Shown here: positions 1 to 64,000 of the stretch, one piece after another | How the letters are laid out: each line of letters begins with the position of its first letter | Position numbering within the stretch: the first letter of the stretch is position 1 | Assembly (NCBI RefSeq): GCF_000373625.1 | Contig: NZ_KB891988.1 | Coordinates: forward strand, 470,053-534,052 | Length of the DNA stretch: 64,000 bases | Direction of reading: 5' to 3' | From: Streptomyces sp. LaPpAH-108 | GTDB lineage: Bacteria > Actinomycetota > Actinomycetes > Streptomycetales > Streptomycetaceae | Notes under the pieces: generated by a model | What the model was told of the DNA's origin: nothing | Database searches by the model: none | The model's input: only the letters and a program-made list of their open reading frames with translations | Position numbers and translations under genes: made by a program

Positions 1-292
1 CCCCGACAACACCCCCCGAAAACCACCCCCCGAAGCCTGACGCCCTCGGGTTCTGCGCGCAGGGCGCACGCCGCACCCCGAGGCGCACGGACCGGCCACG
101 GCACGCGCCACCCGCTTCCGCACGCCTTCGCCACCCCGTACCACCCCCGTGCCATCGGCCATCCGGGGTATCGGAGACACCAACCGGGGTCCGGCACGGT
201 TGAGTCGAAGAGGTACATCTCGCCGTACACGAACCAGTGGAGCGCCCCGCACGGGGAGAGGGCGTCGGCAGCGGCTCAGTGGAGGAGAACGG
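1..292. other. Gene-free window edge and leader
   Basis: No convincing gene is seen on either strand. The in-frame extension upstream of the following hydrolase has no ribosome binding site and lacks its family's sequence, so it is treated as leader. A GGAGGAG ribosome binding site sits at about 281-287, just before the ATG at 293. Confidence 0.5.
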
Positions 293-1450
293 ATGAGTCA
301 GGAGATCACCGTCCAGGGCACGGTCGCCGAGGGCTTCGAGGCGGTACGCGAGGAGTTCGCCGCCTTCGTCTCCGGTGAACGCGCGGACTACGAAGGCCAG
401 TTGTGCGCCTATGTGCATGGCAGGAAGGTCGTCGACCTGTGGGCGGGCGACGGCGTCGACGGCAACACGCTGTACGGCGTCCACTCGTCCACCAAGGGCG
501 CCGCCCATCTCGTCGCCGCCCTGCTGGTGCAGGACGGCACGCTGGAACTGGACCGCAAGGTCACCTACTACTGGCCGGAGTTCGGCGTCGAGGGCAAGGG
601 CGCGCTCACCCTGCGCGATCTGCTGGCCCACCGCGCCGGACTGATCGGCACGGACACCGGCTTCAGCCCGGCCGAGCTGGCCGACGACCGCGCGCTGGCC
701 GAACGCCTCGCCGACCAGCGGCCCTTCTGGCGCCCCGGCACCGCCTTCGGCTACCACGCGGTGGTGATCGGCGCCCTGACCGGCGAGGTCGCCCGCCGCG
801 CGACGGGCCGTACGCTCCAGGAGCTGTACGAGGAGCGGGTCCGCGTCCCCTACGGGCTCGACTTCTACCTGGGCCTGCCCGCCTCCCGCGAACCCCGCTT
901 CCGCAGCACCCAGCCGATGGTGCTCACCCCCGTGCAGCAGGCCGAGTCCGAGGCACGGCCGTCAGGACCGCACACCCTGGAGGCCATCGCCTACAACCTG
1001 CACGCCGCCGAGCCCACCGACCTCGAATCCGTGCCCAACGACCGCACCCTGCGCGCCAGAGGACCCGCCTCGATCGGCGGTGTCGCCTCGGCGCGCGGTC
1101 TCGCCGGGATGTACGCGGCGATGATCAGCGAGGTGGCCGAGAAGGCACCGCTGCTGAAGGCCGACACGGTCGCCGAGTTCGGACAGCCGCACTCGGTCGG
1201 CTACGACCTGGTCGGCCGCGTCCACAAGACGTTCGGCCTCGGCTTCCAGATCACCGCCGACACCCACTACCCCTTCCTCGGCGCGGGCACCATCGGCCAC
1301 AGCGGTGCCGCCGGCTCCCAGGCCTTCGCGGACCCACGCAGCGGCCTCGCCTACGGCTACACCCGCCGCCGCTTCGCCTACCCCGGCGGCGCGGCCCCGG
1401 AGAACGACCGCCTGGTGGCGGCGGCGCACCGGGCGGCGCTGGGACTCTGA
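293..1450 (+). CDS. Serine hydrolase, class C beta-lactamase/esterase family
   Basis: This 385-residue protein belongs to the penicillin-binding-protein-like serine hydrolases (Pfam Beta-lactamase, EstB-type esterases). The SxxK motif is SSTK at residues 65-68, giving Ser65 as nucleophile and Lys68 as base. The second-motif tyrosine is probably Tyr154 (GYHA), and a GHSGAAG stretch near the C-terminus replaces the KTG triad, as in esterase-type members. The ATG at 293 follows GGAGGAG by about 5 nt. No signal peptide is visible, so a cytoplasmic esterase or peptidase is more likely than a true beta-lactamase. The substrate cannot be read from the sequence. It is monocistronic, and the next gene converges on it. 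Confidence 0.88.
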   Translation: MSQEITVQGTVAEGFEAVREEFAAFVSGERADYEGQLCAYVHGRKVVDLWAGDGVDGNTLYGVHSSTKGAAHLVAALLVQDGTLELDRKVTYYWPEFGVEGKGALTLRDLLAHRAGLIGTDTGFSPAELADDRALAERLADQRPFWRPGTAFGYHAVVIGALTGEVARRATGRTLQELYEERVRVPYGLDFYLGLPASREPRFRSTQPMVLTPVQQAESEARPSGPHTLEAIAYNLHAAEPTDLESVPNDRTLRARGPASIGGVASARGLAGMYAAMISEVAEKAPLLKADTVAEFGQPHSVGYDLVGRVHKTFGLGFQITADTHYPFLGAGTIGHSGAAGSQAFADPRSGLAYGYTRRRFAYPGGAAPENDRLVAAAHRAALGL

Positions 1451-1521
1451 CCCGCGCGAAGAGCGTACGACGGAGGCCGCACCCCCCCCATGCACGGGTG
1501 CGGCCTCCGGTACGTACGACC

Positions 1522-2544
1522 TCAGAGCTTGACGACCATCTTGCCGATGTTCTCCCCCCGCAGCAGACCGAGGAACGCCGACACCGCGTTGTCGATGCCG
1601 TCCACGACCGTCTCGCTGTACTTCAGCTCGCCCGAGGCGACCCAGGGGCCGACCTCGCGGACGAACTCGGGCTGGAGGTCGTAGTGGTCGCCCACCAGGA
1701 AGCCCTCCATGCGGCCCCGGGTCTGGATCAGCCGGGCGAGGTTGTTCGGACCGGGGGCGGGCTCGGTGTTGTTGTAGACCGAGATCATGCCGCAGATGGC
1801 GATGCGGCCGTGCAGCCGGAGCGAGCCGAGGGCGGCCTGGAGGTGGTCGCCGCCGACGTTGTCGAAGTAGACGTCGATGCCGTCGGGCGCGGCCTCGCGC
1901 AGCTGCGCACTCACCGGGCCGTCCTTGTAGTTGAACGCGGCGTCGAAGCCGTACTCGTCCACCAGGAGCCGTACCTTCTCGTCGGACCCGGCCGAGCCGA
2001 TGACCCGGGCGGCGCCCTTCAGCCGGGCGATCTGACCGACCTCGCTGCCCACGGCACCGGCGGCGCCCGAGACGAAGACGGTGTCGCCCTCCTTGAAGGA
2101 GGCCACGCGCAGCAGACCAGCGTACGCGGTCAGGCCGGTCATGCCGAGCACGCCCAGGTAGGCGGAGAGCGGCGCGGCCTGCGGGTCGACCTTGGCGGCG
2201 CTCTTCGCGTCCACCGCCGCGTACTCGCGCCAGCCGAGGAAGTGCAGCAGATGGTCCCCGACCTCCACGCCCTCGGCGTTGGAGGCGACGACCACGCCGA
2301 CGGCCCCGCCCTGCATGGGCTCACCGAGGGCGAAGGGCTCGGCGTAGGACTTGGCGGCACTCATCCGGCCCCGCATGTACGGGTCCACCGAGAGGTACTC
2401 GTTGCGTACCAGGACCTGGCCCTCGCCGGGCACCGGCATCGGGACCTCGACCAGCGCGAAGTCCTCGGGCTTCGGCCAGCCCACCGGACGGCTGAGCAGA
2501 TGCCACTCGCGGCTCACGGCGGGCAGGGCGGGGGAGTCGGACAT
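1522..2544 (-). CDS. NADP-dependent oxidoreductase, LTB4DH/PTGR-type MDR family
   Basis: This 340-residue zinc-independent medium-chain dehydrogenase/reductase is of the leukotriene-B4 dehydrogenase/curcumin-reductase type. Such enzymes reduce the C=C bond of alpha,beta-unsaturated ketones and aldehydes with NADPH. The N-terminal GroES-like domain has SVDPYMRGRM at about 52-61. The Rossmann fold carries the nucleotide loop SGAAGAVGS near residue 160, followed by FDAAFNYKD and YFDNVGG, all typical of the family. It is divergent from a MarR gene across a 94-bp region with two inverted repeats, so it is probably that regulator's target. A reactive-carbonyl or phenolic inducer is a reasonable inference. 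Confidence 0.92.
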   Translation of the reverse strand: MSDSPALPAVSREWHLLSRPVGWPKPEDFALVEVPMPVPGEGQVLVRNEYLSVDPYMRGRMSAAKSYAEPFALGEPMQGGAVGVVVASNAEGVEVGDHLLHFLGWREYAAVDAKSAAKVDPQAAPLSAYLGVLGMTGLTAYAGLLRVASFKEGDTVFVSGAAGAVGSEVGQIARLKGAARVIGSAGSDEKVRLLVDEYGFDAAFNYKDGPVSAQLREAAPDGIDVYFDNVGGDHLQAALGSLRLHGRIAICGMISVYNNTEPAPGPNNLARLIQTRGRMEGFLVGDHYDLQPEFVREVGPWVASGELKYSETVVDGIDNAVSAFLGLLRGENIGKMVVKL

Positions 2545-2570
2545 GAGGGGCTGACCTTCTTCCAGAATGC

Positions 2571-2607
2571 TTCAGTACCTGAAATAACCATGCGCCTGAA
2601 TATTTCA
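2571..2607. promoter_or_regulatory. Candidate MarR operators between divergent genes
   Basis: Two dyads lie in an unusually AT-rich patch. TTCAG-TAC-CTGAA is at 2571-2583 and TGAA-TAT-TTCA at 2597-2607, with centres about 25 bp apart. Their half-sites are related (CTGAA/TGAA). The position between the divergent oxidoreductase and marR genes fits autoregulation together with control of the neighbour. Confidence 0.55.
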
Positions 2608-2638
2608 TGCTGTCAAGTAACGCGGTATCCTGGAGCGC

Positions 2639-3094
2639 ATGTCCCCCTCGTCCGCGTCATCCGCCCAGGAGCGGCGCCGTGCCGCCGACCCCCTCACCCT
2701 CGAGGTCGTCGAACTGATCGGTGACGTCGTGGCCCGCTTCCACGCGGACTACGACGAAGCGGCGGCAGCCCACGCCCTCACCGGCCCGCAGGCCCGCCTG
2801 CTCAGCCTGCTCGCCCTCGAACCGCTGCCGATGCGCCGCCTCGCCCAGCGGCTCAAGTGCGAGCCGTCCAACGTCACCGGGATCGTGGACCGCCTGGAGT
2901 CGCGCGGCCTGGTCGAGCGCCGCCCCGACAGCGGCGACCGCCGGGTCAAGCTCGCCGCCGCCACCGAGGAGGGGCTCAGCGTCGCCCGCGACCTGCGCGA
3001 GGGCCTGCGCTTCGCCCGCGAACCGCTGGCCGGGCTCTCGGACGAGGAGCGCGGCTCCCTGCGGGACCTGCTGCGCCGGATGCTCTCGGCCTGA
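2639..3094 (+). CDS. MarR family transcriptional regulator
   Basis: This 151-residue winged-helix repressor has helix 1 at about 18-45 and the DNA-binding core at about 60-110. The recognition region reads CEPSNVTGIVDRLESRG and the wing ERRPDSGDRRVKLA, with the conserved D-R-R of MarR wings. The C-terminal helix would dimerise. The ATG at 2639 is preceded by GGAG with a short spacer of about 3 nt. Divergent orientation to the oxidoreductase and the intervening dyads suggest that it represses both genes. The ligand is unknown. Confidence 0.93.
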   Translation: MSPSSASSAQERRRAADPLTLEVVELIGDVVARFHADYDEAAAAHALTGPQARLLSLLALEPLPMRRLAQRLKCEPSNVTGIVDRLESRGLVERRPDSGDRRVKLAAATEEGLSVARDLREGLRFAREPLAGLSDEERGSLRDLLRRMLSA

Positions 3095-3137
3095 TCCGGG
3101 CGTGGCCCCGCCCGGCCGGTTGGGTAAAGTCCTCGCC

Positions 3138-3941
3138 ATGCGCGATCTCGGGGTGGGGTTCCGTCATCTGCTGCGCGGCCAGCGCTGGGTGACCCGGCAC
3201 GGCGGACGGTACGGCTACGGGCTGCTGCCCGGCCTGATCACCCTCGTCCTCTACACGGCCGCGCTCGTCGCGCTCGCCGTGTGGGGCTACGACGCCGTCA
3301 CCTGGGCGACCCCGTTCGCCGACGACTGGTCGAGCCCCTGGCAGCGCCTGTTCCGGGACGTCCTCGCCGTCGTCCTCTTCGCGCTCGTCCTGCTGCTCGC
3401 GGTCCTCACCTTCACCGCGGTCACCCTGCTCGTCGGCCAGCCCTTCTACGAGAGCCTGTCCGAGCGGTGCGACGAGGACGTCTCGCCCGACGGCACCGCG
3501 CCCCGCTCCGAGCTGCCCCTGTGGCGCGAGCTGTGGATCTCGGCCCGCGACAGCCTGCGGGTGCTGGCCCGCGCCTGTGTGTGGGGCGTCCTGCTCTTCG
3601 CGCTCGGTTTCCTGCCCGTGGTCGGGCAGACGGTGGTCCCGGTCGTCGGCTTCTTCGTCACCGGCTTCTTCCTCACCGAGGAACTGGCCGCCGTCGCCCT
3701 CCAGCGCCGGGGCCTGGACCTGCGCGCCCGCCTGGCCCTGCTGCGCTCCCGCAAGAGCCTGGTCTGGGGCTTCGGCGTCCCGCTCGGCCTCGCCTTTCTG
3801 GTCCCGGTCGTCGCCGTCTTCCTGATGCCGGGCGCCGTCGCCGGAGCCACCCTCCTCGCCCGCGACCTCCTGGACGAGGAGACCACCGAGGACCGCCCGG
3901 AACCCGAACAGCCCGAGGCGGACCGCCCGGTCACCGCCTGA
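3138..3941 (+). CDS. EI24 domain-containing membrane protein
   Basis: This 267-residue integral membrane protein has four to six hydrophobic segments: about 30-55, 75-105, 150-190 and 220-245. It begins MRDLGVGFRHLLRG, and the pattern matches EI24/CysZ-like proteins (Pfam EI24), including the VGQPFYESLSERCDE segment after the second membrane region. CysZ members move sulfate, but the role of actinobacterial EI24 proteins is not established. The C-terminal tail from about 245 is acidic and proline-rich and probably cytoplasmic. The ATG at 3138 is chosen because the family N-terminus starts there; a longer in-frame extension overlaps marR and has no family signal. Confidence 0.85.
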   Translation: MRDLGVGFRHLLRGQRWVTRHGGRYGYGLLPGLITLVLYTAALVALAVWGYDAVTWATPFADDWSSPWQRLFRDVLAVVLFALVLLLAVLTFTAVTLLVGQPFYESLSERCDEDVSPDGTAPRSELPLWRELWISARDSLRVLARACVWGVLLFALGFLPVVGQTVVPVVGFFVTGFFLTEELAAVALQRRGLDLRARLALLRSRKSLVWGFGVPLGLAFLVPVVAVFLMPGAVAGATLLARDLLDEETTEDRPEPEQPEADRPVTA

Positions 3942-4060
3942 GCGGCCACGGTGAAGTCGTGCGGGTGTGTGAAAGGTTCGTACGGAACCACCCCCGCACC
4001 CCCGTCCGGCGTCCCCCGCGCCGCCCCCGCCCGTTACCGTCGGAGGCGGGACACGTCCCT

Positions 4061-4109
4061 CGACGAGCAGCCCCGGTCCGGAACCTGACAGCTGGACCGG
4101 GGCTCGTCG
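4061..4109. terminator. Bidirectional terminator hairpin
   Basis: A long inverted repeat has arms 4061-4079 and 4094-4109 (CGACGAGC...CCCGGTCC against GGACCGGGGCTCGTCG), with a 3-nt bulge and a 14-nt loop. It lies between the convergent EI24 and CBS genes and would terminate both. Confidence 0.75.
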
Positions 4110-4131
4110 CATCCCACGGGCGCCGCGCCCC

Positions 4132-4566
4132 TCAACGGATCTCTTCGTCCGTCGTGCGGGCGTGCTCCGGCGTCGGCGCGTCGATGCGCCCAGGACGCCC
4201 CTGGATGGCCGGGTCGCCCGCGTTCACCACGCCCACCGGGACGCCGTTCTCCATGACGACGGCCTGGCGCACGGAGTGCTCGCGCATCTTCTGGGTGACG
4301 ACGTCCAGACCGTCCTCGACGTCCACGATCACCAGGTCATCCTGGACCGCCTCGCCCATGGTCAGATTCTCGGCGTCGGCGCCGTCCGCGAGCACCCCGC
4401 TCAGCAGGTCGTGATCGCTGACCAGCCCGACCGGGTTCCCGTCCGCCACGACGAGCACGACGTCGACCCCGCCGTCCCGCATGGTCCGGGCCACCGACGT
4501 CACCGAAGCACCGCTGTCGGCCGTCGTGGGGTTCCCCGTCATGACCTCGCGCAGAGTGTTGTCCAT
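4132..4566 (-). CDS. CBS domain-containing protein
   Basis: This 144-residue protein consists of a tandem CBS pair (Bateman module). The first CBS covers about 8-62 (VREVMT-like start, then VSDHDLLSGV) and the second about 70-120 (QAVVMENGVPVGVVNAGD). CBS pairs bind adenine nucleotides, and small stand-alone ones are common in Streptomyces with no fixed partner. The last 25 residues are hydrophilic and probably disordered. AGAGGGG precedes the ATG. No operon partner is evident. Confidence 0.9.
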   Translation of the reverse strand: MDNTLREVMTGNPTTADSGASVTSVARTMRDGGVDVVLVVADGNPVGLVSDHDLLSGVLADGADAENLTMGEAVQDDLVIVDVEDGLDVVTQKMREHSVRQAVVMENGVPVGVVNAGDPAIQGRPGRIDAPTPEHARTTDEEIR

Positions 4567-4663
4567 CTCCGGCCCCTCTCACCGACGCGTACGACGTTGT
4601 CCGCCACCCCGGGTACCCCGCCTGCCGCTCCCGACCCCACCGTCCCGCGCCGGGCGGGGACGG

Positions 4664-5641
4664 CTAGCGGGTCGAGAAGCCGTACACCGTCTCCGAGCGG
4701 TAGACCTCGCCCGGGTCGAGCCGCGTGCTGGGGAAGTCCGGGCGATGGGGGGAGTCCGGGAAGTGCTGGGTCTCCAGGGCGATGCCCTCGCCGGGGGCGA
4801 AGGGGGCGCCGAGGTGGTCGGCGGTGTAGAGCTGGATGCCTGGTTCGGTCGTGGACACCGTCAGGGCCCGGCCCGAGGCGGGGTCGTACAGCTCGGCCAC
4901 CTCCTCGGCGGCGGCCGTGACGCCCTTGTCCAGGACGAAGTTGTGGTCGTAGCCGGACCCGGTCTTGCGGGCCGCGCGGAAGTCGAAGCGGGTGCCGGTC
5001 ACGTCCGCCGGGTCGCCCTCCGGGATCAGGTCCGCGTCCACCGGGGTGTACCGGGAGGCGGCGAGCCGCAGTTCATGACCGCCCGCGTGCCCGGAGCCCG
5101 GCCCGCCGAGGTTCCAGTACGTGTGGTTGGTGAGGTTCACGATCGTCGGCGCGTCCGTCACCGCCTCGTAGGCGATCCGCAGCGCGCCCGAGGCGTCCAG
5201 CGTGTAGGTGGCGGCCACCTCCAGGCGGCCCGGGAAGCCCTCCTCGCCGTGCGGGCTGACCCGGCTCAGGCGCAGGCCGTGCTCGACCGGCGCCACGTCC
5301 CACACCCGCCGGTCGAAGCCCTCCTCGCCGCCGTGCAGCGAGTGGGGGCCGTTGTTGGGCGCCAGCGCGTACGTCCGGCCGTCCAGCGGGAAGCGGGCGC
5401 CCGCGATGCGGTTGGCGTACCGCCCGACCAGGGCGCCCAGATACGGCCCCCGGTGCGTCAGATAGTCGTCCAGGGACGGGAATCCCAGGACCACGTCCGC
5501 CGGGCGGCCCTCCCGGTCCGGGGTCTCGACGGACTGCACGATCCCGCCGTACGACAGCACGCGCACCCGCGTCCCGCCGCGCTCCAGCGTCCAGCGGTGC
5601 ACCGGGGCCCCGTCGGAAAGTGTGCCGAAAAGTTCGCCCAT
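4664..5641 (-). CDS. galM: Aldose 1-epimerase (mutarotase)
   Basis: This 325-residue galactose-mutarotase-family enzyme interconverts alpha and beta anomers of hexoses in the cytoplasm. The catalytic residues are all visible: His103 in SLHGGEEGFDRRVW, His173 in LTNHTYWNLGG, and the base Glu290 in ALETQHFPDSP. The conserved GRYANRIAGARF segment lies at 73-84. Full length is normal for the family and there is no signal peptide. It ends 15 bp before the upstream edge of the SGNH lipoprotein gene's 3' end, on the same strand. AAGG lies about 8 nt before the ATG. Confidence 0.96.
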   Translation of the reverse strand: MGELFGTLSDGAPVHRWTLERGGTRVRVLSYGGIVQSVETPDREGRPADVVLGFPSLDDYLTHRGPYLGALVGRYANRIAGARFPLDGRTYALAPNNGPHSLHGGEEGFDRRVWDVAPVEHGLRLSRVSPHGEEGFPGRLEVAATYTLDASGALRIAYEAVTDAPTIVNLTNHTYWNLGGPGSGHAGGHELRLAASRYTPVDADLIPEGDPADVTGTRFDFRAARKTGSGYDHNFVLDKGVTAAAEEVAELYDPASGRALTVSTTEPGIQLYTADHLGAPFAPGEGIALETQHFPDSPHRPDFPSTRLDPGEVYRSETVYGFSTR

Positions 5642-5656
5642 GTGGGAAACCTTAGG

Positions 5657-6538
5657 TCACGGTCGCTCCGCCGTGACCGTGCGGTACGCGATCTCCGCGA
5701 GCCTGGCCTGACCGCTGCGGCTCGGGTGGAACCAGTCCCAGCGGCTGAGCTGGCCGGTGCCGAAGCGGTAGTCGAAGACCGCGTTGCCGTCGAACCGGCA
5801 GCGCGGGTCGCTCGCGCACACGTCCTCCAGCGCCGCGTTGTAGTCCTCCACCCGCTGCTGGACCTTCTCGCGCCGCCGGGTGGCCGCCGCCGTCAGATCG
5901 TCGGCCGCGCCCAGCATCGAGGGGCAGATGCCGAGCTTCCACACCTGCTTGCCCAGCGGGTCCGTGCGCCCCGTCGACCACAGCCGCTGGAGATTGGGCA
6001 CGCTCGCGACGTACACCTGCGTCCTCGGCAGCGTCGTGCGCAGCGTGCGCAGGGACTTCGCGAAGTCCGCGCGGAACTCCTTCACCGGGGTCATCGCGGA
6101 CACCGAGGCACGGCAGGCGTCGTTCGCCCCGACCATCACCGTCACCAGCTCGGGCCTGCGCGCGGCGGCCCGGGCCAGCTGACCGGGCAGGTCGGCCATG
6201 CGGGCGCCGGTCACCGCGTAGTTCCAGCTGTACTCCGCCGCCTTCACGGGCCCGAGCAGCCGCACCGCGAGGCTGTCCACCCCGGCGTCGCTGCCCGTCG
6301 CCCAGGAGACCTCCGGGCAGTCGGAGAACACCGAGCAGGCGTCGAAGCCGCGGGTGATGGAGTCCCCGACGGCGGCGATCGAACCGGGGCTGCGGTTCCA
6401 CACCGGCGCGGGCTTCGCGGGGGCCCGGGACACGCCCGTACCCGCGTGATCACCCCGGATGGAGTCACACCCCGTCGCCAGCACGGCCGCCGTCAGCACC
6501 GCGACGGCGGCCCGTACCCGGTGGCCTCGCTTCCGCAT
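5657..6538 (-). CDS. SGNH/GDSL-family lipoprotein hydrolase
   Basis: This 293-residue exported lipase or esterase begins with a type II signal peptide: basic MRKRGHRVR, a hydrophobic core, then the lipobox LATGC with the lipidated cysteine at 24. The SGNH blocks are clear: AVGDSITRGFD (nucleophile Ser60), the GxND block VGANDAC, and DWFHPS near the C-terminus supplying Asp and His. Six or more cysteines suggest disulfides. The start at 6538 was chosen because it begins the signal peptide; an upstream extension of 44 codons has none. The substrate (lipid or acetylated polysaccharide) is unknown. Confidence 0.9.
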   Translation of the reverse strand: MRKRGHRVRAAVAVLTAAVLATGCDSIRGDHAGTGVSRAPAKPAPVWNRSPGSIAAVGDSITRGFDACSVFSDCPEVSWATGSDAGVDSLAVRLLGPVKAAEYSWNYAVTGARMADLPGQLARAAARRPELVTVMVGANDACRASVSAMTPVKEFRADFAKSLRTLRTTLPRTQVYVASVPNLQRLWSTGRTDPLGKQVWKLGICPSMLGAADDLTAAATRRREKVQQRVEDYNAALEDVCASDPRCRFDGNAVFDYRFGTGQLSRWDWFHPSRSGQARLAEIAYRTVTAERP

Positions 6539-6804
6539 CCTGGCTGATCCCCTCGCTCGTCGGTGCAGCTCCGGCAGGTGCGCCCCCCTCATGACAACGT
6601 GCCGCGGTTCCCGCCCCGCCCGCAGGGAACGGCACACCCCTGTACAAGCGTCCCCCTGGGTGAATGGCAAAGGTTTCCTGGCACCGGGACCGACGGTACG
6701 TCACACTCCTTGCACCGCCGCACGGTAGCCTCGCCCTCAACGCGGCCGTCGCCCCACTGCCGCCGGTCAGTCCGCAAGATGTCCCGCTCAGCCCGGAGGT
6801 TCCG

Positions 6805-7299
6805 GTGACGACACGTGGAGTTCTGTACGTGCACTCCGCGCCGCGCGCGCTCTGCCCGCATGTCGAGTGGGCCGTCGCCGGGGTGCTCGGCACGCGCGTC
6901 AACCTCGACTGGATCCGGCAGCCCGCCGCCCCCGGCACCTGGCGCTCCGAGTTCTCCTGGAAGGCCGAGGCCGGTACCGCCTCCAAGCTCGCCTCGGCGC
7001 TGCGCGGCTGGCAGATGCTCCGCTTCGAGGTCACCGCCGAGCCCAGCGCCACCGCCGAGGGCGAGCGCTACAGCTGCACCCCCGACCTCGGCATCTTCCA
7101 CGCCGTCACCGGCATCCACGGCGACATCCTCATCCCCGAGGACCGGCTGCGCGCGGCCCTGCAGCGCAGCAAGCACGGCGAGACCGACCTCGAGTCCGAA
7201 CTCGCCAAGCTCCTCGGCAAGCCCTGGGACGACGAACTGGAGCCCTTCCGCTACGCGGGCGAGGGCGCCCCGGTCCGCTGGCTGCACCAGGTGGTCTGA
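6805..7299 (+). CDS. DUF3145 family protein
   Basis: This 164-residue protein belongs to DUF3145, a conserved actinobacterial family of unknown function. It is recognised by its start VTTRGVLYVHSAPRALCPHV and by the stretches RSEFSWKAEAGTASKLASAL and FHAVTGIHGDILIPEDRL. The GTG start at 6805 has GGAGG at 6795-6799. It is soluble, with no membrane segment. It stands beside the fab operon, converging on fabF, but nothing in the sequence ties it to lipid synthesis. The upstream 266 bp form a divergent promoter region with the lipoprotein gene. Confidence 0.9.
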   Translation: MTTRGVLYVHSAPRALCPHVEWAVAGVLGTRVNLDWIRQPAAPGTWRSEFSWKAEAGTASKLASALRGWQMLRFEVTAEPSATAEGERYSCTPDLGIFHAVTGIHGDILIPEDRLRAALQRSKHGETDLESELAKLLGKPWDDELEPFRYAGEGAPVRWLHQVV

Positions 7300-7640
7300 A
7301 ACCTCCCGCACGTCTCCCGCCCGGCCCGGCCCACGACCGGCCGCACCCGGGCGTCCTGACGGCGGTCCTGGTCAGCGCCGAGATCGCCCGGTGGCACCGC
7401 CCCCGGGCCTGTGCCTCGGGGCCGCCGCCGTCGCCTCCCTGCTCTGTCCGAGCGCCTTCACGGCCGCCGCCGTACTGCCCGTACGGGACGGGAAGGGCGC
7501 CCCGCCGCCGCAGGCCCGTACCGACCCGCCGTGTGCACGGGCAACGCGATGCTCTGCGTGCGCCGACTGGCGGGCCCTCAGGTGGCGGCGATCGCGCCCG
7601 TGGCCTGGGTCATCACGGTGATGCTCATCGGTGACACGAC
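7300..7640. other. Gene-free stretch with possible gene remnant
   Basis: There is no intact gene. One plus-strand frame around 7405-7490 reads like a secretion-signal fragment (CLGAAAVASLLCPSAFTAA), but it has no usable start and no ribosome binding site. It may be the wreck of a small exported protein. Confidence 0.35.
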
Positions 7641-7677
7641 GACGGCCCGGTCTCCGACGAGCGGAGACCGGGCCGTC
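7641..7677. terminator. Terminator of the fab operon
   Basis: A perfect 16-bp stem has arms 7641-7656 and 7662-7677 (GACGGCCCGGTCTCCG and its complement) and a 5-nt ACGAG loop. It sits 17 bp beyond the fabF stop and between convergent transcripts. Confidence 0.85.
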
Positions 7678-7693
7678 ACGGCGTCACGACGCC

Positions 7694-8956
7694 TCAGATC
7701 GTCCTGAACGCCAGGACCACGTTGTGGCCGCCGAAGCCGAACGAATCGTTCAGCACGGCGATACGGCCCTCGGGGAGCGTGCGCGGCTCGCCGACGACGA
7801 CGTCCGCGTTGACCTCGGGGTCCAGCTCCGTGACGTTGATGGTCGGCGGGGCCGTGCGGTTGACCAGGGCCAGGATCGACGCGACGGTCTCGATGCCGCC
7901 CGCGCCGCCCAGCAGATGACCGGTCATCGACTTGGTGGCGGAGATCGCCATGTGGTCGACGTCGTCCCCGAACACCTTGCGCAGCGCCTTGACCTCGGCC
8001 ACGTCGCCCTGCGGCGTCGAGGTGGCGTGCGCGTTGACGTGCACGATCTCCGACGGCTTCAGGTCGGTCGAGTCCAGCAGGTTCTGCAGCGCGTGCGCGA
8101 TGCCGTTGCCCGAGGGCTCCGGCTGCGTGATGTGGTGCGCGTCGGCGGAGATGCCCTGACCGACCGCCTCGACGTAGATCCGGGCACCGCGCGCCTTGGC
8201 GTGCTCCTCGGACTCCAGCACGATCACACCGGCGCCCTCGCCGAGCACGAAGCCGTCACGGCCCGCGTCGTAGGGACGCGAGGCGCCCTCGGGGTCGTCG
8301 TTGTTCTTGGACATCGCCATCATGTTGCCGAAGGCCACGATGGGAAGCGGGTGGATGGCGGCCTCGGTACCACCGGCCACGACCACGTCCGCACGCCCGG
8401 TGCGGATCATCTCGATCGCGTACCCGATGGCCTCCGCGCCCGAGGCGCAGGCCGACACGGGGGTGTGCACACCGGCACGCGCGCCCAGCTCGATACCGAC
8501 GTTGGCCGCCGGGGAGTTGGGCATCAGCATCGGCACGGTGTGCGGGGAGACGCGGCGTACGCCCTTCTCCTTGAGCACGTCGTACTGGTCGAGCAGGGTC
8601 GTCACACCGCCGATGCCGGAGGCGATGACCGCGCCGAGCCGGTCGGGGTTGACGGCCTGGTCCTCGCCCGCCCTGGCGGTGAAACCGGCGTCCTGCCAGG
8701 CCTCCTTGGCCGCGATCAGCGCGAACTGCGCCGAGCGGTCCAGCTTGCGGGCCTGCGGGCGGGGGATGACCTCGCCGGGCTCGACCGCGATACGCGCGGC
8801 GATCTTGACCGGCAGCTCCTGTGCCCAGTCCTCCTCCAGGCGGCCGACGCCGGACCGGCCGGCGAGCAGGGCCTCCCAGGTGGAGGGCACGTCGCCACCC
8901 AGCGGTGTGGTTGCGCCGATACCGGTGACGACCACGGTGCGATTGGTCGGGCTCAC
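7694..8956 (-). CDS. fabF: Beta-ketoacyl-ACP synthase II
   Basis: This 420-residue KAS II condenses malonyl-ACP with acyl-ACP in the elongation cycle of type II fatty acid synthesis. The Cys-His-His triad is Cys170 (VSACASGAEA), His310 (VNAHATSTPQGD) and His347 (KSMTGHLLGGAGG), with the lysine of TKS just before the last. The GTG at 8956 is preceded by GGAGAAAG and begins the family N-terminus (SPTNRTVVVTGIGATTPLGG). It is the last gene of fabD-fabH-acpP-fabF, 97 bp after acpP, and closes with a strong terminator. Confidence 0.97.
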   Translation of the reverse strand: MSPTNRTVVVTGIGATTPLGGDVPSTWEALLAGRSGVGRLEEDWAQELPVKIAARIAVEPGEVIPRPQARKLDRSAQFALIAAKEAWQDAGFTARAGEDQAVNPDRLGAVIASGIGGVTTLLDQYDVLKEKGVRRVSPHTVPMLMPNSPAANVGIELGARAGVHTPVSACASGAEAIGYAIEMIRTGRADVVVAGGTEAAIHPLPIVAFGNMMAMSKNNDDPEGASRPYDAGRDGFVLGEGAGVIVLESEEHAKARGARIYVEAVGQGISADAHHITQPEPSGNGIAHALQNLLDSTDLKPSEIVHVNAHATSTPQGDVAEVKALRKVFGDDVDHMAISATKSMTGHLLGGAGGIETVASILALVNRTAPPTINVTELDPEVNADVVVGEPRTLPEGRIAVLNDSFGFGGHNVVLAFRTI

Positions 8957-8991
8957 GGGAATTCTTTCTCCAACGATGCGGGAATCTACGG

Positions 8992-9009
8992 CGCCACCGC
9001 CGGGTGGCG
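8992..9009 (-). other. Hairpin between acpP and fabF
   Basis: A 7-bp stem (CGCCACC/GGTGGCG, loop GCCG) lies in the 97-nt acpP-fabF spacer. It could stabilise the acpP message or weaken readthrough, so that ACP exceeds FabF. There is no T-tract, so it is not called a terminator. Confidence 0.35.
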
Positions 9010-9053
9010 GGGCCTTGCGGCCTCGGGACCTCGCGGCCCGGGGCCTACGAGCC

Positions 9054-9302
9054 TCAGGCCTGGTGCTTGAGGATGTAGTCGGTGGCGTCACCGACGGTCT
9101 TGAGGTTCTTGACGTCCTCGTCCGGGATCTTCACGTCGAAGCGCTCTTCGGCGGCGACGACGACCTCGACCATGGACAGGGAGTCGACGTCGAGGTCGTC
9201 GGTGAAGGACTTGTCCAGCTGGACGTCCTCGGTGGGGATGCCGGCGATCTCGTTCACGATCTCGGCAAGGCCCGCGACGATCTCTTCCTGGGTGGCGGCC
9301 AT
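9054..9302 (-). CDS. acpP: Acyl carrier protein
   Basis: This 82-residue acidic four-helix ACP carries the growing acyl chain for FabD, FabH and FabF. The phosphopantetheine attachment serine is Ser41 in DDLDVDSLSMVEV. The start MAATQEEIVAGLAEIV matches Streptomyces fatty-acid ACP. It lies 80 bp downstream of fabH and is co-transcribed with it. An extension of 18 codons upstream is out of character for ACP and is rejected. Confidence 0.97.
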   Translation of the reverse strand: MAATQEEIVAGLAEIVNEIAGIPTEDVQLDKSFTDDLDVDSLSMVEVVVAAEERFDVKIPDEDVKNLKTVGDATDYILKHQA

Positions 9303-9382
9303 GTCAGGCGCTCTCCTTCTTCGATGTTCAGACAGTAAGTGGCATTTTCCCCGCATCGGACCGATGGTCCGGCACGGAGTGC

Positions 9383-10414
9383 CTAGGGGAGGGTAACGAC
9401 CGTGGCGGCGTAGACCAGACCCGCCCCGAATCCGATGACGAGCGCCGTGTCGCCGCTCTTGGCCTCGCCGGTCGCCAGAAGCCGCTCCATCGCGAGCGGG
9501 ATCGACGCGGCCGAGGTGTTGCCGGTGGTGCGGATGTCACGGGCGACCGTGACGTGCTCCGGCAGCTTGAGGGTCTTCACCATCGAGTCGATGATCCGCA
9601 CATTGGCCTGGTGCGGGATGAAGACGTCCAGGTCGTCCGAGGTGATCCCGGCCGCGTCCAGCGCCTGCTGGGCGACCTTCGCCATCTCGAACACGGCCCA
9701 GCGGAAGACCGCCTGGCCCTCCTGCGTGATCGCGGGGAACTTGACGTTCCCCGCGCTGTCCTGGGGGAGTTCGGACGCGTCGGCGGTCGCGAACCTGTCC
9801 CACGGGACGGTCTGCTTGATGGTGCCGGCCTTGTCGCCCTCCGAGCCCCACACCGTGGGGCCGATGGCGGGCTCCTTCGACGGGCCGACCACGACCGCGC
9901 CCGCGCCGTCGCCGAACAGGAAGGCCGTCGCGCGGTCCTCCAGGTCGGTCAGGTCGCTCAGCCGCTCCACGCCGATGACGAGCACGTACTCGGCGGAACC
10001 TTCCACCACCATGCCCTTGGCGAGGGTCAGGCCGTAGCCGAAGCCCGCGCAGCCCGCCGAGATGTCGAACGCGGCGGCCTTGTCGGTGCCCAGCTTGTCC
10101 GCGATCTCGGTGGCCACGGCCGGGGTCTGGCTGAAGTGCGAGACCGTGGAGACCACCACGGCGCCGATCCGGTCGGCGTCGATGCCCGCGTCGGCGATGG
10201 CCTTGCCCGCCGCCTCGACCGACATCGCGGCGACCGTCTCCTCGGGGCCCGCCCAGTGCCGGGTCTCGATGCCGGAGCGGGAGCGGATCCACTCGTCGGA
10301 GGAGTCGATCTTCTCCAGGATCACCTCGTTGGGCACCACCCGGGTCGGGCGGTAACCGCCGACACCGAGGATGCGCGCATACGGGGCGCCCTTGCTGGGC
10401 CTGATCTTCGCCAT
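9383..10414 (-). CDS. fabH: Beta-ketoacyl-ACP synthase III
   Basis: This 343-residue KAS III starts fatty acid synthesis by condensing a short (often branched) acyl-CoA with malonyl-ACP. The catalytic residues are Cys122 (SAGCAGFGYG), His268 (FIPHQAN) and Asn299 (TTGNTSAASIP). Two starts are possible: ATG at 10420 (GGAG only 3 nt away) and ATG at 10414 (GGAG 9 nt away). The second matches the usual family N-terminus (MxKIxPxKGAPYARIL) and is chosen. It follows fabD by 16 bp in the operon. Confidence 0.96.
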   Translation of the reverse strand: MAKIRPSKGAPYARILGVGGYRPTRVVPNEVILEKIDSSDEWIRSRSGIETRHWAGPEETVAAMSVEAAGKAIADAGIDADRIGAVVVSTVSHFSQTPAVATEIADKLGTDKAAAFDISAGCAGFGYGLTLAKGMVVEGSAEYVLVIGVERLSDLTDLEDRATAFLFGDGAGAVVVGPSKEPAIGPTVWGSEGDKAGTIKQTVPWDRFATADASELPQDSAGNVKFPAITQEGQAVFRWAVFEMAKVAQQALDAAGITSDDLDVFIPHQANVRIIDSMVKTLKLPEHVTVARDIRTTGNTSAASIPLAMERLLATGEAKSGDTALVIGFGAGLVYAATVVTLP

Positions 10415-10430
10415 TGCCATGGGCTCCTTG

Positions 10431-11384
10431 TCAGACCCCCGCCGCGTCGGCGGCAGGAGTCACGGTCTCGGCGATGAGCGCGCGCGCCGCGTCGAGGTCT
10501 TCGGGGGTCTTCAGCGCCAGCGTCCGCACGCCCGGCAGGGCCCGCTTGGCCAGGCCGGTCAGGGTGCCGCCCGGGCACACCTCGATCAGCGCGGTGACGC
10601 CGAGTTCCTTGAAGGTCTCCATGCACAGGTCCCAGCGGACCGGGTTGGCGACCTGGCCGACCAGCCGCTGAAGCACCTCGGTGCCCGTCGCGACGGTCTG
10701 CCCGTCCTTGTTGGAGACGTAGGTGAACGCCGGGTCGGTGGGCGCCAGGGAGGCGGCGGCCTCGGCCAGCTTCTCCACCGCGGGCGCCATGTGCAGGGTG
10801 TGGAAGGCGCCGGCCACCTTCAGCGGGACGACCTTGCGGACGCCCTCGGGCTTGTCCTCGTTCAGCGCGGCCAGCTGCTCCAGCGTGCCCGCGGCGACGA
10901 TCTGGCCCGCGCCGTTGATGTTGGCCGGGGTCAGGCCCAGCTTCTCCAGGTGCGCGACCGAGACCTCCGGGTCGCCGCCGAGCAGCGCCGACATGCCGGT
11001 CTCGGTGATCGCGGCGGCCTCGGCCATGGCCAGCCCCCGCTGCCGGACCAGGCGCAGCGCCTCGGTGTCGTCGAGCACGCCGGTGATCGCGGCGGCGGTG
11101 ATCTCGCCCACGCTGTGACCCGCGACCGCGCCCGGCGCGATCGTCGCGATGTCACCCAGTGCCGCGGCGGACAGGATTCCGGCGGCGACCAGCAGCGGCT
11201 GCGCCACCGAGGTGTCGCGGATCGCGTCCGCGTCGGCCTCGGTGCCGTAGTGGACCAGGTCCAGGCCGATGGCGTCCGACCACGCGGCGACACGGTCGGC
11301 GGCACCGGGCAGTTCGAGCCAGGGAGTCAGGAAGCCGGGCGTCTGGGCGCCCTGGCCGGGAGCGACGAGTACGAGCACTCTCAC
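10431..11384 (-). CDS. fabD: Malonyl-CoA:ACP transacylase
   Basis: This protein of about 317 residues moves malonate from CoA to ACP. The active-site serine is Ser91 in AGHSVGE, the partner histidine is probably His195 in GAFHTLHM, and the N-terminal APGQGAQTPGF loop is present. It is the first gene of the fab operon. The start is either GTG 11384 or GTG 11378; both follow the purine-rich AAGAGAGAG. The short gap to fasR holds an inverted repeat that is a candidate activator site. Because the operon also supplies malonyl-ACP to polyketide synthases, its control affects secondary metabolism too (known for Streptomyces). Confidence 0.96.
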   Translation of the reverse strand: MRVLVLVAPGQGAQTPGFLTPWLELPGAADRVAAWSDAIGLDLVHYGTEADADAIRDTSVAQPLLVAAGILSAAALGDIATIAPGAVAGHSVGEITAAAITGVLDDTEALRLVRQRGLAMAEAAAITETGMSALLGGDPEVSVAHLEKLGLTPANINGAGQIVAAGTLEQLAALNEDKPEGVRKVVPLKVAGAFHTLHMAPAVEKLAEAAASLAPTDPAFTYVSNKDGQTVATGTEVLQRLVGQVANPVRWDLCMETFKELGVTALIEVCPGGTLTGLAKRALPGVRTLALKTPEDLDAARALIAETVTPAADAAGV

Positions 11385-11442
11385 ACTCTCTCTTGGGGAC
11401 GGCCTGCGCCGCCCGTGAGGACAGGGACGAAGAACACGAAGG

Positions 11443-11468
11443 GCTTTTGTGGAGCCCGGACAAAAAGC
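11443..11468. promoter_or_regulatory. Inverted repeat at fabD promoter, candidate FasR site
   Basis: GCTTTTGT (11443-11450) and ACAAAAAGC (11460-11468) are near-perfect inverted arms around a 9-nt GC-rich centre, in the 83-bp fasR-fabD gap. There is no T-run on the fasR-sense strand, so a protein site fits better than a terminator. FasR is known to activate this promoter in S. coelicolor; assignment of this repeat is inference. Confidence 0.5.
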
Positions 11469-12673
11469 TAGAGCTGGGCGTCTCCATCGGTCAGCCGCCC
11501 CAGGATCAGGGCGATCCGCAGCGTGAACGCGGATCGTACATCGGAAGGTGACCAGCCGGTGACGTCAGTCACACGTCGGAGCCGGTAGCGGACGGTGTTC
11601 GGGTGAACGAAGAGCATCCGCGCCGCGCCCTCCAGGCTGCTCGCCTGCTCCAGGTAGACACTCAGGGTCTCCAGGAGCGCCGAGCCCGCCTCCTCCAGCG
11701 GTCTGTAGATCTCCTCCACCAGCTGCTCGCGCGCGCCCGGATCGCCCGCGATGGCGCGCTCGGGCAGCAGATCGTCGGCCAGCACCGGGCGGGGCGCGTC
11801 CTGCCAGGCGGAACACGCCTTGAGTCCGGCCGCCGCCGCCTGCGCGGAGCGGGTCGCGGCCTGGAGGTCGGGCACCACGGGCCCCGCGACCACGGGCCCC
11901 GCGGCGTACGGGCCGATCAGCGACTTGGCCACCGCGAGCGGATAGGCGCTGCCGCCCGCGATCACCACGAGCCGGTCCCCGAGCACCCCGGTGAGCACCT
12001 GGAGCTTGGCGTGCCGGGCGGCGCGCCGGATCGCCTCCACGGTCAGCTCGCTGTCGCCCTCGGGCGCGGTGCCGAGCACCACGCACACATGCTCCGGGGA
12101 GTTCCAGCCGAGCGCGGCGGCCCGGCTGACGGCGCCCTCGTCGGCCTCGCCGCTGAGCACCGCGTTCACCACCAGGGACTCCAGGCGCGCGTCCCAGGCA
12201 CCGCGTGCCTCGGCGGCCTGGGCGTAGACCTGGGCGGTGGCGAAGGCGATCTCCCGGGCGTACACCAGCAGGGCCTCGCGCAGCACGCGCTCGTCGCCGG
12301 GCGCGGCCACCTCGTCGATGGCGCTCTCCATGACCTCGATGGTGGTGCGCACCATCTCCACGGTCTGGCGCAGCGTGATCGCCCGGGTCAGCTCGCGGGG
12401 CGCGGTGCCGAACACATCGGTCGAGATGGCCTGGGGCGCGTCCGGGTGCCGGAACCACTCGGTGAAGGCGGCGATGCCCGCCTGGGCGACGAGCCCGATC
12501 CAGGAGCGGTTCTCCGGTGGCATCGCCCGGTACCACGGCAGGGTGTCGTCCATGCGCGCGATGGCCTGTGCGGCGAGATTCCCGGAGGACTTCTCCAGCC
12601 GCTTCAGGGTCGCGGAGTGCGGGTGGGCGGCATGACGTGCGGGATCGCTGCTGTGGGATTCGGGTTCGGGCAC
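11468..12673 (-). CDS. fasR: Fatty acid biosynthesis activator, PucR/CdaR-type
   Basis: This 401-residue regulator ends in a PucR-type helix-turn-helix (residues about 345-395: SLEGAARMLFVHPNTVRYRL, then RRVTDVTG). A GGDEF-like/CdaR middle region precedes it, with a long helical N-terminus. Family, length and position directly upstream of fabD identify it as FasR, which activates fabDHPF and so sets malonyl-CoA use. The GTG at 12673 lacks a clear ribosome binding site. It reads in the same direction as fabD with an 83-bp gap holding an inverted repeat; the stop codon touches that repeat. Confidence 0.93.
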   Translation of the reverse strand: MPEPESHSSDPARHAAHPHSATLKRLEKSSGNLAAQAIARMDDTLPWYRAMPPENRSWIGLVAQAGIAAFTEWFRHPDAPQAISTDVFGTAPRELTRAITLRQTVEMVRTTIEVMESAIDEVAAPGDERVLREALLVYAREIAFATAQVYAQAAEARGAWDARLESLVVNAVLSGEADEGAVSRAAALGWNSPEHVCVVLGTAPEGDSELTVEAIRRAARHAKLQVLTGVLGDRLVVIAGGSAYPLAVAKSLIGPYAAGPVVAGPVVPDLQAATRSAQAAAAGLKACSAWQDAPRPVLADDLLPERAIAGDPGAREQLVEEIYRPLEEAGSALLETLSVYLEQASSLEGAARMLFVHPNTVRYRLRRVTDVTGWSPSDVRSAFTLRIALILGRLTDGDAQL

Positions 12674-12778
12674 GGGGACAAGAGTGCCTTATCCGGCGGG
12701 GGCCGTGCGTCGCCGGGTCCTGCCGAGTGCCCGGCACCGGGGCCCGGGGCGCCTTTCCCGGGGACTACCGTGGGCCCT

Positions 12779-13429
12779 GTGATCGAGGTACGGCGCGCAG
12801 ACGAGCGGCAGCACGGAGGCGACCCGGAGGCCGGGATCGACTCCCGCCACGCCTTCTCCTTCGGCCCGCACTACGACCCGGACAACCTGCGCTTCGGCGC
12901 GCTCATCGCCTGCAACGAGGAACGCCTCGCCCCCGGCGCCGGTTTCGCCGAGCACCCGCACAGCCACACCGAGATCGTCACCTGGGTGACCGAGGGCGAA
13001 CTCACCCACCGCGACTCCACGGGCCACGCGCGCGTGATCCGCCCCGGTGACGTACAACACCTCAGCGCGGCGGCGGGCGTCCGCCACTCCGAGCGCAACG
13101 AGGGCGCGGTCCCGCTGGTCTTCGTCCAGATGTGGCTGGCTCCGCGTGCGCCCGGTGGGGAGCCGTCGTACGCGGTCGTCCGGGACCTGGCCGGGCCGTA
13201 CGCGGTGCCCGGCGCGGGCGCGACCCTGCGGGTGCTGCGCCCGGCGGCGGGGGAGCGGACCGCGCTTCCCGACGGTCCCTTCCGCTACGTCCATGTCGTA
13301 CGCGGCGAGGTGCGGCTCGCAGGCGACACCCTCGGCCCCGGCGACGCGGCGCGGATCACCGGCGCCCGGGGCCCGGAGCTGGCCGGGGTGACGGAGGCCG
13401 AGGTCCTGCTGTGGGCGATGGAGTCCTAG
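12779..13429 (+). CDS. Pirin family protein (cupin)
   Basis: This 216-residue bicupin of the pirin/YhhW family has the metal-site segment EHPHSHTEIVTW with His59, His61 and His63, and a further histidine-glutamate in RHSERNEG. Pirins bind Fe(II) and some (YhhW) show quercetinase activity. The C-terminal half (about 125-216) is a second, metal-free cupin. The GTG at 12779 starts VIEVRRADERQHGG, the usual family start. It is divergent from fasR and convergent with the next hydrolase, only 6 bp away. A physiological substrate cannot be named. Confidence 0.9.
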   Translation: MIEVRRADERQHGGDPEAGIDSRHAFSFGPHYDPDNLRFGALIACNEERLAPGAGFAEHPHSHTEIVTWVTEGELTHRDSTGHARVIRPGDVQHLSAAAGVRHSERNEGAVPLVFVQMWLAPRAPGGEPSYAVVRDLAGPYAVPGAGATLRVLRPAAGERTALPDGPFRYVHVVRGEVRLAGDTLGPGDAARITGARGPELAGVTEAEVLLWAMES

Positions 13430-13435
13430 GCCCGC

Positions 13436-14257
13436 TCAGCGCCGGAACTCCGCCAGCACCGCGTCCGTGAAGGGCGGCCACGCCTCGATCGCCCACGGTC
13501 CGAAGGCGCGGTCGGCCAGGGCGACCGTGGCGAGTCCCGCGTCCGGGTCCACCCACAGGAACGTGCCGGACTGGCCGAAGTGGCCGAAGGTGCGGGGGGA
13601 GGACGAACTGCCGGTCCAGTGCGGGGACTTGGTGGAACGGATCTCGAAGCCGAGGCCCCAGTCGTTGGGGTTCTGGTGGCCGTAGCCGGGCAGGACGCCC
13701 TTGGTGCCCGGGTACTGCACGGTCATCGCCTCGGCGACCGTGCGCGGGTCGAGCAGCCGGGGTGCCTGGATCTCCGCCGCGAAGCGCAGCAGGTCCTCGA
13801 CGGTGGAGACGCCGTCCTTGGCTGGGGAGCCCTCCAGCGAGGTCGCGGTCATGCCCAGCGGGTCGAGCACGGCCTGGCGCAGATACTCCGCGAAGGGGAT
13901 GTCGGCCGCCTTGGCGATGTGGTCCCCGAGCTGCTCGAAACCGGCGTTGGAGTACAGCCGCCGCTCCCCGGGCGCCGCCAGGCTGCGGTGCTCGTCGAAG
14001 GCGAGGCCCGAGGTGTGGGCGAGCAGATGGCGGACGGTCGAGCCGGGCGGCCCCGCAGGCTCGTCCAGCTCGATCGCCCCCTCCTCGTACGCGACGAGCG
14101 CCGCGTAGGCGGCCAGCGGCTTGGTCACCGAGGCCAGCGGGAAGCGGTGCCCGGCGGGGCCGTGGGTGCCGAGGACCGTCCCGTCGGCGCGCACGACGCC
14201 CGCGGCGGCGGTGGGAACGGGCCAGTTCTCGATCAGTGCCAAGCTGTGCGACGACAT
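13436..14257 (-). CDS. Serine hydrolase, beta-lactamase family
   Basis: This 273-residue member of the class C beta-lactamase/DD-peptidase fold has SVTK at 43-46 (Ser43, Lys46), YSN at 102-104 and an HFGQSG motif in place of KTG, so all three catalytic motifs are intact. It is shorter than secreted carboxypeptidases and has no signal peptide, pointing to an intracellular esterase or peptidase. It ends 6 bp from the pirin stop (convergent) and follows the GNAT gene by 19 bp on the same strand, so the two are probably co-transcribed. Confidence 0.88.
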   Translation of the reverse strand: MSSHSLALIENWPVPTAAAGVVRADGTVLGTHGPAGHRFPLASVTKPLAAYAALVAYEEGAIELDEPAGPPGSTVRHLLAHTSGLAFDEHRSLAAPGERRLYSNAGFEQLGDHIAKAADIPFAEYLRQAVLDPLGMTATSLEGSPAKDGVSTVEDLLRFAAEIQAPRLLDPRTVAEAMTVQYPGTKGVLPGYGHQNPNDWGLGFEIRSTKSPHWTGSSSSPRTFGHFGQSGTFLWVDPDAGLATVALADRAFGPWAIEAWPPFTDAVLAEFRR

Positions 14258-14276
14258 GCCCAGGAGCCTATGCGGG

Positions 14277-14750
14277 TCACAGGACCAGCTCCATGAAGGG
14301 GTCCGGCTTCGGCCGGAAGCCCAGCGACTCGTACAGCGGCAGGGCCTCGGCGGAGGCGGTCAGCTGGATCTTGCCCGCACCCCGCTCGCGGAACCACTCG
14401 AGCAGCCCGTCCACCACACAGGCGCGGGCGTACCCCCGGCGGCGGGTGCCGGGATCGGTGGCCACGCTGAAGACGAAACCGACCGCGCCCAGGGGGTTGG
14501 TCGGGTGGCCGATCCGGTACTCCACCGTCCCGGCCGCGAGCGCGGCCAGTGCCCCGGGCCGCTCCGGATGGTCCACCACGAAGGCCGCGAAGGGCCCCGC
14601 CGGATCGGCCAGCCGCTCACGCAACGTGGGCAACGACTGATCGTGCCACGCCCCGGCAGCGGGGTGCGGCGAGATGGCGTCGATCATCACCTGGCGCAGG
14701 CGCAGCACTTCCCGCGCGTCCTCGGGCACGGCCCGTCGTACGAGACTCAT
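14277..14750 (-). CDS. GNAT family N-acetyltransferase
   Basis: This 157-residue protein has the Gcn5 fold. Its acetyl-CoA loop reads DPGTRRRGYARACV (the R/QxxGxG/A motif) at about 100-113, preceded by the beta-4 strand GAVGFVFSVAT, with a C-terminal ALPLYESLGF segment typical of GNATs. It is probably expressed with the downstream serine hydrolase, 19 bp away. The acceptor substrate cannot be deduced. Confidence 0.9.
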   Translation of the reverse strand: MSLVRRAVPEDAREVLRLRQVMIDAISPHPAAGAWHDQSLPTLRERLADPAGPFAAFVVDHPERPGALAALAAGTVEYRIGHPTNPLGAVGFVFSVATDPGTRRRGYARACVVDGLLEWFRERGAGKIQLTASAEALPLYESLGFRPKPDPFMELVL

Positions 14751-14846
14751 GGCAGGGCACGCTAATGGCCGACTACCGCGCCCGTCCCGGTATTTGTCGC
14801 TGAACGCGCTTGCTTGGAGTGCGCTCGAAGGTCATAGCGTGGGGGC

Positions 14847-15314
14847 ATGACGGTGATGCAGACCATGCAAGCGGCCACCGAGGAAGTCACCACCCCCGAC
14901 ATCTGTGCTCCGGCCGCCCAGCGGCGCCATCCCCGGCCCGACGGCCAGGACCGCTACACGATCAGCGAGGTCGTCGCCTTCACGGGACTGACCGCGCACA
15001 CCCTGCGCTGGTACGAGCGGATCGGTCTGATGCCGCACGTCGACCGGTCGCACACCGGCCAGCGCCGCTACCGCAACCCCGACCTGGACTGGCTGGACCT
15101 CGTCACCAAGCTGCGCCTGACCGGGATGCCGGTGGCCGACATGGTGCGCTACGCGGAACTGGTCCGCGAGGGGGAGAACACCTATCCGCAGCGCAAGGCC
15201 CTGCTCGAGGACACCCGCAGGGACGTGCTGACCCGGATCGCCGAACTGCGCGACACGCTCGCCGTGCTCGACTTCAAGATCAGTGTGTACACGACGGAGG
15301 GAACCGACCGATGA
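14847..15314 (+). CDS. MerR family transcriptional regulator
   Basis: This 155-residue regulator has an N-terminal winged helix at about 37-105 (YTISEVVAFTGLTAHTLRWY and then ERIGLMPHVDRSHTGQRRY), a perfect MerR signature. A coiled-coil dimerisation helix follows (about 115-150). There is no C-terminal metal-binding cysteine cluster, so a small-molecule or redox ligand is more likely. Its stop overlaps the start of the aldo/keto reductase (ATGA, 15311-15314), so the two are translationally coupled and the reductase is the obvious target. Confidence 0.94.
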   Translation: MTVMQTMQAATEEVTTPDICAPAAQRRHPRPDGQDRYTISEVVAFTGLTAHTLRWYERIGLMPHVDRSHTGQRRYRNPDLDWLDLVTKLRLTGMPVADMVRYAELVREGENTYPQRKALLEDTRRDVLTRIAELRDTLAVLDFKISVYTTEGTDR

Positions 15315-16327
15315 GCGACGCCAGGATCGCGTCCGTACGCCTCGGCACGGACGGACCGGAGGTCGGCGTCCAGGGCCTGGGCTGCATGGGCATGAGCTTC
15401 GCCTACGGCCCGGTGGACACCGACGCCTCGCGGGCCACGCTCGACCGCGCCCTGGAGCTGGGCGTCACGCTGTTCGACACGGCGGACGCCTACGGCGCGG
15501 GGGACAACGAGCGCTTCCTCGCCCCCTTCTTCAAGGCCCACCGCGACGAGGTGGTCATCGCCACCAAGTTCGCCCTGTCGATCCCGGCGGACGACCCGAC
15601 CAAGCGGATCATCCGCAACGACGCCCCCTACATCCGCCAGGCCGTCGAGGCGAGCCTGAAGCGGCTCGGCGTCGACGAGATCGACCTCTATTACATGCAC
15701 CGCCGCGATGTGGACGTGCCCCTGGAGGAGAGCGTCGGCACCATGGCGGAGCTGGTGCGCGAGGGCAAGGTCAAGCACCTGGGCCTGAGCGAGGTGACGG
15801 CCGACGAGCTGCGCACCGCGCACGCCCTCCACCCCATCGCCGCCGTGCAGTCGGAGTGGTCGCTGTTCAGCCGGGACATCGAGGCGCACGTGGTGCCCGC
15901 CGCCCGTGAGCTGGGCGTGGGCCTGGTGGCGTACTCCCCGCTCGGCCGGGGCTTTCTGACCGGCGCCTTCACCGACGCGGCCAAGGAGCTGTCCACCGAC
16001 GACTTCCGCCGTACCCACCCCCGCTTCACCGGCGACAACGCCGCCGCCAACGCAGCCCTGCTGGAGCCGGTGCGCAAGGTCGCCGAGGCGCACGGGGTCT
16101 CCCTCGGCCAGGTCGCCCTCGCCTGGGTCCAGCAGCAGGCGGCCGTCTGGAACCTGCCCGTCGTCCCGATCCCGGGCACCCGCAAGCCGAGCCGGGTCAC
16201 CGAGAACGTGGCCGCCGCCCACCTCGTGCTCAGCGACGAGGAGCTGGCCCTGCTCGAGCCGATCGCCGGTCAGGTGGCGGGCACCCGGTACGCGGACATG
16301 TCGTTCAGCTCGGCGGGCCGCGAGTAG
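15311..16327 (+). CDS. Aldo/keto reductase
   Basis: This 338-residue TIM-barrel NADPH-dependent reductase is related to the YajO/Tas-type AKRs. The catalytic tetrad is complete: Asp56 and Tyr61 in LFDTADAYG, Lys86 in IATKF, and His130 in YYMHRRD. The cofactor-binding PIPGTRKPSRVTENV segment is near the C-terminus. It overlaps merR by 4 nt (ATGA). This arrangement, MerR plus AKR in one transcript, suggests an aldehyde- or quinone-responsive detoxification unit (inference). Confidence 0.94.
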   Translation: MSDARIASVRLGTDGPEVGVQGLGCMGMSFAYGPVDTDASRATLDRALELGVTLFDTADAYGAGDNERFLAPFFKAHRDEVVIATKFALSIPADDPTKRIIRNDAPYIRQAVEASLKRLGVDEIDLYYMHRRDVDVPLEESVGTMAELVREGKVKHLGLSEVTADELRTAHALHPIAAVQSEWSLFSRDIEAHVVPAARELGVGLVAYSPLGRGFLTGAFTDAAKELSTDDFRRTHPRFTGDNAAANAALLEPVRKVAEAHGVSLGQVALAWVQQQAAVWNLPVVPIPGTRKPSRVTENVAAAHLVLSDEELALLEPIAGQVAGTRYADMSFSSAGRE

Positions 16328-16356
16328 GACGCGCGAGGGGTGCGCCCGGCGGAGCG

Positions 16357-17250
16357 TTACAGCTCCGCCAGCAGCTCGGCCTTCTTCGCCGCGAACTCCT
16401 CGTCCGTGACCAGCCCGGCCTGGTGCAGCTCCCCGAGATGCCGGATGCGTTCGGCGATGTCGGCGGGGTCGCGCCGGGCCGGGTCTGCCGCGCGGGCGGC
16501 GGCGGTCACGGCGGGCACCGGCGCGGTGCCGCACTCCCGGACGGCGGCCAGCACGGCCGCCGCGAAGGGCAGCGACTCGTGCACCGGGCCATAACCCAGC
16601 CCGAAGACGACCGCCGCCGGGTCCTGGTCGGCCTGCGCGGGCGCCGCACCGGCGCTCTCGGGCCGCAGCAGCCGCAGATGCCCCTCGAAGACCTCCGGCG
16701 AGCGCCACTCGACCCCGGACAGCTCCGACACCGCAAACTTCTGGTCCCCGGCCTTCCACTTGGCCGAGGACGCGCCGGTCCAGGACCAGCGGAACCGCAC
16801 GCTCGTGCCGTCGAAGGACGCCTTGCCGTCGTACGCCTTGAACTGGAGCGGCGGCTCGGGCGCGCCGATCAGATACCCGTCCACCGGACCGGACTCGGTC
16901 AGCAGCACCTTCAGCTCGTCCGCGTAGTACTCGGCCAGGGTCTCCCGCTCGGCGGGCAGCACCAGCCGGTACGGATCGGAGCCCTCGGGCAGCTGGCCCG
17001 CGGCGGCCTCCATCAGCGGGTCGGCCCCCGCGCGCGGCTGGAGCCGCAGCGCGACCGTGCCCCGTCTGCCTCGCGTCAGCGTCACGCCCTCGAGGGCGGC
17101 CAGCGGGACACGCCGCTCACCCAGGGCCTGAAACAGTTTCGGTGTCCGTATCCCCCGTTCGTAACGGATGAGCACGGAGTCGGACTCGAACTCCCAGACG
17201 GCATGAAAACCCGCCAGTACGTCACCCATGCGGCTCATCGTATGCGGCAC
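16357..17250 (-). CDS. DUF4429 and SHOCT domain protein
   Basis: This protein of about 297 residues has two DUF4429 PH-like beta modules, covering roughly 10-110 and 135-215. A low-complexity alanine-rich linker and a C-terminal SHOCT helix pair follow (HLGELHQAGLVTDEEFAAKK). DUF4429-SHOCT proteins are common in Streptomyces and of unknown role. The GTG at 17250 is chosen because GGAGG lies 5 nt upstream; ATG codons at 17238 and 17229 are alternatives without a properly spaced site. It converges on the aldo/keto reductase. Confidence 0.82.
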   Translation of the reverse strand: MPHTMSRMGDVLAGFHAVWEFESDSVLIRYERGIRTPKLFQALGERRVPLAALEGVTLTRGRRGTVALRLQPRAGADPLMEAAAGQLPEGSDPYRLVLPAERETLAEYYADELKVLLTESGPVDGYLIGAPEPPLQFKAYDGKASFDGTSVRFRWSWTGASSAKWKAGDQKFAVSELSGVEWRSPEVFEGHLRLLRPESAGAAPAQADQDPAAVVFGLGYGPVHESLPFAAAVLAAVRECGTAPVPAVTAAARAADPARRDPADIAERIRHLGELHQAGLVTDEEFAAKKAELLAEL

Positions 17251-17296
17251 GTGCTCCTCCGTCGCCACCCGCGCAGACCGCACTTCCTGCTGTCTT

Positions 17297-18517
17297 CTAC
17301 GCGCGTCCGTCCGGGGACTTCTCCGGCAGACCGGTACGGCACCCGGCGTCCCCGTGCGCACAGGTGACCGTGTCGTACGCCCCCACGCCGACCCTGGCCA
17401 GGTTGCGCAGGCTGTCCGTGCCCGGCTGGAAATAGCCGGCATGGCCCTGCGCGTCGCTCGCCGAGAGGACGCGGGCGCCGAAGGCGCGGGAGACCGGGTC
17501 GGCCCCGTGCCCGAGACCGCCGACCTCCAGATACGGCACGTCCCGCACCCAGTCGGTGGCGTCCCGCATGGCCCACACCCGGGCCCGGGTGCCCAGCTGG
17601 GCCGCCTTGGTGACCCGCATGCCGGGGCTCGCGGCCACCGCCACGTCGCTCACCCGCTGCGGCATCCCGCGCGCCGCGACCCCGCACAGCACCGAGCCGT
17701 AGCTGTGGCAGAACATCGACACCGGGGCCCGGCCGGGCAGCGCGCCCAGTAGCGCGTTCAGCCGGACGGCGCCGTCTTCGGCGCGCATCGCGGTCGCCGC
17801 GTCCACGCCGAGCCCGTCGGGCGCGGTGTAGTCGGCCCACGCGATCACGGCGGTCCGGGTCTTCGGGCTCGCCTTCCGCTCGGCCGCGTGCAGCGCCTGC
17901 GCCATGCCGACCGGGGCGGTGTACTTCCGGTTGGTCCGCTGGAAGGTGAACAGATCGGTGTCCACCCCGGGCACCACCACGGAGATCCGCTGCGCCCGGT
18001 CCAGATCGCCGAACACCTCGGCCACCCGGCCGGAGCCGTCGGGGTCGAAGGCCAGGATGTGCCGGTCGGGCCGCGCCAGCGCCGCGTAGCGCTGCATACG
18101 GCGGGCCGCGTCCTGCTGGCCGTACGTACTCAGTCTGCTGTCGTGCATCCGGCGCCGCGCGGTCTCACTCGCCTGGTCCAGCGCGACACGGTTCGCGTGA
18201 TAGCGCAGGGTCACCGGGGCGCCGTTCATGTTGCCGACCGCGAGCGGATAGCGGTCGGCGAGCAGCAGGCGGTCCGCCGCGGTGAGCGAGGCGAAGAACG
18301 CCGCGAGCCGCGCCGGGGCCGAGGCGGTGGGGTCGGGCAGCCGGTGGCCGCCGATGCTGTCGCGCTCCCACTGGGCGAGCGAGGACCGCAGCGCGGTCGA
18401 GTCCCGGTGGGTGTGCAGTGCGGTCCAGCCGGTGGTCGCGAGCATCACGAACACGACGGCCAGCGCCAGCAGTGCGCGCCAGACATTGAGCTGGGGGGAG
18501 GTGCCGAAGGAAGTCAC
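17297..18517 (-). CDS. Alpha/beta hydrolase, DUF1023 type, membrane anchored
   Basis: This 406-residue protein has an N-terminal signal anchor (about 13-35, ALLALAVVFVMLATTGW) and a C-terminal alpha/beta-hydrolase domain (about 150-390). The nucleophile elbow is FCHSYGS with Ser272; the usual first glycine of GxSxG is Cys270. The YxSPG-like AVAASPGMRV and late histidine segments fit the DUF1023 group of actinobacterial esterases. The region from 60 to 140 is helical. It is probably anchored with the catalytic domain outside the cell. No ribosome binding site is obvious before the GTG at 18517. Confidence 0.82.
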   Translation of the reverse strand: MTSFGTSPQLNVWRALLALAVVFVMLATTGWTALHTHRDSTALRSSLAQWERDSIGGHRLPDPTASAPARLAAFFASLTAADRLLLADRYPLAVGNMNGAPVTLRYHANRVALDQASETARRRMHDSRLSTYGQQDAARRMQRYAALARPDRHILAFDPDGSGRVAEVFGDLDRAQRISVVVPGVDTDLFTFQRTNRKYTAPVGMAQALHAAERKASPKTRTAVIAWADYTAPDGLGVDAATAMRAEDGAVRLNALLGALPGRAPVSMFCHSYGSVLCGVAARGMPQRVSDVAVAASPGMRVTKAAQLGTRARVWAMRDATDWVRDVPYLEVGGLGHGADPVSRAFGARVLSASDAQGHAGYFQPGTDSLRNLARVGVGAYDTVTCAHGDAGCRTGLPEKSPDGRA

Positions 18518-18663
18518 TGGGAGGACACACTAGGAGAACGGGACGGTCTCGGGGTAACCGAGTGGCAGGGATCACGTTTCGCGAGTCGAGGGACGGGTTT
18601 CGCGGATCGTAGGACGGATCGAGATCGAAATCCCGGAACGATCTCGGTGATCCGGAAACGAAT

Positions 18664-19290
18664 TCAGACGGTCTCCCAGTTCCCGACGAGCGCCGGGCCC
18701 ACCTGATCGAGGTGCGAGGCGATCAGCTCCCGCATGCACTCCAGGCTGAAGTCGTCGCCGGTGCTCCACTGCTCCTCGGTGACCCGTATCACCCCGCAGA
18801 AGACGGCCACCGCCAGCCGGGGCCGGGGATCGGTGTCCACGTCCACGCCCTCGCGCTCGGCGAGCACCCGGGCGAGGGTCTGCTCGGTCGACGCCGAGCG
18901 GCGCAGATGGGCGGCGAGCAGCGCGGGCGTCGAGCCGATCATGCGGTACATCCGCAGATACAGCCCGACCGGCACGGACGCCTCGACCGTCTCCCGGATG
19001 GCGTCCCAGTTCTCCAGGAGCGCCTGCCGCAGCGCGACCATCGGCGGCTCGTGCGGCGGCCGGTCGCGCACCGCGGCCACGAAGTGCGCCTCCGTCATGT
19101 CCTGTACGACGAAGGCCGCGTCCTCCTTGCCCGCGAAGTAGCGGAAGAAGGTGCGCTGCGAGACGTCGACCGCCTCGGCGATCTCGTCGACGGTGGTCTG
19201 CTCGTACCCCCGCGTGGTGAACAGTTCGAGGGCCGCGCGCACCAGCGCCTCGCGCGTACGCCTCTTCTTGCGCTCGCGCAGCGTCTCCAT
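18664..19290 (-). CDS. TetR family transcriptional repressor
   Basis: This 208-residue regulator has the TetR HTH at about 12-58 (TTVDEIAEAVDVSQRTFFRY) and a helical ligand domain with the YLRMYRMIGSTPALLA segment found in MftR/AcrR-like actinobacterial members. It starts at ATG 19290 behind GGAGAAGG. It is divergent from a 14-TM drug exporter, with an operator-like palindrome between them, so it almost certainly represses that exporter and itself. Confidence 0.94.
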   Translation of the reverse strand: METLRERKKRRTREALVRAALELFTTRGYEQTTVDEIAEAVDVSQRTFFRYFAGKEDAAFVVQDMTEAHFVAAVRDRPPHEPPMVALRQALLENWDAIRETVEASVPVGLYLRMYRMIGSTPALLAAHLRRSASTEQTLARVLAEREGVDVDTDPRPRLAVAVFCGVIRVTEEQWSTGDDFSLECMRELIASHLDQVGPALVGNWETV

Positions 19291-19367
19291 GGGCCTTCTC
19301 CTGTGAACGTCCTTCCAGCTCAGCCTATGCGCTGGGAGACACGCCGATGACCGGCAGGCGAATCGGT

Positions 19368-19404
19368 TTGTCAACTGTCAGTGACTGTCACTAGCCTCGA
19401 TCTC
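19368..19404 (+). promoter_or_regulatory. Leaderless exporter promoter with TetR operator
   Basis: TTGTCA (19368-19373, -35-like) and TAGCCT (19392-19397, -10-like) are 18 bp apart. That places the start point at the ATG at 19405 and predicts a leaderless mRNA, consistent with no ribosome binding site. The palindrome AGTGAC-T-GTCACT (19380-19392) lies between the two promoter elements, where a bound TetR dimer would block RNA polymerase. A CTGTCA repeat at 19375-19380 adds a second half-site. Confidence 0.65.
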
Positions 19405-21021
19405 ATGACTAGTCAGACCACCATCGACAAGGCGGGTCCGGGTGACGGGGCATCCGCCGACGCGTCTGCACCGACCCCGGCGGGACTTCGCGGCCATCCC
19501 TGGTTCACCCTGATCACCGTCGCCGTGGGCGTGATGATGGTGGCCCTCGACGGCACCATCGTGGCCATCGCCAACCCGGCCATCGCCAAGGACCTGCACG
19601 CGAGCTTCTCCGACGTGCAGTGGATCACCAACGCCTACTTCCTCGCCCTCGCCGTCTCCCTGATCACCGCGGGCAAGCTCGGTGACCGCTTCGGCCACCG
19701 GCAGACCTTCCTCATCGGCGTGACCGGCTTCGCGCTCGCCTCCGGCGCCATCGGGCTGTCTCACAGCATCCCCATGGTCGTCACCTTCCGGGTCCTGCAG
19801 GGCCTGTTCGGCGCGCTGCTGATGCCCGCCGCGCTCGGCCTGCTGCGGGCCACCTTCCCGGCCGAGAAGCTGAACATGGCCATCGGCATCTGGGGCATGG
19901 TCATCGGCGCCTCCACCGCGGGCGGCCCGATCCTCGGCGGTGTCCTGGTCCAGCACGTCAACTGGCAGTCGGTGTTCTTCATCAACGTGCCGGTCGGCCT
20001 GCTCGCCCTGCTGCTCGGCACGCTGATCCTGCTCGACCACCGCGCCGAGAACGCGCCACGCTCCTTCGACCTGCCCGGCATCGCGCTGCTCTCCGGCGCC
20101 ATGTTCTGCCTGGTCTGGGCCCTCATCAAGGCCCCCGCCTGGGGCTGGGGCGACGGCCGCACCTGGGGCTTCATCGGTGCCTCAGCACTGCTCTTCGTGG
20201 CCTTCGCCTGGTGGGAGACGAAGGTCGCCGAACCGCTGATCCCGCTGACGCTGTTCCGCTCGGTCCCGCTGTCGGCGGGCGTGGTGCTGATGGTCCTCAT
20301 GGCCATCGCCTTCATGGGCGGCCTGTTCTTCGTGACCTTCTACCTCCAGAACGTGCACGGCCTCAGCCCGGTCGACGCCGGTCTGCATCTGCTCCCGCTC
20401 ACCGGCATGATGATCGTCGGCTCCCCGCTGGCGGGCCTCGCCATCACCAAGCTGGGCCCGCGCGTCCCGCTCGCGGGCGGCATGACGCTCACCGCCGTCG
20501 CGATGTACGGCATGTCCACCCTCAAGGCGGACACCGGCAGCGCCACCATGTCCCTCTGGTTCGCCCTGCTGGGCCTCGGCCTCGCCCCGGTCATGGTCGG
20601 CGCCACCGAGGTCATCGTCGGCAACGCGCCCATGGAGCTGTCCGGCGTCGCGGGCGGCCTCCAGCAGGCGGCCATGCAGATCGGCGGCAGCCTCGGCACC
20701 GCCGTCCTCGGCGCCGTGATGGCCTCCAAGGTCGACAACGACCTCGCGGGCAACTGGACCGCCGCCGGCCTCCCCAAGCTCACCCCCGCCCAACTGGGCC
20801 AGGCTTCCGAGGCCGTCCAGGTCGGCGTCCCCCCGGTCACCAAGGACATGCCCCCGGCCCTCATCGCCAAGATCACCGACGTGGCCCACGACACCTTCAT
20901 CTCGGGCATGAGCCTCGCCTCCCTGGTGGCGGCGGGCGTGGCGGCGGTGGCGATCCTGGTGGCCCTCCTGACCCGCCGAGGCGAAAACGCAGAGGCAGGA
21001 GCAGGAGTGGGTCACATCTGA
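19405..21021 (+). CDS. MFS drug:H+ antiporter, DHA2 (14-TM) family
   Basis: This 538-residue multidrug exporter of the EmrB/QacA group has motif A-like KLGDRFGHRQTFLIG after TM2, motif D1 VMMVALDGTIVAIANPAI in TM1, and motif C GASTAGGPILGGVLV in TM5. About 14 hydrophobic helices run from residue 38 to 530. The N-terminal 35 residues are a disordered Ala/Pro tail. It is paired divergently with a TetR gene. The GTG at 19381 is rejected as a start because it lies inside the operator. The substrate is unknown. Confidence 0.92.
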   Translation: MTSQTTIDKAGPGDGASADASAPTPAGLRGHPWFTLITVAVGVMMVALDGTIVAIANPAIAKDLHASFSDVQWITNAYFLALAVSLITAGKLGDRFGHRQTFLIGVTGFALASGAIGLSHSIPMVVTFRVLQGLFGALLMPAALGLLRATFPAEKLNMAIGIWGMVIGASTAGGPILGGVLVQHVNWQSVFFINVPVGLLALLLGTLILLDHRAENAPRSFDLPGIALLSGAMFCLVWALIKAPAWGWGDGRTWGFIGASALLFVAFAWWETKVAEPLIPLTLFRSVPLSAGVVLMVLMAIAFMGGLFFVTFYLQNVHGLSPVDAGLHLLPLTGMMIVGSPLAGLAITKLGPRVPLAGGMTLTAVAMYGMSTLKADTGSATMSLWFALLGLGLAPVMVGATEVIVGNAPMELSGVAGGLQQAAMQIGGSLGTAVLGAVMASKVDNDLAGNWTAAGLPKLTPAQLGQASEAVQVGVPPVTKDMPPALIAKITDVAHDTFISGMSLASLVAAGVAAVAILVALLTRRGENAEAGAGVGHI

Positions 21022-21042
21022 GTTTGGTAACTGTCGTGCTTT

Positions 21043-21077
21043 TAAGGGGCGCGGGGAACTGCGCGACCAGCCACGAC
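21043..21077. repeat. Streptomyces-type interspersed repeat in a 3' region
   Basis: The stretch AAGGGGCGCGGGGAACTGCG followed by CGACCAGCCACGAC resembles a short element I recall recurring after genes in many Streptomyces genomes. It precedes the hairpin at 21086. Only one copy is present in this window, so its dispersed nature rests on memory rather than on this sequence. Confidence 0.5.
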
Positions 21078-21085
21078 GGTCGGAC

Positions 21086-21126
21086 GGCCGCGCGATCACC
21101 GAACCACCAACGGCGATCGCGCGGCC
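21086..21126. terminator. Bidirectional terminator between MFS and aceE
   Basis: The 16-bp stem has one mismatch. Arms are 21086-21101 (GGCCGCGCGATCACCG) and 21111-21126, with loop AACCACCAA. It is placed between convergent transcripts. Confidence 0.8.
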
Positions 21127-21145
21127 ACAACGAACCCGCACAGCC

Positions 21146-23893
21146 CTACGCGTCACCGCCGGCGGCACCCGGCGCCGCAGCCTTGACGTCCAGCAACTGA
21201 TACCGATCAATCGCCTGCTTCAGCGCCGAGCGATCAATCTTCCCTTCCTTCGCCAACTCGGTCAGCACAGCGACCACGATCGACTGAGCGTCGATATGGA
21301 AGAACCGCCGAGCCGCCCCACGGGTGTCCGCGAAGCCAAACCCATCCGCACCAAGTGACTGATACGGCCCAGGAACCCACCGCGCAATCTGATCCGGCAC
21401 CGACCGCATCCAGTCCGACACCGCCACAAACGGCCCCTCACCCGTGCTGAGCTTCCGCGTCACGAACGGCACCCGCTGCTCCTCCTCGGGATGCAGCAGG
21501 TTGTGCTCCTCGCAGGCCACCGCCTCGCGCCGCAGCTCGTTCCAGGAGGTCGCCGACCACACGTCGGCCCGTACGTTCCAGTCCTCGGCCAGGATCCGCT
21601 GCGCTTCGAGCGCCCACGGCACCGCGACGCCCGATGCCATGATCTGCGCGGGGATCGCGCCGGAGTCGGCGTCCTTGAGCTTGTGGACGCCCTTGAGGAT
21701 GCCCTCGACGTCCACGTTCTCCGGCTCGGCCGGGTGCTTGATCGGCTCGTTGTAGACGGTGAGGTAGTAGAAGACGTCCTCGCCGTGCGGATGCTCGGCG
21801 TCGCCGCCGTACATCCGGCGCAGCCCGTCCTTGACGATGTGCGCGATCTCGTAGCCGTACGCCGGGTCGTACGCCACGCACGCCGGGTTGGTGGAGGCCA
21901 GCAGCTGGGAGTGGCCGTCCGCGTGCTGGAGTCCTTCGCCGGTCAGGGTCGTACGGCCCGCGGTCGCGCCCAGGACGAAACCGCGCGCCAGCTGGTCGGC
22001 CATCTGCCAGAACTGGTCGCCGGTGCGCTGGAAACCGAACATCGAGTAGAAGACGTAGACCGGGATCAGCGGTTCGCCGTGGGTGGCGTAGGCCGAGCCC
22101 GCCGCCATCAGGGAGGCCGTGCAGCCCGCCTCGGAGATGCCGTCGTGCAGCATCTGGCCGGTGGGGGACTCCTTGTAGGCGAGCAGCAGTTCGCGGTCCA
22201 CCGACTCGTACTGCTGGCCGAGCGGGTTGTAGATCTTCGCGCTCGGGAAGAACGAGTCCATGCCGAAGGTGCGGTACTCGTCCGGCGCGATCAGCACGAA
22301 CCGCCTGCCGATCTCCTTGTCCCGCATGAGGTCCTTCAGCAGCCGTACGAACGCCATGGTGGTGGCGATCTGCTGCTGACCCGACCCCTTCTTCACACTC
22401 GCGTACGCCGTGTCGTCCGGCAGCTCCAGCGGCTTCGAGCGCACGAGCCGCGTCGGGACGTACCCGCCGAGCGACCGGCGCCGGTCGTGCATGTACTGGA
22501 TCTCCTCCGAGTCCCGGCCCGGGTGGTAGTACGGCGGGGCGCCGGACTCCAGCTCGCGGTCGGAGATCGGCAGATGCAGCCGGTCGCGGAAGTGCTTGAG
22601 GTCGTCGACCGTCAGCTTCTTCATCTGGTGGGTGGCGTTGCGGCCCTCGAAGTTGGGGCCGAGCGTCCAGCCCTTGACCGTCTGCGCCAGGATCACCGTC
22701 GGCTGGCCCTTGTGCGCCTTGGCCGCCGACATCGCCGCGAAGATCTTCCGGTGGTCGTGGCCGCCGCGCCCCAGGTGCAGGATCTGGTCGTCGGTCATGT
22801 TCTCGACCATGGCGCGCAGCCGCTGGTCGTCGCCGAAGAAGTGCTCGCGGATGTATGTGCCGGACTCGGTGGCGTACGTCTGGAACTGGCCGTCGGGCGT
22901 GGTGTTCAGCTTGTTGACCAGGATGCCGTCCCGGTCCTGGGCCAGCAGCGGATCCCAGGTCCGGTCCCAGACCAGCTTGATCACGTTCCAGCCGGCGCCC
23001 CGGAACTGCGACTCCAGCTCCTGGATGATCTTGCCGTTGCCGCGCACCGGGCCGTCGAGCCGCTGGAGGTTGCAGTTGACCACGAAGGTCAGGTTGTCCA
23101 GGCCCTCGCGGGCGGCGATGGACAGCTGGCCCAGCGACTCCGGCTCGTCCATCTCGCCGTCACCGAGGAACGCCCACACGTGCGAGTGCGAGGTGTCCGC
23201 GATCCCGCGCGCCTGCATGTAGCGGTTCATCCGCGCCTGGTAGATCGCGCCCAGCGGGCCGAGGCCCATGGAGACGGTCGGGAACTCCCAGAAGTCCGGC
23301 ATGGAGCGCGGATGCGGGTAGCTGGACAGTCCGTCGGGGTACTTCGACTTCTCCTGCCGGAAGCCGTCGAGCTGGTTCTCGGTGAGCCGGTCGAGCAGAT
23401 AGGCGCGGGCGTAGATGCCGGGGGAGGCGTGGCCCTGGAAGAAGACCTGGTCGCCGCCGTCACCGCCGTCCTTGCCCCGGAAGAAGTGGTTGAAGCCCAC
23501 GTCGTACAGGGACGCGGAGGAGGCGAAGGTGGCGATGTGGCCGCCGACGCCGATGCCGGGCCGCTGGGCGCGCGAGACCATCACGGCCGCGTTCCAGCGG
23601 GTCGCGTTGAGGATGCGGCGCTCGATCTCCTCGTTGCCCGGGAAGAACGGCTCGCTCTTGGTGGGGATCGTGTTGACGTAGTCCGTGCTGCGCATCTCGG
23701 GCACGGCCACGCGCTTCTCGCGGGCCCGCTCGATCAGCCGGAGCATGAGATACCGGGCCCGCTCCCGGCCGCGCTCGTCGACGGCGGCGTCGAGGGAGTC
23801 GAGCCACTCCTGTGTTTCCTCGGGGTCGAAGTCAGGAACCTGACTCGGAAGGCCGCCAATGATGATCGGATTGCGATCGGAACCGGAAGCCAC
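21146..23893 (-). CDS. aceE: Pyruvate dehydrogenase E1 component, homodimeric
   Basis: This protein of about 915 residues is the large single-chain E1 that decarboxylates pyruvate with thiamine diphosphate and passes acetyl to E2. The start [20 protein letters not shown] and length fit actinobacterial AceE. The ThDP-binding [14 protein letters not shown] and the substrate-channel [17 protein letters not shown] are visible, and the C-terminal domain is intact. The GTG at 23893 has GAGG 6 nt upstream. An in-frame ATG at 23989, also with GAGG at good spacing, would add a 32-residue lysine-rich N-terminus; the shorter form matches family members. The E2 and E3 genes are not in the window. Confidence 0.96.
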
Positions 23894-24330
23894 GCTGTTC
23901 CTCACCTTTCGGAGGGGCCTGGGCCATTTCTTCTCCGACGACTTCGGAGTCTTCTTCTCGGGGACTTCTTGTTGAAGGACGTTCCCCATCGTGTACCTCG
24001 CCAGGGCCCGCGTCACCCCGGTCGCGGCGTTCGCCCGGCGCAAAACGCGACGATACGCCCGCCGTGTGACGTGCTCGGCAAATTTGTTCGACTGTCGTAA
24101 CCAAGGATGATTCTGGAGGGGGCATAACGGGCACATCGGTGTGATGTGGTTCCCCGGCAAACGGGATACGGTGCCATAAGCCGCTGCGGCGCCGCCGCCG
24201 CAGTCACCGTTTCGGCGGTCTGGACGGCCGGGTACTTGCGCGATCCGTCCCGCCCGTGTGGACTACGGCCAATGCTTCGCGTACGCGTGGGGCTGAGTTA
24301 CTTCACCAAGACATGATCAGGAGGCAACCC
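23894..24330. other. Divergent promoter region of aceE and DUF3052
   Basis: This is 437 bp without a confirmed gene. It holds the aceE leader, with an in-frame Lys-rich extension from 23989 and a small CTCCGA/TCGGAG hairpin near 23931-23947. It also contains an AT-rich patch with the palindrome CAAATTTG near 24077-24084 and a GC hairpin at 24184-24203 (CTGCGGCG/CGCCGCAG). AGGAGG at 24319-24324 serves the DUF3052 gene. Confidence 0.45.
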
Positions 24331-24771
24331 GTGAGCGCGACCGCGGACCACGCGGAGGAGCGGACCAACCCTGCCGCCAGGCTGGGTTTCCAGCCCGGAC
24401 AGGTGGTCCAGGAGATCGGCTACGACGAGGACGTCGATCAGGAACTCCGCGAGGCCATCGAGGAAGCCGTCGAAGGCGACCTGATGGACGAGGAATACGA
24501 CGACGTGGCCGACGCCGTCGTGCTGTGGTTCCGTGATGACGACGGCGACCTCACCGATGTGCTGGTGGACGCCACCACGTACATCGAAGAGGGCGGTGCC
24601 ATCCTGCTCCTGACGCCGAAGACCGGCCGTACGGGGTACGTGGAGCCGAGCGACATCTCGGAGGCCGCGACGACCGCCGGCCTGACCGCCTCGAAGAGCG
24701 TCAGCGTCGGCAAGGACTGGAGCGGCTCGCGTCTGGCGACGCCGAAGGCCGCCAAGTCCGGCAAGCGGTAG
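24331..24771 (+). CDS. DUF3052 family protein
   Basis: This 146-residue acidic protein belongs to DUF3052, typical of actinobacteria. Characteristic stretches are AARLGFQPGQVVQEIGYDED, the very acidic DLMDEEYDDVADAVVLWFRD, and YVEPSDISEAATTAGLT. Its function is unknown. The GTG at 24331 is chosen because AGGAGG lies 6 nt upstream. The order aceE, DUF3052, AhpE-type peroxiredoxin resembles the mycobacterial Rv2241-Rv2239c-Rv2238c neighbourhood, though here aceE is divergent; the linkage suggests a shared physiological theme (inference). Confidence 0.92.
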   Translation: MSATADHAEERTNPAARLGFQPGQVVQEIGYDEDVDQELREAIEEAVEGDLMDEEYDDVADAVVLWFRDDDGDLTDVLVDATTYIEEGGAILLLTPKTGRTGYVEPSDISEAATTAGLTASKSVSVGKDWSGSRLATPKAAKSGKR

Positions 24772-24930
24772 GACAGCGCCGCCGAGCGGCAGGACCCCGC
24801 CGAGCCCTGGGCTCCGGGCGGGCCGGGCACACCCCCGTCCCGCCCCCGGGCCCGAGGTGTGCGCTGCGTAGGGTGGGCGGGAGCGGACTCCCGCCCACCC
24901 CCGTCAGCCCACCGAAGGGATGCAAGCACG

Positions 24931-25389
24931 ATGGCGATCCAGGCCGGCGACAAGGCGCCCGACTTCGAGCTCAAGGACAACCACGGCCGCACCGTGCGGC
25001 TCTCGGACCTCCGCGGCGAGAAGAACGTGGTCCTGCTCTTCTACCCCTTCGCCTTCACCGGCGTGTGCACCGGCGAGCTGTGCGAGCTGCGTGACCACCT
25101 GCCGCAGTTCGAGGACCGCGACACCCAGCTCCTCGCCGTCTCCAACGACTCCATCCACACCCTGCGCGTCTTCGCCGAGCAGGAGGGCCTGGAGTACCCG
25201 CTGCTGAGCGACTTCTGGCCGCACGGCAACGTCTCCCGCGCCTATGGCGCCTTCGACGAGGACAAGGGCTGCGCCGTCCGGGGCACCTTCGTCATCGACA
25301 AGGAGGGCGTCGTGCGCTGGACCGTCGTCAACGGCCTGCCCGACGCCCGTGACCTCAACGACTACGTGAAGGCGCTCGACGCGCTGTGA
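24931..25389 (+). CDS. AhpE-type peroxiredoxin
   Basis: This 152-residue thioredoxin-fold peroxidase of the AhpC/TSA superfamily reduces peroxides in the cytoplasm. The peroxidatic Cys46 sits in the PFAFTGVCTGELCELRD motif, with the conserved Pro39 and Thr43; the nearby Cys51 and a later Cys (DKGCAVRG) could resolve the disulfide. Length and sequence fit the actinobacterial AhpE group. It starts at ATG 24931, about 160 bp after DUF3052 on the same strand. Confidence 0.93.
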   Translation: MAIQAGDKAPDFELKDNHGRTVRLSDLRGEKNVVLLFYPFAFTGVCTGELCELRDHLPQFEDRDTQLLAVSNDSIHTLRVFAEQEGLEYPLLSDFWPHGNVSRAYGAFDEDKGCAVRGTFVIDKEGVVRWTVVNGLPDARDLNDYVKALDAL

Positions 25390-25459
25390 GCCGGTCCGGG
25401 GCGGACGCCCCCGGGCCCCGACACCTGTGATCCTTCGGGTCCAGGGTCTGCGAGGGGCG

Positions 25460-25488
25460 GGAACCCGTCACTAGGATCGGCTCGTTGA
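25460..25488 (+). promoter_or_regulatory. ECF-type promoter of terD copy 1
   Basis: GGAACC (25460-25465), 17 bp, then CGTTGA (25483-25488) lies about 55 bp before the GTG of the first terD. The same architecture (GGAACC-N17-CGTACT) recurs at 30065 before the HpcH-type gene. GGAAC/CGT elements are typical of extracytoplasmic-function sigma factors. Confidence 0.55.
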
Positions 25489-25543
25489 TCCCGTATCCGA
25501 AGTACGACGGGGCTTCCCGCCCCCGACACCACATGGAGGACCC

Positions 25544-26119
25544 GTGGGAGTCAGCCTCAGCAAGGGCGGCAACGTATCGCTGACGAAGGAGGCCCCGGGC
25601 CTGACCGCCGTCATTGTCGGCCTGGGGTGGGACGTGCGCACCACGACCGGCACCGATTTCGACCTCGACGCCAGCGCACTGCTGCTGAACAACGCGGGCA
25701 AGGTCGGCAGCGACCAGAACTTCGTCTTCTTCAACAACCTCAAGAGCCCGGACGGCTCGGTCGAGCACACCGGCGACAACCTCACCGGTGAGGGCGAGGG
25801 CGACGACGAGCAGATCAAGGTCAACCTCGCGGAGGTGCCCGCCGACATCGACAAGATCGTGTTCCCGGTGTCGATCTACGACGCCGACAACCGCCAGCAG
25901 TCCTTCGGCCAGGTCCGCAACGCCTTCATCCGCGTGGTGAACCAGGCGGGCGGCCAGGAGCTGGCGCGCTACGACCTCAGCGAGGACGCGTCCACCGAGA
26001 CCGCCATGGTCTTCGGCGAGCTGTACCGCAACGGCCCGGAGTGGAAGTTCCGCGCCATCGGGCAGGGCTATGCCTCGGGACTGCGCGGCATCGCCCAGGA
26101 CTTCGGCGTCAACGTCTGA
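25544..26119 (+). CDS. terD: TerD family stress protein (copy 1)
   Basis: This 191-residue TerD-domain protein starts [20 protein letters not shown]. It has the acidic calcium-binding loops [25 protein letters not shown] and [15 protein letters not shown], and the ending [19 protein letters not shown]. TerD proteins bind Ca2+ and scaffold tellurite/stress responses at the membrane (family knowledge). The GTG at 25544 has GGAGG 4 nt upstream. It is followed by a strong terminator, so it is probably a single-gene transcript from the ECF-type promoter. A 65-bp block is almost identical to copy 2. Confidence 0.95.
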
Positions 26120-26137
26120 CGCCGTCGGTTTCACCGT

Positions 26138-26170
26138 CCGGGCGCCGCACCGTTCAGGTGCGGCGCCCGG
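26138..26170 (+). terminator. Terminator after terD copy 1
   Basis: A perfect 14-bp stem has arms 26138-26151 (CCGGGCGCCGCACC) and 26157-26170 and a 5-nt loop GTTCA, 18 bp past the terD stop. Confidence 0.85.
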
Positions 26171-26231
26171 GGGTATCCCCTCCGGGGGGCGCAGGAGACA
26201 GAGAGAAGCACCACAGGGGAGGACCAGCAGC

Positions 26232-26810
26232 ATGGGTGTCACGCTCGCCAAGGGAGGCAATGTCTCCCTCTCCAAGGCCGCGCCGAATCTCACCAACGTC
26301 ATGATCGGGCTCGGCTGGGACGCGCGGTCCACCACCGGCGCCCCCTTCGACCTCGACGCCAGCGCCCTGCTGTGCGGCGCCGGGAACCGGGTCATGGGCG
26401 ACGAGTGGTTCGTTTTTTACAACCAGCTGACCAGCCCGGACGGCTCGGTCGAGCACACCGGCGACAATCTCACCGGTGAGGGCGAGGGCGACGACGAATC
26501 GATTCTGGTCGACCTCTCCCGGGTTCCTGACCAGTGCGAAAAGATCATCTTCCCCGTCTCGATCCACATGGCGGACGAGCGCGGCCAGTCCTTCGGCCAG
26601 GTGTCCAACGCGTTCATCCGCGTGGTCAACCGCGCCGACGACCAGGAACTCGCCCGCTACGACCTGAGCGAGGACGCCTCCACCGAAACCGCGATGATCT
26701 TCGGGGAGCTGTACCGGTATCAGGGCGAATGGAAGTTCCGGGCGGTGGGGCAGGGGTATGCGTCGGGTCTGCGTGGCATCGCGCTGGACTTCGGGGTCAA
26801 CGTTTCGTAA
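26232..26810 (+). CDS. terD: TerD family stress protein (copy 2)
   Basis: This 192-residue TerD paralogue starts MGVTLAKGGNVSLSKAAPNL and keeps the Ca2+-site loops [25 protein letters not shown] and SIHMADERGQSFGQV. It differs from copy 1 mainly at 55-75 and 105-125, including a cysteine pair (LLCGAG, PDQCEK). The 65 bp at 26433-26497 differ from copy 1 at one base, which suggests gene conversion. GGGGAGG lies upstream of the ATG. A fragment of a similar 3' end is repeated downstream at 26891. Confidence 0.95.
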   Translation: MGVTLAKGGNVSLSKAAPNLTNVMIGLGWDARSTTGAPFDLDASALLCGAGNRVMGDEWFVFYNQLTSPDGSVEHTGDNLTGEGEGDDESILVDLSRVPDQCEKIIFPVSIHMADERGQSFGQVSNAFIRVVNRADDQELARYDLSEDASTETAMIFGELYRYQGEWKFRAVGQGYASGLRGIALDFGVNVS

Positions 26811-26890
26811 AGCCGGGCCATACGTCCAGGAACAGCGTGTTTTCCCGGAGGACGCCCCTTCTGGTCCGTCCGGAGGGAGACGTTCTACAC

Positions 26891-26918
26891 TTCGTGGTCA
26901 ACGTTTCGCAAAGCCGGG
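26891..26918 (+). pseudogene. Remnant of a third terD 3' end
   Basis: These 28 bp repeat the end of terD copy 2 (26790-26817) with two mismatches, 101 bp further on. In frame they read F-V-V-N-V-S, like the TerD C-terminus, but continue without the stop. This is consistent with a lost tandem terD copy or slippage duplication. Confidence 0.45.
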
Positions 26919-26937
26919 TACGGCAGGGGGAGATCAT

Positions 26938-26959
26938 CCTCCGGGCAATCGCCCGGAGG
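26938..26959 (+). terminator. Hairpin upstream of DUF475 gene
   Basis: A perfect 9-bp stem CCTCCGGGC/GCCCGGAGG with an AATC tetraloop ends 28 bp before the next GTG. It may terminate terD copy 2 or act in the leader of the DUF475 gene. Confidence 0.6.
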
Positions 26960-26987
26960 CGTCCTCCATACACGATGGGGTTAGCCA

Positions 26988-28136
26988 GTGCTTCTGAAAA
27001 CCTTCGGCTGGTCGTTCGCGGTGACCGCGCTCGGCCTGGTCGCTGCGGTCTTCTACGGGGGGTGGAAGGCCTTCGGCATCGTGGCGATCCTCTCCATCCT
27101 GGAGATCTCGCTGTCGTTCGACAACGCGGTGGTCAACGCCGGAATCCTGAAGAAGATGAACGCCTTCTGGCAGAAGATCTTCCTCACGATCGGCGTGCTC
27201 ATCGCGGTATTCGGCATGCGGCTGGTCTTCCCCGTCGTGATCGTCGCGGTCAGCGCCAAGATGGGTCCGATCGAGGCCGTCAATCTCGCGCTCAACAACA
27301 AGGACCGCTACCAGGAACTCGTCACCGACGCCCACCCGGCGATCGCCGCCTTCGGTGGCATGTTCCTGTTGATGATCTTCCTCGACTTCATCTTCGAGGA
27401 CCGGGACATCCAGTGGCTGCGCTGGATCGAGCGGCCGCTGGCCAAGCTCGGCAAGGTCGACATGCTGTCGGTCTGCATCTCCCTGATCGTCCTGCTGATC
27501 ACCTCCTTCACCTTCGCCACCCACGCCCACCAGCACGGCGGCGCCCACGCCGACAAGGCACAGACGGTCCTGATCGCGGGCATCGCGGGTCTGATCACGT
27601 ACATGGTCGTCGGCGGCCTCTCCGGCTACTTCGAGGACAAGCTGGAGGCCGAGGAGGAGCGTGAGCACGAGGCCGAGGAAGCCGCGGCCCGCACCGGCAA
27701 GCCACGCTCGGCGGTGCAGCTCGCCGGACAGGCCGCGTTCTTCATGTTCCTCTACCTGGAGGTCCTGGACGCGTCCTTCTCCTTCGACGGCGTGATCGGC
27801 GCCTTCGCCATCACCAACGACATCGTCCTGATGGCGCTCGGCCTCGGCATCGGCGCGATGTACGTCCGTTCGCTGACGGTCTACCTGGTCCGCCAGGGCA
27901 CCCTCGACGACTACGTCTACCTGGAGCACGGCGCCCACTACGCGATCGGCGCCCTCGCGGTGATCCTCATGGTCACCATCCGGTACGAGATCAACGAGGT
28001 CGTCACCGGTCTCGTCGGCGTCGTCCTGATCGCCTGGTCCTTCTGGTCCTCGGTCCGCCGCAACCGCGCCCTGGCGGCCGAGGGCGGCGGCGACGCGGGC
28101 TCGGCGGCGAAGACGGAGATCTCCTCAGGGGTGTGA
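26988..28136 (+). CDS. DUF475 (TerC-superfamily) membrane protein
   Basis: This 382-residue polytopic membrane protein has about nine hydrophobic helices. DUF475 is a branch of the TerC superfamily. The paired acidic motifs typical of the fold are visible: EISLSFDNAVVNAGIL near 42-57 and LDASFSFDGVIGAF near 263-276. A cytoplasmic acidic loop (EDKLEAEEEREHEAEEAAA) and a His-rich segment (THAHQHGGAHADK) could contact metals. TerC relatives act in metal export and metalation, often with TerD partners (family knowledge). The GTG at 26988 has only a weak GGGG site. Confidence 0.9.
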   Translation: MLLKTFGWSFAVTALGLVAAVFYGGWKAFGIVAILSILEISLSFDNAVVNAGILKKMNAFWQKIFLTIGVLIAVFGMRLVFPVVIVAVSAKMGPIEAVNLALNNKDRYQELVTDAHPAIAAFGGMFLLMIFLDFIFEDRDIQWLRWIERPLAKLGKVDMLSVCISLIVLLITSFTFATHAHQHGGAHADKAQTVLIAGIAGLITYMVVGGLSGYFEDKLEAEEEREHEAEEAAARTGKPRSAVQLAGQAAFFMFLYLEVLDASFSFDGVIGAFAITNDIVLMALGLGIGAMYVRSLTVYLVRQGTLDDYVYLEHGAHYAIGALAVILMVTIRYEINEVVTGLVGVVLIAWSFWSSVRRNRALAAEGGGDAGSAAKTEISSGV

Positions 28137-28260
28137 CTCCCGCCGTGCGAGGAGTGTGAGACCTCGTGCCCGGCGCGTGCCCCCTCGTGCGCCCCTTAAG
28201 GGCAAGATCGGGGGCGGGGCGGGGTGTGGTGCCCCGTGCCGGAAGGGAACGCTTCGAACG

Positions 28261-28285
28261 GGGCGGCCGACGTGGTCGGCCGCCC
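28261..28285 (+). terminator. Terminator after DUF475 gene
   Basis: A perfect 11-bp stem GGGCGGCCGAC/GTCGGCCGCCC with a 3-nt loop is followed by a short CCACCACGAG-type direct repeat (28300-28326) in the leader of the next gene. Confidence 0.7.
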
Positions 28286-28335
28286 TGACGGCTTCTCCAC
28301 CACGAGCACCACGAGCACGAGCACCGGGGGCGGGA

Positions 28336-29073
28336 ATGGGATTCTTCGACGGACTGCTGGGCGGACGCGGCACCGACTTCGACTCGGGCAGCCCCGCGAG
28401 CAACGCGATCGAACTGACCAAGCGGCACCAGCAGGTGTCCCTCACCAAACAGGACGCGGCCACCGGCCACCTCCGGGTCAATCTGACCTGGCAGATGCGG
28501 ACCTCCGACATCGCGGGCATCCAGCGCGAGAGCCTTTTCCGGCACCCCTTCAAGGCGCTCAAGCCACCGGAAGTCATGGGTCACGGCCAGAGCATGGTCA
28601 ACGTCGACCTGGACCTCGGCTGCCTCTACGAGCTGACGGACGGCACCAAGGGCGTCGTCCAGCCCCTCGGCGGCTACCTCGGCGACGTGAACGCCCCGCC
28701 GTACGTCAAGCTCAGCGGCGACGACCGCTTCGGCTCGGCGTCCGGCGAGACGATGTACGTCAACCTCGACCACCGCGACGCCATCAAACGGCTCCTGGTC
28801 TTCGTCTACATCTACGACCAGACCCCGGCCTTCGACCGCACCCAGGCCAGGGTCACCCTCTATCCGAGCAACGGCCCCCGCATCGAGATCGCCCTGGACG
28901 AACGCCACCCCCAGGCCCGCTCCTGCGCGGTGGTGCTCATAGAGAACGTCAAGGGGGAACTGCTGGTGCGCCGCGAGGTCAAGTTCGTCTACGGCTTCCA
29001 GGGCGAGTTGGACCGGCTCTACGGCTGGGGGCTCAGCTGGGGCCGGGGCTACAAGTCGAAGGCGGACCGCTAG
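28336..29073 (+). CDS. TerA-like/TerD-superfamily protein
   Basis: This 245-residue protein starts MGFFDGLLGGRGTDFDSGSP. It keeps the TerD-like beta-sandwich with acidic loops (NVDLDLGCLYELTDGT, LSGDDRFGSASGET, YIYDQTPAFD). The HQQVSLTKQDAATGHLRVNL segment and VRREVKFVYGFQGELDRLYG ending are those of TerA-type proteins. It is expected to work with TerD and the TerC-superfamily protein in a membrane-associated stress complex (family knowledge). The ATG at 28336 is chosen by family start; only GGGGGCGGG precedes it. Confidence 0.88.
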   Translation: MGFFDGLLGGRGTDFDSGSPASNAIELTKRHQQVSLTKQDAATGHLRVNLTWQMRTSDIAGIQRESLFRHPFKALKPPEVMGHGQSMVNVDLDLGCLYELTDGTKGVVQPLGGYLGDVNAPPYVKLSGDDRFGSASGETMYVNLDHRDAIKRLLVFVYIYDQTPAFDRTQARVTLYPSNGPRIEIALDERHPQARSCAVVLIENVKGELLVRREVKFVYGFQGELDRLYGWGLSWGRGYKSKADR

Positions 29074-29092
29074 CGGGGGCCCGGGCGCCGCC

Positions 29093-29974
29093 TCAGCGGC
29101 CCAGGAACTGCGGGCCCTGCGGCGGCAGCCGGAAGTCCGGGTCCAGAGCCGCCGCCGGAAGGGGCTGCGGCTGCGGATAGCCGTAGGCGGGCTGCTGCCG
29201 GGTCGCCGGGGGCTGCTGGGCCGTGGCCTGCTGCGGACCGGCCGGCTGCGGGTAGCCGTACGCGGGCTGCGCGGCGGTGGCGGGCTGGGGATAGCCGTAG
29301 GCCGAGCGCAGCGCCGAGGTCGTCTGCGGATAGCCGTAGGCGGGCGGCGCCTGCGGCGGGACCGGCGGCGGCTGCTCGGGCGGCAGGGGCAGCGACAGGG
29401 ACTCGGAGCGCGGCGGCTCCTCCACCGCCTCCGACTCGTCCACCGAGATGCCGAAGTCGGTGGCGAGCCCCTTCAGCCCGTTCGAATAGCCCTCGCCCAG
29501 CGCGCGGAACTTCCAGGAGTCCCCCCGCCGGTACAGCTCACCGCAGATCAGCGCCGTCTCCGCACCCGTCTCCGGGGTGACCTCGAAACGGGCCAGCGGC
29601 TCGGCGTCCGGCGTCGCCGCGTCGTACACCAGGACGCACAGCGCGGGCACGCGGTCGAAGGTCTCGCCGTCCGCCGAGGCGACCAGCAGAACCCGGCTGA
29701 CGCCCGGCTCCAGTGCGGTCAGGTCCGCCTGCACGGTGTCGGCCAGGCCCTCGGCGACCCGCTTCTTGCCCAGGCGCCACACGGCGTCCGAGGGGTGCCG
29801 GGGCTGGTTGTAGAACACGAAGTCCTCGTCGGAGCGCACACGGCCGTCGGAACCCAGCAGCAGCGCCGAGGCGTCCACGTCCGGCACGCCCTGCCCGGGC
29901 GTCCAGCGCAGCACGGCGCGCACCGTGGTGGCCTCCAGCGGGATGTTCGACCCCTTCAGCATCGCGTGCGTCAT
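29093..29974 (-). CDS. TerD-domain protein with proline-rich repeat tail
   Basis: This 293-residue protein has a TerD domain at about 1-180 ([52 protein letters not shown]). A Pro/Gln/Tyr-rich tail of about 105 residues follows, with four AYGYPQ repeats. The tail resembles low-complexity binding regions of membrane-associated or phase-separating proteins; its role here is inference. The start at 29974 is chosen because family homology begins [14 protein letters not shown]. It is divergent from the HpcH-type gene and convergent with the TerA-like gene. Confidence 0.9.
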
Positions 29975-30064
29975 GCGGTCATCCTGCCTTCTCGGTCCTG
30001 GGCACGACAATGCGGGGGTGCCCGGCGTCGCCACGCCTCGGTTACCGGAAATTCATGCCCTCCG

Positions 30065-30093
30065 GGAACCCCTGACATGGATCCCTACGTACT
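30065..30093 (+). promoter_or_regulatory. ECF-type promoter of the Ter enzyme module
   Basis: GGAACC (30065-30070), 17 bp, then CGTACT (30088-30093) lies about 57 bp before the ATG at 30150. It has the same spacing, and a similar distance to the start codon, as the motif upstream of terD copy 1. Confidence 0.55.
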
Positions 30094-30149
30094 ATTACCG
30101 GCCACCCTTTGCCGAAATCACCGGCCCGCGTACGCCTTGAGGGAGTCCT

Positions 30150-31316
30150 ATGCGTCATTTCGGGCACATCGCCCCCGAGGTGCGGGAGCGTCTGTTCCAC
30201 CAGGAGCCGTGCGAGTTCACCGCCGACTCCCCGGCCCGGCTGCTGTCCGCCGCCCTCGGCGCCACGCTCTACAGCCCGGCCACCCGGCCGTGCCTCGCGG
30301 ACGACGTCCTCAAGCAGGGCCGGGCCGGCGTGGTCTCCATGGTGCTGTGCCTGGAGGACTCCATCGACGACGCGGACGTACCGGCCGGTGAGGACAACCT
30401 CGTGCGGCAGTTCGCCGAGCTGGACGCGCGCGCGGGCCAGGAGCCGCCGCTGCTGTTCATCCGGGTGCGCACCCCCGACCAGATCCCCGACCTGGTCCGG
30501 CGCCTGGGCCCCACCGCCCGGCTGCTCTCCGGGTTCGTGCTGCCCAAGTTCACCGGGGAGCGCGGGATGCCCTTCCTCGAGGCGCTGAGCGCGGCCGAGA
30601 AGGAGAGCGGCAGACGGCTGTTCGCCATGCCCGTCCTGGAGTCGACCGAGCTGCTCTACCGCGAGTCGCGCGTGGAGACCCTGGACGGCATCCTGCGCGC
30701 GGTCGGCAAGTACCGCGAGCGGGTGCTCGCCCTGCGCCTCGGCGTCACCGACTTCTGCTCCTCCTACGGCCTGCGCCGCGCCCCCGACATGACCGCCTAC
30801 GACGTCCAGATCGTCGCCTCCGTGATCGCCGATGTGGTCAACGTGCTGGGCCGGGCCGACGGCACCGGATTCACCGTGACCGGGCCGGTCTGGGAGTACT
30901 TCCGCGTCCCCGAGCGGGTCTTCAAGCCGCAGCTGCGGCAGAGCCCCTTCCTTGAGGTGCGGGCCGTCGGACTGCGCGAGAAGCTGATCGAACACGCCAT
31001 GGACGGCCTCCTGCGGGAGATCTCCCTCGACCAGGCCAACGGCCTGCTCGGCAAGACCTGCATCCACCCCTCCCATGTCATGCCCGTCCACGCGCTGTCC
31101 GTGGTCAGTCACGAAGAGTTCAGCGACGCCCAGGACATCCTGCGGCCGGAACGCGGCGGTGGGGGTGTGCTGCGGTCGGCCTACACGAACAAGATGAACG
31201 AAGTGAAGCCCCACCGCGCCTGGGCCGAGCGCACCCTGCTGCGCGCCGAGGTCTTCGGCGTGGCCGGCGAGGACGTCGGCTTCGTCGAACTGCTCGCCGC
31301 CGGGATAACCGGCTGA
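30150..31316 (+). CDS. HpcH/HpaI aldolase or citrate-lyase-like C-C lyase of the Ter system
   Basis: This 388-residue TIM-barrel protein is of the CitE/HpcH type. The barrel is recognised by VVSMVLCLEDSIDD (acidic metal-binding segment, about 61-74), LLFIRVRTPDQIPDL, MPVLESTELLYRES and LRLGVTDFCSSYGLRR. This version belongs to the lyases linked to Ter operons, proposed to help make a nucleoside-like metabolite (Anantharaman, Iyer and Aravind's comparative work). It leads a three-gene transcript with the PRTase-StiP fusion 64 bp on. GAGGGAG precedes the ATG. Confidence 0.9.
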   Translation: MRHFGHIAPEVRERLFHQEPCEFTADSPARLLSAALGATLYSPATRPCLADDVLKQGRAGVVSMVLCLEDSIDDADVPAGEDNLVRQFAELDARAGQEPPLLFIRVRTPDQIPDLVRRLGPTARLLSGFVLPKFTGERGMPFLEALSAAEKESGRRLFAMPVLESTELLYRESRVETLDGILRAVGKYRERVLALRLGVTDFCSSYGLRRAPDMTAYDVQIVASVIADVVNVLGRADGTGFTVTGPVWEYFRVPERVFKPQLRQSPFLEVRAVGLREKLIEHAMDGLLREISLDQANGLLGKTCIHPSHVMPVHALSVVSHEEFSDAQDILRPERGGGGVLRSAYTNKMNEVKPHRAWAERTLLRAEVFGVAGEDVGFVELLAAGITG

Positions 31317-31380
31317 CCCCCGCCCCTGCCCCCCGCCGGGACGCCCCGGCCGACCTCCCCCCACCACCTCCAAGGAACGC

Positions 31381-33885
31381 ATGAACAACGCAGTGAACGA
31401 CGGCGTCTGGTCCGGCAGCTGGGTCGCCGAGCGGCTCGGTGTCGAGCTGGAGGGCGACGACGAACTGCCCGCCCTCCTCGGGCTCGCGCTGCGCCGCAAC
31501 CCCAAGCGGGCCCATCTGCTGGTCTCGCACGTCCTCGGCAAGCACGTGCCCCAGTCGCCCACCGTCGTCTACGGCCACGGCTTCCGGCTCGGCCGCCGGG
31601 TGCGCGCGCTGCTCGGCGACACCGGGGCCGCCGAGGCCGTCGTCCTGGGCTACGCGGAGACCGCCACCGGACTCGGGCACGCCGTCGCCGACGGCCTGGG
31701 CCTCGCCCCGTATCTGCACTCCACCCGCCGCCCGGTGGCCGGGGTGGACCGCGCGGGCGGCTTCGAGGAGTCCCACTCGCACGCCACCTCCCATCTGCTG
31801 CTCCCGGCCGACCCCGCGCTGCTCGCGGGCGACGGCCCGCTGGTGCTGGTCGACGACGAGTTCTCCACCGGCAACACGATCCTCAACACCATCCGCGACC
31901 TGCACGCACGCCACCCCCGGCGGCGGTACGTGGTGGTCGCCCTGGTCGACATGCGCTCCCCGGAGGACGCCGGGCGCCTGGCGCGGTTCGCCGCGGGGAT
32001 CGGCGCCCGCGTGGACCTGGTGGCGGGCGCGTCGGGGACCGTACGGCTGCCGGAGGGCGTGCTGGAGAAGGGGCGGGAGCTGGTCGCCCGCCACGCGAGC
32101 GCCGTACCCGGCCCGGCCGCCCCGGCGGACGGCGCGGACGCGACGCCGTACGGCCGCACCCCCCGCGTCGACCTGCACTGGCCGCGCGGGCTGCCCGACG
32201 GCGGGCGGCACGGGTTCACCCCGGCCCACCGCGCCCGGCTGGAGGCCGCGCTGCCCGCGATGGCCGCCCGGGCCGCCGAGGCGCTGCCCGAGGGCGCCCG
32301 GCGGGTGCTGGTGCTCGGCTTCGAGGAGCTGATGTACGCCCCGCTGCGCATAGCCCGCGAGCTGGAGCAGCTGGTCCCCGCCGAGGTGCGCTTCTCGACC
32401 ACCACCCGCTCCCCGGTGCTCGCCGTGGACGACCCGGGCTACGCGATACGCAGCAGCCTGGTCTTCCCCGACCACGACGACCCGGCCGACGGCCCCGGCG
32501 AGCGGTACGCGTACAACGTCGCGGGCGGCGGCTTCGACACCGTCCTCGCCGTGGTCGACTCCGCCGCCGACACCCCCCGGCTGCACGCCCCCGGCGGCCT
32601 CCTGGACCGCCTCGCGGCCCATGTCCCGAACGTCCTGTTCGCGGTCGTGCCGTCCTATGTCCCCGAGCCCGTTGCCACTCCCGAAAGGCCGCCCATGCTG
32701 CCCGAGCCCCTTCGCGGCCCCGCCTTCTCCTCGTACGCCCCCGACGAGGTCGGCTGGCTGCTCCAGGACCTCTCGGGCGTCACCCTGGAGGCGCCGACCG
32801 AGGAGCGCGAGGAGGCCGTGCAGAGCGGCGGCGCGCACTACGCGGAGTCGCTGCCGGTGGAGTACCAGCCCAGCGAGCGTTACCAGGAGCTGTTCCACGC
32901 CGCCCTGGATGCCTCGGCCGCCCGGATCGCCCAGGCCGTCGGCGTGGTCACGGAGACGGTCCTCACCGAGGTCGCCGCCCGGCCGCGCCCCGGCGCCGAG
33001 GACGGGACGCCCCGCCCGGTGCTGGTCTCCCTCGCCCGCGCGGGCACCCCGGTCGGCGTGCTGATGCGCCGCTGGGCCCAGCACCGCCACGGCCGCCAGC
33101 TGCCGCACTACGCCGTCTCGATCGTGCGCGGCCGGGGCATCGACGCCAACGCGCTGCGCTGGCTGGCCGCCCACCACGACCCGCGCGACGTCGTCTTCGT
33201 CGACGGCTGGACGGGCAAGGGCGCCATCACCCGCGAACTCGCCGCCGCCATCGAGGAGTTCGAGCGCGAGGAGGGCATCACCGGCTTCGTCCCGGAGATC
33301 GCCGTCCTGGCCGACCCGGGCTCCTGCGTGCGCACCTACGGCACCCGCGAGGACTTCCTCATACCCTCCGCGTGCCTCAACTCGACGGTTTCCGGCCTGA
33401 TTTCGCGCACCGTGCTGCGCGCCGACCTGGTCGGACCGCACGACTTCCACGGCGCGAAGTTCTACCGCGAACTCGCGGGCGCCGACGTCTCGGTGGCCTT
33501 CCTGGACGCCGTCGCCGACCGCTTCCCCGAGGTGGAGGAGAGCGTGGACGTGGCCGTCAAGGAACTGCTCGCCGGGGACCGCGCCCCGACCTGGGAGGGC
33601 TGGCGGGCCGTGGAGCGGATCAGCGAGGAGTACGGCATCCACGACGTGAACCTGGTCAAGCCGGGCGTCGGCGAGACCACCCGGGTGCTGCTGCGCCGGG
33701 TGCCCTGGAAGATCCTCGCCAAGGCGGGCGCGGGAGCCGACCTCGACCACGTCCGGCTGCTCGCCGAACAGCGCGGGGTGCCGGTGGAGGAGGTCGACGA
33801 CCTGCCGTACAGCTGCGTCGGGCTGATCCACCCGCGCTACACGCGCGGTGCGACGGGCGCCGACGGCCGGGCGGTGAGCGTCTGA
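31381..33885 (+). CDS. Fused PRTase-TRSP and StiP-PELOTA protein of the Ter system
   Basis: This 834-residue protein joins two units often encoded separately. Residues about 1-430 are an orotate-PRTase-like enzyme, with the PRPP loop VLVDDEFSTGNTI (about 155-167) and a TRSP domain with the literal motif TRSP at 342-345. Residues about 440-834 resemble StiP: a SLARAGTPVGVLMRRW and VFVDGWTGKGAITREL core, then a C-terminal PELOTA-like RNA-binding domain (about 745-825, LVKPGVGETTRVLLRRVPWK). PRTase-TRSP with HpcH, HAD and StiP is the Ter-linked pathway proposed to build a nucleoside-like product. An internal ATG at 32695 with AAGG upstream could start a separate StiP product. The next gene overlaps by one base (TGATG). 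Confidence 0.88.
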   Translation: MNNAVNDGVWSGSWVAERLGVELEGDDELPALLGLALRRNPKRAHLLVSHVLGKHVPQSPTVVYGHGFRLGRRVRALLGDTGAAEAVVLGYAETATGLGHAVADGLGLAPYLHSTRRPVAGVDRAGGFEESHSHATSHLLLPADPALLAGDGPLVLVDDEFSTGNTILNTIRDLHARHPRRRYVVVALVDMRSPEDAGRLARFAAGIGARVDLVAGASGTVRLPEGVLEKGRELVARHASAVPGPAAPADGADATPYGRTPRVDLHWPRGLPDGGRHGFTPAHRARLEAALPAMAARAAEALPEGARRVLVLGFEELMYAPLRIARELEQLVPAEVRFSTTTRSPVLAVDDPGYAIRSSLVFPDHDDPADGPGERYAYNVAGGGFDTVLAVVDSAADTPRLHAPGGLLDRLAAHVPNVLFAVVPSYVPEPVATPERPPMLPEPLRGPAFSSYAPDEVGWLLQDLSGVTLEAPTEEREEAVQSGGAHYAESLPVEYQPSERYQELFHAALDASAARIAQAVGVVTETVLTEVAARPRPGAEDGTPRPVLVSLARAGTPVGVLMRRWAQHRHGRQLPHYAVSIVRGRGIDANALRWLAAHHDPRDVVFVDGWTGKGAITRELAAAIEEFEREEGITGFVPEIAVLADPGSCVRTYGTREDFLIPSACLNSTVSGLISRTVLRADLVGPHDFHGAKFYRELAGADVSVAFLDAVADRFPEVEESVDVAVKELLAGDRAPTWEGWRAVERISEEYGIHDVNLVKPGVGETTRVLLRRVPWKILAKAGAGADLDHVRLLAEQRGVPVEEVDDLPYSCVGLIHPRYTRGATGADGRAVSV

Positions 33886-34772
33886 TGACGGTCATGGTGG
33901 CGAGCGACCTCGACCGCACGCTGATCTACTCCGCGGCGGCCCTCGGGCTGACCATGCCGGATACCCGGGCTCCCCGGCTGCTGTGTGTGGAGGTCCACGA
34001 GAGCAGACCGCTGTCCTTCATGACCGAGACGGCGGCCGGACTGCTGACCGCGCTCGGGGACGCGACGGTGTTCGTGCCGACGACGACCCGCAGCCGCAAG
34101 CAGTACCAGCGGATCAACCTGCCCGGGCCCGCCCCGGCGTACGCGATCTGCGCCAACGGCGGCCATCTGCTGGTCGACGGCGTCACGGACCAGGACTGGC
34201 ACGCCCAGGTGCAGGCGCGGCTCGCCGCCGCGTGCGCGCCGCTGGCGGAGATCCAGGACCACCTCGCCGCGATCGGCGATCCGCTGTGGGTGCGCAAGCA
34301 GCGCGTCGCCGAGGACCTGTTCGCCTATCTGGTCGTGGAGCGCGAGCTGACGCCCGACAGCTGGGTGACCGAGCTGACCGGCTGGGCGGCGGAGCGCGGC
34401 TGGACGGTCTCGCTCCAGGGCCGCAAGCTCTACGCCGTCCCCGGACCGCTCACCAAGAGCGCGGCCGTGCGGGAGGTCGCCCGGCGCACCGGCGCGGAGC
34501 TGACGCTCGCGGCCGGTGACTCGCTGCTCGACGCCGACCTGCTGCTCGCCGCCGACCGCGCGTGGCGGCCGGGGCACGGGGAGCTGGCCGAGGCGGGATG
34601 GACGGCGCCGCATGTGGACGCGCTGGCGGATCGGGGGGTGCTGGCGGGGGAGCGGATTCTGCGCGAGTTCCTGGGCGCGGCGGGGAGCGGGGCGGCGGGG
34701 AGTGGGGCGGCGGTTCCGGCCCCGGCTTCCGCACGCACGTCGGCCCCTGCTTCGGCTGAGGTGCGTCCGTAG
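33885..34772 (+). CDS. HAD-superfamily phosphatase of the Ter system
   Basis: This 295-residue Cof-like HAD hydrolase starts MTVMVASDLDRTLIY, with nucleophile Asp8 and acid Asp10. It has a C2-type cap and the fourth motif AAGDSLLDADLLLAAD. Ter-linked HAD phosphatases are thought to dephosphorylate the product of the PRTase step. Its start overlaps the preceding stop (TGATG), so it is translationally coupled. The last 35 residues are an Ala/Gly/Ser/Pro-rich disordered tail. The ATP-grasp enzymes found in many such operons are not in this window. Confidence 0.9.
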   Translation: MTVMVASDLDRTLIYSAAALGLTMPDTRAPRLLCVEVHESRPLSFMTETAAGLLTALGDATVFVPTTTRSRKQYQRINLPGPAPAYAICANGGHLLVDGVTDQDWHAQVQARLAAACAPLAEIQDHLAAIGDPLWVRKQRVAEDLFAYLVVERELTPDSWVTELTGWAAERGWTVSLQGRKLYAVPGPLTKSAAVREVARRTGAELTLAAGDSLLDADLLLAADRAWRPGHGELAEAGWTAPHVDALADRGVLAGERILREFLGAAGSGAAGSGAAVPAPASARTSAPASAEVRP

Positions 34773-34858
34773 GGGCCGGGGGCGCGTCGGGTGACGGCGG
34801 CGGTGTGCGGTGCCGACGGGTGTCGGGCAGCGGTGGCGGTGTGCGGCGGCGGCTTGGA

Positions 34859-35074
34859 TCAGCCGCAGCAGCCCCCGCCGCAGCAGCCGCCGCCTCCGCC
34901 CGACGGGCTCGGCGCGGGGGCGGCGGAGGTGCCGCCGACCGCGACCGCGGAGAGCAGCTTCACCGTGTCGTCGTGGCCCGAGGGGCAGGCGGCGGGGGCG
35001 GCGGACTCGGCCATGGGGCGGCTCAGTTCGAAGGTGTCGCCGCAGGTCCGGCAGCGGTACTCGTAGCGAGGCAT
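34859..35074 (-). CDS. FmdB family zinc-ribbon protein
   Basis: This 71-residue protein starts MPRYEYRCRTCGDTFE with the first zinc knuckle Cys8-Cys11. The second knuckle, normally CPxC, reads CPSGH here, so one ligand is missing or replaced by His34. The tail is glycine-rich with two CC pairs at the very C-terminus, which could supply metal ligands. FmdB-type proteins are small putative regulators of unknown target. Confidence 0.85.
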   Translation of the reverse strand: MPRYEYRCRTCGDTFELSRPMAESAAPAACPSGHDDTVKLLSAVAVGGTSAAPAPSPSGGGGGCCGGGCCG

Positions 35075-35112
35075 GGGGACAGGTTAGCCGCCGGAGCGGG
35101 CGGCGGGGCGGC

Positions 35113-35733
35113 TCACTCGGAGGTCGTGTCCGGGCGGGCGTTCCCCTTCGTGTCCGTCCCCTTCCCGCGCGTCTCCTGACCCGTGAGGGCGGGCCGGTCC
35201 GCGCCGGTGAGCGCGGGCTGCGCGTCCGGGTGGTCGGGGTGCCGGGCACGCCAGTAGGGGTTGTCGTGCGGGAGGACCGAGCCGACCCGGCCGTACATCC
35301 CGAAGGTCATCAGCAGCAGGCCGACCACGAAGGTGAAGTACACGTTCTGGATCTTGAACGCCAGGATGTTGCTGTCCGTGCCCAGCAGGCCCAGGTTGAT
35401 GAAGCCGTTCAGGATGAACAGCACGCCGAAGACCATGTTCAGCGTGGAGGCGAAGTTGCCGCCGATCACCATGCCCGCGAGCAGGATCAGCCCGACGACG
35501 ATCGAGAGCACGCTCAGCGCGCCGTTGGTGTTGAGGCCCGCCACCGTGTCGCTGCCGGTGTTGAAGGGGCCGATGTGGTCGACCACTCCGAGGATGCCGA
35601 AGATCAGCAGGAAGAGCCCGATCAGCCCGGCGCCGATCCGGTAGACCGTGTTCAGCTTGTGGTCGACGGGCAGATGCTCGTCGAAGGGGATGCGGCTGCG
35701 GCGGTGTCTGGTGCGCTCTGCGTGTGTGGCCAT
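35113..35733 (-). CDS. DUF4383 membrane protein
   Basis: This 206-residue protein has four hydrophobic helices at about 30-52, 68-90, 95-118 and 128-152. It has the family sequence HKLNTVYRIGAGLIGLFLLI and a disordered hydrophilic tail of about 50 residues. DUF4383 proteins are small actinobacterial membrane proteins of unknown function. The ATG at 35733 has GGAGG 5 nt upstream. Confidence 0.88.
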   Translation of the reverse strand: MATHAERTRHRRSRIPFDEHLPVDHKLNTVYRIGAGLIGLFLLIFGILGVVDHIGPFNTGSDTVAGLNTNGALSVLSIVVGLILLAGMVIGGNFASTLNMVFGVLFILNGFINLGLLGTDSNILAFKIQNVYFTFVVGLLLMTFGMYGRVGSVLPHDNPYWRARHPDHPDAQPALTGADRPALTGQETRGKGTDTKGNARPDTTSE

Positions 35734-35816
35734 GTCCGCCTCCCTCAGGGCATCGGGGCAGGCCATACGGTTCATCCCAATATCCGCCCGCTGGGCCGGT
35801 GGCGGCAACACAGGGC

Positions 35817-37211
35817 TCACTGCCCGGAGCCGCGCTCCTCGCGGATCCGGGAGACCACCCGGGACGCCGTCTCGCGTACGGCCTCCGTCTCGGTCAGGAA
35901 ATGCCAGTAGTCGGGGTGACGGCCGCTGTCGAGCGTGGCGATCGCCCGGTCGAGACGGGCCACCGCGTCGTCCAGCGGCCGGGCGTGCCGGGGCTCGGGC
36001 GCCGTACGGCCGGTCATGGCGAGCCGCTGGGCGTCGCGGAGCGCGAACCTGGCCCGCTCGATCTCGGCGCGGGGGTCCTTCTGGACGGCGTTGAGCCGGT
36101 TCAGCCGGTCCCCGGCGGCCGAGACGGCCTCGTCGGTGGTGTTCAGCAGGGCGCGCACGGTCGAGAGCAGCGAGGTGGCGTCCGCCCAGCGCTGGGCCTC
36201 CCGCGCGGAACGCGCCTCGGCGAGCTTGCGCTCGGCCTGCCGTACGTTCTCCCCGGCCTGCTCGGGCACCTGCTGGAGGTCCTGCCAGCAGGCGGCGGTG
36301 AAGCGCCGGCGCAGCTCGCTCAGGATCGGCTCGACCTGTCCGGCGCGGGTGGTGAGCGCCTGGGCGCGGGTGCCGAGGCTGACCAGTCGCCGGTCGATCT
36401 CGGCGGCCTTCTCCGGCAGCCGCTCGGCCTCGGCCCGGATCGCCGCGGCCTCCCGCCGTACCCGCTCGGCGCGCTCCAGGGTGGCGGCCACGCCGTGCTG
36501 TCCGGCGCCCTGGTTGAGCTTGGTCAGCTCGGGGGAGAGCGTGGCCAGCCGCGCCGCGAGGTCGTCGGCCCGCAGCCGCTTGTCCCGTACGGCGTCCAGC
36601 GCGTTGCTCGCCCCCAGCAGCTCCTGCCGGGCCCGTTCCACGGCCGGGGCGAGCCGCGCGAGCTGCGTCTCCGCCTTGCCGAGCAGCGGCCCGAGCGACG
36701 TGCCGAAGCGGTCCAGCTCCTGCTTGACCCGCACCAGCTCGTCCTTGGCGGCGGTCAGCTCGGTCCGCGCCCGCGCCGCGACGGCGGCCTCCAGATCGTC
36801 CCGGTCCAGGTCCTGCGCGTCCACGGCCTCGATGTACCGGTGGCTGGCCTCGTCGATCCGGCGCCCGAGCGCGGCGAAGCCGTCGACGGCGCTGCGTGCG
36901 GCGGGGGAGTCGTCGACGGCGCCGATCGTCTCGATGGCGATCAGCAGGTCCCGCTGGGCGGTGTCCAGGGCGTAGAACGCCTCCGCCGCCGCGTCCTTGG
37001 CGGCCTGCGCCTCGGCCCGCTGACTCTCGGCCCGGCCGCCGAACCAGCGACGGGTACCGCCTCCGGCGAAGGCGGCGGGCAGCGCGAGGACGGCGAGCAG
37101 GGGGAGGCTCACGAGGAGGGCGGTGTCGCGCAGGGCGCGGGGCCGATGCGGGGACCGTGCGGCCGTCGGCCGGTACGGCTGCGAACCTGACGTGCCCGGT
37201 GTCCCCGTCAC
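35817..37211 (-). CDS. Membrane-anchored coiled-coil protein
   Basis: I do not recognise a named family. This 464-residue protein has one N-terminal hydrophobic segment (about 28-50, ALLVSLPLLAVLALPAAFAG). A very long Ala/Arg/Glu-rich helical region follows (about 60-420) with heptad-like spacing, so it is probably an extracytoplasmic or cytoplasmic rod attached to the membrane. The GTG at 37211 is preceded by GGAGAGG. It sits alone between DUF4383 and tRNA-Val. A septation or envelope scaffold is conceivable but not supported by any motif. Confidence 0.8.
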   Translation of the reverse strand: MTGTPGTSGSQPYRPTAARSPHRPRALRDTALLVSLPLLAVLALPAAFAGGGTRRWFGGRAESQRAEAQAAKDAAAEAFYALDTAQRDLLIAIETIGAVDDSPAARSAVDGFAALGRRIDEASHRYIEAVDAQDLDRDDLEAAVAARARTELTAAKDELVRVKQELDRFGTSLGPLLGKAETQLARLAPAVERARQELLGASNALDAVRDKRLRADDLAARLATLSPELTKLNQGAGQHGVAATLERAERVRREAAAIRAEAERLPEKAAEIDRRLVSLGTRAQALTTRAGQVEPILSELRRRFTAACWQDLQQVPEQAGENVRQAERKLAEARSAREAQRWADATSLLSTVRALLNTTDEAVSAAGDRLNRLNAVQKDPRAEIERARFALRDAQRLAMTGRTAPEPRHARPLDDAVARLDRAIATLDSGRHPDYWHFLTETEAVRETASRVVSRIREERGSGQ

Positions 37212-37392
37212 ATGCCTCTCCCGTGCTGTCCTGCGGCGCCCTGGGTGGAGCCATTCTCCCACCCGTCGAAGACGAACACACGGCCCGGTCAGTTGCCTCC
37301 ACCCGGCCCCCCGCCTCGGATTACGGGTTTGCGGTCACCTGGCGCAGTCAAGGTAAGCTGTCGCTCGACCCGGCCGCGTGCCCGGTCGCCAC

Positions 37393-37464
<72 letters not shown>

Positions 37465-37473
37465 CACACAGCG

Positions 37474-37504
37474 GAGGCCCCTCACTACATCAGTGAGGGG
37501 CCTC
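37474..37504 (+). terminator. Terminator of tRNA-Val
   Basis: A perfect 13-bp stem GAGGCCCCTCACT/AGTGAGGGGCCTC with an ACATC loop lies 10 nt after the tRNA and is followed by TCGTCTTGT. Confidence 0.85.
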
Positions 37505-37808
37505 TCGTCTTGTACTTCAGCAGGTATGTAGATCGTTCAGGCGATCTTCGGGGGTGGTCCCGAGGGCGGCCGGTTTACGGCCGGAGCCGGACGGCGGGGA
37601 CCGAGCGGTGCGCCTAGGGCGTGTTCTTCCGGCTTGCCTCGCAGGTGGGGGCCGTGCGGCGGGGCGCGGTGAGCCGGGGCCGCCGCGCGAACACCCGCCA
37701 GGCCGGGGCGGATCGGTGCGAAGCGGAGGGACGGAATCCCGTCATATCCCGGCATGCACCTCGCTACTCTTCGTTCCCCATGCTCCCGGTAGGTGACAGG
37801 AGGGTCCT
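37505..37808. other. Gene-free stretch before the DUF6232 gene
   Basis: No gene is supported in these 304 bp. The last part is the leader of the DUF6232 gene, with AGGAGG just before the GTG at 37809. No clear promoter or operator is recognised. Confidence 0.5.
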
Positions 37809-38309
37809 GTGGCGGCCCAAGTAACAATCAACGAAGGTGTGTTGTGGGTGGGGGGCGAGGCGTACCCGCTCAGCAACATCTCGCACGTCGGCCAGCGGCG
37901 CCTGGCCGTCGACCAGGGCGCCGCGTGGAAGAAGTTCATCCTCCGGACCATCGCCTGGCTGATCGTGGGCGGCATCTTCGCCTCGGTGGTCGGCACCTTC
38001 GGCACGATCGTCCTCCTCGCGGTGGAGGCGCTTCTCGTCTGGAAGCTGGTCTCCGCGCTGCAGAAGCCCCCGGTGTACGGCCTGATCCTCAACACCTCCG
38101 GCACGCAGCGCGCGGCCATCTGGTCCACGCGGCAGGAGGAGATCCAGCAGCTGATCCACGAGATCACCAGGGCGATCGGCAACCCCGACATCGCGCAGGT
38201 GATCGTCAACGTGGAGCACGCGGTGCAGGGCGACCTCATCCAGCAGTACGGCTCGGGCAGCATCGGCAAGGCCGAGCACAGCGGCAGCGGGAGCATCCAG
38301 GGATCATGA
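37809..38309 (+). CDS. DUF6232-like membrane protein with C-terminal amyloid-like motif
   Basis: This 166-residue protein starts with a short beta region (QVTINEGVLWVGGEAYPLSN), followed by two adjacent hydrophobic helices (about 43-80), a soluble domain (about 85-135) and a glycine/serine-rich C-terminus. The organisation matches the DUF6232 proteins of Streptomyces. The C-terminal IQQYGSGSIGKAEHSGSG is nearly identical to the N-terminus of the next protein, whose gene overlaps by ATGA. Shared motifs of this kind between neighbours are typical of amyloid-signalling pairs; here the membrane protein would be the sensor or partner (inference). Confidence 0.8.
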   Translation: MAAQVTINEGVLWVGGEAYPLSNISHVGQRRLAVDQGAAWKKFILRTIAWLIVGGIFASVVGTFGTIVLLAVEALLVWKLVSALQKPPVYGLILNTSGTQRAAIWSTRQEEIQQLIHEITRAIGNPDIAQVIVNVEHAVQGDLIQQYGSGSIGKAEHSGSGSIQGS

Positions 38310-38374
38310 GCGGCGACCACATCCAGCAGTACGGCTCCGGCAGCATCGGCAAGGCCGAACACACCGGCTCCGGG
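38238..38374 (+). repeat. 54-bp direct repeat encoding the shared motif
   Basis: Copies at 38238-38291 and 38321-38374 encode IQQYGSGSIGKAEH(S/T)GSG in two different proteins, across the ATGA gene junction. They are offset by 83 bp, so the copies are in different reading frames relative to one another but each in its own gene's frame. That means selection on both protein sequences, or recent duplication. Confidence 0.85.
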
Positions 38375-38641
38375 GACATCGTGGCGGGCGGCAAGACGGT
38401 CGGCGCGACCACCGGGGGACCTGAGGTGACGGCCCTCCTGGAGGCGATCGAGGGGCTGCGCCCGCACCTGGACGCGAGCGACCGGGCGGAGGTGGACGCG
38501 GCGGCCGGCTCGATCGCCGAGGAGACCTCCCCGGAACGCCTGCGGGGCCTGGTACGGCGCATCTCCGGCATCGCGGCGCTGGTCGGCGAGGTGGGCGTAC
38601 CGGTGATCGCGGCGGCGAGGGCGCTGCTGGCGGCGGCCTGA
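38306..38641 (+). CDS. Small helical protein with N-terminal amyloid-like motif
   Basis: I do not recognise a named family for the body of this 111-residue protein. Residues 5-22 (HIQQYGSGSIGKAEHTGSG) repeat the C-terminal motif of the upstream membrane protein, followed by the Gly-rich DIVAGGKTVGATTGG. Residues about 40-111 form an amphipathic helical bundle (LLEAIEGLRPHLDASDRAEV) ending in a hydrophobic helix (VGVPVIAAARALLAAA). This layout, a Gly/Ser/His beta-prone motif plus a helical domain with a hydrophobic end, fits an effector triggered by homotypic templating, but no activity can be read. The start is ATG 38306, overlapping the previous stop. Confidence 0.8.
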   Translation: MSGDHIQQYGSGSIGKAEHTGSGDIVAGGKTVGATTGGPEVTALLEAIEGLRPHLDASDRAEVDAAAGSIAEETSPERLRGLVRRISGIAALVGEVGVPVIAAARALLAAA

Positions 38642-38671
38642 GGGGGGCCGGGGGCGGGATGCCCGCGCTCG

Positions 38672-39334
38672 TCAGCGGTGGTTCTCGTTGAAGTGGGCGA
38701 TCAGCGGGGAGAGTTCGAGGAGGCTTTCGATGTGGAAGGTCGGGAGGCGGTCGGACTTCTTCTCGCGGGGGTGCAGGGCCGCCCAGGGGCCTCGGTGCAG
38801 GAGGGCCGTGTGGAGACCGGCGTCGTGGGCGGGGCGGATGTCGTTGTCGAGGCGGTCGCCCACGTACAGCATCTCGTGGGGCTCGGCGGGGACGAGTGAG
38901 ACGAGGCGGGCGAAGAAGGCGGGGTCCGGCTTGGCCGTGCCCCAGTCCTCGGAGAGGCCGATCAGGTCCACGTCGCTCGCGAACAGCTCGCGCAGACACC
39001 GGCCCGCCCGGGCGTTCTGGTTCGCCGCGATGCCGAGCCAGAGGCCGTCGGCGCGCAGCGTGGCCAGGGTGTCCCGGACGTCCGGGTAGAGGTCCGCCTC
39101 CGTGACGGTCTGCGGCAGCCCCGCCTCCTCCCGCTCCTCCCGCGCCGCGCTCAGGTCGAACCCCGGGCGGAACGCGTCGAACACCTCGCGCCAGTCGCCG
39201 CCCCGGGCCACCACCGCCCCGAACACCGCGCTGAACGTGTGCCGGGGCACGCCCAGCCAGTCCGCCCAGGCGCCCCACTCGGCGGTCTCGTCCACGAGGC
39301 ACTCGCCCACGTCGAAGATCACAGCGCGCATCAT
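38672..39334 (-). CDS. HAD family hydrolase
   Basis: This 220-residue HAD subfamily IA-type protein has nucleophile Asp8 in VIFDVGECLVDE, the Thr/Ser-like IAANQN motif II, Lys in WGTAKPDPAFF, and YVGDRLDNDIRPA as motif IV. The usual second aspartate (DxD) is Gly10 here. Some active HADs (YihX-like, FDLGN) share this, so phosphatase activity is possible but not certain. The cap is helical. It is convergent with the amyloid-motif pair. Confidence 0.88.
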   Translation of the reverse strand: MMRAVIFDVGECLVDETAEWGAWADWLGVPRHTFSAVFGAVVARGGDWREVFDAFRPGFDLSAAREEREEAGLPQTVTEADLYPDVRDTLATLRADGLWLGIAANQNARAGRCLRELFASDVDLIGLSEDWGTAKPDPAFFARLVSLVPAEPHEMLYVGDRLDNDIRPAHDAGLHTALLHRGPWAALHPREKKSDRLPTFHIESLLELSPLIAHFNENHR

Positions 39335-39398
39335 GAGGGCAGCGTATCCAGCGCGCCCGGCGTGCGGTGTCGTGCGGCGAGGCGGAGCCGCCCGCCCC

Positions 39399-39734
39399 TC
39401 AGGCAGGCGGTTCCCCTTCCGCGTGCTTCAGCTTCGAGCGCGCGTCCACCCGGTCCGCCGCCGTTATCTCGGACCAGAAGCGGTGGCCGCTGACGAAGAC
39501 CGCGAGTTCGTGTTCGCGGCGGCGGAGCTTTTCCACTTCCGCCTGTTCGTCAGGGGTCCAGCCGGGGGAGGCCGGGCGCTCGATCTTGCGCCAGCCGAGG
39601 TCGTCGCTGAAGCCGTCCAACGGCTCCACCGACCAGGGGAGCCGCTTGAGCAGGGCCGACAGCTCGGCCCGGACCTGGTGCAGCTCCGCCTGCCCGGCGA
39701 GGAGGTCACTGGGGAATTCGGGGGTCGTAGCCAC
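39399..39734 (-). CDS. Small conserved hypothetical protein
   Basis: I do not recognise this 111-residue hydrophilic protein. It is mostly helical (AELHQVRAELSALLKRLPWS; EQAEVEKLRRREHELAVFVS) with a central DDLGWRKIERPASPGWTPDE segment. It has no membrane helix, cysteine cluster or signal. Codon use is normal for the genome. The GTG at 39734 is the only plausible start. It is monocistronic or weakly linked to the HAD gene 64 bp downstream. Confidence 0.65.
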   Translation of the reverse strand: MATTPEFPSDLLAGQAELHQVRAELSALLKRLPWSVEPLDGFSDDLGWRKIERPASPGWTPDEQAEVEKLRRREHELAVFVSGHRFWSEITAADRVDARSKLKHAEGEPPA

Positions 39735-39870
39735 GCGCCAATGGTACGCCTGTTCGAATCCATGGGACGCGTTCGTAGGGGCGGTTCAGTCGAACGAGTG
39801 TTCTTTGAGGGGCCGGGTTGACGGCCCACGCCCCCCCGCTCAGTGCCCCCGAAGACCCCGCTCCCTCGGC

Positions 39871-40776
39871 TCAGTACCCGGCCGCCCGCAACTCCTCCAC
39901 CAGCCGCGCGGCCACCGGCACCGCCACTCCCCGCGCCTCCGCCGCCCGCAGCAACGCCCCGCCGATCGCGTCCAGCTCCAGCGCCCGCCCGGCCTCCGCG
40001 TCCCGCTGCATCGAGGACTTCGTACCGGGCAGGAAGGAGCCGTACCGCGCGAGCAGCCGCGCCGCGTCCGTCGGGGCGCCATGCGCCCGGCCGACGGCCG
40101 CCGTCTCCGCCACCAGCGCCTCCAGCTCCGTACGGTGGCGGTCGAGCACCACGTCCAGCGGGGCGGCGTACCGCGTGGTGAGCAGGGCGAACGGGGCGAG
40201 GAAGGCCAGCTTCGTCCAGAGCGTCGCCGTCGCGTCGTCGGTCACCCGGGTCGTCACGCCCGAGGCGGTGAGCGCGGCGGCGAGGGCGTCGAGACGGCGC
40301 CGGGGCGCCGTCGCGCTCGCGAGGTCCACCTCCACGAACGGGCTGCCCTGCTCGATGACCACCGGGTCTGCGGAGACGCGCGTCGACTCCACCCGGATCG
40401 CGGCCGGGGCCACCTGGCCGGAGCCGTAGCGGGCGCGCAGGGCCGCCGGGTGCTCGACGCCGTTCAGGAACGGTACGAGGAGGGTGTCGCCCAGCGCCTT
40501 CGCCGGGACGCGGGACAGCGCGGACTCCAGGCCCGTCTGCTTGACGGCGATCAGACAGGCGTCGACCGGCTCGCGCAGCTCGGTGTCCGCCTCCACGGAC
40601 GCGGTGAACTCCCCGAACTGGCGGCTGCGGACCTGGATTCCGTCCGTGCGCAGCGACTCCGCGGTGCTCTCGCGCGCCAGGCAGATCACGCGGTGTCCGG
40701 AACGGGAGAGCAGCGCGGCGAGCAGTCCGCCGACTCCGCCGGGGCCGAGGACGGCAACGGTGGGCTTGATCGTCAT
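39871..40776 (-). CDS. 2-dehydropantoate 2-reductase family protein
   Basis: This 301-residue ApbA/PanE-type oxidoreductase has the N-terminal Rossmann fold starting VAVLGPGGVGGLLAALL (GxGxxG). The IAVKQTGLESAL lysine region, the conserved PFLNGVEH with its asparagine, and a C-terminal helical domain with SSMQRDAEAGRALELDAIGG are all typical of ketopantoate reductases. It could make pantoate for CoA synthesis or act on another 2-oxo acid. AAGGAG precedes the ATG. It has no pan-operon neighbours, so panE is not asserted. Confidence 0.9.
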   Translation of the reverse strand: MTIKPTVAVLGPGGVGGLLAALLSRSGHRVICLARESTAESLRTDGIQVRSRQFGEFTASVEADTELREPVDACLIAVKQTGLESALSRVPAKALGDTLLVPFLNGVEHPAALRARYGSGQVAPAAIRVESTRVSADPVVIEQGSPFVEVDLASATAPRRRLDALAAALTASGVTTRVTDDATATLWTKLAFLAPFALLTTRYAAPLDVVLDRHRTELEALVAETAAVGRAHGAPTDAARLLARYGSFLPGTKSSMQRDAEAGRALELDAIGGALLRAAEARGVAVPVAARLVEELRAAGY

Positions 40777-40907
40777 GAGGTTGACTCCTTCAGGGGTCGG
40801 CCCCGGGTATCGGTGGCCGCCGTGGACTGATCATGGCATGGGGTGGCTGGAGCGGGGGAGTACCCGTTCACACGGCGAACCCCGCCTCCTCGCGCCACAC
40901 TTGACCC

Positions 40908-41141
40908 ATGTGCCGGAGCATCAAAACCCTGCGCCCGCCCGTCCTGCCCGGCGAGGCCACCGAGGACGACATCCACGCCGCCGCCCTGCAGTACGTACGC
41001 AAGATCTCAGGCTTCCGCGCCCCCGCCGCCCACAACCGCGAGGCATTCGACCAAGCGGTCACCGCCGTCGCCTCAGCAACGGCCGACCTACTGGCCGCCC
41101 TGGAGGTACGGGGCCAGAAGAAACCGACGGCGACTGGCTGA
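40908..41141 (+). CDS. DUF2277 family protein
   Basis: This 77-residue protein starts with the family hallmark MCRSIKTLRPP. The helical AALQYVRKISGFRAP and NREAFDQAVTAVASAT segments follow the DUF2277 pattern. Its function is unknown. The short upstream gap from the reductase gene makes a shared divergent promoter likely. Confidence 0.88.
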   Translation: MCRSIKTLRPPVLPGEATEDDIHAAALQYVRKISGFRAPAAHNREAFDQAVTAVASATADLLAALEVRGQKKPTATG

Positions 41142-41203
41142 ATGCCGGGACCGGCCGTGCCCGAGACGGGCTCAGCTCTGCCCGCGAGCCACGCCGCGCG
41201 CCC

Positions 41204-41824
41204 TCACCCCTCCGTCGGGCGCCGTCGCATCAGGTAGGCCGCTCCCGAACCCGCCGCGCACAGGGCCGCCACCGATACTCCCGTTGCCAGCCAGGTCGCG
41301 CCCAGCCAGCGGGCGCCGTAGTAGCCGAGGGCGACGCTGTAGGCGGCCCAGGACAGGCCCGCGAGGGCGGACCAGGGGAGGAAGTCGCGGGCGCGGCGGT
41401 GGGCGGCGCCCGCGCAGAAGGAGACGACCGAGCGGCCCGCCGGGGCGAACCGGGCCAGTACCACCAGCGCGCCGCCGCCCCGCGCCAGCGCCTCACCGAG
41501 ACGTTCCTGCGCGCTGGTCAGCCGCCGGGAGCGGGCGATGGCGCGGTCCAGACGTGCGCCGCCGCGCCAGGCCAGGCGGTACGCGACCAGGTCGCCCACG
41601 ACCGAGGCGACGGCGGCGCAGATGATCAGTACGACGGTGTCGGGCACGTCGTGCGGCACGGCCCCCGCCGCAGCGCCCGTACCGGCTGCCGCCGCTGTGG
41701 CCGCCGTGATGACGAGCACGCCGCTCGGCAGCACGGGCACGAAGACGTCGAGCAACACCGACACCGCCACCACGGCGTAGACCCACGGCCCACCCGCCAG
41801 TGCCCCCACGCTTTCCAGCACCAC
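41204..41824 (-). CDS. DedA/VTT-domain membrane protein
   Basis: This 206-residue polytopic protein has the SNARE-associated (VTT) core: SVVGDLVAYRLAWRGGARL and RFAPAGRSVVSFCAGAAH, equivalent to the re-entrant FxR/G segments of DedA. DedA proteins flip lipid carriers or polar lipids and affect membrane potential (family knowledge). The GTG at 41824 is chosen since AGGAG lies 5 nt upstream. About 300 bp beyond (41825-42125) hold no gene, only a poly-C tract near 42004 and the next gene's leader. Confidence 0.85.
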   Translation of the reverse strand: MVLESVGALAGGPWVYAVVAVSVLLDVFVPVLPSGVLVITAATAAAAGTGAAAGAVPHDVPDTVVLIICAAVASVVGDLVAYRLAWRGGARLDRAIARSRRLTSAQERLGEALARGGGALVVLARFAPAGRSVVSFCAGAAHRRARDFLPWSALAGLSWAAYSVALGYYGARWLGATWLATGVSVAALCAAGSGAAYLMRRRPTEG

Positions 41825-42125
41825 GACTCCTCGCTCCCCCGACGACAGCCATACAGCGTACGCCGGACGGAGTGACGGATGGTTCACAAGAGGATCAAGG
41901 GAACGACACGACATGCTCACGGTGACGCTCCGCTGGGTTTACCGGGGCGGGGAGCAGGGGCGCGCACCGATGTGACTGTCGCACCGCACGGGCGTCGCGC
42001 GCCCGCCCCCCCCCCGTCACCCGCCCGGCGCGCCCCACCCGGCGCCCCCGCGTTCCGTGTCGTAGGAACGGGGAGGGGACTTCGCGCGGCTGTGGGGTCG
42101 TGGCGGTGACGGTCCGGAAGGTGTG

Positions 42126-42668
42126 GTGAGAGGGATGCTCGCAGGGCTCTGTGCGGGGGCCGTTGCCGTGGTCGTGCTGGCGGCGACGCCCGCCGTCGCC
42201 GACGGGTACACCGTCGACGCGGAGGGCCGGTTCGCCCCGCCGGCCGCCTTCGTGCCGTCGGCGGCGGTGACGTACGACCAGACGCTCGTCCCCGCCGCCG
42301 GGACGATCCGGGTACGGCAGCTGACCGGCCCTGGCGCGGCCACGACCGTCGAGCTGACGGTGGGCGGGCTGCGGCCCGGGCACACCTACGGCGCGTACGT
42401 CCACCAGCGCGCCTGCGGTTCCACCGGGGCCGACGCGGGGGACCGGTACCGCAACGACGCGGACGCCGGGCCTACCGCCGCCAACGAGGTCCGCCTCGGC
42501 TTCAACACCGACTCGGGGGGCGCGGGCACGGCGAGCGTCCGGCACCCCTGGGGCTTCCGGCGCGGCGAGGCCGCCTCCGTCGTGATCCAGGACCGCCCCG
42601 GCACGGTGGGCGCCCGCCGCGTCGCCTGCTTCACGGTGCCGTTCGGCTGGGTCACCGGGATGTCCTGA
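42126..42668 (+). CDS. Secreted Cu/Zn-superoxide-dismutase-like protein, ligands lost
   Basis: This protein of about 180 residues has a signal peptide (about 1-26, LCAGAVAVVVLAATPAVADG). The body follows Streptomyces SodC-like proteins (VELTVGGLRPGHTYGAYVHQ; RRVACFTVPFG; a likely disulfide Cys pair). Of the canonical copper/zinc histidines only His in YVHQ remains: the HYQ-like position reads RYR and VVIHA reads VVIQD. It is therefore probably not a dismutase and may be a structural or binding derivative. Starts at GTG 42123, GTG 42126 or ATG 42135 are possible; 42126 is best spaced from GGAAGG. Confidence 0.7.
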   Translation: MRGMLAGLCAGAVAVVVLAATPAVADGYTVDAEGRFAPPAAFVPSAAVTYDQTLVPAAGTIRVRQLTGPGAATTVELTVGGLRPGHTYGAYVHQRACGSTGADAGDRYRNDADAGPTAANEVRLGFNTDSGGAGTASVRHPWGFRRGEAASVVIQDRPGTVGARRVACFTVPFGWVTGMS

Positions 42669-42788
42669 CATGGTCCTCGGGCCGCCCGCCGAGATACGCC
42701 TCGGTGAGCACGTACGGCGTCCCGGCCAGCCGGAACCGGACACTGCCGTCGGCGGACGGTACTGCGCGGGCCACCCACCAGGCGACGC

Positions 42789-42830
42789 GCGCGTGCCCCG
42801 GCGGGGTCAACTCCCCGCCGGGGCACGCGC
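42789..42830. terminator. Bidirectional terminator
   Basis: A perfect 18-bp stem has arms 42789-42806 (GCGCGTGCCCCGGCGGGG) and 42813-42830 with loop TCAACT. It lies between the SOD-like gene and the convergent DoxX gene. Confidence 0.9.
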
Positions 42831-42846
42831 GTTCAGGGGCGGGGCG

Positions 42847-43305
42847 TCACGCCGCCACCGGTGCCTCCTCCACCGCCGGTTCCGCCGTCGCCGTCGCCGT
42901 ACGGCGCGGGAGCAGGGACTCCGCGGCGAAGGCGCCCGAGCCGGTGAAGACCAGGAGGAAGAAGGCCCAGCAGAAGAGGACGGAGAGTTCGCCGCCGTTC
43001 TGGAGGGGCCAGAAGGCGTTCTGCTGGTGGACGTCGAAGTAGGCGTACGCCATCGAGCCGGAGGCGATCAGCGCGGCGCCCCGGGTGCCGAGGCCGAGCA
43101 GGACGAGCGCGCCCGCGACGAGCTGGATCACCGCCGCGTACCAGCCGGGCCAGCTGCCGGCCGGGACCGTCCCGCCGTGGGTGCCGACGGCGCCGCCGAG
43201 CACGCCGAAGAGCGAGGCCGCGCCGTGCACGGCGAACAGCAGGCCGACGACGATGCGGAAGAGCCCGAGGGCGTAGGGCTGGGCGGCGTTGAGCCGAGCG
43301 GACAT
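42847..43305 (-). CDS. DoxX family membrane protein
   Basis: This 152-residue protein has four membrane helices (about 13-35, 58-80, 83-100, 108-128) and the DoxX pattern LFRIVVGLLFAVHGAASLFG, FDVHQQNAFWPLQNGGELSV. DoxX relatives act near respiratory or redox complexes, for example the mycobacterial SodA-DoxX-SseA oxidoreductase complex. AGGAG precedes the ATG. About 105 bp upstream is a DmdR/IdeR-like iron box within a promoter, so it is probably induced in low iron. Confidence 0.9.
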   Translation of the reverse strand: MSARLNAAQPYALGLFRIVVGLLFAVHGAASLFGVLGGAVGTHGGTVPAGSWPGWYAAVIQLVAGALVLLGLGTRGAALIASGSMAYAYFDVHQQNAFWPLQNGGELSVLFCWAFFLLVFTGSGAFAAESLLPRRTATATAEPAVEEAPVAA

Positions 43306-43408
43306 GGGGGGTCTCCTCTTCGGTTTACGGCGCGCCCGCGCGTCCGGCGACGCTGCCGGACGGGGGCCGCCGGGCCGTTGGTGGGGGCGGCGGGTACCGA
43401 ACGAGGGG

Positions 43409-43440
43409 AAAGGTTAGGTGAACCTAATTTGTGCTTGCAA
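43409..43440 (-). promoter_or_regulatory. Iron box (DmdR/IdeR-like) in the DoxX promoter
   Basis: The palindrome TTAGGTGAACCTAA (43414-43427) matches 14 of 19 bases of the Streptomyces iron-box consensus as I recall it. On the minus strand TTGCAA (43435-43440), 18 bp, then TAACCT (43411-43416) form a -35/-10 pair that the palindrome bridges, the standard position for repression. Confidence 0.7.
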
Positions 43441-43626
43441 GTTCAATATCAGGCCATGGTCGCGTTTCGTCATGCGCCTGACACAAGAGGCGGGGGGTGC
43501 GGGGTGGGTGTGGGTGCATCTGGGCGGGAATGGCGACGGCCCGCCTTCGCGGGCAGGCCGTCGGTGTGTCCTGATTCCGTTGTCCGGCCGTGCCGGTGTC
43601 CGCTCGCGTGCCGGTGTCCGCTCGGG

Positions 43627-44289
43627 TCAGCAGCCCGAGAGGTAGCTCGTCAGCGCGCTCTTCTCCGCGGAGTCGACGGACAGGTTGTAGTAGTACTTCA
43701 CCTGCACCCAGGCGCGGGCGTAGGTGCAGCGGTACGACGTCAGGGACGGCATCCAGGTCGCCGGGTCCTGGTCGCCCTTGGACTGGTTGACGTTGTCGGT
43801 GACCGCGAGGAGCTGCGGGCGGGTGACGTCGTTGGCGAACGCCTGGCGCTGCGCGGTCGTCCACTGGCTCGCGCCCGAGTCCCACGCCTCGGCGAGCGGC
43901 ACCAGGTGGTCGATGTCCACGTCCGAGGCCGCGCTCCAGGTCGCGCCGTCGTACGGCGAGTACCAGCTGCCGCTGGTGGCGACGCAGGCGGAGTCGGTCG
44001 TCACGTTCGTACCGTCCCGCTTGAGGATGTACTCGCGGGTGTTGCACGTGCCGCTGATGGTGATCCAGGTCGGGAAGAGGTCCCGCTTGTAGCCGGTGCG
44101 GTTCTCGGTGGCCACGGTCAGCTGGGAGAGGTAGCTGCGGGCGGTGGCGCCGCTGACCGGCGTCGGCAGGGCGGCGGAGGCGGTGGGGGAGTTGAACAGC
44201 GCGGCGGAGGCGATCAGGCCGGTGGCGGCGGCGAGCGTGGCCAGCCGTCGACGCGCGTAGAACCGAGGCATACGGGGCATACGGAACAT
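43627..44289 (-). CDS. Secreted HNH endonuclease family protein
   Basis: This 220-residue exported protein has a signal peptide of about 40 residues (LATLAAATGLIASAALFNSP, cleavage near ASA). It then has an HNH/DUF1524-like nuclease domain with the catalytic VDIDHLVPLAEAWDSG, Asn in TRPQLLAVTDNVNQSKGDQD and three or four cysteines including the final SGC. Such proteins are extracellular nucleases common in Streptomyces. AAGGGAG precedes the ATG at 44289. The 43441-43626 gap downstream has no gene. Confidence 0.88.
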   Translation of the reverse strand: MFRMPRMPRFYARRRLATLAAATGLIASAALFNSPTASAALPTPVSGATARSYLSQLTVATENRTGYKRDLFPTWITISGTCNTREYILKRDGTNVTTDSACVATSGSWYSPYDGATWSAASDVDIDHLVPLAEAWDSGASQWTTAQRQAFANDVTRPQLLAVTDNVNQSKGDQDPATWMPSLTSYRCTYARAWVQVKYYYNLSVDSAEKSALTSYLSGC

Positions 44290-44818
44290 CTGAACTCCCT
44301 TGTGGGGTGAGGGTTTTGGGGGTCCGGACCGGGGTGTGACGGACGTGCGCGAGGGAATGCTCGCGGTGCGGTGTTGCTGTGGGGTGAGCGCTCGGTTAGA
44401 AGTTAGTGACGTGCTCATGACAGGACAAGGTTGTGGGCGGAATTTTCACGGGGTCTGGCGGGGGTGGGGGGTGTTTTTGGGGGTGGGTGCGTGGTTTGTG
44501 CCCGGGGGTGATTGGCGTCCTGTGCTTGGGGTGTTGAGTGGGGGCCGGTGTTCAGGTGGTGCGTGTGGCGGCCGGTGTTCGGGTGTGCGTGGTGGCGTGC
44601 CTGGGTGAGTGGCGGTCTGTGCGCGGGCGGTGAGTGGCAGCCGGTGCTGGGGGGAGTGGCGGTCTGCGTCCGGGTGTGAGGGGCGGCCGGTGCCTGGCCG
44701 TGGGCGGGCGTGTACCTAGCCCTGAGTGGGCGTGCTGTGCCCGGGTGGGAGTGATCCAGCGCACCAGCTCGCCCGGCTCACGACCCGGAGGGCGACGTCC
44801 CGTACGATGGGAGGCGCA
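44290..44818. repeat. G/T-rich gene-free region with degenerate short repeats
   Basis: No gene is supported. The plus strand is extremely G-rich and C-poor for about 300 bp (about 44440-44750). The core GGCCGGTG or GCCGGTG recurs at least four times and GTGGCGGTCTG twice. The G-runs could form quadruplexes. It lies just upstream of the Mn riboswitch, so the promoter for the riboswitch transcript must be at its right end. Confidence 0.6.
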
Positions 44819-44985
44819 GAAGGGGAGTAGCTCTTCGCCGGACCGTCGACATACTGCTCAGCGAGCCTGAGCCGGCGCCCGGAGGCGGTGTCCCATGGGG
44901 ACCGCCAGCGAGACCTTCGGCAAGCAGTGCACGCCCGTGCCCAGTGGCATGGGTGTCCGAGTGCGCTGCCGTGCCGAGGTCTCCC
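44819..44985 (+). promoter_or_regulatory. yybP-ykoY manganese riboswitch
   Basis: The conserved aptamer elements are present in order: GAAGGGGAGTAGC (44819-44831), GACATACTGC near 44848-44857, and GAGACCTTC (44910-44918). GAAGG (44819-44823) pairs with CCTTC (44914-44918) as P1. A competing hairpin pairs GAGACCTTCGGCA (44910-44922) with TGCCGAGGTCTC (44972-44983), so Mn2+ binding should free the message. It lies directly before a UPF0016 Mn-exporter gene, the usual target of this class. Confidence 0.85.
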
Positions 44986-45035
44986 TTGTGAGGTGCAGCC
45001 ATCTCGGCGGGGCAGCCCCGACCGATTGAGGAACC

Positions 45036-45617
45036 TTGATCAGCATCACCGTGACGGCGCTCGTCTTCGGCGTCATCTTCCTCGCCGAACTGCCCGACAA
45101 GACCGCGCTCGCCGGTCTCGTCCTCGGTGCCCGCTACCGCGCCTCGTACGTCTTCGTCGGCGTCGCCGCCGCCTTCACCCTGCATGTCGTCCTGGCCGTC
45201 GCGGCCGGCAGCGTGCTGACCCTGCTGCCGCAGCAGATCGTCCACGCCCTCACCGGCGTCCTCTTCCTCGGCGGGGCCGCCGTACTGCTGCTGAAGAAGG
45301 ACGAGGGCGAGGAGGAGATCAAGAAGCCCGCCGACCAGTCCTTCTGGAAGGTCGCGGGCACCGGCTTCACCCTCATCCTCGTCGCCGAGTTCGGCGACCT
45401 CACCCAGATCATGACGGCGAACCTCGCCGCGCGATACGACGACCCGCTCTCGGTGGGCCTGGGCGCGGTGCTGGGTCTGTGGGCGGTGGCCGGTCTCGGC
45501 ATCGTGGGGGGCAAGGCGCTGATGAAGCGGGTGCCGCTGCGGCTGATCACGCAGATCGCCGCGCTGTTGATGGTGGGGCTGGGGGTCTGGAGCCTTTACG
45601 AGGCTGTGGCGGGCTAG
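45036..45617 (+). CDS. UPF0016/GDT1 (MntX-type) manganese exporter
   Basis: This 193-residue membrane protein with six helices has the two inverted signature motifs AELPDKTALAGLVLGAR (about 17-33) and AEFGDLTQIMTANLAAR (about 122-138), the ExGD-(K/R/L)-T pairs of the UPF0016/TMEM165 cation/H+ family. Bacterial members export Mn2+. The TTG at 45036 is used because GAGG lies 4 nt upstream and the family N-terminus starts there. The upstream yybP-ykoY aptamer strongly supports Mn2+ as signal and substrate. Confidence 0.93.
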   Translation: MISITVTALVFGVIFLAELPDKTALAGLVLGARYRASYVFVGVAAAFTLHVVLAVAAGSVLTLLPQQIVHALTGVLFLGGAAVLLLKKDEGEEEIKKPADQSFWKVAGTGFTLILVAEFGDLTQIMTANLAARYDDPLSVGLGAVLGLWAVAGLGIVGGKALMKRVPLRLITQIAALLMVGLGVWSLYEAVAG

Positions 45618-45630
45618 GGCTTGCTGGGGG

Positions 45631-46110
45631 GCGAGTGCCGTCGGGGCGTTGGGCCGGGCAGGTCCAGGGGGGTGTGGAGTGGTTGCCCGGGGGTTCCTGT
45701 GGGCGGGGGCCGCGTCCGCCGGGGGCCGGGGGCGACATCGAGTGCCGAGTGCCTTCGGGGCGCCGGGCTGAGTCGGATCCGGGGCGTCCGGAGCGATCGT
45801 CCCGGGAGTTCCTGCGCGTGGGCCGTGGGGTTCTGGCAGGCGACCCGCTGAGTCTCTGAGGGCGGGAGAGCCGCGCCTGCCGGGGCAGAGGTGAGGTCGC
45901 ATGCCGAGTGTCTTCGGAGTGCCGGGGCGGGTCAGGCCGGGGGTGTCCGAAGCGGTCGACTGAAGAGTTCCTGTGGAGCGGGGCTGCGTCCGCCGGGGAT
46001 TGGGGAGGTCGGGCCGAGTGCCTTCGGGGGTGTCGGCGGAGTCGGGCTGTGGGGTGTCCGGAGCGGTCGTTTCGGGAGTTCCTGCAGGTGGGCCTGTGTC
46101 AGGCGAGCAG
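45631..46110. repeat. Four degenerate tandem repeats of about 110 bp
   Basis: Related units start near 45631, 45745, 45904 and 46014. Each runs CGAGTGCCTTCGGGG, then GTGTCCGGAGCGGTCG-like, then GGGAGTTCCTG, then a G-rich spacer. Spacing is about 113, 159 and 110 bp. The strand is G-rich and no plus-strand frame is intact across all copies. Flanks 45618-45630 and 46111-46423 also lack genes. Confidence 0.65.
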
Positions 46111-46423
46111 GGAGCTGAGCTTCTGTGGGGCGCGGGCCGCGTGCTTGTGGGGGCGATGGAGCGCGCGCCAGTCCCCTGGTGCGGGATAGCCGTACGGCTC
46201 CCGGGCTCTCGCGGGGCGGCTGCTCGCGCTCCCGGCGTCTCGCGTGGGCGGCTTCTCAAGCTCCTGGGGGTCTGCGCGACACGTGTTTCAGGCCCGTGGG
46301 CGGCGCGCTGGCCCAGGCGGGGCACCGCACCGCGCTGAGGCCAGCCGGGCCGCCGAGTCCGCTCCCCCTGGACGAACGCGCGGTGAACGCTTCCCCGGTG
46401 CGCTGGCGGGATGCGGGCGCAGT

Positions 46424-46520
46424 TTTGTACCGTGGAGGAACAAAGTGGCTCCCGCCCGCTACCCCTGACCGGTGGGCGGGGCCGCCTTGTCCCTCTCAGG
46501 CCCCCTCCGACCGGGGGCCT
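46424..46520 (+). promoter_or_regulatory. Inverted repeat and leader hairpin before HAD gene
   Basis: TTTGTACC-GTGGA-GGAACAAA (46424-46444, one mismatch) is an operator-like dyad. At 46498-46520, AGGCCCCC-TCCGACC-GGGGGCCT is a leader hairpin ending 20 bp before the ATG. No regulator is assigned. Confidence 0.45.
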
Positions 46521-46540
46521 CGCGTCTTCTGGAGCTGCCG

Positions 46541-47209
46541 ATGCCGGTCACCGCCACGCCCGTCGTCCTGAACGCCCGCGCCCTCCTGCTCGACATGGAC
46601 GGCACCCTCGTCAACTCCGACGCCGTGGTCGAGCGCATCTGGCGCCGCTGGGCCGCGGAGCACGGGCTGGACGGCGACGAGACGATGAAGGTCGTCCACG
46701 GCAGGCAGGGCCACGCCTCCATGGCACTGCTCCTGCCCGACCGCCCCCACGAGGAGAACCTCGCGGACAACGCCCGCATGCTCGCCGAGGAGACCGCCGA
46801 CATGAACGGCGTCATCGAGGTCCCCGGCGCCGCCACCTTCCTCGCCGCGCTACGGGGGTTGCCGCACGCCCTGGTGACCTCCGCCGACGTCCCCCTCTCC
46901 ACCGCCCGCATGGCCGCCGCCGGCCTCCCCCTCCCCGACCTCCGCATCACCGCGGAGTCCGTCGGCGCCAGCAAGCCGGACCCGGAGGGCTTCCTCAAGG
47001 CCGCCGCCGCCCTGGGCATCGACCCGTCCGACTGCGTCGTCTTCGAGGACTCGGGCGCGGGCATCGCGGCCGGTCGCGCCGCCGGGATGCGCGTGGTGGG
47101 CATCGGCGAGCGCGCCGGACAGCACGGCCCGGACGTGACGGTCCCCGACCTCACCCGAGTGAAGATCGCCGCGTCGACGGACGGCGGGATCCAGCTGACG
47201 GTGGGCTGA
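46541..47209 (+). CDS. HAD family sugar-phosphate-type phosphatase
   Basis: This 222-residue HAD-IA protein has motif I LLLDMDGTLVNSD with Asp18 and Asp20, motif II LVTSADVPL (Thr/Ser), Lys in GASKPDPEGFL, and motif IV VVFEDSGAGIAAGRAAG. It has a helical C1 cap. Closest in pattern are beta-phosphoglucomutase/glycerol- or sugar-phosphatase-like HADs (DL-GPP/YfbT group). The ATG at 46541 follows GGAG by 6 nt. Confidence 0.92.
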   Translation: MPVTATPVVLNARALLLDMDGTLVNSDAVVERIWRRWAAEHGLDGDETMKVVHGRQGHASMALLLPDRPHEENLADNARMLAEETADMNGVIEVPGAATFLAALRGLPHALVTSADVPLSTARMAAAGLPLPDLRITAESVGASKPDPEGFLKAAAALGIDPSDCVVFEDSGAGIAAGRAAGMRVVGIGERAGQHGPDVTVPDLTRVKIAASTDGGIQLTVG

Positions 47210-47288
47210 CGACGGGAACCTTCGCGGAACCTGACACGCGGTGGCGCGTCCGGCGGCCGGTGCCCTCAGGGCGTCGTCGGTCACCGGA

Positions 47289-47357
47289 CGCGCAATGGGG
47301 ATGGAGCACCGCTCTCCTAAAGAGGGCGTCGCGGGTTCGAATCCTGCCGAGGCGCCA
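47289..47357 (+). pseudogene. Degenerate tRNA-Arg(CCU)-like sequence, possible att remnant
   Basis: The 3' two-thirds look like tRNA-Arg: D-arm-like GGGGATGGAGC, anticodon arm CCGCT-CTCCTAA-AGAGG (anticodon CCT, one stem mismatch), T-arm GCGGG-TTCGAAT-CCTGC and a terminal CCA at 47355-47357. No 5' acceptor strand pairs with CGAGGC. It is probably non-functional. tRNA 3' ends of this type are common integration sites. Confidence 0.6.
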
Positions 47358-47391
47358 CGGAGTACCACTTTGACCTGGGGATCGGTCGCCA

Positions 47392-48837
47392 TCAACGAGG
47401 ACTCCTCCCCGGCTGAGTCGACCGCCCGTTCCGTCCGATGAAGCCCGCGGACAGCAGCAGACCCAGCAGCAGCGTCGCTGTGGCGATGATTAGAGCGGTG
47501 CGGCTTCCGTCCGTGGGGCCGGAGGCGTGCAGCACTGAGCCGAGTACCGAGACTCCGATGACGGCACCGGTCTGACGTGCGGAGTTCAGCACGCCTGAGG
47601 CGATGCCGACCTGCTCCTTCGGTGTGGCCGACACGGTCGCCGTCACCAGGGAGGGGATCGCGAAGGACACGCCGAAGCCGAAGACCAGCATGCCGAACCC
47701 GATCAGCACGGTGTACGCGGTCCCCGTGTCCGTGATGCCGACCGCGAGAACGGCGGCGCCGAGCGTCAGGAGCCCGAAGCCCAGAACGGACGGCTTCCGC
47801 GGCCCCGATCGCGCGACCAGCCGACCGGTGTAGATGGGGTTGAAGGCCGTCGGCAGGGTGAGCGGCAGGAAGGCGCAGCCGGCCATCAAGGCGGAAAGGC
47901 CACGCGCCTGCTGGAAATACAGGGACATGACGAACAGCAGCCCGGAGAGGCCGAAGTTGACGAGCAGGCCGTTGAGCACGCTCGCCGAGAAGGTGGCGTT
48001 GCGGAAGAGCATCAGCGGGAGCATGGGGCCGCGCGGCCCGGCCGGCCGGCGTTCCACGACCAGGAAGACGACCCCGGCCACCAGGGCGACGGCGAGCGCC
48101 GCCAGTACGGGCTTCGAACTCCAGCCGAGATTCTCGCTCTGGATCACGCCGAACGTGATCCCGGCGAGCGCCAGCACCGCGCTGATCTGGCCGGGAAGGT
48201 CCACCCCGCGGCCGGTGTTCAGCTTGGTCTCGGGCGCGAGAGCGCGCGCGATGAGCACGCTGACCAGCGCCACGGGCACGTTGATGGCGAAGATGCTGCG
48301 CCAGCCGAGGGCATCGGTGAGCACGCCGCCGAGGACCGGCCCCGCGGCCAGTGCGGCACCGGTGATGGCCGCCCAGGAGCCGAGCGCGCGGGCGCGCTGA
48401 GCCGGGTCGGTGAAGGTGGTGGCGATGACGGCCATCGAGGAGGGCAGCAGCGCGGCACCCGCGACGCCGAGCAGGGCGCGCATGGTGATCAGCATGCCGA
48501 GGTTCGGCGAGAAGACCGTGATCAGTGACGCGAGCAGGAAGGCCCAGGTGCCGACGACGAAGACCCGGCGCCCTCCGAAACGGTCGGACAGGGCGCCCAT
48601 GGTGAGCAGCAGTGCGGCGAACGTCAGGGTGTAGCCGTTGACCACCCACTGCAGCCCGGACAGTCCGCCTCCGATGTCGCTGCGGATGGCGGGCAGCGCG
48701 ACGTTCACCACGCTGGTGTCGAGGAGAACCATGAAGTAGCCGAGCGAGAGCCCGATGAGCAGCAGCCGTCGGCGTGCGGGGTTCTCGGCCGACGTCTCGC
48801 CGGAGACGCCGGGGGCCTGCGTGGCTTGCGCGGACAT
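47392..48837 (-). CDS. MFS drug exporter, DHA2 (14-TM) family
   Basis: This 481-residue exporter of the EmrB/QacA type has TM1 motif FMVLLDTSVVNVALPAIRSD, motif A GALSDRFGGRRVFVVG and motif C AAGPVLGGVLTDALGWRS. About 14 hydrophobic helices are present, and the C-terminal tail is short and basic. It is divergent from a LysR gene across 169 bp with two dyads, so LysR probably controls it. The degenerate tRNA-Arg sequence lies 34 bp past its stop, suggesting that the pair arrived with an integrating element. Confidence 0.93.
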   Translation of the reverse strand: MSAQATQAPGVSGETSAENPARRRLLLIGLSLGYFMVLLDTSVVNVALPAIRSDIGGGLSGLQWVVNGYTLTFAALLLTMGALSDRFGGRRVFVVGTWAFLLASLITVFSPNLGMLITMRALLGVAGAALLPSSMAVIATTFTDPAQRARALGSWAAITGAALAAGPVLGGVLTDALGWRSIFAINVPVALVSVLIARALAPETKLNTGRGVDLPGQISAVLALAGITFGVIQSENLGWSSKPVLAALAVALVAGVVFLVVERRPAGPRGPMLPLMLFRNATFSASVLNGLLVNFGLSGLLFVMSLYFQQARGLSALMAGCAFLPLTLPTAFNPIYTGRLVARSGPRKPSVLGFGLLTLGAAVLAVGITDTGTAYTVLIGFGMLVFGFGVSFAIPSLVTATVSATPKEQVGIASGVLNSARQTGAVIGVSVLGSVLHASGPTDGSRTALIIATATLLLGLLLSAGFIGRNGRSTQPGRSPR

Positions 48838-48940
48838 GACATACCTTCCGTGAAGCGGAACGGCCGGATACCAGAACGGTGGCCGTCGAAGGGCTCGGTT
48901 CGAAGGGGTGAGAACTGAAGCCTGGCAAGAGCTGAAGTCG

Positions 48941-48983
48941 ATCGGAAACGGGAGCTTCCGATGGCATCATCGGGAGAACCGAT
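48941..48983. promoter_or_regulatory. Candidate LysR operators
   Basis: ATCGGAA-N8-TTCCGAT (48941-48962) and ATCGG-N5-CCGAT (48969-48983) share the half-site ATCGG. They lie 24-66 bp before the LysR start, resembling the recognition- and activation-site pairs of LysR regulators. Confidence 0.6.
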
Positions 48984-49006
48984 ACCTATGCCGGGGGGAC
49001 AGCACC

Positions 49007-52584
<3,578 letters not shown>

Positions 52585-52641
52585 GGCAGGTATGCCAGCC
52601 GAGGGCGACGGGGGCGCGCAAGCGGTTATCGGGCGCCGGGG

Positions 52642-53049
52642 TCAGTCCTGTTCGCGGCGGCGGTGCCACTCGCGCACGACCTCGTCCACGTCGTACGGCT
52701 TCTTGCCGAGCGGCGGTCCCGGCGGCGGGCGGAACATCATGGCGCGGATCTTGACGTTGACGTCGGTGATGATCCGGCGGGCGGTGGCCTCGGAGGGGGC
52801 CGTGTACGCCGCCTCCAGCGCGTCCTCGGCCTCCTTGCGCAGGGCGAGGGCCGGGGGCAGGGCGGTCAGTCCCTCGCGGGCCATCTTCCGCTTGACCCAC
52901 CACAGGTCGTCGTACGACGAGTCGAGACCGGCGGGGAGGGGTTCGCCCGCGCCCGGGAGGCGGTCGAACTCGCCGCGTCGCTGCGCGGCCGAGATCTGGT
53001 GGTCCACCCAGGACTCGAACGGCACACCCGGTGGCTTTCGCTCGGTCAT
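52642..53049 (-). CDS. DUF1992 (DnaJ-homologue-associated) protein
   Basis: This 135-residue protein is recognised by WVDHQISAAQRRGEFDRLPG and GAGEPLP in the N-terminus, then YDDLWWVKRKMAREGL. It is a DUF1992 family member without a J domain. It is helical and soluble, with unknown role. It lies 57 bp from the GNAT gene on the same strand and could be its upstream operon partner. Confidence 0.9.
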   Translation of the reverse strand: MTERKPPGVPFESWVDHQISAAQRRGEFDRLPGAGEPLPAGLDSSYDDLWWVKRKMAREGLTALPPALALRKEAEDALEAAYTAPSEATARRIITDVNVKIRAMMFRPPPGPPLGKKPYDVDEVVREWHRRREQD

Positions 53050-53148
53050 GAGGCCATTGTGCCGGACGCGGCCGGGCCGGGCGTTCTATCATGCGGCGGC
53101 GGTGTGCGGCGACCGGCGTACGCACCGGACGTGTAGGGGGAAACGCGC

Positions 53149-53541
53149 GTGCTCGAACTCACCATGGCCTCCGTCTCCAGGGAGGAAGCGGGCGCCACGG
53201 CCGGAATGGTCATGGCGGAGGCGCCGAGCGAGCCGGGTGCCGTGCTGCGGGTGGGGCGGGACGCGGCGGTGTGCCGCCTGGTCACCCCGGAGGACTGGCT
53301 GTTCGTCTCCCGCGTCCACCTCGAGTTCCTGTGCGGCCCCGACGGCGTCTGGCAGGTCACCTGGCTCCGCGGCTCCCAGACCGAACCCTCCTCCGAGGTC
53401 CGCCTCACCGTCGGCGACTACGCCCAGCCGATCCCCTACGGCGGCACCGTCCGCCTCCCCCACGGCGCGGGCGGCGAACTGGTCGTCCAGGACCGGACGG
53501 CGCCGCGCAGCGTGAACGTGGGCTTCTACCACGAGGTGTGA
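53149..53541 (+). CDS. Small FHA-like domain protein
   Basis: This 130-residue protein contains an FHA-like beta sandwich. LRVGRDAAVCRLVT gives the GR turn, WLFVSRVHLEFLCG gives the SxxH phosphopeptide signature, and the later GGTVRLPHGAGGELVVQ strands complete the fold. FHA domains bind phosphothreonine peptides from Ser/Thr kinases. No kinase gene is adjacent. The GTG at 53149 has AGGGGG about 8 nt upstream. Confidence 0.75.
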   Translation: MLELTMASVSREEAGATAGMVMAEAPSEPGAVLRVGRDAAVCRLVTPEDWLFVSRVHLEFLCGPDGVWQVTWLRGSQTEPSSEVRLTVGDYAQPIPYGGTVRLPHGAGGELVVQDRTAPRSVNVGFYHEV

Positions 53542-53583
53542 CCGCACGATCGCGCGACCGTGCCGCCCCACGGTCCGGGCCGT

Positions 53584-54255
53584 TCACCCCACCACCCGCG
53601 CCAGCGCGAACCCGTCGTACCCCTTCGGGCCCACCGTCTGCAGGGCTGTGCCGCTCAGGCGGGGGTGGGTGGCGATGAGGTCGATGGTGGCGCGGGTGCC
53701 GAGGGTGTCGGGGTCGGTGGTGGTGGAGTCCGTGACGCGGCCCTGGCGGACCACGTTGTCGATGACGATGAGGCTGCCGGAGCGGGACAGGCGCAGGGCC
53801 CACTCGACGTAGTGGGGGGTGTTGGCCTTGTCGGCGTCGATGAAGACCAGGTCGAAGGGGGGCGGGTTCTCGTCGGCCAGGTGGGGGAGGGAGTCCAGGG
53901 CCGGACCGGTGCGGACCTCGACGAGGCCGTCCAGGTCGGCGCGGGCGATGTTGCGGGTGGCGATCTCGGCGTGCTTGGGGTTGTACTCCAGGGTGATCAG
54001 ACGGCCGTCGGAGGGCAGCGCGCGGGCCAGCCAGATGGTGCTGTAGCCGCCCAGGGTGCCGATCTCCAGGACCGTACGGGCGCCCTGGATCTGGGCGAGG
54101 AGCTGGAGGAGCTTGCCCTGGGTGGGGGTGACGGCGATGGGCGGCAGCCCGGCCGCGTCGCTGTCGCGCAGGGCCGCGCGCAGGACGTCGTCGTCGGCCG
54201 CCAGCCTGCTGGTGAAGTAGCGCTCCACGTCGTCCCACACCTGCGAGTCGCCCAT
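53584..54255 (-). CDS. O-methyltransferase, CCoAOMT-like family
   Basis: This 223-residue SAM-dependent O-methyltransferase family 3 member has the SAM loop VLEIGTLGGYSTIWLA (about 62-77), the metal-binding LVFIDADKANTPHYVEW, and SLIVIDNVVRQGRV, the usual Asp-Asp-Asn metal set. Such enzymes methylate catechols, caffeoyl-CoA analogues or natural-product phenols. It starts at ATG 54255; the ribosome binding site is weak. It is convergent with the FHA gene. Confidence 0.93.
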   Translation of the reverse strand: MGDSQVWDDVERYFTSRLAADDDVLRAALRDSDAAGLPPIAVTPTQGKLLQLLAQIQGARTVLEIGTLGGYSTIWLARALPSDGRLITLEYNPKHAEIATRNIARADLDGLVEVRTGPALDSLPHLADENPPPFDLVFIDADKANTPHYVEWALRLSRSGSLIVIDNVVRQGRVTDSTTTDPDTLGTRATIDLIATHPRLSGTALQTVGPKGYDGFALARVVG

Positions 54256-54418
54256 GCGTCTGCCGCCCTTCCCGAGTGTCCGCTCAAGCCCTTCAGGCCC
54301 AGTCTCCCCGGGATGGGCGCGAAAACGGCGAAGTGGGCGCGGGGAACCTTGTGACCGGTTTCCCGCACCCACCCCGGGCGCCCCTGGCGTACGCCGGGCC
54401 GCCGTGAGCCGCGGATGA

Positions 54419-55792
54419 TCAGGCGCGCTCCACCGAGGGCGCGGAGCCCGGCAGCGGACGGCCCGCGGACTCGCTCATCCGCCACACCGCGAAACCACCG
54501 ATGACGGCGGCGCCCATCATGTAGTACGCGGGCATCATCAGGTTGCCGGTCGCGCCGATCAGCGCGGTGACCACCAGCGGGGTCGTACCGCCGAACAGCG
54601 ACACGGAGACGTTGAAGCCGATGGACAGCGAGCCGTAGCGCACCCGGGTCGGGAAGAGCGCCGGGAGGGCGGCGGGCATGGCCGCGGTGAAGCAGACCAG
54701 GAGCAGGCCGAGCGCGCCCATGCCGAGGCCGACGGCGAGCAGGCTGCCCTGGCGGATCAGCAGCAGCGCCGGGATCGACAGGAACAGGAAGCCCGCGCAG
54801 CCCGCGGCGATGACCGGACGGCGGCCGACCCGGTCGGTCAGCGCACCGGCGAACGGCTGGACGATCATCATCAGCGCCATGACACCGAGCACGACCAGCA
54901 GACCGTGCGTCTCGTCGTACTTCAGCTCACTGGTGAGGAAGCTCGGCATGTACGACAGCAGCATGTAGTCGGTGACGTTGAAGACCAGCACCAGACCCAT
55001 GCACAGCAGCAGCGCCTTCCACTGGCCCGCGACCATGTCGCGCAGCGGGACCTTCGGGCGGGCGGCCTCGGCCTTCTCGACCTCGGCGGCGAAGGCCGGG
55101 GTCTCCTCGAGGCGCATGCGCAGGTAGAGGCCGATGATGCCCATCGGGCCCGCGATCAGGAACGGGATGCGCCAGCCCCAGGAGAGCAGGTCGGCCGAGG
55201 ACAGCAGGGCCGTCATCAGGGTGACCAGGCCCGCACCGCCGATGTAACCGGCCAGCGTGCCGAACTCCAGCCAGCTGCCGAAGAAGCCGCGCTTCTTGTC
55301 GGGCGCGTACTCGGCGATGAAGGTGGAGGCGCCCGCGTACTCACCGCCGGTGGAGAAGCCCTGCACCAGGCGGGCCGCGAGCAGGAGCAGCGGCGCGCCG
55401 ACGCCGATCGTGGCGTACGACGGGATCAGGCCGATGGCGAAGGTGCCCGCGGCCATCATGATCATCGTGACGGCGAGGACCTTCTGGCGGCCGACCCGGT
55501 CGCCCAGCGGTCCGAAGACCATGCCGCCGAGCGGCCGGACCAGGAAGGCCGCGGCGAAGGCGCCGAAGGTGGAGAGCAGCTGCGCGGTCGGGTTGCCCGA
55601 GGGGAAGAAGACCTTGCCCAGGGTGACCGCGATGTAGCTGTAGACACCGAAGTCGAACCATTCCATCGCGTTGCCGAGCGCCGCCGCCTTCACGGCGCGC
55701 TTGACGAGCGCGGGATCGGTGACCGTGACATTCCCGGCCTTGGAGGCCCGGTGGGTCTGCGGACGGGGACTGACGGCAGTGGCGGTCGCCAA
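54419..55792 (-). CDS. MFS transporter, metabolite:H+ symporter (ProP-like) family
   Basis: This 457-residue 12-TM symporter has the MHS signature GNAMEWFDFGVYSYIAVTLG in TM1, GPLGDRVGRQKVLAVT as motif A and QGFSTGGEYAGASTFIAEYA in TM4. MHS proteins import dicarboxylates, proline or betaine. The start is TTG 55792, since no ATG/GTG precedes the family N-terminus. The upstream intergenic region is relatively AT-rich, consistent with a regulated promoter. Confidence 0.92.
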   Translation of the reverse strand: MATATAVSPRPQTHRASKAGNVTVTDPALVKRAVKAAALGNAMEWFDFGVYSYIAVTLGKVFFPSGNPTAQLLSTFGAFAAAFLVRPLGGMVFGPLGDRVGRQKVLAVTMIMMAAGTFAIGLIPSYATIGVGAPLLLLAARLVQGFSTGGEYAGASTFIAEYAPDKKRGFFGSWLEFGTLAGYIGGAGLVTLMTALLSSADLLSWGWRIPFLIAGPMGIIGLYLRMRLEETPAFAAEVEKAEAARPKVPLRDMVAGQWKALLLCMGLVLVFNVTDYMLLSYMPSFLTSELKYDETHGLLVVLGVMALMMIVQPFAGALTDRVGRRPVIAAGCAGFLFLSIPALLLIRQGSLLAVGLGMGALGLLLVCFTAAMPAALPALFPTRVRYGSLSIGFNVSVSLFGGTTPLVVTALIGATGNLMMPAYYMMGAAVIGGFAVWRMSESAGRPLPGSAPSVERA

Positions 55793-56185
55793 AACGGGGC
55801 TCGCCTACCTTTCGACGGGAACAGGACAGGCCCGGACGAACGGCGGCGACGCTGTGCACCGGGCAGAAAAGCGACGATAAGAGGAATTCGGCCCCTTACG
55901 TCCTGTGCACAAGTCATTGCATAGAGCACGTAAACCTTGTGTACGCAGGGACGTCTGCCCGTAAAGCCGCAGGTGATCCCGGCCGTAACTGTGATCCTTA
56001 TCGCTCGATCCGGGTGCAACCACGCGCATCCCGGGCTATCGTCCTGCGGATAAAACGGGGTCCGGACGTCAGGTGAAGCGGGGGTTGCCCGCGTCCTGCC
56101 CCGTGGGGGCCGTGAGCGCATAGTGTTCGCGGGGGAACTCTCGGGCAGCGGCGCCCGGGGTGACGGGGCGGGAGGCCGACGGGGC
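55793..56185. other. Divergent regulatory region, no gene
   Basis: This stretch of about 390 bp lies between the divergent MHS transporter and GT87-PAP2 genes. It is the most AT-rich segment around. A palindrome TGTGCACA lies near 55903-55910 and runs such as CTTATCGCTCGATC near 55996 may be promoter parts, but no element could be assigned. Confidence 0.4.
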
Positions 56186-58249
56186 GTGGTGAACGTGGAG
56201 CACAGCGGACGACCGGCGAACGGCCTCGGCCCGGCGGACGGGCCCGGAGCGCGGCTGCGCGCGGCCCGGCTCGCGCTGTGGGCGGTGGCGGCGATCCTCG
56301 CGGTACGGCAGATGACGGCCGTCCTGACCAGTCCCAGCGGCAAACGCCTCACCGATCTGGAGACCTGGGTCGGCCCGCAGGGCGTCCTCCATGTCAACGG
56401 CTCGCTCTACGACTCCACCCGCTTCACCGGCACCCCCTTCGCGGGCCTCGTCCTCAAGCCCCTCACGCGTGCGGCGGAGAACGCCCTCGGCTGGGGCTGG
56501 ACCTTCGGCACCCTGCTCCTCGTCGTCGCGCTCGGTCTGGTCGCCGCCCGTGCGCTGCCCCAGCCGGTGAGCCGTCGTACGGCCCTGCTCGCGGCCCCGG
56601 TCGCCCTCAGCCTGCTGATGCTCTCGCTGCCGGTGCGCAACACGCTCTGGCTCGGGCAGACCAGCGTCATCCCGGTGCTCCTCGTCCTGCTCGGCTGCCT
56701 CGCGGTGCGCGACGAACGCGCGAGCGGGGTGCTCGTCGGGCTCGCCGCGGCCCTCCAGCCGACCGTGCTGCTCTTCGTGCCGCTGCTGTGGTTCACCGGG
56801 CGCCGCCGGGCCGCGGTGAGCACCGGGATCACCTTCGCCGGGGGCACCGCGCTCGCGTGGGCCGCGATGCCGCACGACTCGTACACCTACTGGGTCCACC
56901 ACATGGCCGGGGCCGGGCTCGGCGGCCAGGCCGACGGGCTCGCCAACCAGTCCCTGCACGGCGCCCTGCTCCGCCTCGGCCTCACCGGACCGCTGGAGAT
57001 CGCGCTCTTCCTGCTGCTCGGCGCCGCCGTCGCCGTCCTCGCGCTGCGCCGCGCGGTCGGCTACGCCCGCGACGGACAGCTTCTGCTCGCCGTCGCCGTC
57101 ACCGGCTGCGCGGCGGTCGCGGTCTCGCCGACGAGCTGGCAGCACCAGCTGCTGTGGCTGCTGCTCGCGGTGGTGGGGCGGGTCGGCACGCGGGCCGCCG
57201 ACCGCACCGTCTGGCCCGTCGCGGTGGTCCTGGTCACCACGCTCCCGGCGAAGATGATGCTGCCGAACACGCCGGTGCTCTTCCCGCTGCGCGACAACCT
57301 GGTCCTGCTCGCGGCCCTCGCCGCCGCCGTGGCCGTGCCCTTCCTGCCGCGCTCCTCCCCTTATTACGCGGCTCCCGTGCCCACCGACTACGCCCGGCAG
57401 CTCCCGGCCCGCTGGCGGCGCGTTCCGCTGCTGCCCTTCCTGCGGCGCTCGCTCACCCGCCCCAACCTGCTCCTGGAGCTGCTGCTCATCCGCGTCACCT
57501 ACGCCGCCTACCAGCAGGTACGGCTCGCGGCGACCGGCGGCAGCAACGAACTCGCGCGGGCGACCGCCGAGCACCACGGGCGCATCGTCTACGACATCGA
57601 GCGGTTCCTGCACATCGACATCGAGCACGCCGTCAACCACGCGGTCGTGGGGGTCGGCTGGCTGCGGGGCTTCCTCGACTTCTATTACGAGTCCTTCCAC
57701 TTCGTCGTACCCCTGACCGTCCTCGCCGTCCTCTACTGGCGCCGCCCGGTCGACTACCGCTGGGCCCGCACCTCCCTCGGCTTCGCCACCCTGCTCGCCC
57801 TCATCGGCTTCTGGCTCTTCCCGCTGGCCCCGCCCCGCCTGATGCCGGGCCTCGGCTTCGTCGACACCGTCCACGGCGTCCAGGACCTCGCCCACCCCGA
57901 CTACGGCGCGATGACCGCCATCACCAACCAGTACGCCGCGATGCCCTCCCTCCACTTCGGCTGGTCCCTGTGGTGCGGCGTGGTCATCGCGATCCTGGCC
58001 CCACGCTGGTGGATGAAGGCGCTGGGGCTCCTCCACCCCCTTTTCACCGTCACCGCGATCGTGGCTACCGCCAACCACTGGGTGCTGGACGCGGTGGGCG
58101 GCGCGATGGTGGTGGGCGGCGGGTTCGCGCTCGGCTATCTGCTGATCGGGCCGCGCGGGGTGCTGGCCTCGACGGCCGCCGAGGGTGTGGGCCGGCCGCC
58201 GGGACAGCGGAAGGCCCCGGACGAGGAACGGTCCCTGACGACGAGCTGA
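56186..58249 (+). CDS. Fused GT87 glycosyltransferase and PAP2 phosphatase
   Basis: This membrane protein of about 687 residues combines two domains. Residues about 30-410 are a GT87-like polyprenol-dependent mannosyltransferase with about ten helices (GQTSVIPVLLVLLGCLA, ALQPTVLLFVPLLWF, SPTSWQHQLLWLLLA). Residues about 440-660 are a PAP2 phosphatase, with AMPSLHFGWSLW as the PSxH motif and ANHWVLDAVGG as the SRxxxxxHxxxD-like end. The fusion suggests transfer of a sugar from a prenyl phosphate carrier coupled to carrier dephosphorylation (inference). The start is GTG 56186 or 56189 behind GGAGG. Confidence 0.9.
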   Translation: MVNVEHSGRPANGLGPADGPGARLRAARLALWAVAAILAVRQMTAVLTSPSGKRLTDLETWVGPQGVLHVNGSLYDSTRFTGTPFAGLVLKPLTRAAENALGWGWTFGTLLLVVALGLVAARALPQPVSRRTALLAAPVALSLLMLSLPVRNTLWLGQTSVIPVLLVLLGCLAVRDERASGVLVGLAAALQPTVLLFVPLLWFTGRRRAAVSTGITFAGGTALAWAAMPHDSYTYWVHHMAGAGLGGQADGLANQSLHGALLRLGLTGPLEIALFLLLGAAVAVLALRRAVGYARDGQLLLAVAVTGCAAVAVSPTSWQHQLLWLLLAVVGRVGTRAADRTVWPVAVVLVTTLPAKMMLPNTPVLFPLRDNLVLLAALAAAVAVPFLPRSSPYYAAPVPTDYARQLPARWRRVPLLPFLRRSLTRPNLLLELLLIRVTYAAYQQVRLAATGGSNELARATAEHHGRIVYDIERFLHIDIEHAVNHAVVGVGWLRGFLDFYYESFHFVVPLTVLAVLYWRRPVDYRWARTSLGFATLLALIGFWLFPLAPPRLMPGLGFVDTVHGVQDLAHPDYGAMTAITNQYAAMPSLHFGWSLWCGVVIAILAPRWWMKALGLLHPLFTVTAIVATANHWVLDAVGGAMVVGGGFALGYLLIGPRGVLASTAAEGVGRPPGQRKAPDEERSLTTS

Positions 58250-58262
58250 CCGGGGGACCGGG

Positions 58263-58490
58263 GTGACCAGCCAGTTACCGATACGGGAGCGGGCGGCGGA
58301 CCGTCCGCCCGCTCCCACCCCGGAGCGCGGCGCGAGCCGCCCGCTCACCGCCGTCCCCCTTGGTCCTGCCCGCGCTCGCCGCCCTGCTCCTCGGGCTGTG
58401 GGGGGCTCACCCGGCAGGGCAGCCTGTGGCGGGACGAGTCGGTGACCTGGCAGGTCGCCCACCGCCCGCTCGACGACCTCGCCCTAGCCC
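58263..58490 (+). pseudogene. Truncated, frameshifted mannosyltransferase (GT39-like)
   Basis: The N-terminus of a second membrane glycosyltransferase is readable only across three frames: MTSQLPIRER in frame 1, then LVLPALAALLLGLWG one frame over, then LTRQGSLWRDESVTWQVAHR in the third. The shifts fall in C- and G-runs near 58356 and 58400. The RDESVTWQVAHRP motif is the GT39/ArnT-like first loop with its catalytic Asp. The sequence departs from the family after about 58475, at the edge of the next island. Confidence 0.75.
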
Positions 58491-58820
58491 GCACCCTGGC
58501 CGCCTCCCGCACCCTCCAGGGCACGGAACTGCCTCCCGACACGATCCGGCACCGCTTGCTGTCGGCGGACAGGGTGATAGCCCTGACCGACTCCGAGGGC
58601 CAGCCTCTCGCCCCCTTCGCACAGGAGGTGGTCAAGTGGCGCACGCTGGGGGAGGGGCGCCGAATCGTTGTGCTCGGGCGAGCCTGCCGTGTGGGCGGGG
58701 GAGTTCGCCCAGGTGGCCGACTGGCCGAGGCAGCCTCGTCAGGAGAGGCCGAGGACGGGCCCGCGTTGGGGTAGCGAGGCCGGCGCGACAAGCTCGTCGG
58801 GCGTCGGCTGGCGTTCTCTT
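58491..58820. other. Junction sequence with unrecognised gene fragment
   Basis: A plus-strand frame continues in the same register from the broken glycosyltransferase (RTLQGTELPPDTIRHRLLSA, then DRVIALTDSEGQPLAPFAQE), but it matches no family I recognise and ends by 58774. It looks like the tail of another gene fused by deletion. There is no complete gene and no terminator is evident. Confidence 0.45.
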
Positions 58821-59708
58821 CTACACGATCGGAGGGCGGCCGGCGCGGGTGAGGCGCCAGACGGTGCGCCAGGACATCGGTCGGCGGGCACCGTGTCCGC
58901 CTCGCAAGCCTTCGCGAAATCCGGTGAACCAGGTGGCGAGAGCCTTGCGGGAGCGGATTCGGGCGACGGTGATCAGGACCCACGCGGTCAGGTAGATGGG
59001 AATCAGCGGGGCAGGTAGGCGCCGGTAGGCGACCCAGACGCGGTTGCGGGCGACGAGGCGCAGGTAGAGGGCATGGCGTGCGGGATCGGTCGCGGGGTGG
59101 TGGATGACGATGTCCGGGGCGTACCAGCCGGTGTGGCCGTCGTCCCACAGCCGCCAACTGAGGTCGAGACCCTCGTGGTAGAGGAAGTAGTGGCCGGGCC
59201 AGCCGCCGGCCTGCTCGTAGGCGGCGCGGCGGACAAGGACGACGCCTTCGGCCATGACCGTGACGGTTCCCGGCCGGGTGGGGTCGCCGGCACGCAGTTG
59301 GGGCACCCAGCGGCGGACGGTGATGCCTGTGTCGGGGTCGGCGATGCGGGGCTGAATGTAGGCGGCATCGGGGTGTTGGCGGGCCTGGTCGACGAGCCGG
59401 GCCAGCACATGGGTGTCGGGCAGGTGAGCGTCGTTGTCGAAGAAGAAGATGTACTCGCCCGCGTCGGGTCCGGCAAGGGCGTCGGCCCCGACGTTGCGGC
59501 CTTCGGGGATACCCAGGTTCTCCGGCAGGGCGACGACCGCGACACCGTCCGGTACATGGTCGGGCTCGCAGCCGTTGCCGACGATGACCACCCGCAGGTC
59601 GATGTCCTGCTGGGCGAGGAGGGAGGCCATCGCCCTCGGGAACTCGGCCGGGCGGTCGTTCATGGTCAGCACGACCGCGTCGACGGTGGCCTTGGGACGG
59701 GAGGTCAA
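58821..59708 (-). CDS. Family 2 glycosyltransferase (island operon gene 5)
   Basis: This 295-residue GT-A enzyme has AVVLTMNDRPAEFPRAMASL as the nucleotide-sugar start, the DxD motif FFFDNDAHLPD (91-93), WPGHYFLYHEGLDLSWRLWD as the acceptor/catalytic ED-like region, and a hydrophobic segment near 235-255 that may attach it to the membrane. The TTG at 59708 overlaps the kinase stop (TTGA) with GGAG at good spacing, so it is the last gene of the operon. Rhamnosyl- or other sugar transfer to a lipid or polymer is possible; the acceptor is unknown. Confidence 0.9.
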   Translation of the reverse strand: MTSRPKATVDAVVLTMNDRPAEFPRAMASLLAQQDIDLRVVIVGNGCEPDHVPDGVAVVALPENLGIPEGRNVGADALAGPDAGEYIFFFDNDAHLPDTHVLARLVDQARQHPDAAYIQPRIADPDTGITVRRWVPQLRAGDPTRPGTVTVMAEGVVLVRRAAYEQAGGWPGHYFLYHEGLDLSWRLWDDGHTGWYAPDIVIHHPATDPARHALYLRLVARNRVWVAYRRLPAPLIPIYLTAWVLITVARIRSRKALATWFTGFREGLRGGHGARRPMSWRTVWRLTRAGRPPIV

Positions 59709-60436
59709 CGGGTTCTCCGGGGTTGGACGGGCTCAGTGAGGCGGTCGGTGATGAGGTGGTGGATCTCGGCTGCGGCTGCGGCTGCGGGGCGACTGCCGCC
59801 GTTGGTGACGGTGAGCCAGTGCTGCTCGGTGGAGACCTCGCGCAGCCGGGTTGCGATGAGTTCGGTGAAGCGCCCGTAGCCGTCGGGATCGCGGCTGAGG
59901 CAGCCGGTGTGGTCGAGGTAAGGGTCGGGGCAGCCGTCGGCCCGGTACCAGGTGATGCGGTCCTGCTGGGTGGTGTCGATGTGGATGGTGAGTTGCTGCC
60001 GGTCGGGCGGGAGGAGGCTTTGCTGCCAGGCGGCGAACGCGTGCTGTTGCTCGGAACTCCAGCCGTGGTGGGTGGCTGCTTCAACACCCAGGCGGATCCG
60101 GGTCTTCTCCCACCAGCTCTCGGCTATGACGATCTCGCCGGCATCGAGGGCGGGGACGACCTGGGCGTGCAGGATGGACCGGTACTGGACGGCGGCTGCG
60201 AGGCTGAGGTGTTCCCAGCCGGCGTCGGTGGCGGTGTCGGAGCGGAACAGCTGGTCGATGGCGCGGACGAGGTCGGCGTGGGCGCGGTCGCCGTCGGGCC
60301 GCGCCCGGTCGATCCTGCGCACGGCCCTGCCTGTGCTCGCCAGGGCGGGCACGAGGTGGTCGACGATGGTGGTTTTGCCGGAACCGTCGGCGGCCTCTAT
60401 GACGACGAACAGGCCCGTAACCGGGTGTTCAGCCAC
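59705..60436 (-). CDS. Thymidylate-kinase-like P-loop kinase (island operon gene 4)
   Basis: This 243-residue nucleoside-monophosphate-kinase-fold protein has P-loop IEAADGSGKTT with Lys21, in place of the usual EGxDGSGKTT. A DR-like IDRARPDGDRAHADLVRAID segment and IVIAESWWEKTRIRLG in the position of the TMPK DRY/S stretch follow. The lid differs from housekeeping Tmk, so the substrate may be an unusual nucleotide. The GTG at 60436 has AGGAG 7 nt upstream and overlaps the nucleoside phosphorylase stop by 8 nt. Confidence 0.85.
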   Translation of the reverse strand: MAEHPVTGLFVVIEAADGSGKTTIVDHLVPALASTGRAVRRIDRARPDGDRAHADLVRAIDQLFRSDTATDAGWEHLSLAAAVQYRSILHAQVVPALDAGEIVIAESWWEKTRIRLGVEAATHHGWSSEQQHAFAAWQQSLLPPDRQQLTIHIDTTQQDRITWYRADGCPDPYLDHTGCLSRDPDGYGRFTELIATRLREVSTEQHWLTVTNGGSRPAAAAAAEIHHLITDRLTEPVQPRRTR

Positions 60437-61295
60437 AGTGTGGCTCCTGTTCCGCCTCATGATGGGGCACCACCGTATAGGGCCGGGCGGCGTCCGGGGA
60501 CGGGCCGCGTCCGGTGAAGGCGTCAAGCGCTGCTACCAGGAGCTGCTGCAGAGCGGCCCCGAGGCGGGGAGAGTCAGCGCGGGGTGTGCGATTGACCAGG
60601 CAGTCAGCGGTCGCGAACGCGGCGGCAGTCGGCAGGTGGCGGTGGTGGCCGACGGCGAACAGGCCGGCAGCCTCCATCTCCACGGTGAGGATGCCGTGCT
60701 GGGCGTACAGGTCTGCTTCGGCGGCGCTTTCGCGGTAGAGGGCGTCGGTGGTCCAGGCCGGTCCCCTGGTCCACGTCGCCCCGATGCCGCTCAGCGCTGT
60801 GGCGAGCGAGGCGGTGAGCTGCGGATCCGGGTGCGCGAAGAGGCTTGGCGGCAGGTAGTGGCGGGAGGTGCCTTCTCCGCGTAGCGCCTTCTCGCAGAGC
60901 ACGAGGTCGCCCGGTCGCAGGGCGGGGATGAGGGCGGCTGCAGTGCCGATGGATATGACTGCGGGGACGCCGAGCGCGGTGAGCTGCTCGGTGACGAGCG
61001 CGGTGGCCGGTGCCCCGGCGCCAATGCCGGAGCACAATGCCACGGTCTGGCCACGGTGCTTCAGCAGGTGGAGGTCTGCGCTCGCCCACCCTGTGCGGAG
61101 CTGGGCGGCGGGGTGCGCGGCCAGGGCGTGGCGCAGCAGGCTGTTCTGGTGGACGAGAACGGCCCCGGCGGTGTGGGCGAGAGTGGCGCCGGGGCATCGG
61201 CTGCGGACGTAGGTGGCGTGCTCGGCCGGGTCGATCGCGGCGGCCATCGCGTGCTTGCCGGGCAACGTGGTGCGCAGGGCGGGGCGGCGGGTCAC
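60429..61295 (-). CDS. Nucleoside phosphorylase/nucleosidase family (island operon gene 3)
   Basis: This 288-residue PNP/UDP-family protein has VALCSGIGAGAPATALVTEQ as the phosphate/ribose region, VISIGTAAALIPALRPGDLV, and LTVEMEAAGLFAVGHHR with the ribose-binding Met-Glu. It would cleave a nucleoside's glycosidic bond. The GTG at 61295 forms a GTGA overlap with the radical SAM stop; an internal ATG at 61247 is an alternative start. Which base it accepts cannot be told. Confidence 0.88.
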   Translation of the reverse strand: MTRRPALRTTLPGKHAMAAAIDPAEHATYVRSRCPGATLAHTAGAVLVHQNSLLRHALAAHPAAQLRTGWASADLHLLKHRGQTVALCSGIGAGAPATALVTEQLTALGVPAVISIGTAAALIPALRPGDLVLCEKALRGEGTSRHYLPPSLFAHPDPQLTASLATALSGIGATWTRGPAWTTDALYRESAAEADLYAQHGILTVEMEAAGLFAVGHHRHLPTAAAFATADCLVNRTPRADSPRLGAALQQLLVAALDAFTGRGPSPDAARPYTVVPHHEAEQEPHCG

Positions 61296-63076
61296 GCCGG
61301 GACCGCCGCGCGCGCTCGGAGGGCGTTGGCGAGGGTGTGCTCGTGCTCGGACCGGACGGTGTTGACGGTGTGCCAGGGCAGGAGACCGGTGTCCATGGCG
61401 CGCAGGTGGTGGTCGAAGCTGAGGCCGTGGAGGGCCAGGGCCTGGTGGAGTTGGGGCTTGGTGAGGCGGGTGAAGTCGGCGCCGATGTCGTGGAGGTGTT
61501 CCAGAACGTGGCCGACACGGCGGTCGCCGCGGTCGCAGATGGCTTCGAGCAGCAGACGGGAGTGCTCGCCCCACAGGACGCGGAAGCGGTCGTGGGCGGG
61601 GCCGGCCAGTTCGGTGAGACGGTCGCGGATCGCGGCGACCCACCCGTTGACGAGGTCGGGGTCCGCCATCGGCAGGCGCTGGCTGACGGTGCCGGGCTGG
61701 GGCATGAACTGCTGCAGCTTGACGATGACCGCGCCGTCCGGGCGGTCCAGGCGCTTGAAGACGCGCAGGGCGTAGTCGGCGATGGCCAGCCGGTCCGCGT
61801 GGGTCTCGCCGGGGGCTCCGAGCATGAAGTACAACATGACGGTGCCGAAGTGGGTTGTGGCACGGCACAGGTCCAGGGCACGCCCGACCTTGGCCTCGTC
61901 CATTGTCTTGCCGAAGATGCGCACGAGGTCCTCGGCGGCGAACTCCGGGGCGATGGTGATCACGCCGCGAGGGGCGTCCAGATTCAGCTCGGTGAACAGG
62001 TGGCCGGGGTCGAGGCGGGCGACTGCGTCGAGATAGCCGGCGGTGACCTCGTCGGCGCGGACCGAGCCAATGATCACGCTCACGGGCTCGGCGGCGCGGT
62101 TGGCGTAGGCCGCGATGCGGTCGAGCAGTTCGTCGCGGTACCGGTACTGGGTGAAGGTCGGCGAGCTGATGATGATCGTACGGATGCGATGACGCTCCAG
62201 TGTGTCGATGTAGGCGGTGAGCTGTTCGACCGGGGCGTTCCGAAAGGGCGGGGTGCCGAGCGTGCACATGTGGCAGGAGTGCCGACAGCCGAGGTTGGCG
62301 ATGACCACCGCACAGGAGCCGTCGCTGATCGGTGATGTGAAGTGGGCGGCCCCGAGATCGCGGGGGGTGAGGTACTGCGGGTGAACGGTGCCGGGAGCGG
62401 CCGGGATACGAGGACGGATCGCGGCGGTTCCGCCACCGGGCAGCAGGGTGTGCTCGTAGAGGGAGGGGACGTACAGACCGGGGATGCGGGCGGCCTGTTC
62501 CAGCAGCGCGGCACGGGGACTGTCTCGGTGCTGGCGGGCGAGGCGGATCAGGTCGAGGAAGGAGCGCTCGGCCTCGCCGAGGGCCACGACGTCCAGGAAG
62601 TCGGCCATGGGTTCGGGATTGGCCAGGCCGCCACTGCCACCGACGACCAGCGGGTAGCGCCCCGCGACGCGGTCGGCGCTGCGCCGTGGAACGCCGGCGA
62701 GGTCCAGCAGGCGTAATACGGAGTGCAGGTCACCGGCGTTGGTGACGCTGACGCCGATGATGTCCGCGTCGGCGACGGGGGCAGGGTTCTCGATCGAGCG
62801 GTACGGCTCGCCATGGGGGGTACGCAGCCGGTTCCCGTCGGCGACGAGGCACTCGTAGGCGAGGGCTCGTTCGGCGGTGGCAGGGACGTCTGAGCGGCGG
62901 TTGACGAGGTCGTACAGGGCCATGGGGCCGGTTGCGAGCAGGCTGTAGGCGTGTCCGTACGGTGAGAGGAAGACTACGCGCAGGTCGTCGGGCCGTCGGG
63001 TACGGGAGTACGGGCCGTGGAGGTGGATCTCGTGGCGGCGGATGTGGGCGGTCTCGGTGGCGAGGGCTGCGGTCAC
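61292..63076 (-). CDS. Radical SAM protein with B12-binding-like N-terminal domain (island operon gene 2)
   Basis: This 594-residue protein has an N-terminal Rossmann-like domain of the B12-binding superfamily at about 30-180 (ADIIGVSVTNAGDLHSVLRL, VVGGSGGLANPEP, VVALGEAERSFLDLI) without the DxHxxG cobalamin ligand. The radical SAM barrel at about 255-500 has the cluster motif CRHSCHMC (Cys264, Cys268, Cys271, CX3CX2C). The C-terminal 90 residues are helical. The chemistry is unknown: such proteins do methylthiolation, methylation or C-C bond formation. The GTG at 63076 overlaps the upstream stop (GTGA). Confidence 0.9.
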   Translation of the reverse strand: MTAALATETAHIRRHEIHLHGPYSRTRRPDDLRVVFLSPYGHAYSLLATGPMALYDLVNRRSDVPATAERALAYECLVADGNRLRTPHGEPYRSIENPAPVADADIIGVSVTNAGDLHSVLRLLDLAGVPRRSADRVAGRYPLVVGGSGGLANPEPMADFLDVVALGEAERSFLDLIRLARQHRDSPRAALLEQAARIPGLYVPSLYEHTLLPGGGTAAIRPRIPAAPGTVHPQYLTPRDLGAAHFTSPISDGSCAVVIANLGCRHSCHMCTLGTPPFRNAPVEQLTAYIDTLERHRIRTIIISSPTFTQYRYRDELLDRIAAYANRAAEPVSVIIGSVRADEVTAGYLDAVARLDPGHLFTELNLDAPRGVITIAPEFAAEDLVRIFGKTMDEAKVGRALDLCRATTHFGTVMLYFMLGAPGETHADRLAIADYALRVFKRLDRPDGAVIVKLQQFMPQPGTVSQRLPMADPDLVNGWVAAIRDRLTELAGPAHDRFRVLWGEHSRLLLEAICDRGDRRVGHVLEHLHDIGADFTRLTKPQLHQALALHGLSFDHHLRAMDTGLLPWHTVNTVRSEHEHTLANALRARAAVPA

Positions 63077-64000
63077 GGGTGTGTCCTGTCGGGTCGGCGG
63101 GAGTGGGCGCAGGTGGCCGGAATGGTGTGCGGGGCGGGGCGGCTGGAGGGCGCCAGGACGGCGTGCACCGCGTCGGCGGCCATGAGCCCGGTCGGCTTTC
63201 GCTCACCGGTCAGGAAGGTCTCGGCGATGTAGTCGCTGGTGAGGACTCGGCGCGCTGAGGCCGGCAGCGGCTCGGGCCAGGTGGCAATGGGCCCGGCCAG
63301 GTGGGCAGCCGTGTGGTGGCGGAGCCAGGCGGTCCAGTCATCGGGGGCGTCGGCGATGACGAGGTGGTTGGCGAAGGGTTCCAGGGCGAGCAGGTCGGCG
63401 GTGGTCAGCGTGATGCCGAGCCGGGCCGGGCGCAGGCCGCTGTCGGAGAGGACGACCGGCAGACCGTGCTGGTGATGCAGGTGGCGGGCGACGGCGGTCA
63501 GCAGGGCGTGCCGGTCGGGGGTGGTGTCGGCCCACGGGAGGGCGATGGCGCCAAGCGGTTCGGCGAGGTACGCGGTGAGGCGGTCGATCCGGGTGGTGAT
63601 GTCGGCCAGTTCGGTGGGAGCGGTGCCGTGTCCGGGCAGGGTGTGGTGACTGGCGCTCCACTGGCCGTCGGGGCGGAGGTCGGCCTGGGCGTAGCCGCGG
63701 GCGTACTCAAGGCCCTTGAGGACCATGGCCCGCCCGGCGGGGGTGGGGTTGTGGGCGCCGCTGTGGCAGTGGCCGGCGAAGACCAGGTCGAGGTGGGGGA
63801 CCGCTTCGGCCAGGGCGAGGTCGTGGTCGAAGCCGGCGTGGCTGAGCAGCACCCACGAGTCCACGCCGGGGGTGGTGGCGGCCAGACGCTTCAAGGCGCG
63901 GGCAGGATCGACCAGATGGAGGCCGGGGCGCTGGGAGACGCGGATCGCGTCGAACGCGTCCGGGCCCATGACGCCGGTGACGGCAACGCGGCGGTCGCTG
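63073..64000 (-). CDS. Metallophosphoesterase/5'-nucleotidase-like protein, 5' end outside window (island operon gene 1)
   Basis: The reading frame stays open to the window edge, so the N-terminus is missing; about 309 residues are visible. The calcineurin-like motifs WVLLSHAGFDHDLALAEAVP and LDLVFAGHCHSGAHNP (GHCH metal ligands) mark the UshA/5'-nucleotidase type. A C-terminal nucleotide-binding-like domain follows (LTTADLLALEPFANHLV). No signal peptide can be checked. It is coupled to the radical SAM gene by GTGA. Dephosphorylation of a nucleotide would feed the phosphorylase downstream (inference). Confidence 0.85.
   Translation of the reverse strand, partial: SDRRVAVTGVMGPDAFDAIRVSQRPGLHLVDPARALKRLAATTPGVDSWVLLSHAGFDHDLALAEAVPHLDLVFAGHCHSGAHNPTPAGRAMVLKGLEYARGYAQADLRPDGQWSASHHTLPGHGTAPTELADITTRIDRLTAYLAEPLGAIALPWADTTPDRHALLTAVARHLHHQHGLPVVLSDSGLRPARLGITLTTADLLALEPFANHLVIADAPDDWTAWLRHHTAAHLAGPIATWPEPLPASARRVLTSDYIAETFLTGERKPTGLMAADAVHAVLAPSSRPAPHTIPATCAHSRRPDRTHP

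Follow-up and report, generated by a model that had tools for sequence, protein, structure and literature searches.

Introduction

The LipO-LipP-LipM-LipN pathway makes the aminoribose of A-90289 and muraymycin (PMC4902027), and it resembles the operon reported here in that an aminotransferase, a nucleoside-phosphorylase-family enzyme and a glycosyltransferase are encoded in one cluster and a nucleoside would be turned into an amino-sugar unit. It differs in that a uridine phosphorylase delivers a sugar 1-phosphate and the dioxygenase LipL provides the carbonyl, whereas our operon encodes not a uridine-type phosphorylase with its phosphate-binding arginine but a nucleoside-phosphorylase-fold protein of the purine type (PNP-like) lacking that arginine, together with an isomerase or, elsewhere, an oxidoreductase, and a radical SAM enzyme. 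The nucleocidin cluster, with the radical SAM protein NucJ, NucPNP and NucGT (PMC8694150), is likewise found in Streptomyces and can be likened to the operon by enzyme kind, as it combines a radical SAM protein, an adenosine-type nucleoside phosphorylase and a glycosyltransferase; in contrast, there is no NucV-like APRT among our eight genes, in which a DegT aminotransferase and an isomerase are central. In hopanoid side-chain synthesis by HpnH, HpnG, HpnO and HpnI (PMC12583986), a radical SAM enzyme, a purine-removing enzyme, an aminotransferase and a glycosyltransferase correspond as kinds, but the radical SAM fold class and the aminotransferase family are different, and the PNP-like protein scores under the cut-off of the HpnG model. 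Besides, free 5-fluororibose, which was seen with its ribulose isomer, has been proposed to be formed by an MTA nucleosidase from Streptomyces (PMC7408626). None of these precedents is the same system, and a search of the open-access literature found no description of the gene set, in line with a preliminary description of the locus that knew of no pathway containing it. For the radical SAM protein itself, the nearest sequence family is TIGR03960, which has the same domain order (PF19864 and PF04055) but different gene neighbours.

Operon architecture and insertion site

The window, meaning the whole stretch of 64,000 nucleotides of Streptomyces sp. LaPpAH-108 that was analysed, is part of a contig from a 6.85-Mb genome. 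The preliminary description placed a five-gene operon at its end, and these genes are indeed adjacent on the minus strand and overlap as claimed, by GTGA (phosphoesterase/radical SAM), GTGA (radical SAM/PNP-like), 8 nt (PNP-like/kinase) and TTGA (kinase/glycosyltransferase), while their family assignments were borne out by Pfam and NCBIfam. Reading the contig past position 64000, however, showed that the window edge splits an operon of eight genes, which runs from window-equivalent position 67009 to 58821 and includes the rest of the phosphoesterase gene and three further genes. The first gene encodes an RpiB-like isomerase (window-equivalent 66521-67009), followed by an AP_endonuc_2 TIM barrel protein, a candidate epimerase (65597-66448), a DegT/StrS aminotransferase assigned by Pfam/NCBIfam (64401-65597, overlapping the TIM barrel gene by 1 nt), a 5'-nucleotidase-like metallophosphoesterase (PF00149; 63073-64000 in the window, full gene to window-equivalent 64335), the radical SAM protein with its cobalamin-type N-terminal domain and CxxxCxxC motif (61292-63076; PF19864 and PF04055), the PNP-like protein (60429-61295; PF01048), a thymidylate-kinase-like P-loop kinase (59705-60436, 243 aa; PF02223 and TIGR00041, both below cut-off) and a GT2 glycosyltransferase (58821-59708, 295 aa, TTG start; PF00535). 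Among the curated models scanned, the operon proteins were matched at superfamily level only. A divergent NsdA-family regulator gene begins at window-equivalent 67039, with a GNAT gene beyond it from 68670. Four-nucleotide overlaps are ordinary in operons, and the non-chance element is the conserved linkage rather than the short overlaps.

In two relatives that do not carry the operon (G020 and G003), both flank genes are close to each other, separated by a thiolase gene and in G020 by a P450 gene as well, while the same place in the window genome holds about 11 kb comprising the operon, the regulator and the GNAT gene. This short site between the same flanks shows the operon to be acquired, and together with the plasmid copies and the linkage at 24 of 24 scorable loci presented below it supports the reading of the genes as one functional unit on the acquired island suggested earlier. 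As operon and window have equal GC contents (0.715 and 0.716), the donor is taken to be a similar high-GC genome. Between the conserved left-flank gene and the GT2 gene, the insertion edge is marked by a membrane-glycosyltransferase-like remnant (58310-58775, plus strand), whose frame translation, compared with the intact relatives L143 and L145, joins the N-terminal SLWRDESVTWQVAHRPL to a C-terminal part, the middle being deleted. The "broken core gene" of the preliminary description is therefore broken, by internal deletion, but not core, since its tail occurs in only seven of 41 relatives and the gene is thus accessory.

Distribution and conserved gene set

An alignment scan of the collection with the radical SAM protein recovered at least 17 Streptomyces loci at 57-61% identity; below these orthologues, among the matches listed, identity falls to 30%, at generic TIGR03960 proteins. 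Orthologues were present in four of 199 sampled genomes of the genus and in six of 247 of the order, all six from the same genus, and in a sample of the class (395 genomes from 137 genera) the window's own was the sole one. A few percent of Streptomyces have the operon, and so do some plasmids, among them those of S. clavuligerus, S. violaceusniger and Streptosporangium.

The 24 scorable loci include S. violaceusniger pSTRVI02 (L025), S. clavuligerus pSCL4, a Streptosporangium plasmid and four further genomes. The DegT, radical SAM and PNP-like genes are linked at all 24, counting two near identical loci (L029 and L037), and this core is joined by the RpiB-like gene at 22 and by the GT2 gene at 21, in shuffled order; L038 is truncated. 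The GT2 gene usually lies downstream of the core; its upstream position in G370 and S. clavuligerus shows that the link has outlasted rearrangement. None of the partner genes was found beside generic TIGR03960 radical SAM genes at 52 loci of at least 10 kb each. Between the five main genes, the distance matrices show Mantel correlations of r 0.80-0.92, which species history may partly explain. Conserved co-occurrence without scattering was thus observed, yet for a set other than the five genes originally named, namely DegT, radical SAM and PNP-like, usually with rpiB and GT2. A phosphoesterase gene within the operon is confined to the window and G370 copies, and a kinase gene beside the core to these two, the Streptosporangium plasmid (L169) and G568 (L174); as the kinase, the TIM barrel protein and the phosphoesterase are missing from most copies, the general chemistry must be able to do without them. 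Among the loci compared, the core has no conserved transporter or resistance gene beside it, which would be unusual for an exported antibiotic. Six copies carry SDR and hexapeptide acetyltransferase genes directly upstream of rpiB, a pair absent from most copies, including the window's. At the S. griseocarneus locus, where GT2 is missing, the region upstream of the core (L026:333-7862) encodes a methyltransferase, two SDR epimerases, a Gfo/Idh oxidoreductase, a second DegT protein and two proteins with no Pfam match.

Two sub-types could be distinguished. L169 and L174 encode the TIM barrel protein, a Gfo/Idh oxidoreductase, DegT, radical SAM, PNP-like protein and kinase but neither RpiB nor phosphoesterase nor GT2, and most other copies encode RpiB, DegT, radical SAM, PNP-like protein and GT2. 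The window and G370 operons, whose proteins are 76-85% identical, share the TIM barrel protein and kinase with the former and RpiB and GT2 with the latter, encode the phosphoesterase in addition and have no Gfo/Idh gene. A tree of the radical SAM proteins places L169 and L174 deepest, followed by window plus G370 and finally by the 19 remaining rows (98/99), although the deep forks are weak (84/54 and 80/64), and we tentatively regard the window and G370 operons as an intermediate architecture. RpiB and Gfo/Idh proteins appear as alternative candidate ketone makers beside the same DegT enzyme. The G568 copy (L174:2067-18915) lies in a Streptomyces genome inside a low-GC NRPS-like cluster of about 52-65% GC, likely of foreign origin, the copy itself having 52-57% GC, with adenylation (two AMP-ligases), condensation-like, PLP-decarboxylase and SDR genes around the cassette, and this position between NRPS-like genes assigns the cassette to specialised metabolism. 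At L169, two APH-type kinase genes directly follow the PNP-like gene (L169:15886-17816) and a PhyH dioxygenase gene lies upstream of the radical SAM gene; their products may replace other steps or protect the producer.

The radical SAM enzyme

With 176.4 bits against an NCBIfam cut-off of 462.3, the radical SAM protein falls outside TIGR03960, to whose proteins it is 26-30% identical, and the radical SAM proteins of the operon form a separate sister clade split off at 100/100 by a long branch. A sequence search returned no solved relatives of either the radical SAM protein or GT2. The structure model of the former is confident (pLDDT 91.2) and finds MgmA, TsrM, CysS, TokK, OxsB and AprD4 as nearest solved structures, with MqnE at rank 49 and HpnH absent from the matches. 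It has a Rossmann-like N-terminal domain and a radical SAM barrel with CxxxCxxC, which is the class B (cobalamin-dependent) arrangement, and we assign it a predicted cobalamin-type fold, which makes it a putative cobalamin enzyme. The nearest enzymes named catalyse C-methylation, ring contraction or diol dehydration, several of them on sugars or nucleosides, and AprD4, also among the matches, is a cobalamin-free member. An Rfam scan near six copies gave no match, hence no cobalamin riboswitch near the six examined.

Sugar- and nucleoside-handling enzymes

In Leishmania RpiB, His11, Arg113, Arg137 and Arg141 contact the substrate phosphate (PMC4783025). At these positions (LdRpiB numbering), all 18 RpiB-like proteins compared carry, in this order, variable residues, G/A, S and K or similar, while all 18 keep the catalytic cysteine. 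The window protein scores 132 bits with TIGR02133, against 168, and does not pair the cysteine with phosphate-binding His/Arg residues as RpiB does. The metal-site motifs of the TIM barrel are retained in the window copy. DegT enzymes usually use nucleotide sugars, and no enzyme of the window operon would obviously supply them; the operon contains no sugar-1-phosphate nucleotidyltransferase for the role of LipM, while an NTP_transf_5-type protein is encoded near L169 and a 26% relative in L174.

The model of the PNP-like protein (pLDDT 81) best matches 5'-methylthioadenosine phosphorylase. When they are aligned with Mtn, DeoD, Udp and Amn of E. coli, with residue roles carried over from DeoD and Mtn, the PNP-like proteins keep the catalytic Asp common to Mtn and DeoD and an ME(A/S) motif, lack the PGDPLR motif and, in all members compared, have S/T in place of the phosphate-binding Arg in the VxRVG motif (IIRVG in DeoD), a position at which the solved relatives 4lnh and Thermus PNP carry Arg. 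Scores stay below cut-off for the MTA/SAH nucleosidase model (19.5 versus 73.8 bits) and for HpnG (53.8 versus 187.1 bits). We consider the protein probably a nucleosidase, bearing in mind that the residues were mapped by sequence alignment and that loss of the phosphate Arg is no proof of hydrolysis.

The P-loop of the kinase, described earlier as altered, is standard: AADGSGKT fits [AG]x4GK[ST], and homologues have GADGSGKS. The departure from thymidylate kinases lies in the DR(Y) motif, where A(D/E)SWWxK is found instead (AESWWEK in the window protein), and the dTMP kinase model TIGR00041 gives 24.8 bits against a cut-off of 83.25, with no DR(Y/F) motif present. Core-linked homologues are 77% (G370), 42% (Streptosporangium plasmid) and 38% (G568) identical. 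GT2 has FFDND as its DxD motif, and its counterparts near the core are 63-78% identical. The GT2 paralogues of the same genome were considered as traces of a second cluster and discarded, as L010 is solitary and the other, 48% identical (L011:9359-14522), belongs to a CDP-alcohol phosphatidyltransferase/ABC-exporter polymer cluster near squalene-synthase-like genes.

The phosphoesterase, whose nearest solved structures are 5'-nucleotidases, reads GNHGF rather than GNHEFD, and its G370 counterpart is 80% identical. It was rejected as part of the core, as its homologues (42-50% identical, present in about 50 of 394 genomes of Streptomyces) mostly lie in another cluster (L130-L140, e.g. L131:6464-14840). 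That cluster encodes an EPSP/MurA-like transferase, a phosphoesterase, two dCTP-deaminase-like proteins, a glycosyltransferase, a beta-lactamase-like hydrolase, a TPR protein and a flavoprotein, sometimes adjoins a relaxase-like gene, and looks like an undescribed nucleotide-derived pathway.

Proposed pathway and alternatives

From the observed gene content, linkage, acquisition and motif changes and the predicted fold, we infer substrates, an order of steps and a product. The operon would be an acquired accessory biosynthetic unit in which the core trio and a keto-sugar maker convert an adenosine-type nucleoside into an amino sugar, usually passed on through GT2 to a specialised metabolite, a proposal to which we give an even chance. 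Of the suggestions made earlier, the making or remodelling of a nucleoside(-sugar) fares well, a nucleoside-derived sugar being its best reading. In the window type only, the phosphoesterase may release a nucleoside from a nucleotide. The PNP-like enzyme, with its Asp kept and phosphate Arg lost, could release the base of a purine nucleoside that is modified or unphosphorylated at the 5' position, and the RpiB-like and TIM barrel enzymes, in which the cysteine and metal motifs are kept and the RpiB phosphate residues lost, might turn the free sugar into a ketose by isomerisation or epimerisation, the Gfo/Idh oxidoreductase presumably supplying the ketone in place of the RpiB-like enzyme in sister clusters. 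DegT would aminate the ketone, as is usual in its family, the radical SAM enzyme may perform C-methylation, ring contraction or deoxygenation, judging by its fold, and the kinase could activate the product, which GT2 would transfer or glycosylate. That phosphate contacts have been lost from both the PNP-like and the RpiB-like enzyme, which would act in succession, argues for a sugar without terminal phosphate, probably adenosine-derived. A new logic, in which adenosine, possibly the 5'-deoxyadenosyl sugar of SAM, loses adenine and the phosphate-free 5-modified ribose passes through an RpiB turned to a new use, DegT and cobalamin-fold radical SAM enzymes of a new class to an amino sugar or aminocyclitol, is a speculative idea that we deem doubtful.

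Cobalamin radical SAM methylases yield both 5'-deoxyadenosine and SAH, and the PNP-like protein might only clear these from the radical SAM reaction, within an ordinary NDP-amino-sugar route (SDR, DegT, acetyltransferase and GT2) extended by radical C-methylation. The fold match to MTA phosphorylase agrees with this, as do the six copies with SDR and hexapeptide acetyltransferase genes upstream of rpiB, as in NDP-acetamido-sugar pathways; however, most copies, the window's too, lack this pair, RpiB has no role in NDP-sugar routes, and the MTA/SAH nucleosidase score is far under cut-off, and we hold such a clearing function to be rather unlikely. The order of enzyme kinds, the same as in hopanoid side-chain synthesis (PMC12583986), led us at first to favour an HpnH-like adenosylation, in which 5'-deoxyadenosyl is added to an acceptor, and adenine is removed, leaving a C5-linked ribose to be isomerised, aminated and glycosylated. 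A 5-C-linked ribose without 5-phosphate would suit the lost phosphate residues, and HpnG does give its 53.8 bits on the PNP-like protein, yet under the cut-off of 187.1. This explanation was demoted when the fold search returned a cobalamin-type enzyme, with MqnE so far down and HpnH not seen; moreover, the aminotransferase is a DegT protein and no acceptor-making gene is conserved, which makes it improbable in our eyes.

The preliminary description had also raised defence against foreign nucleotides. Nucleotide-handling families, the island location and the sparse distribution would suit an anti-phage operon, but PADLOC gave only two weak matches, in the P-loop region of the kinase, no effector-like gene belongs to the core, one copy sits in an NRPS-like cluster and the neighbouring regulators are of the NsdA family, leaving defence unsupported and, we believe, very improbable. 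A nucleoside-derived amino sugar is the most likely product of the operon.

Conclusion

The operon defines a cassette, widespread but sparsely distributed, that centres on an uncharacterised subfamily of radical SAM enzymes. Since the gene set is also present in the well-studied S. clavuligerus (pSCL4), discovery of the product by gene removal and LC-MS is feasible. If true, the phosphate-free sugar logic would be an added route from nucleosides to amino sugars.
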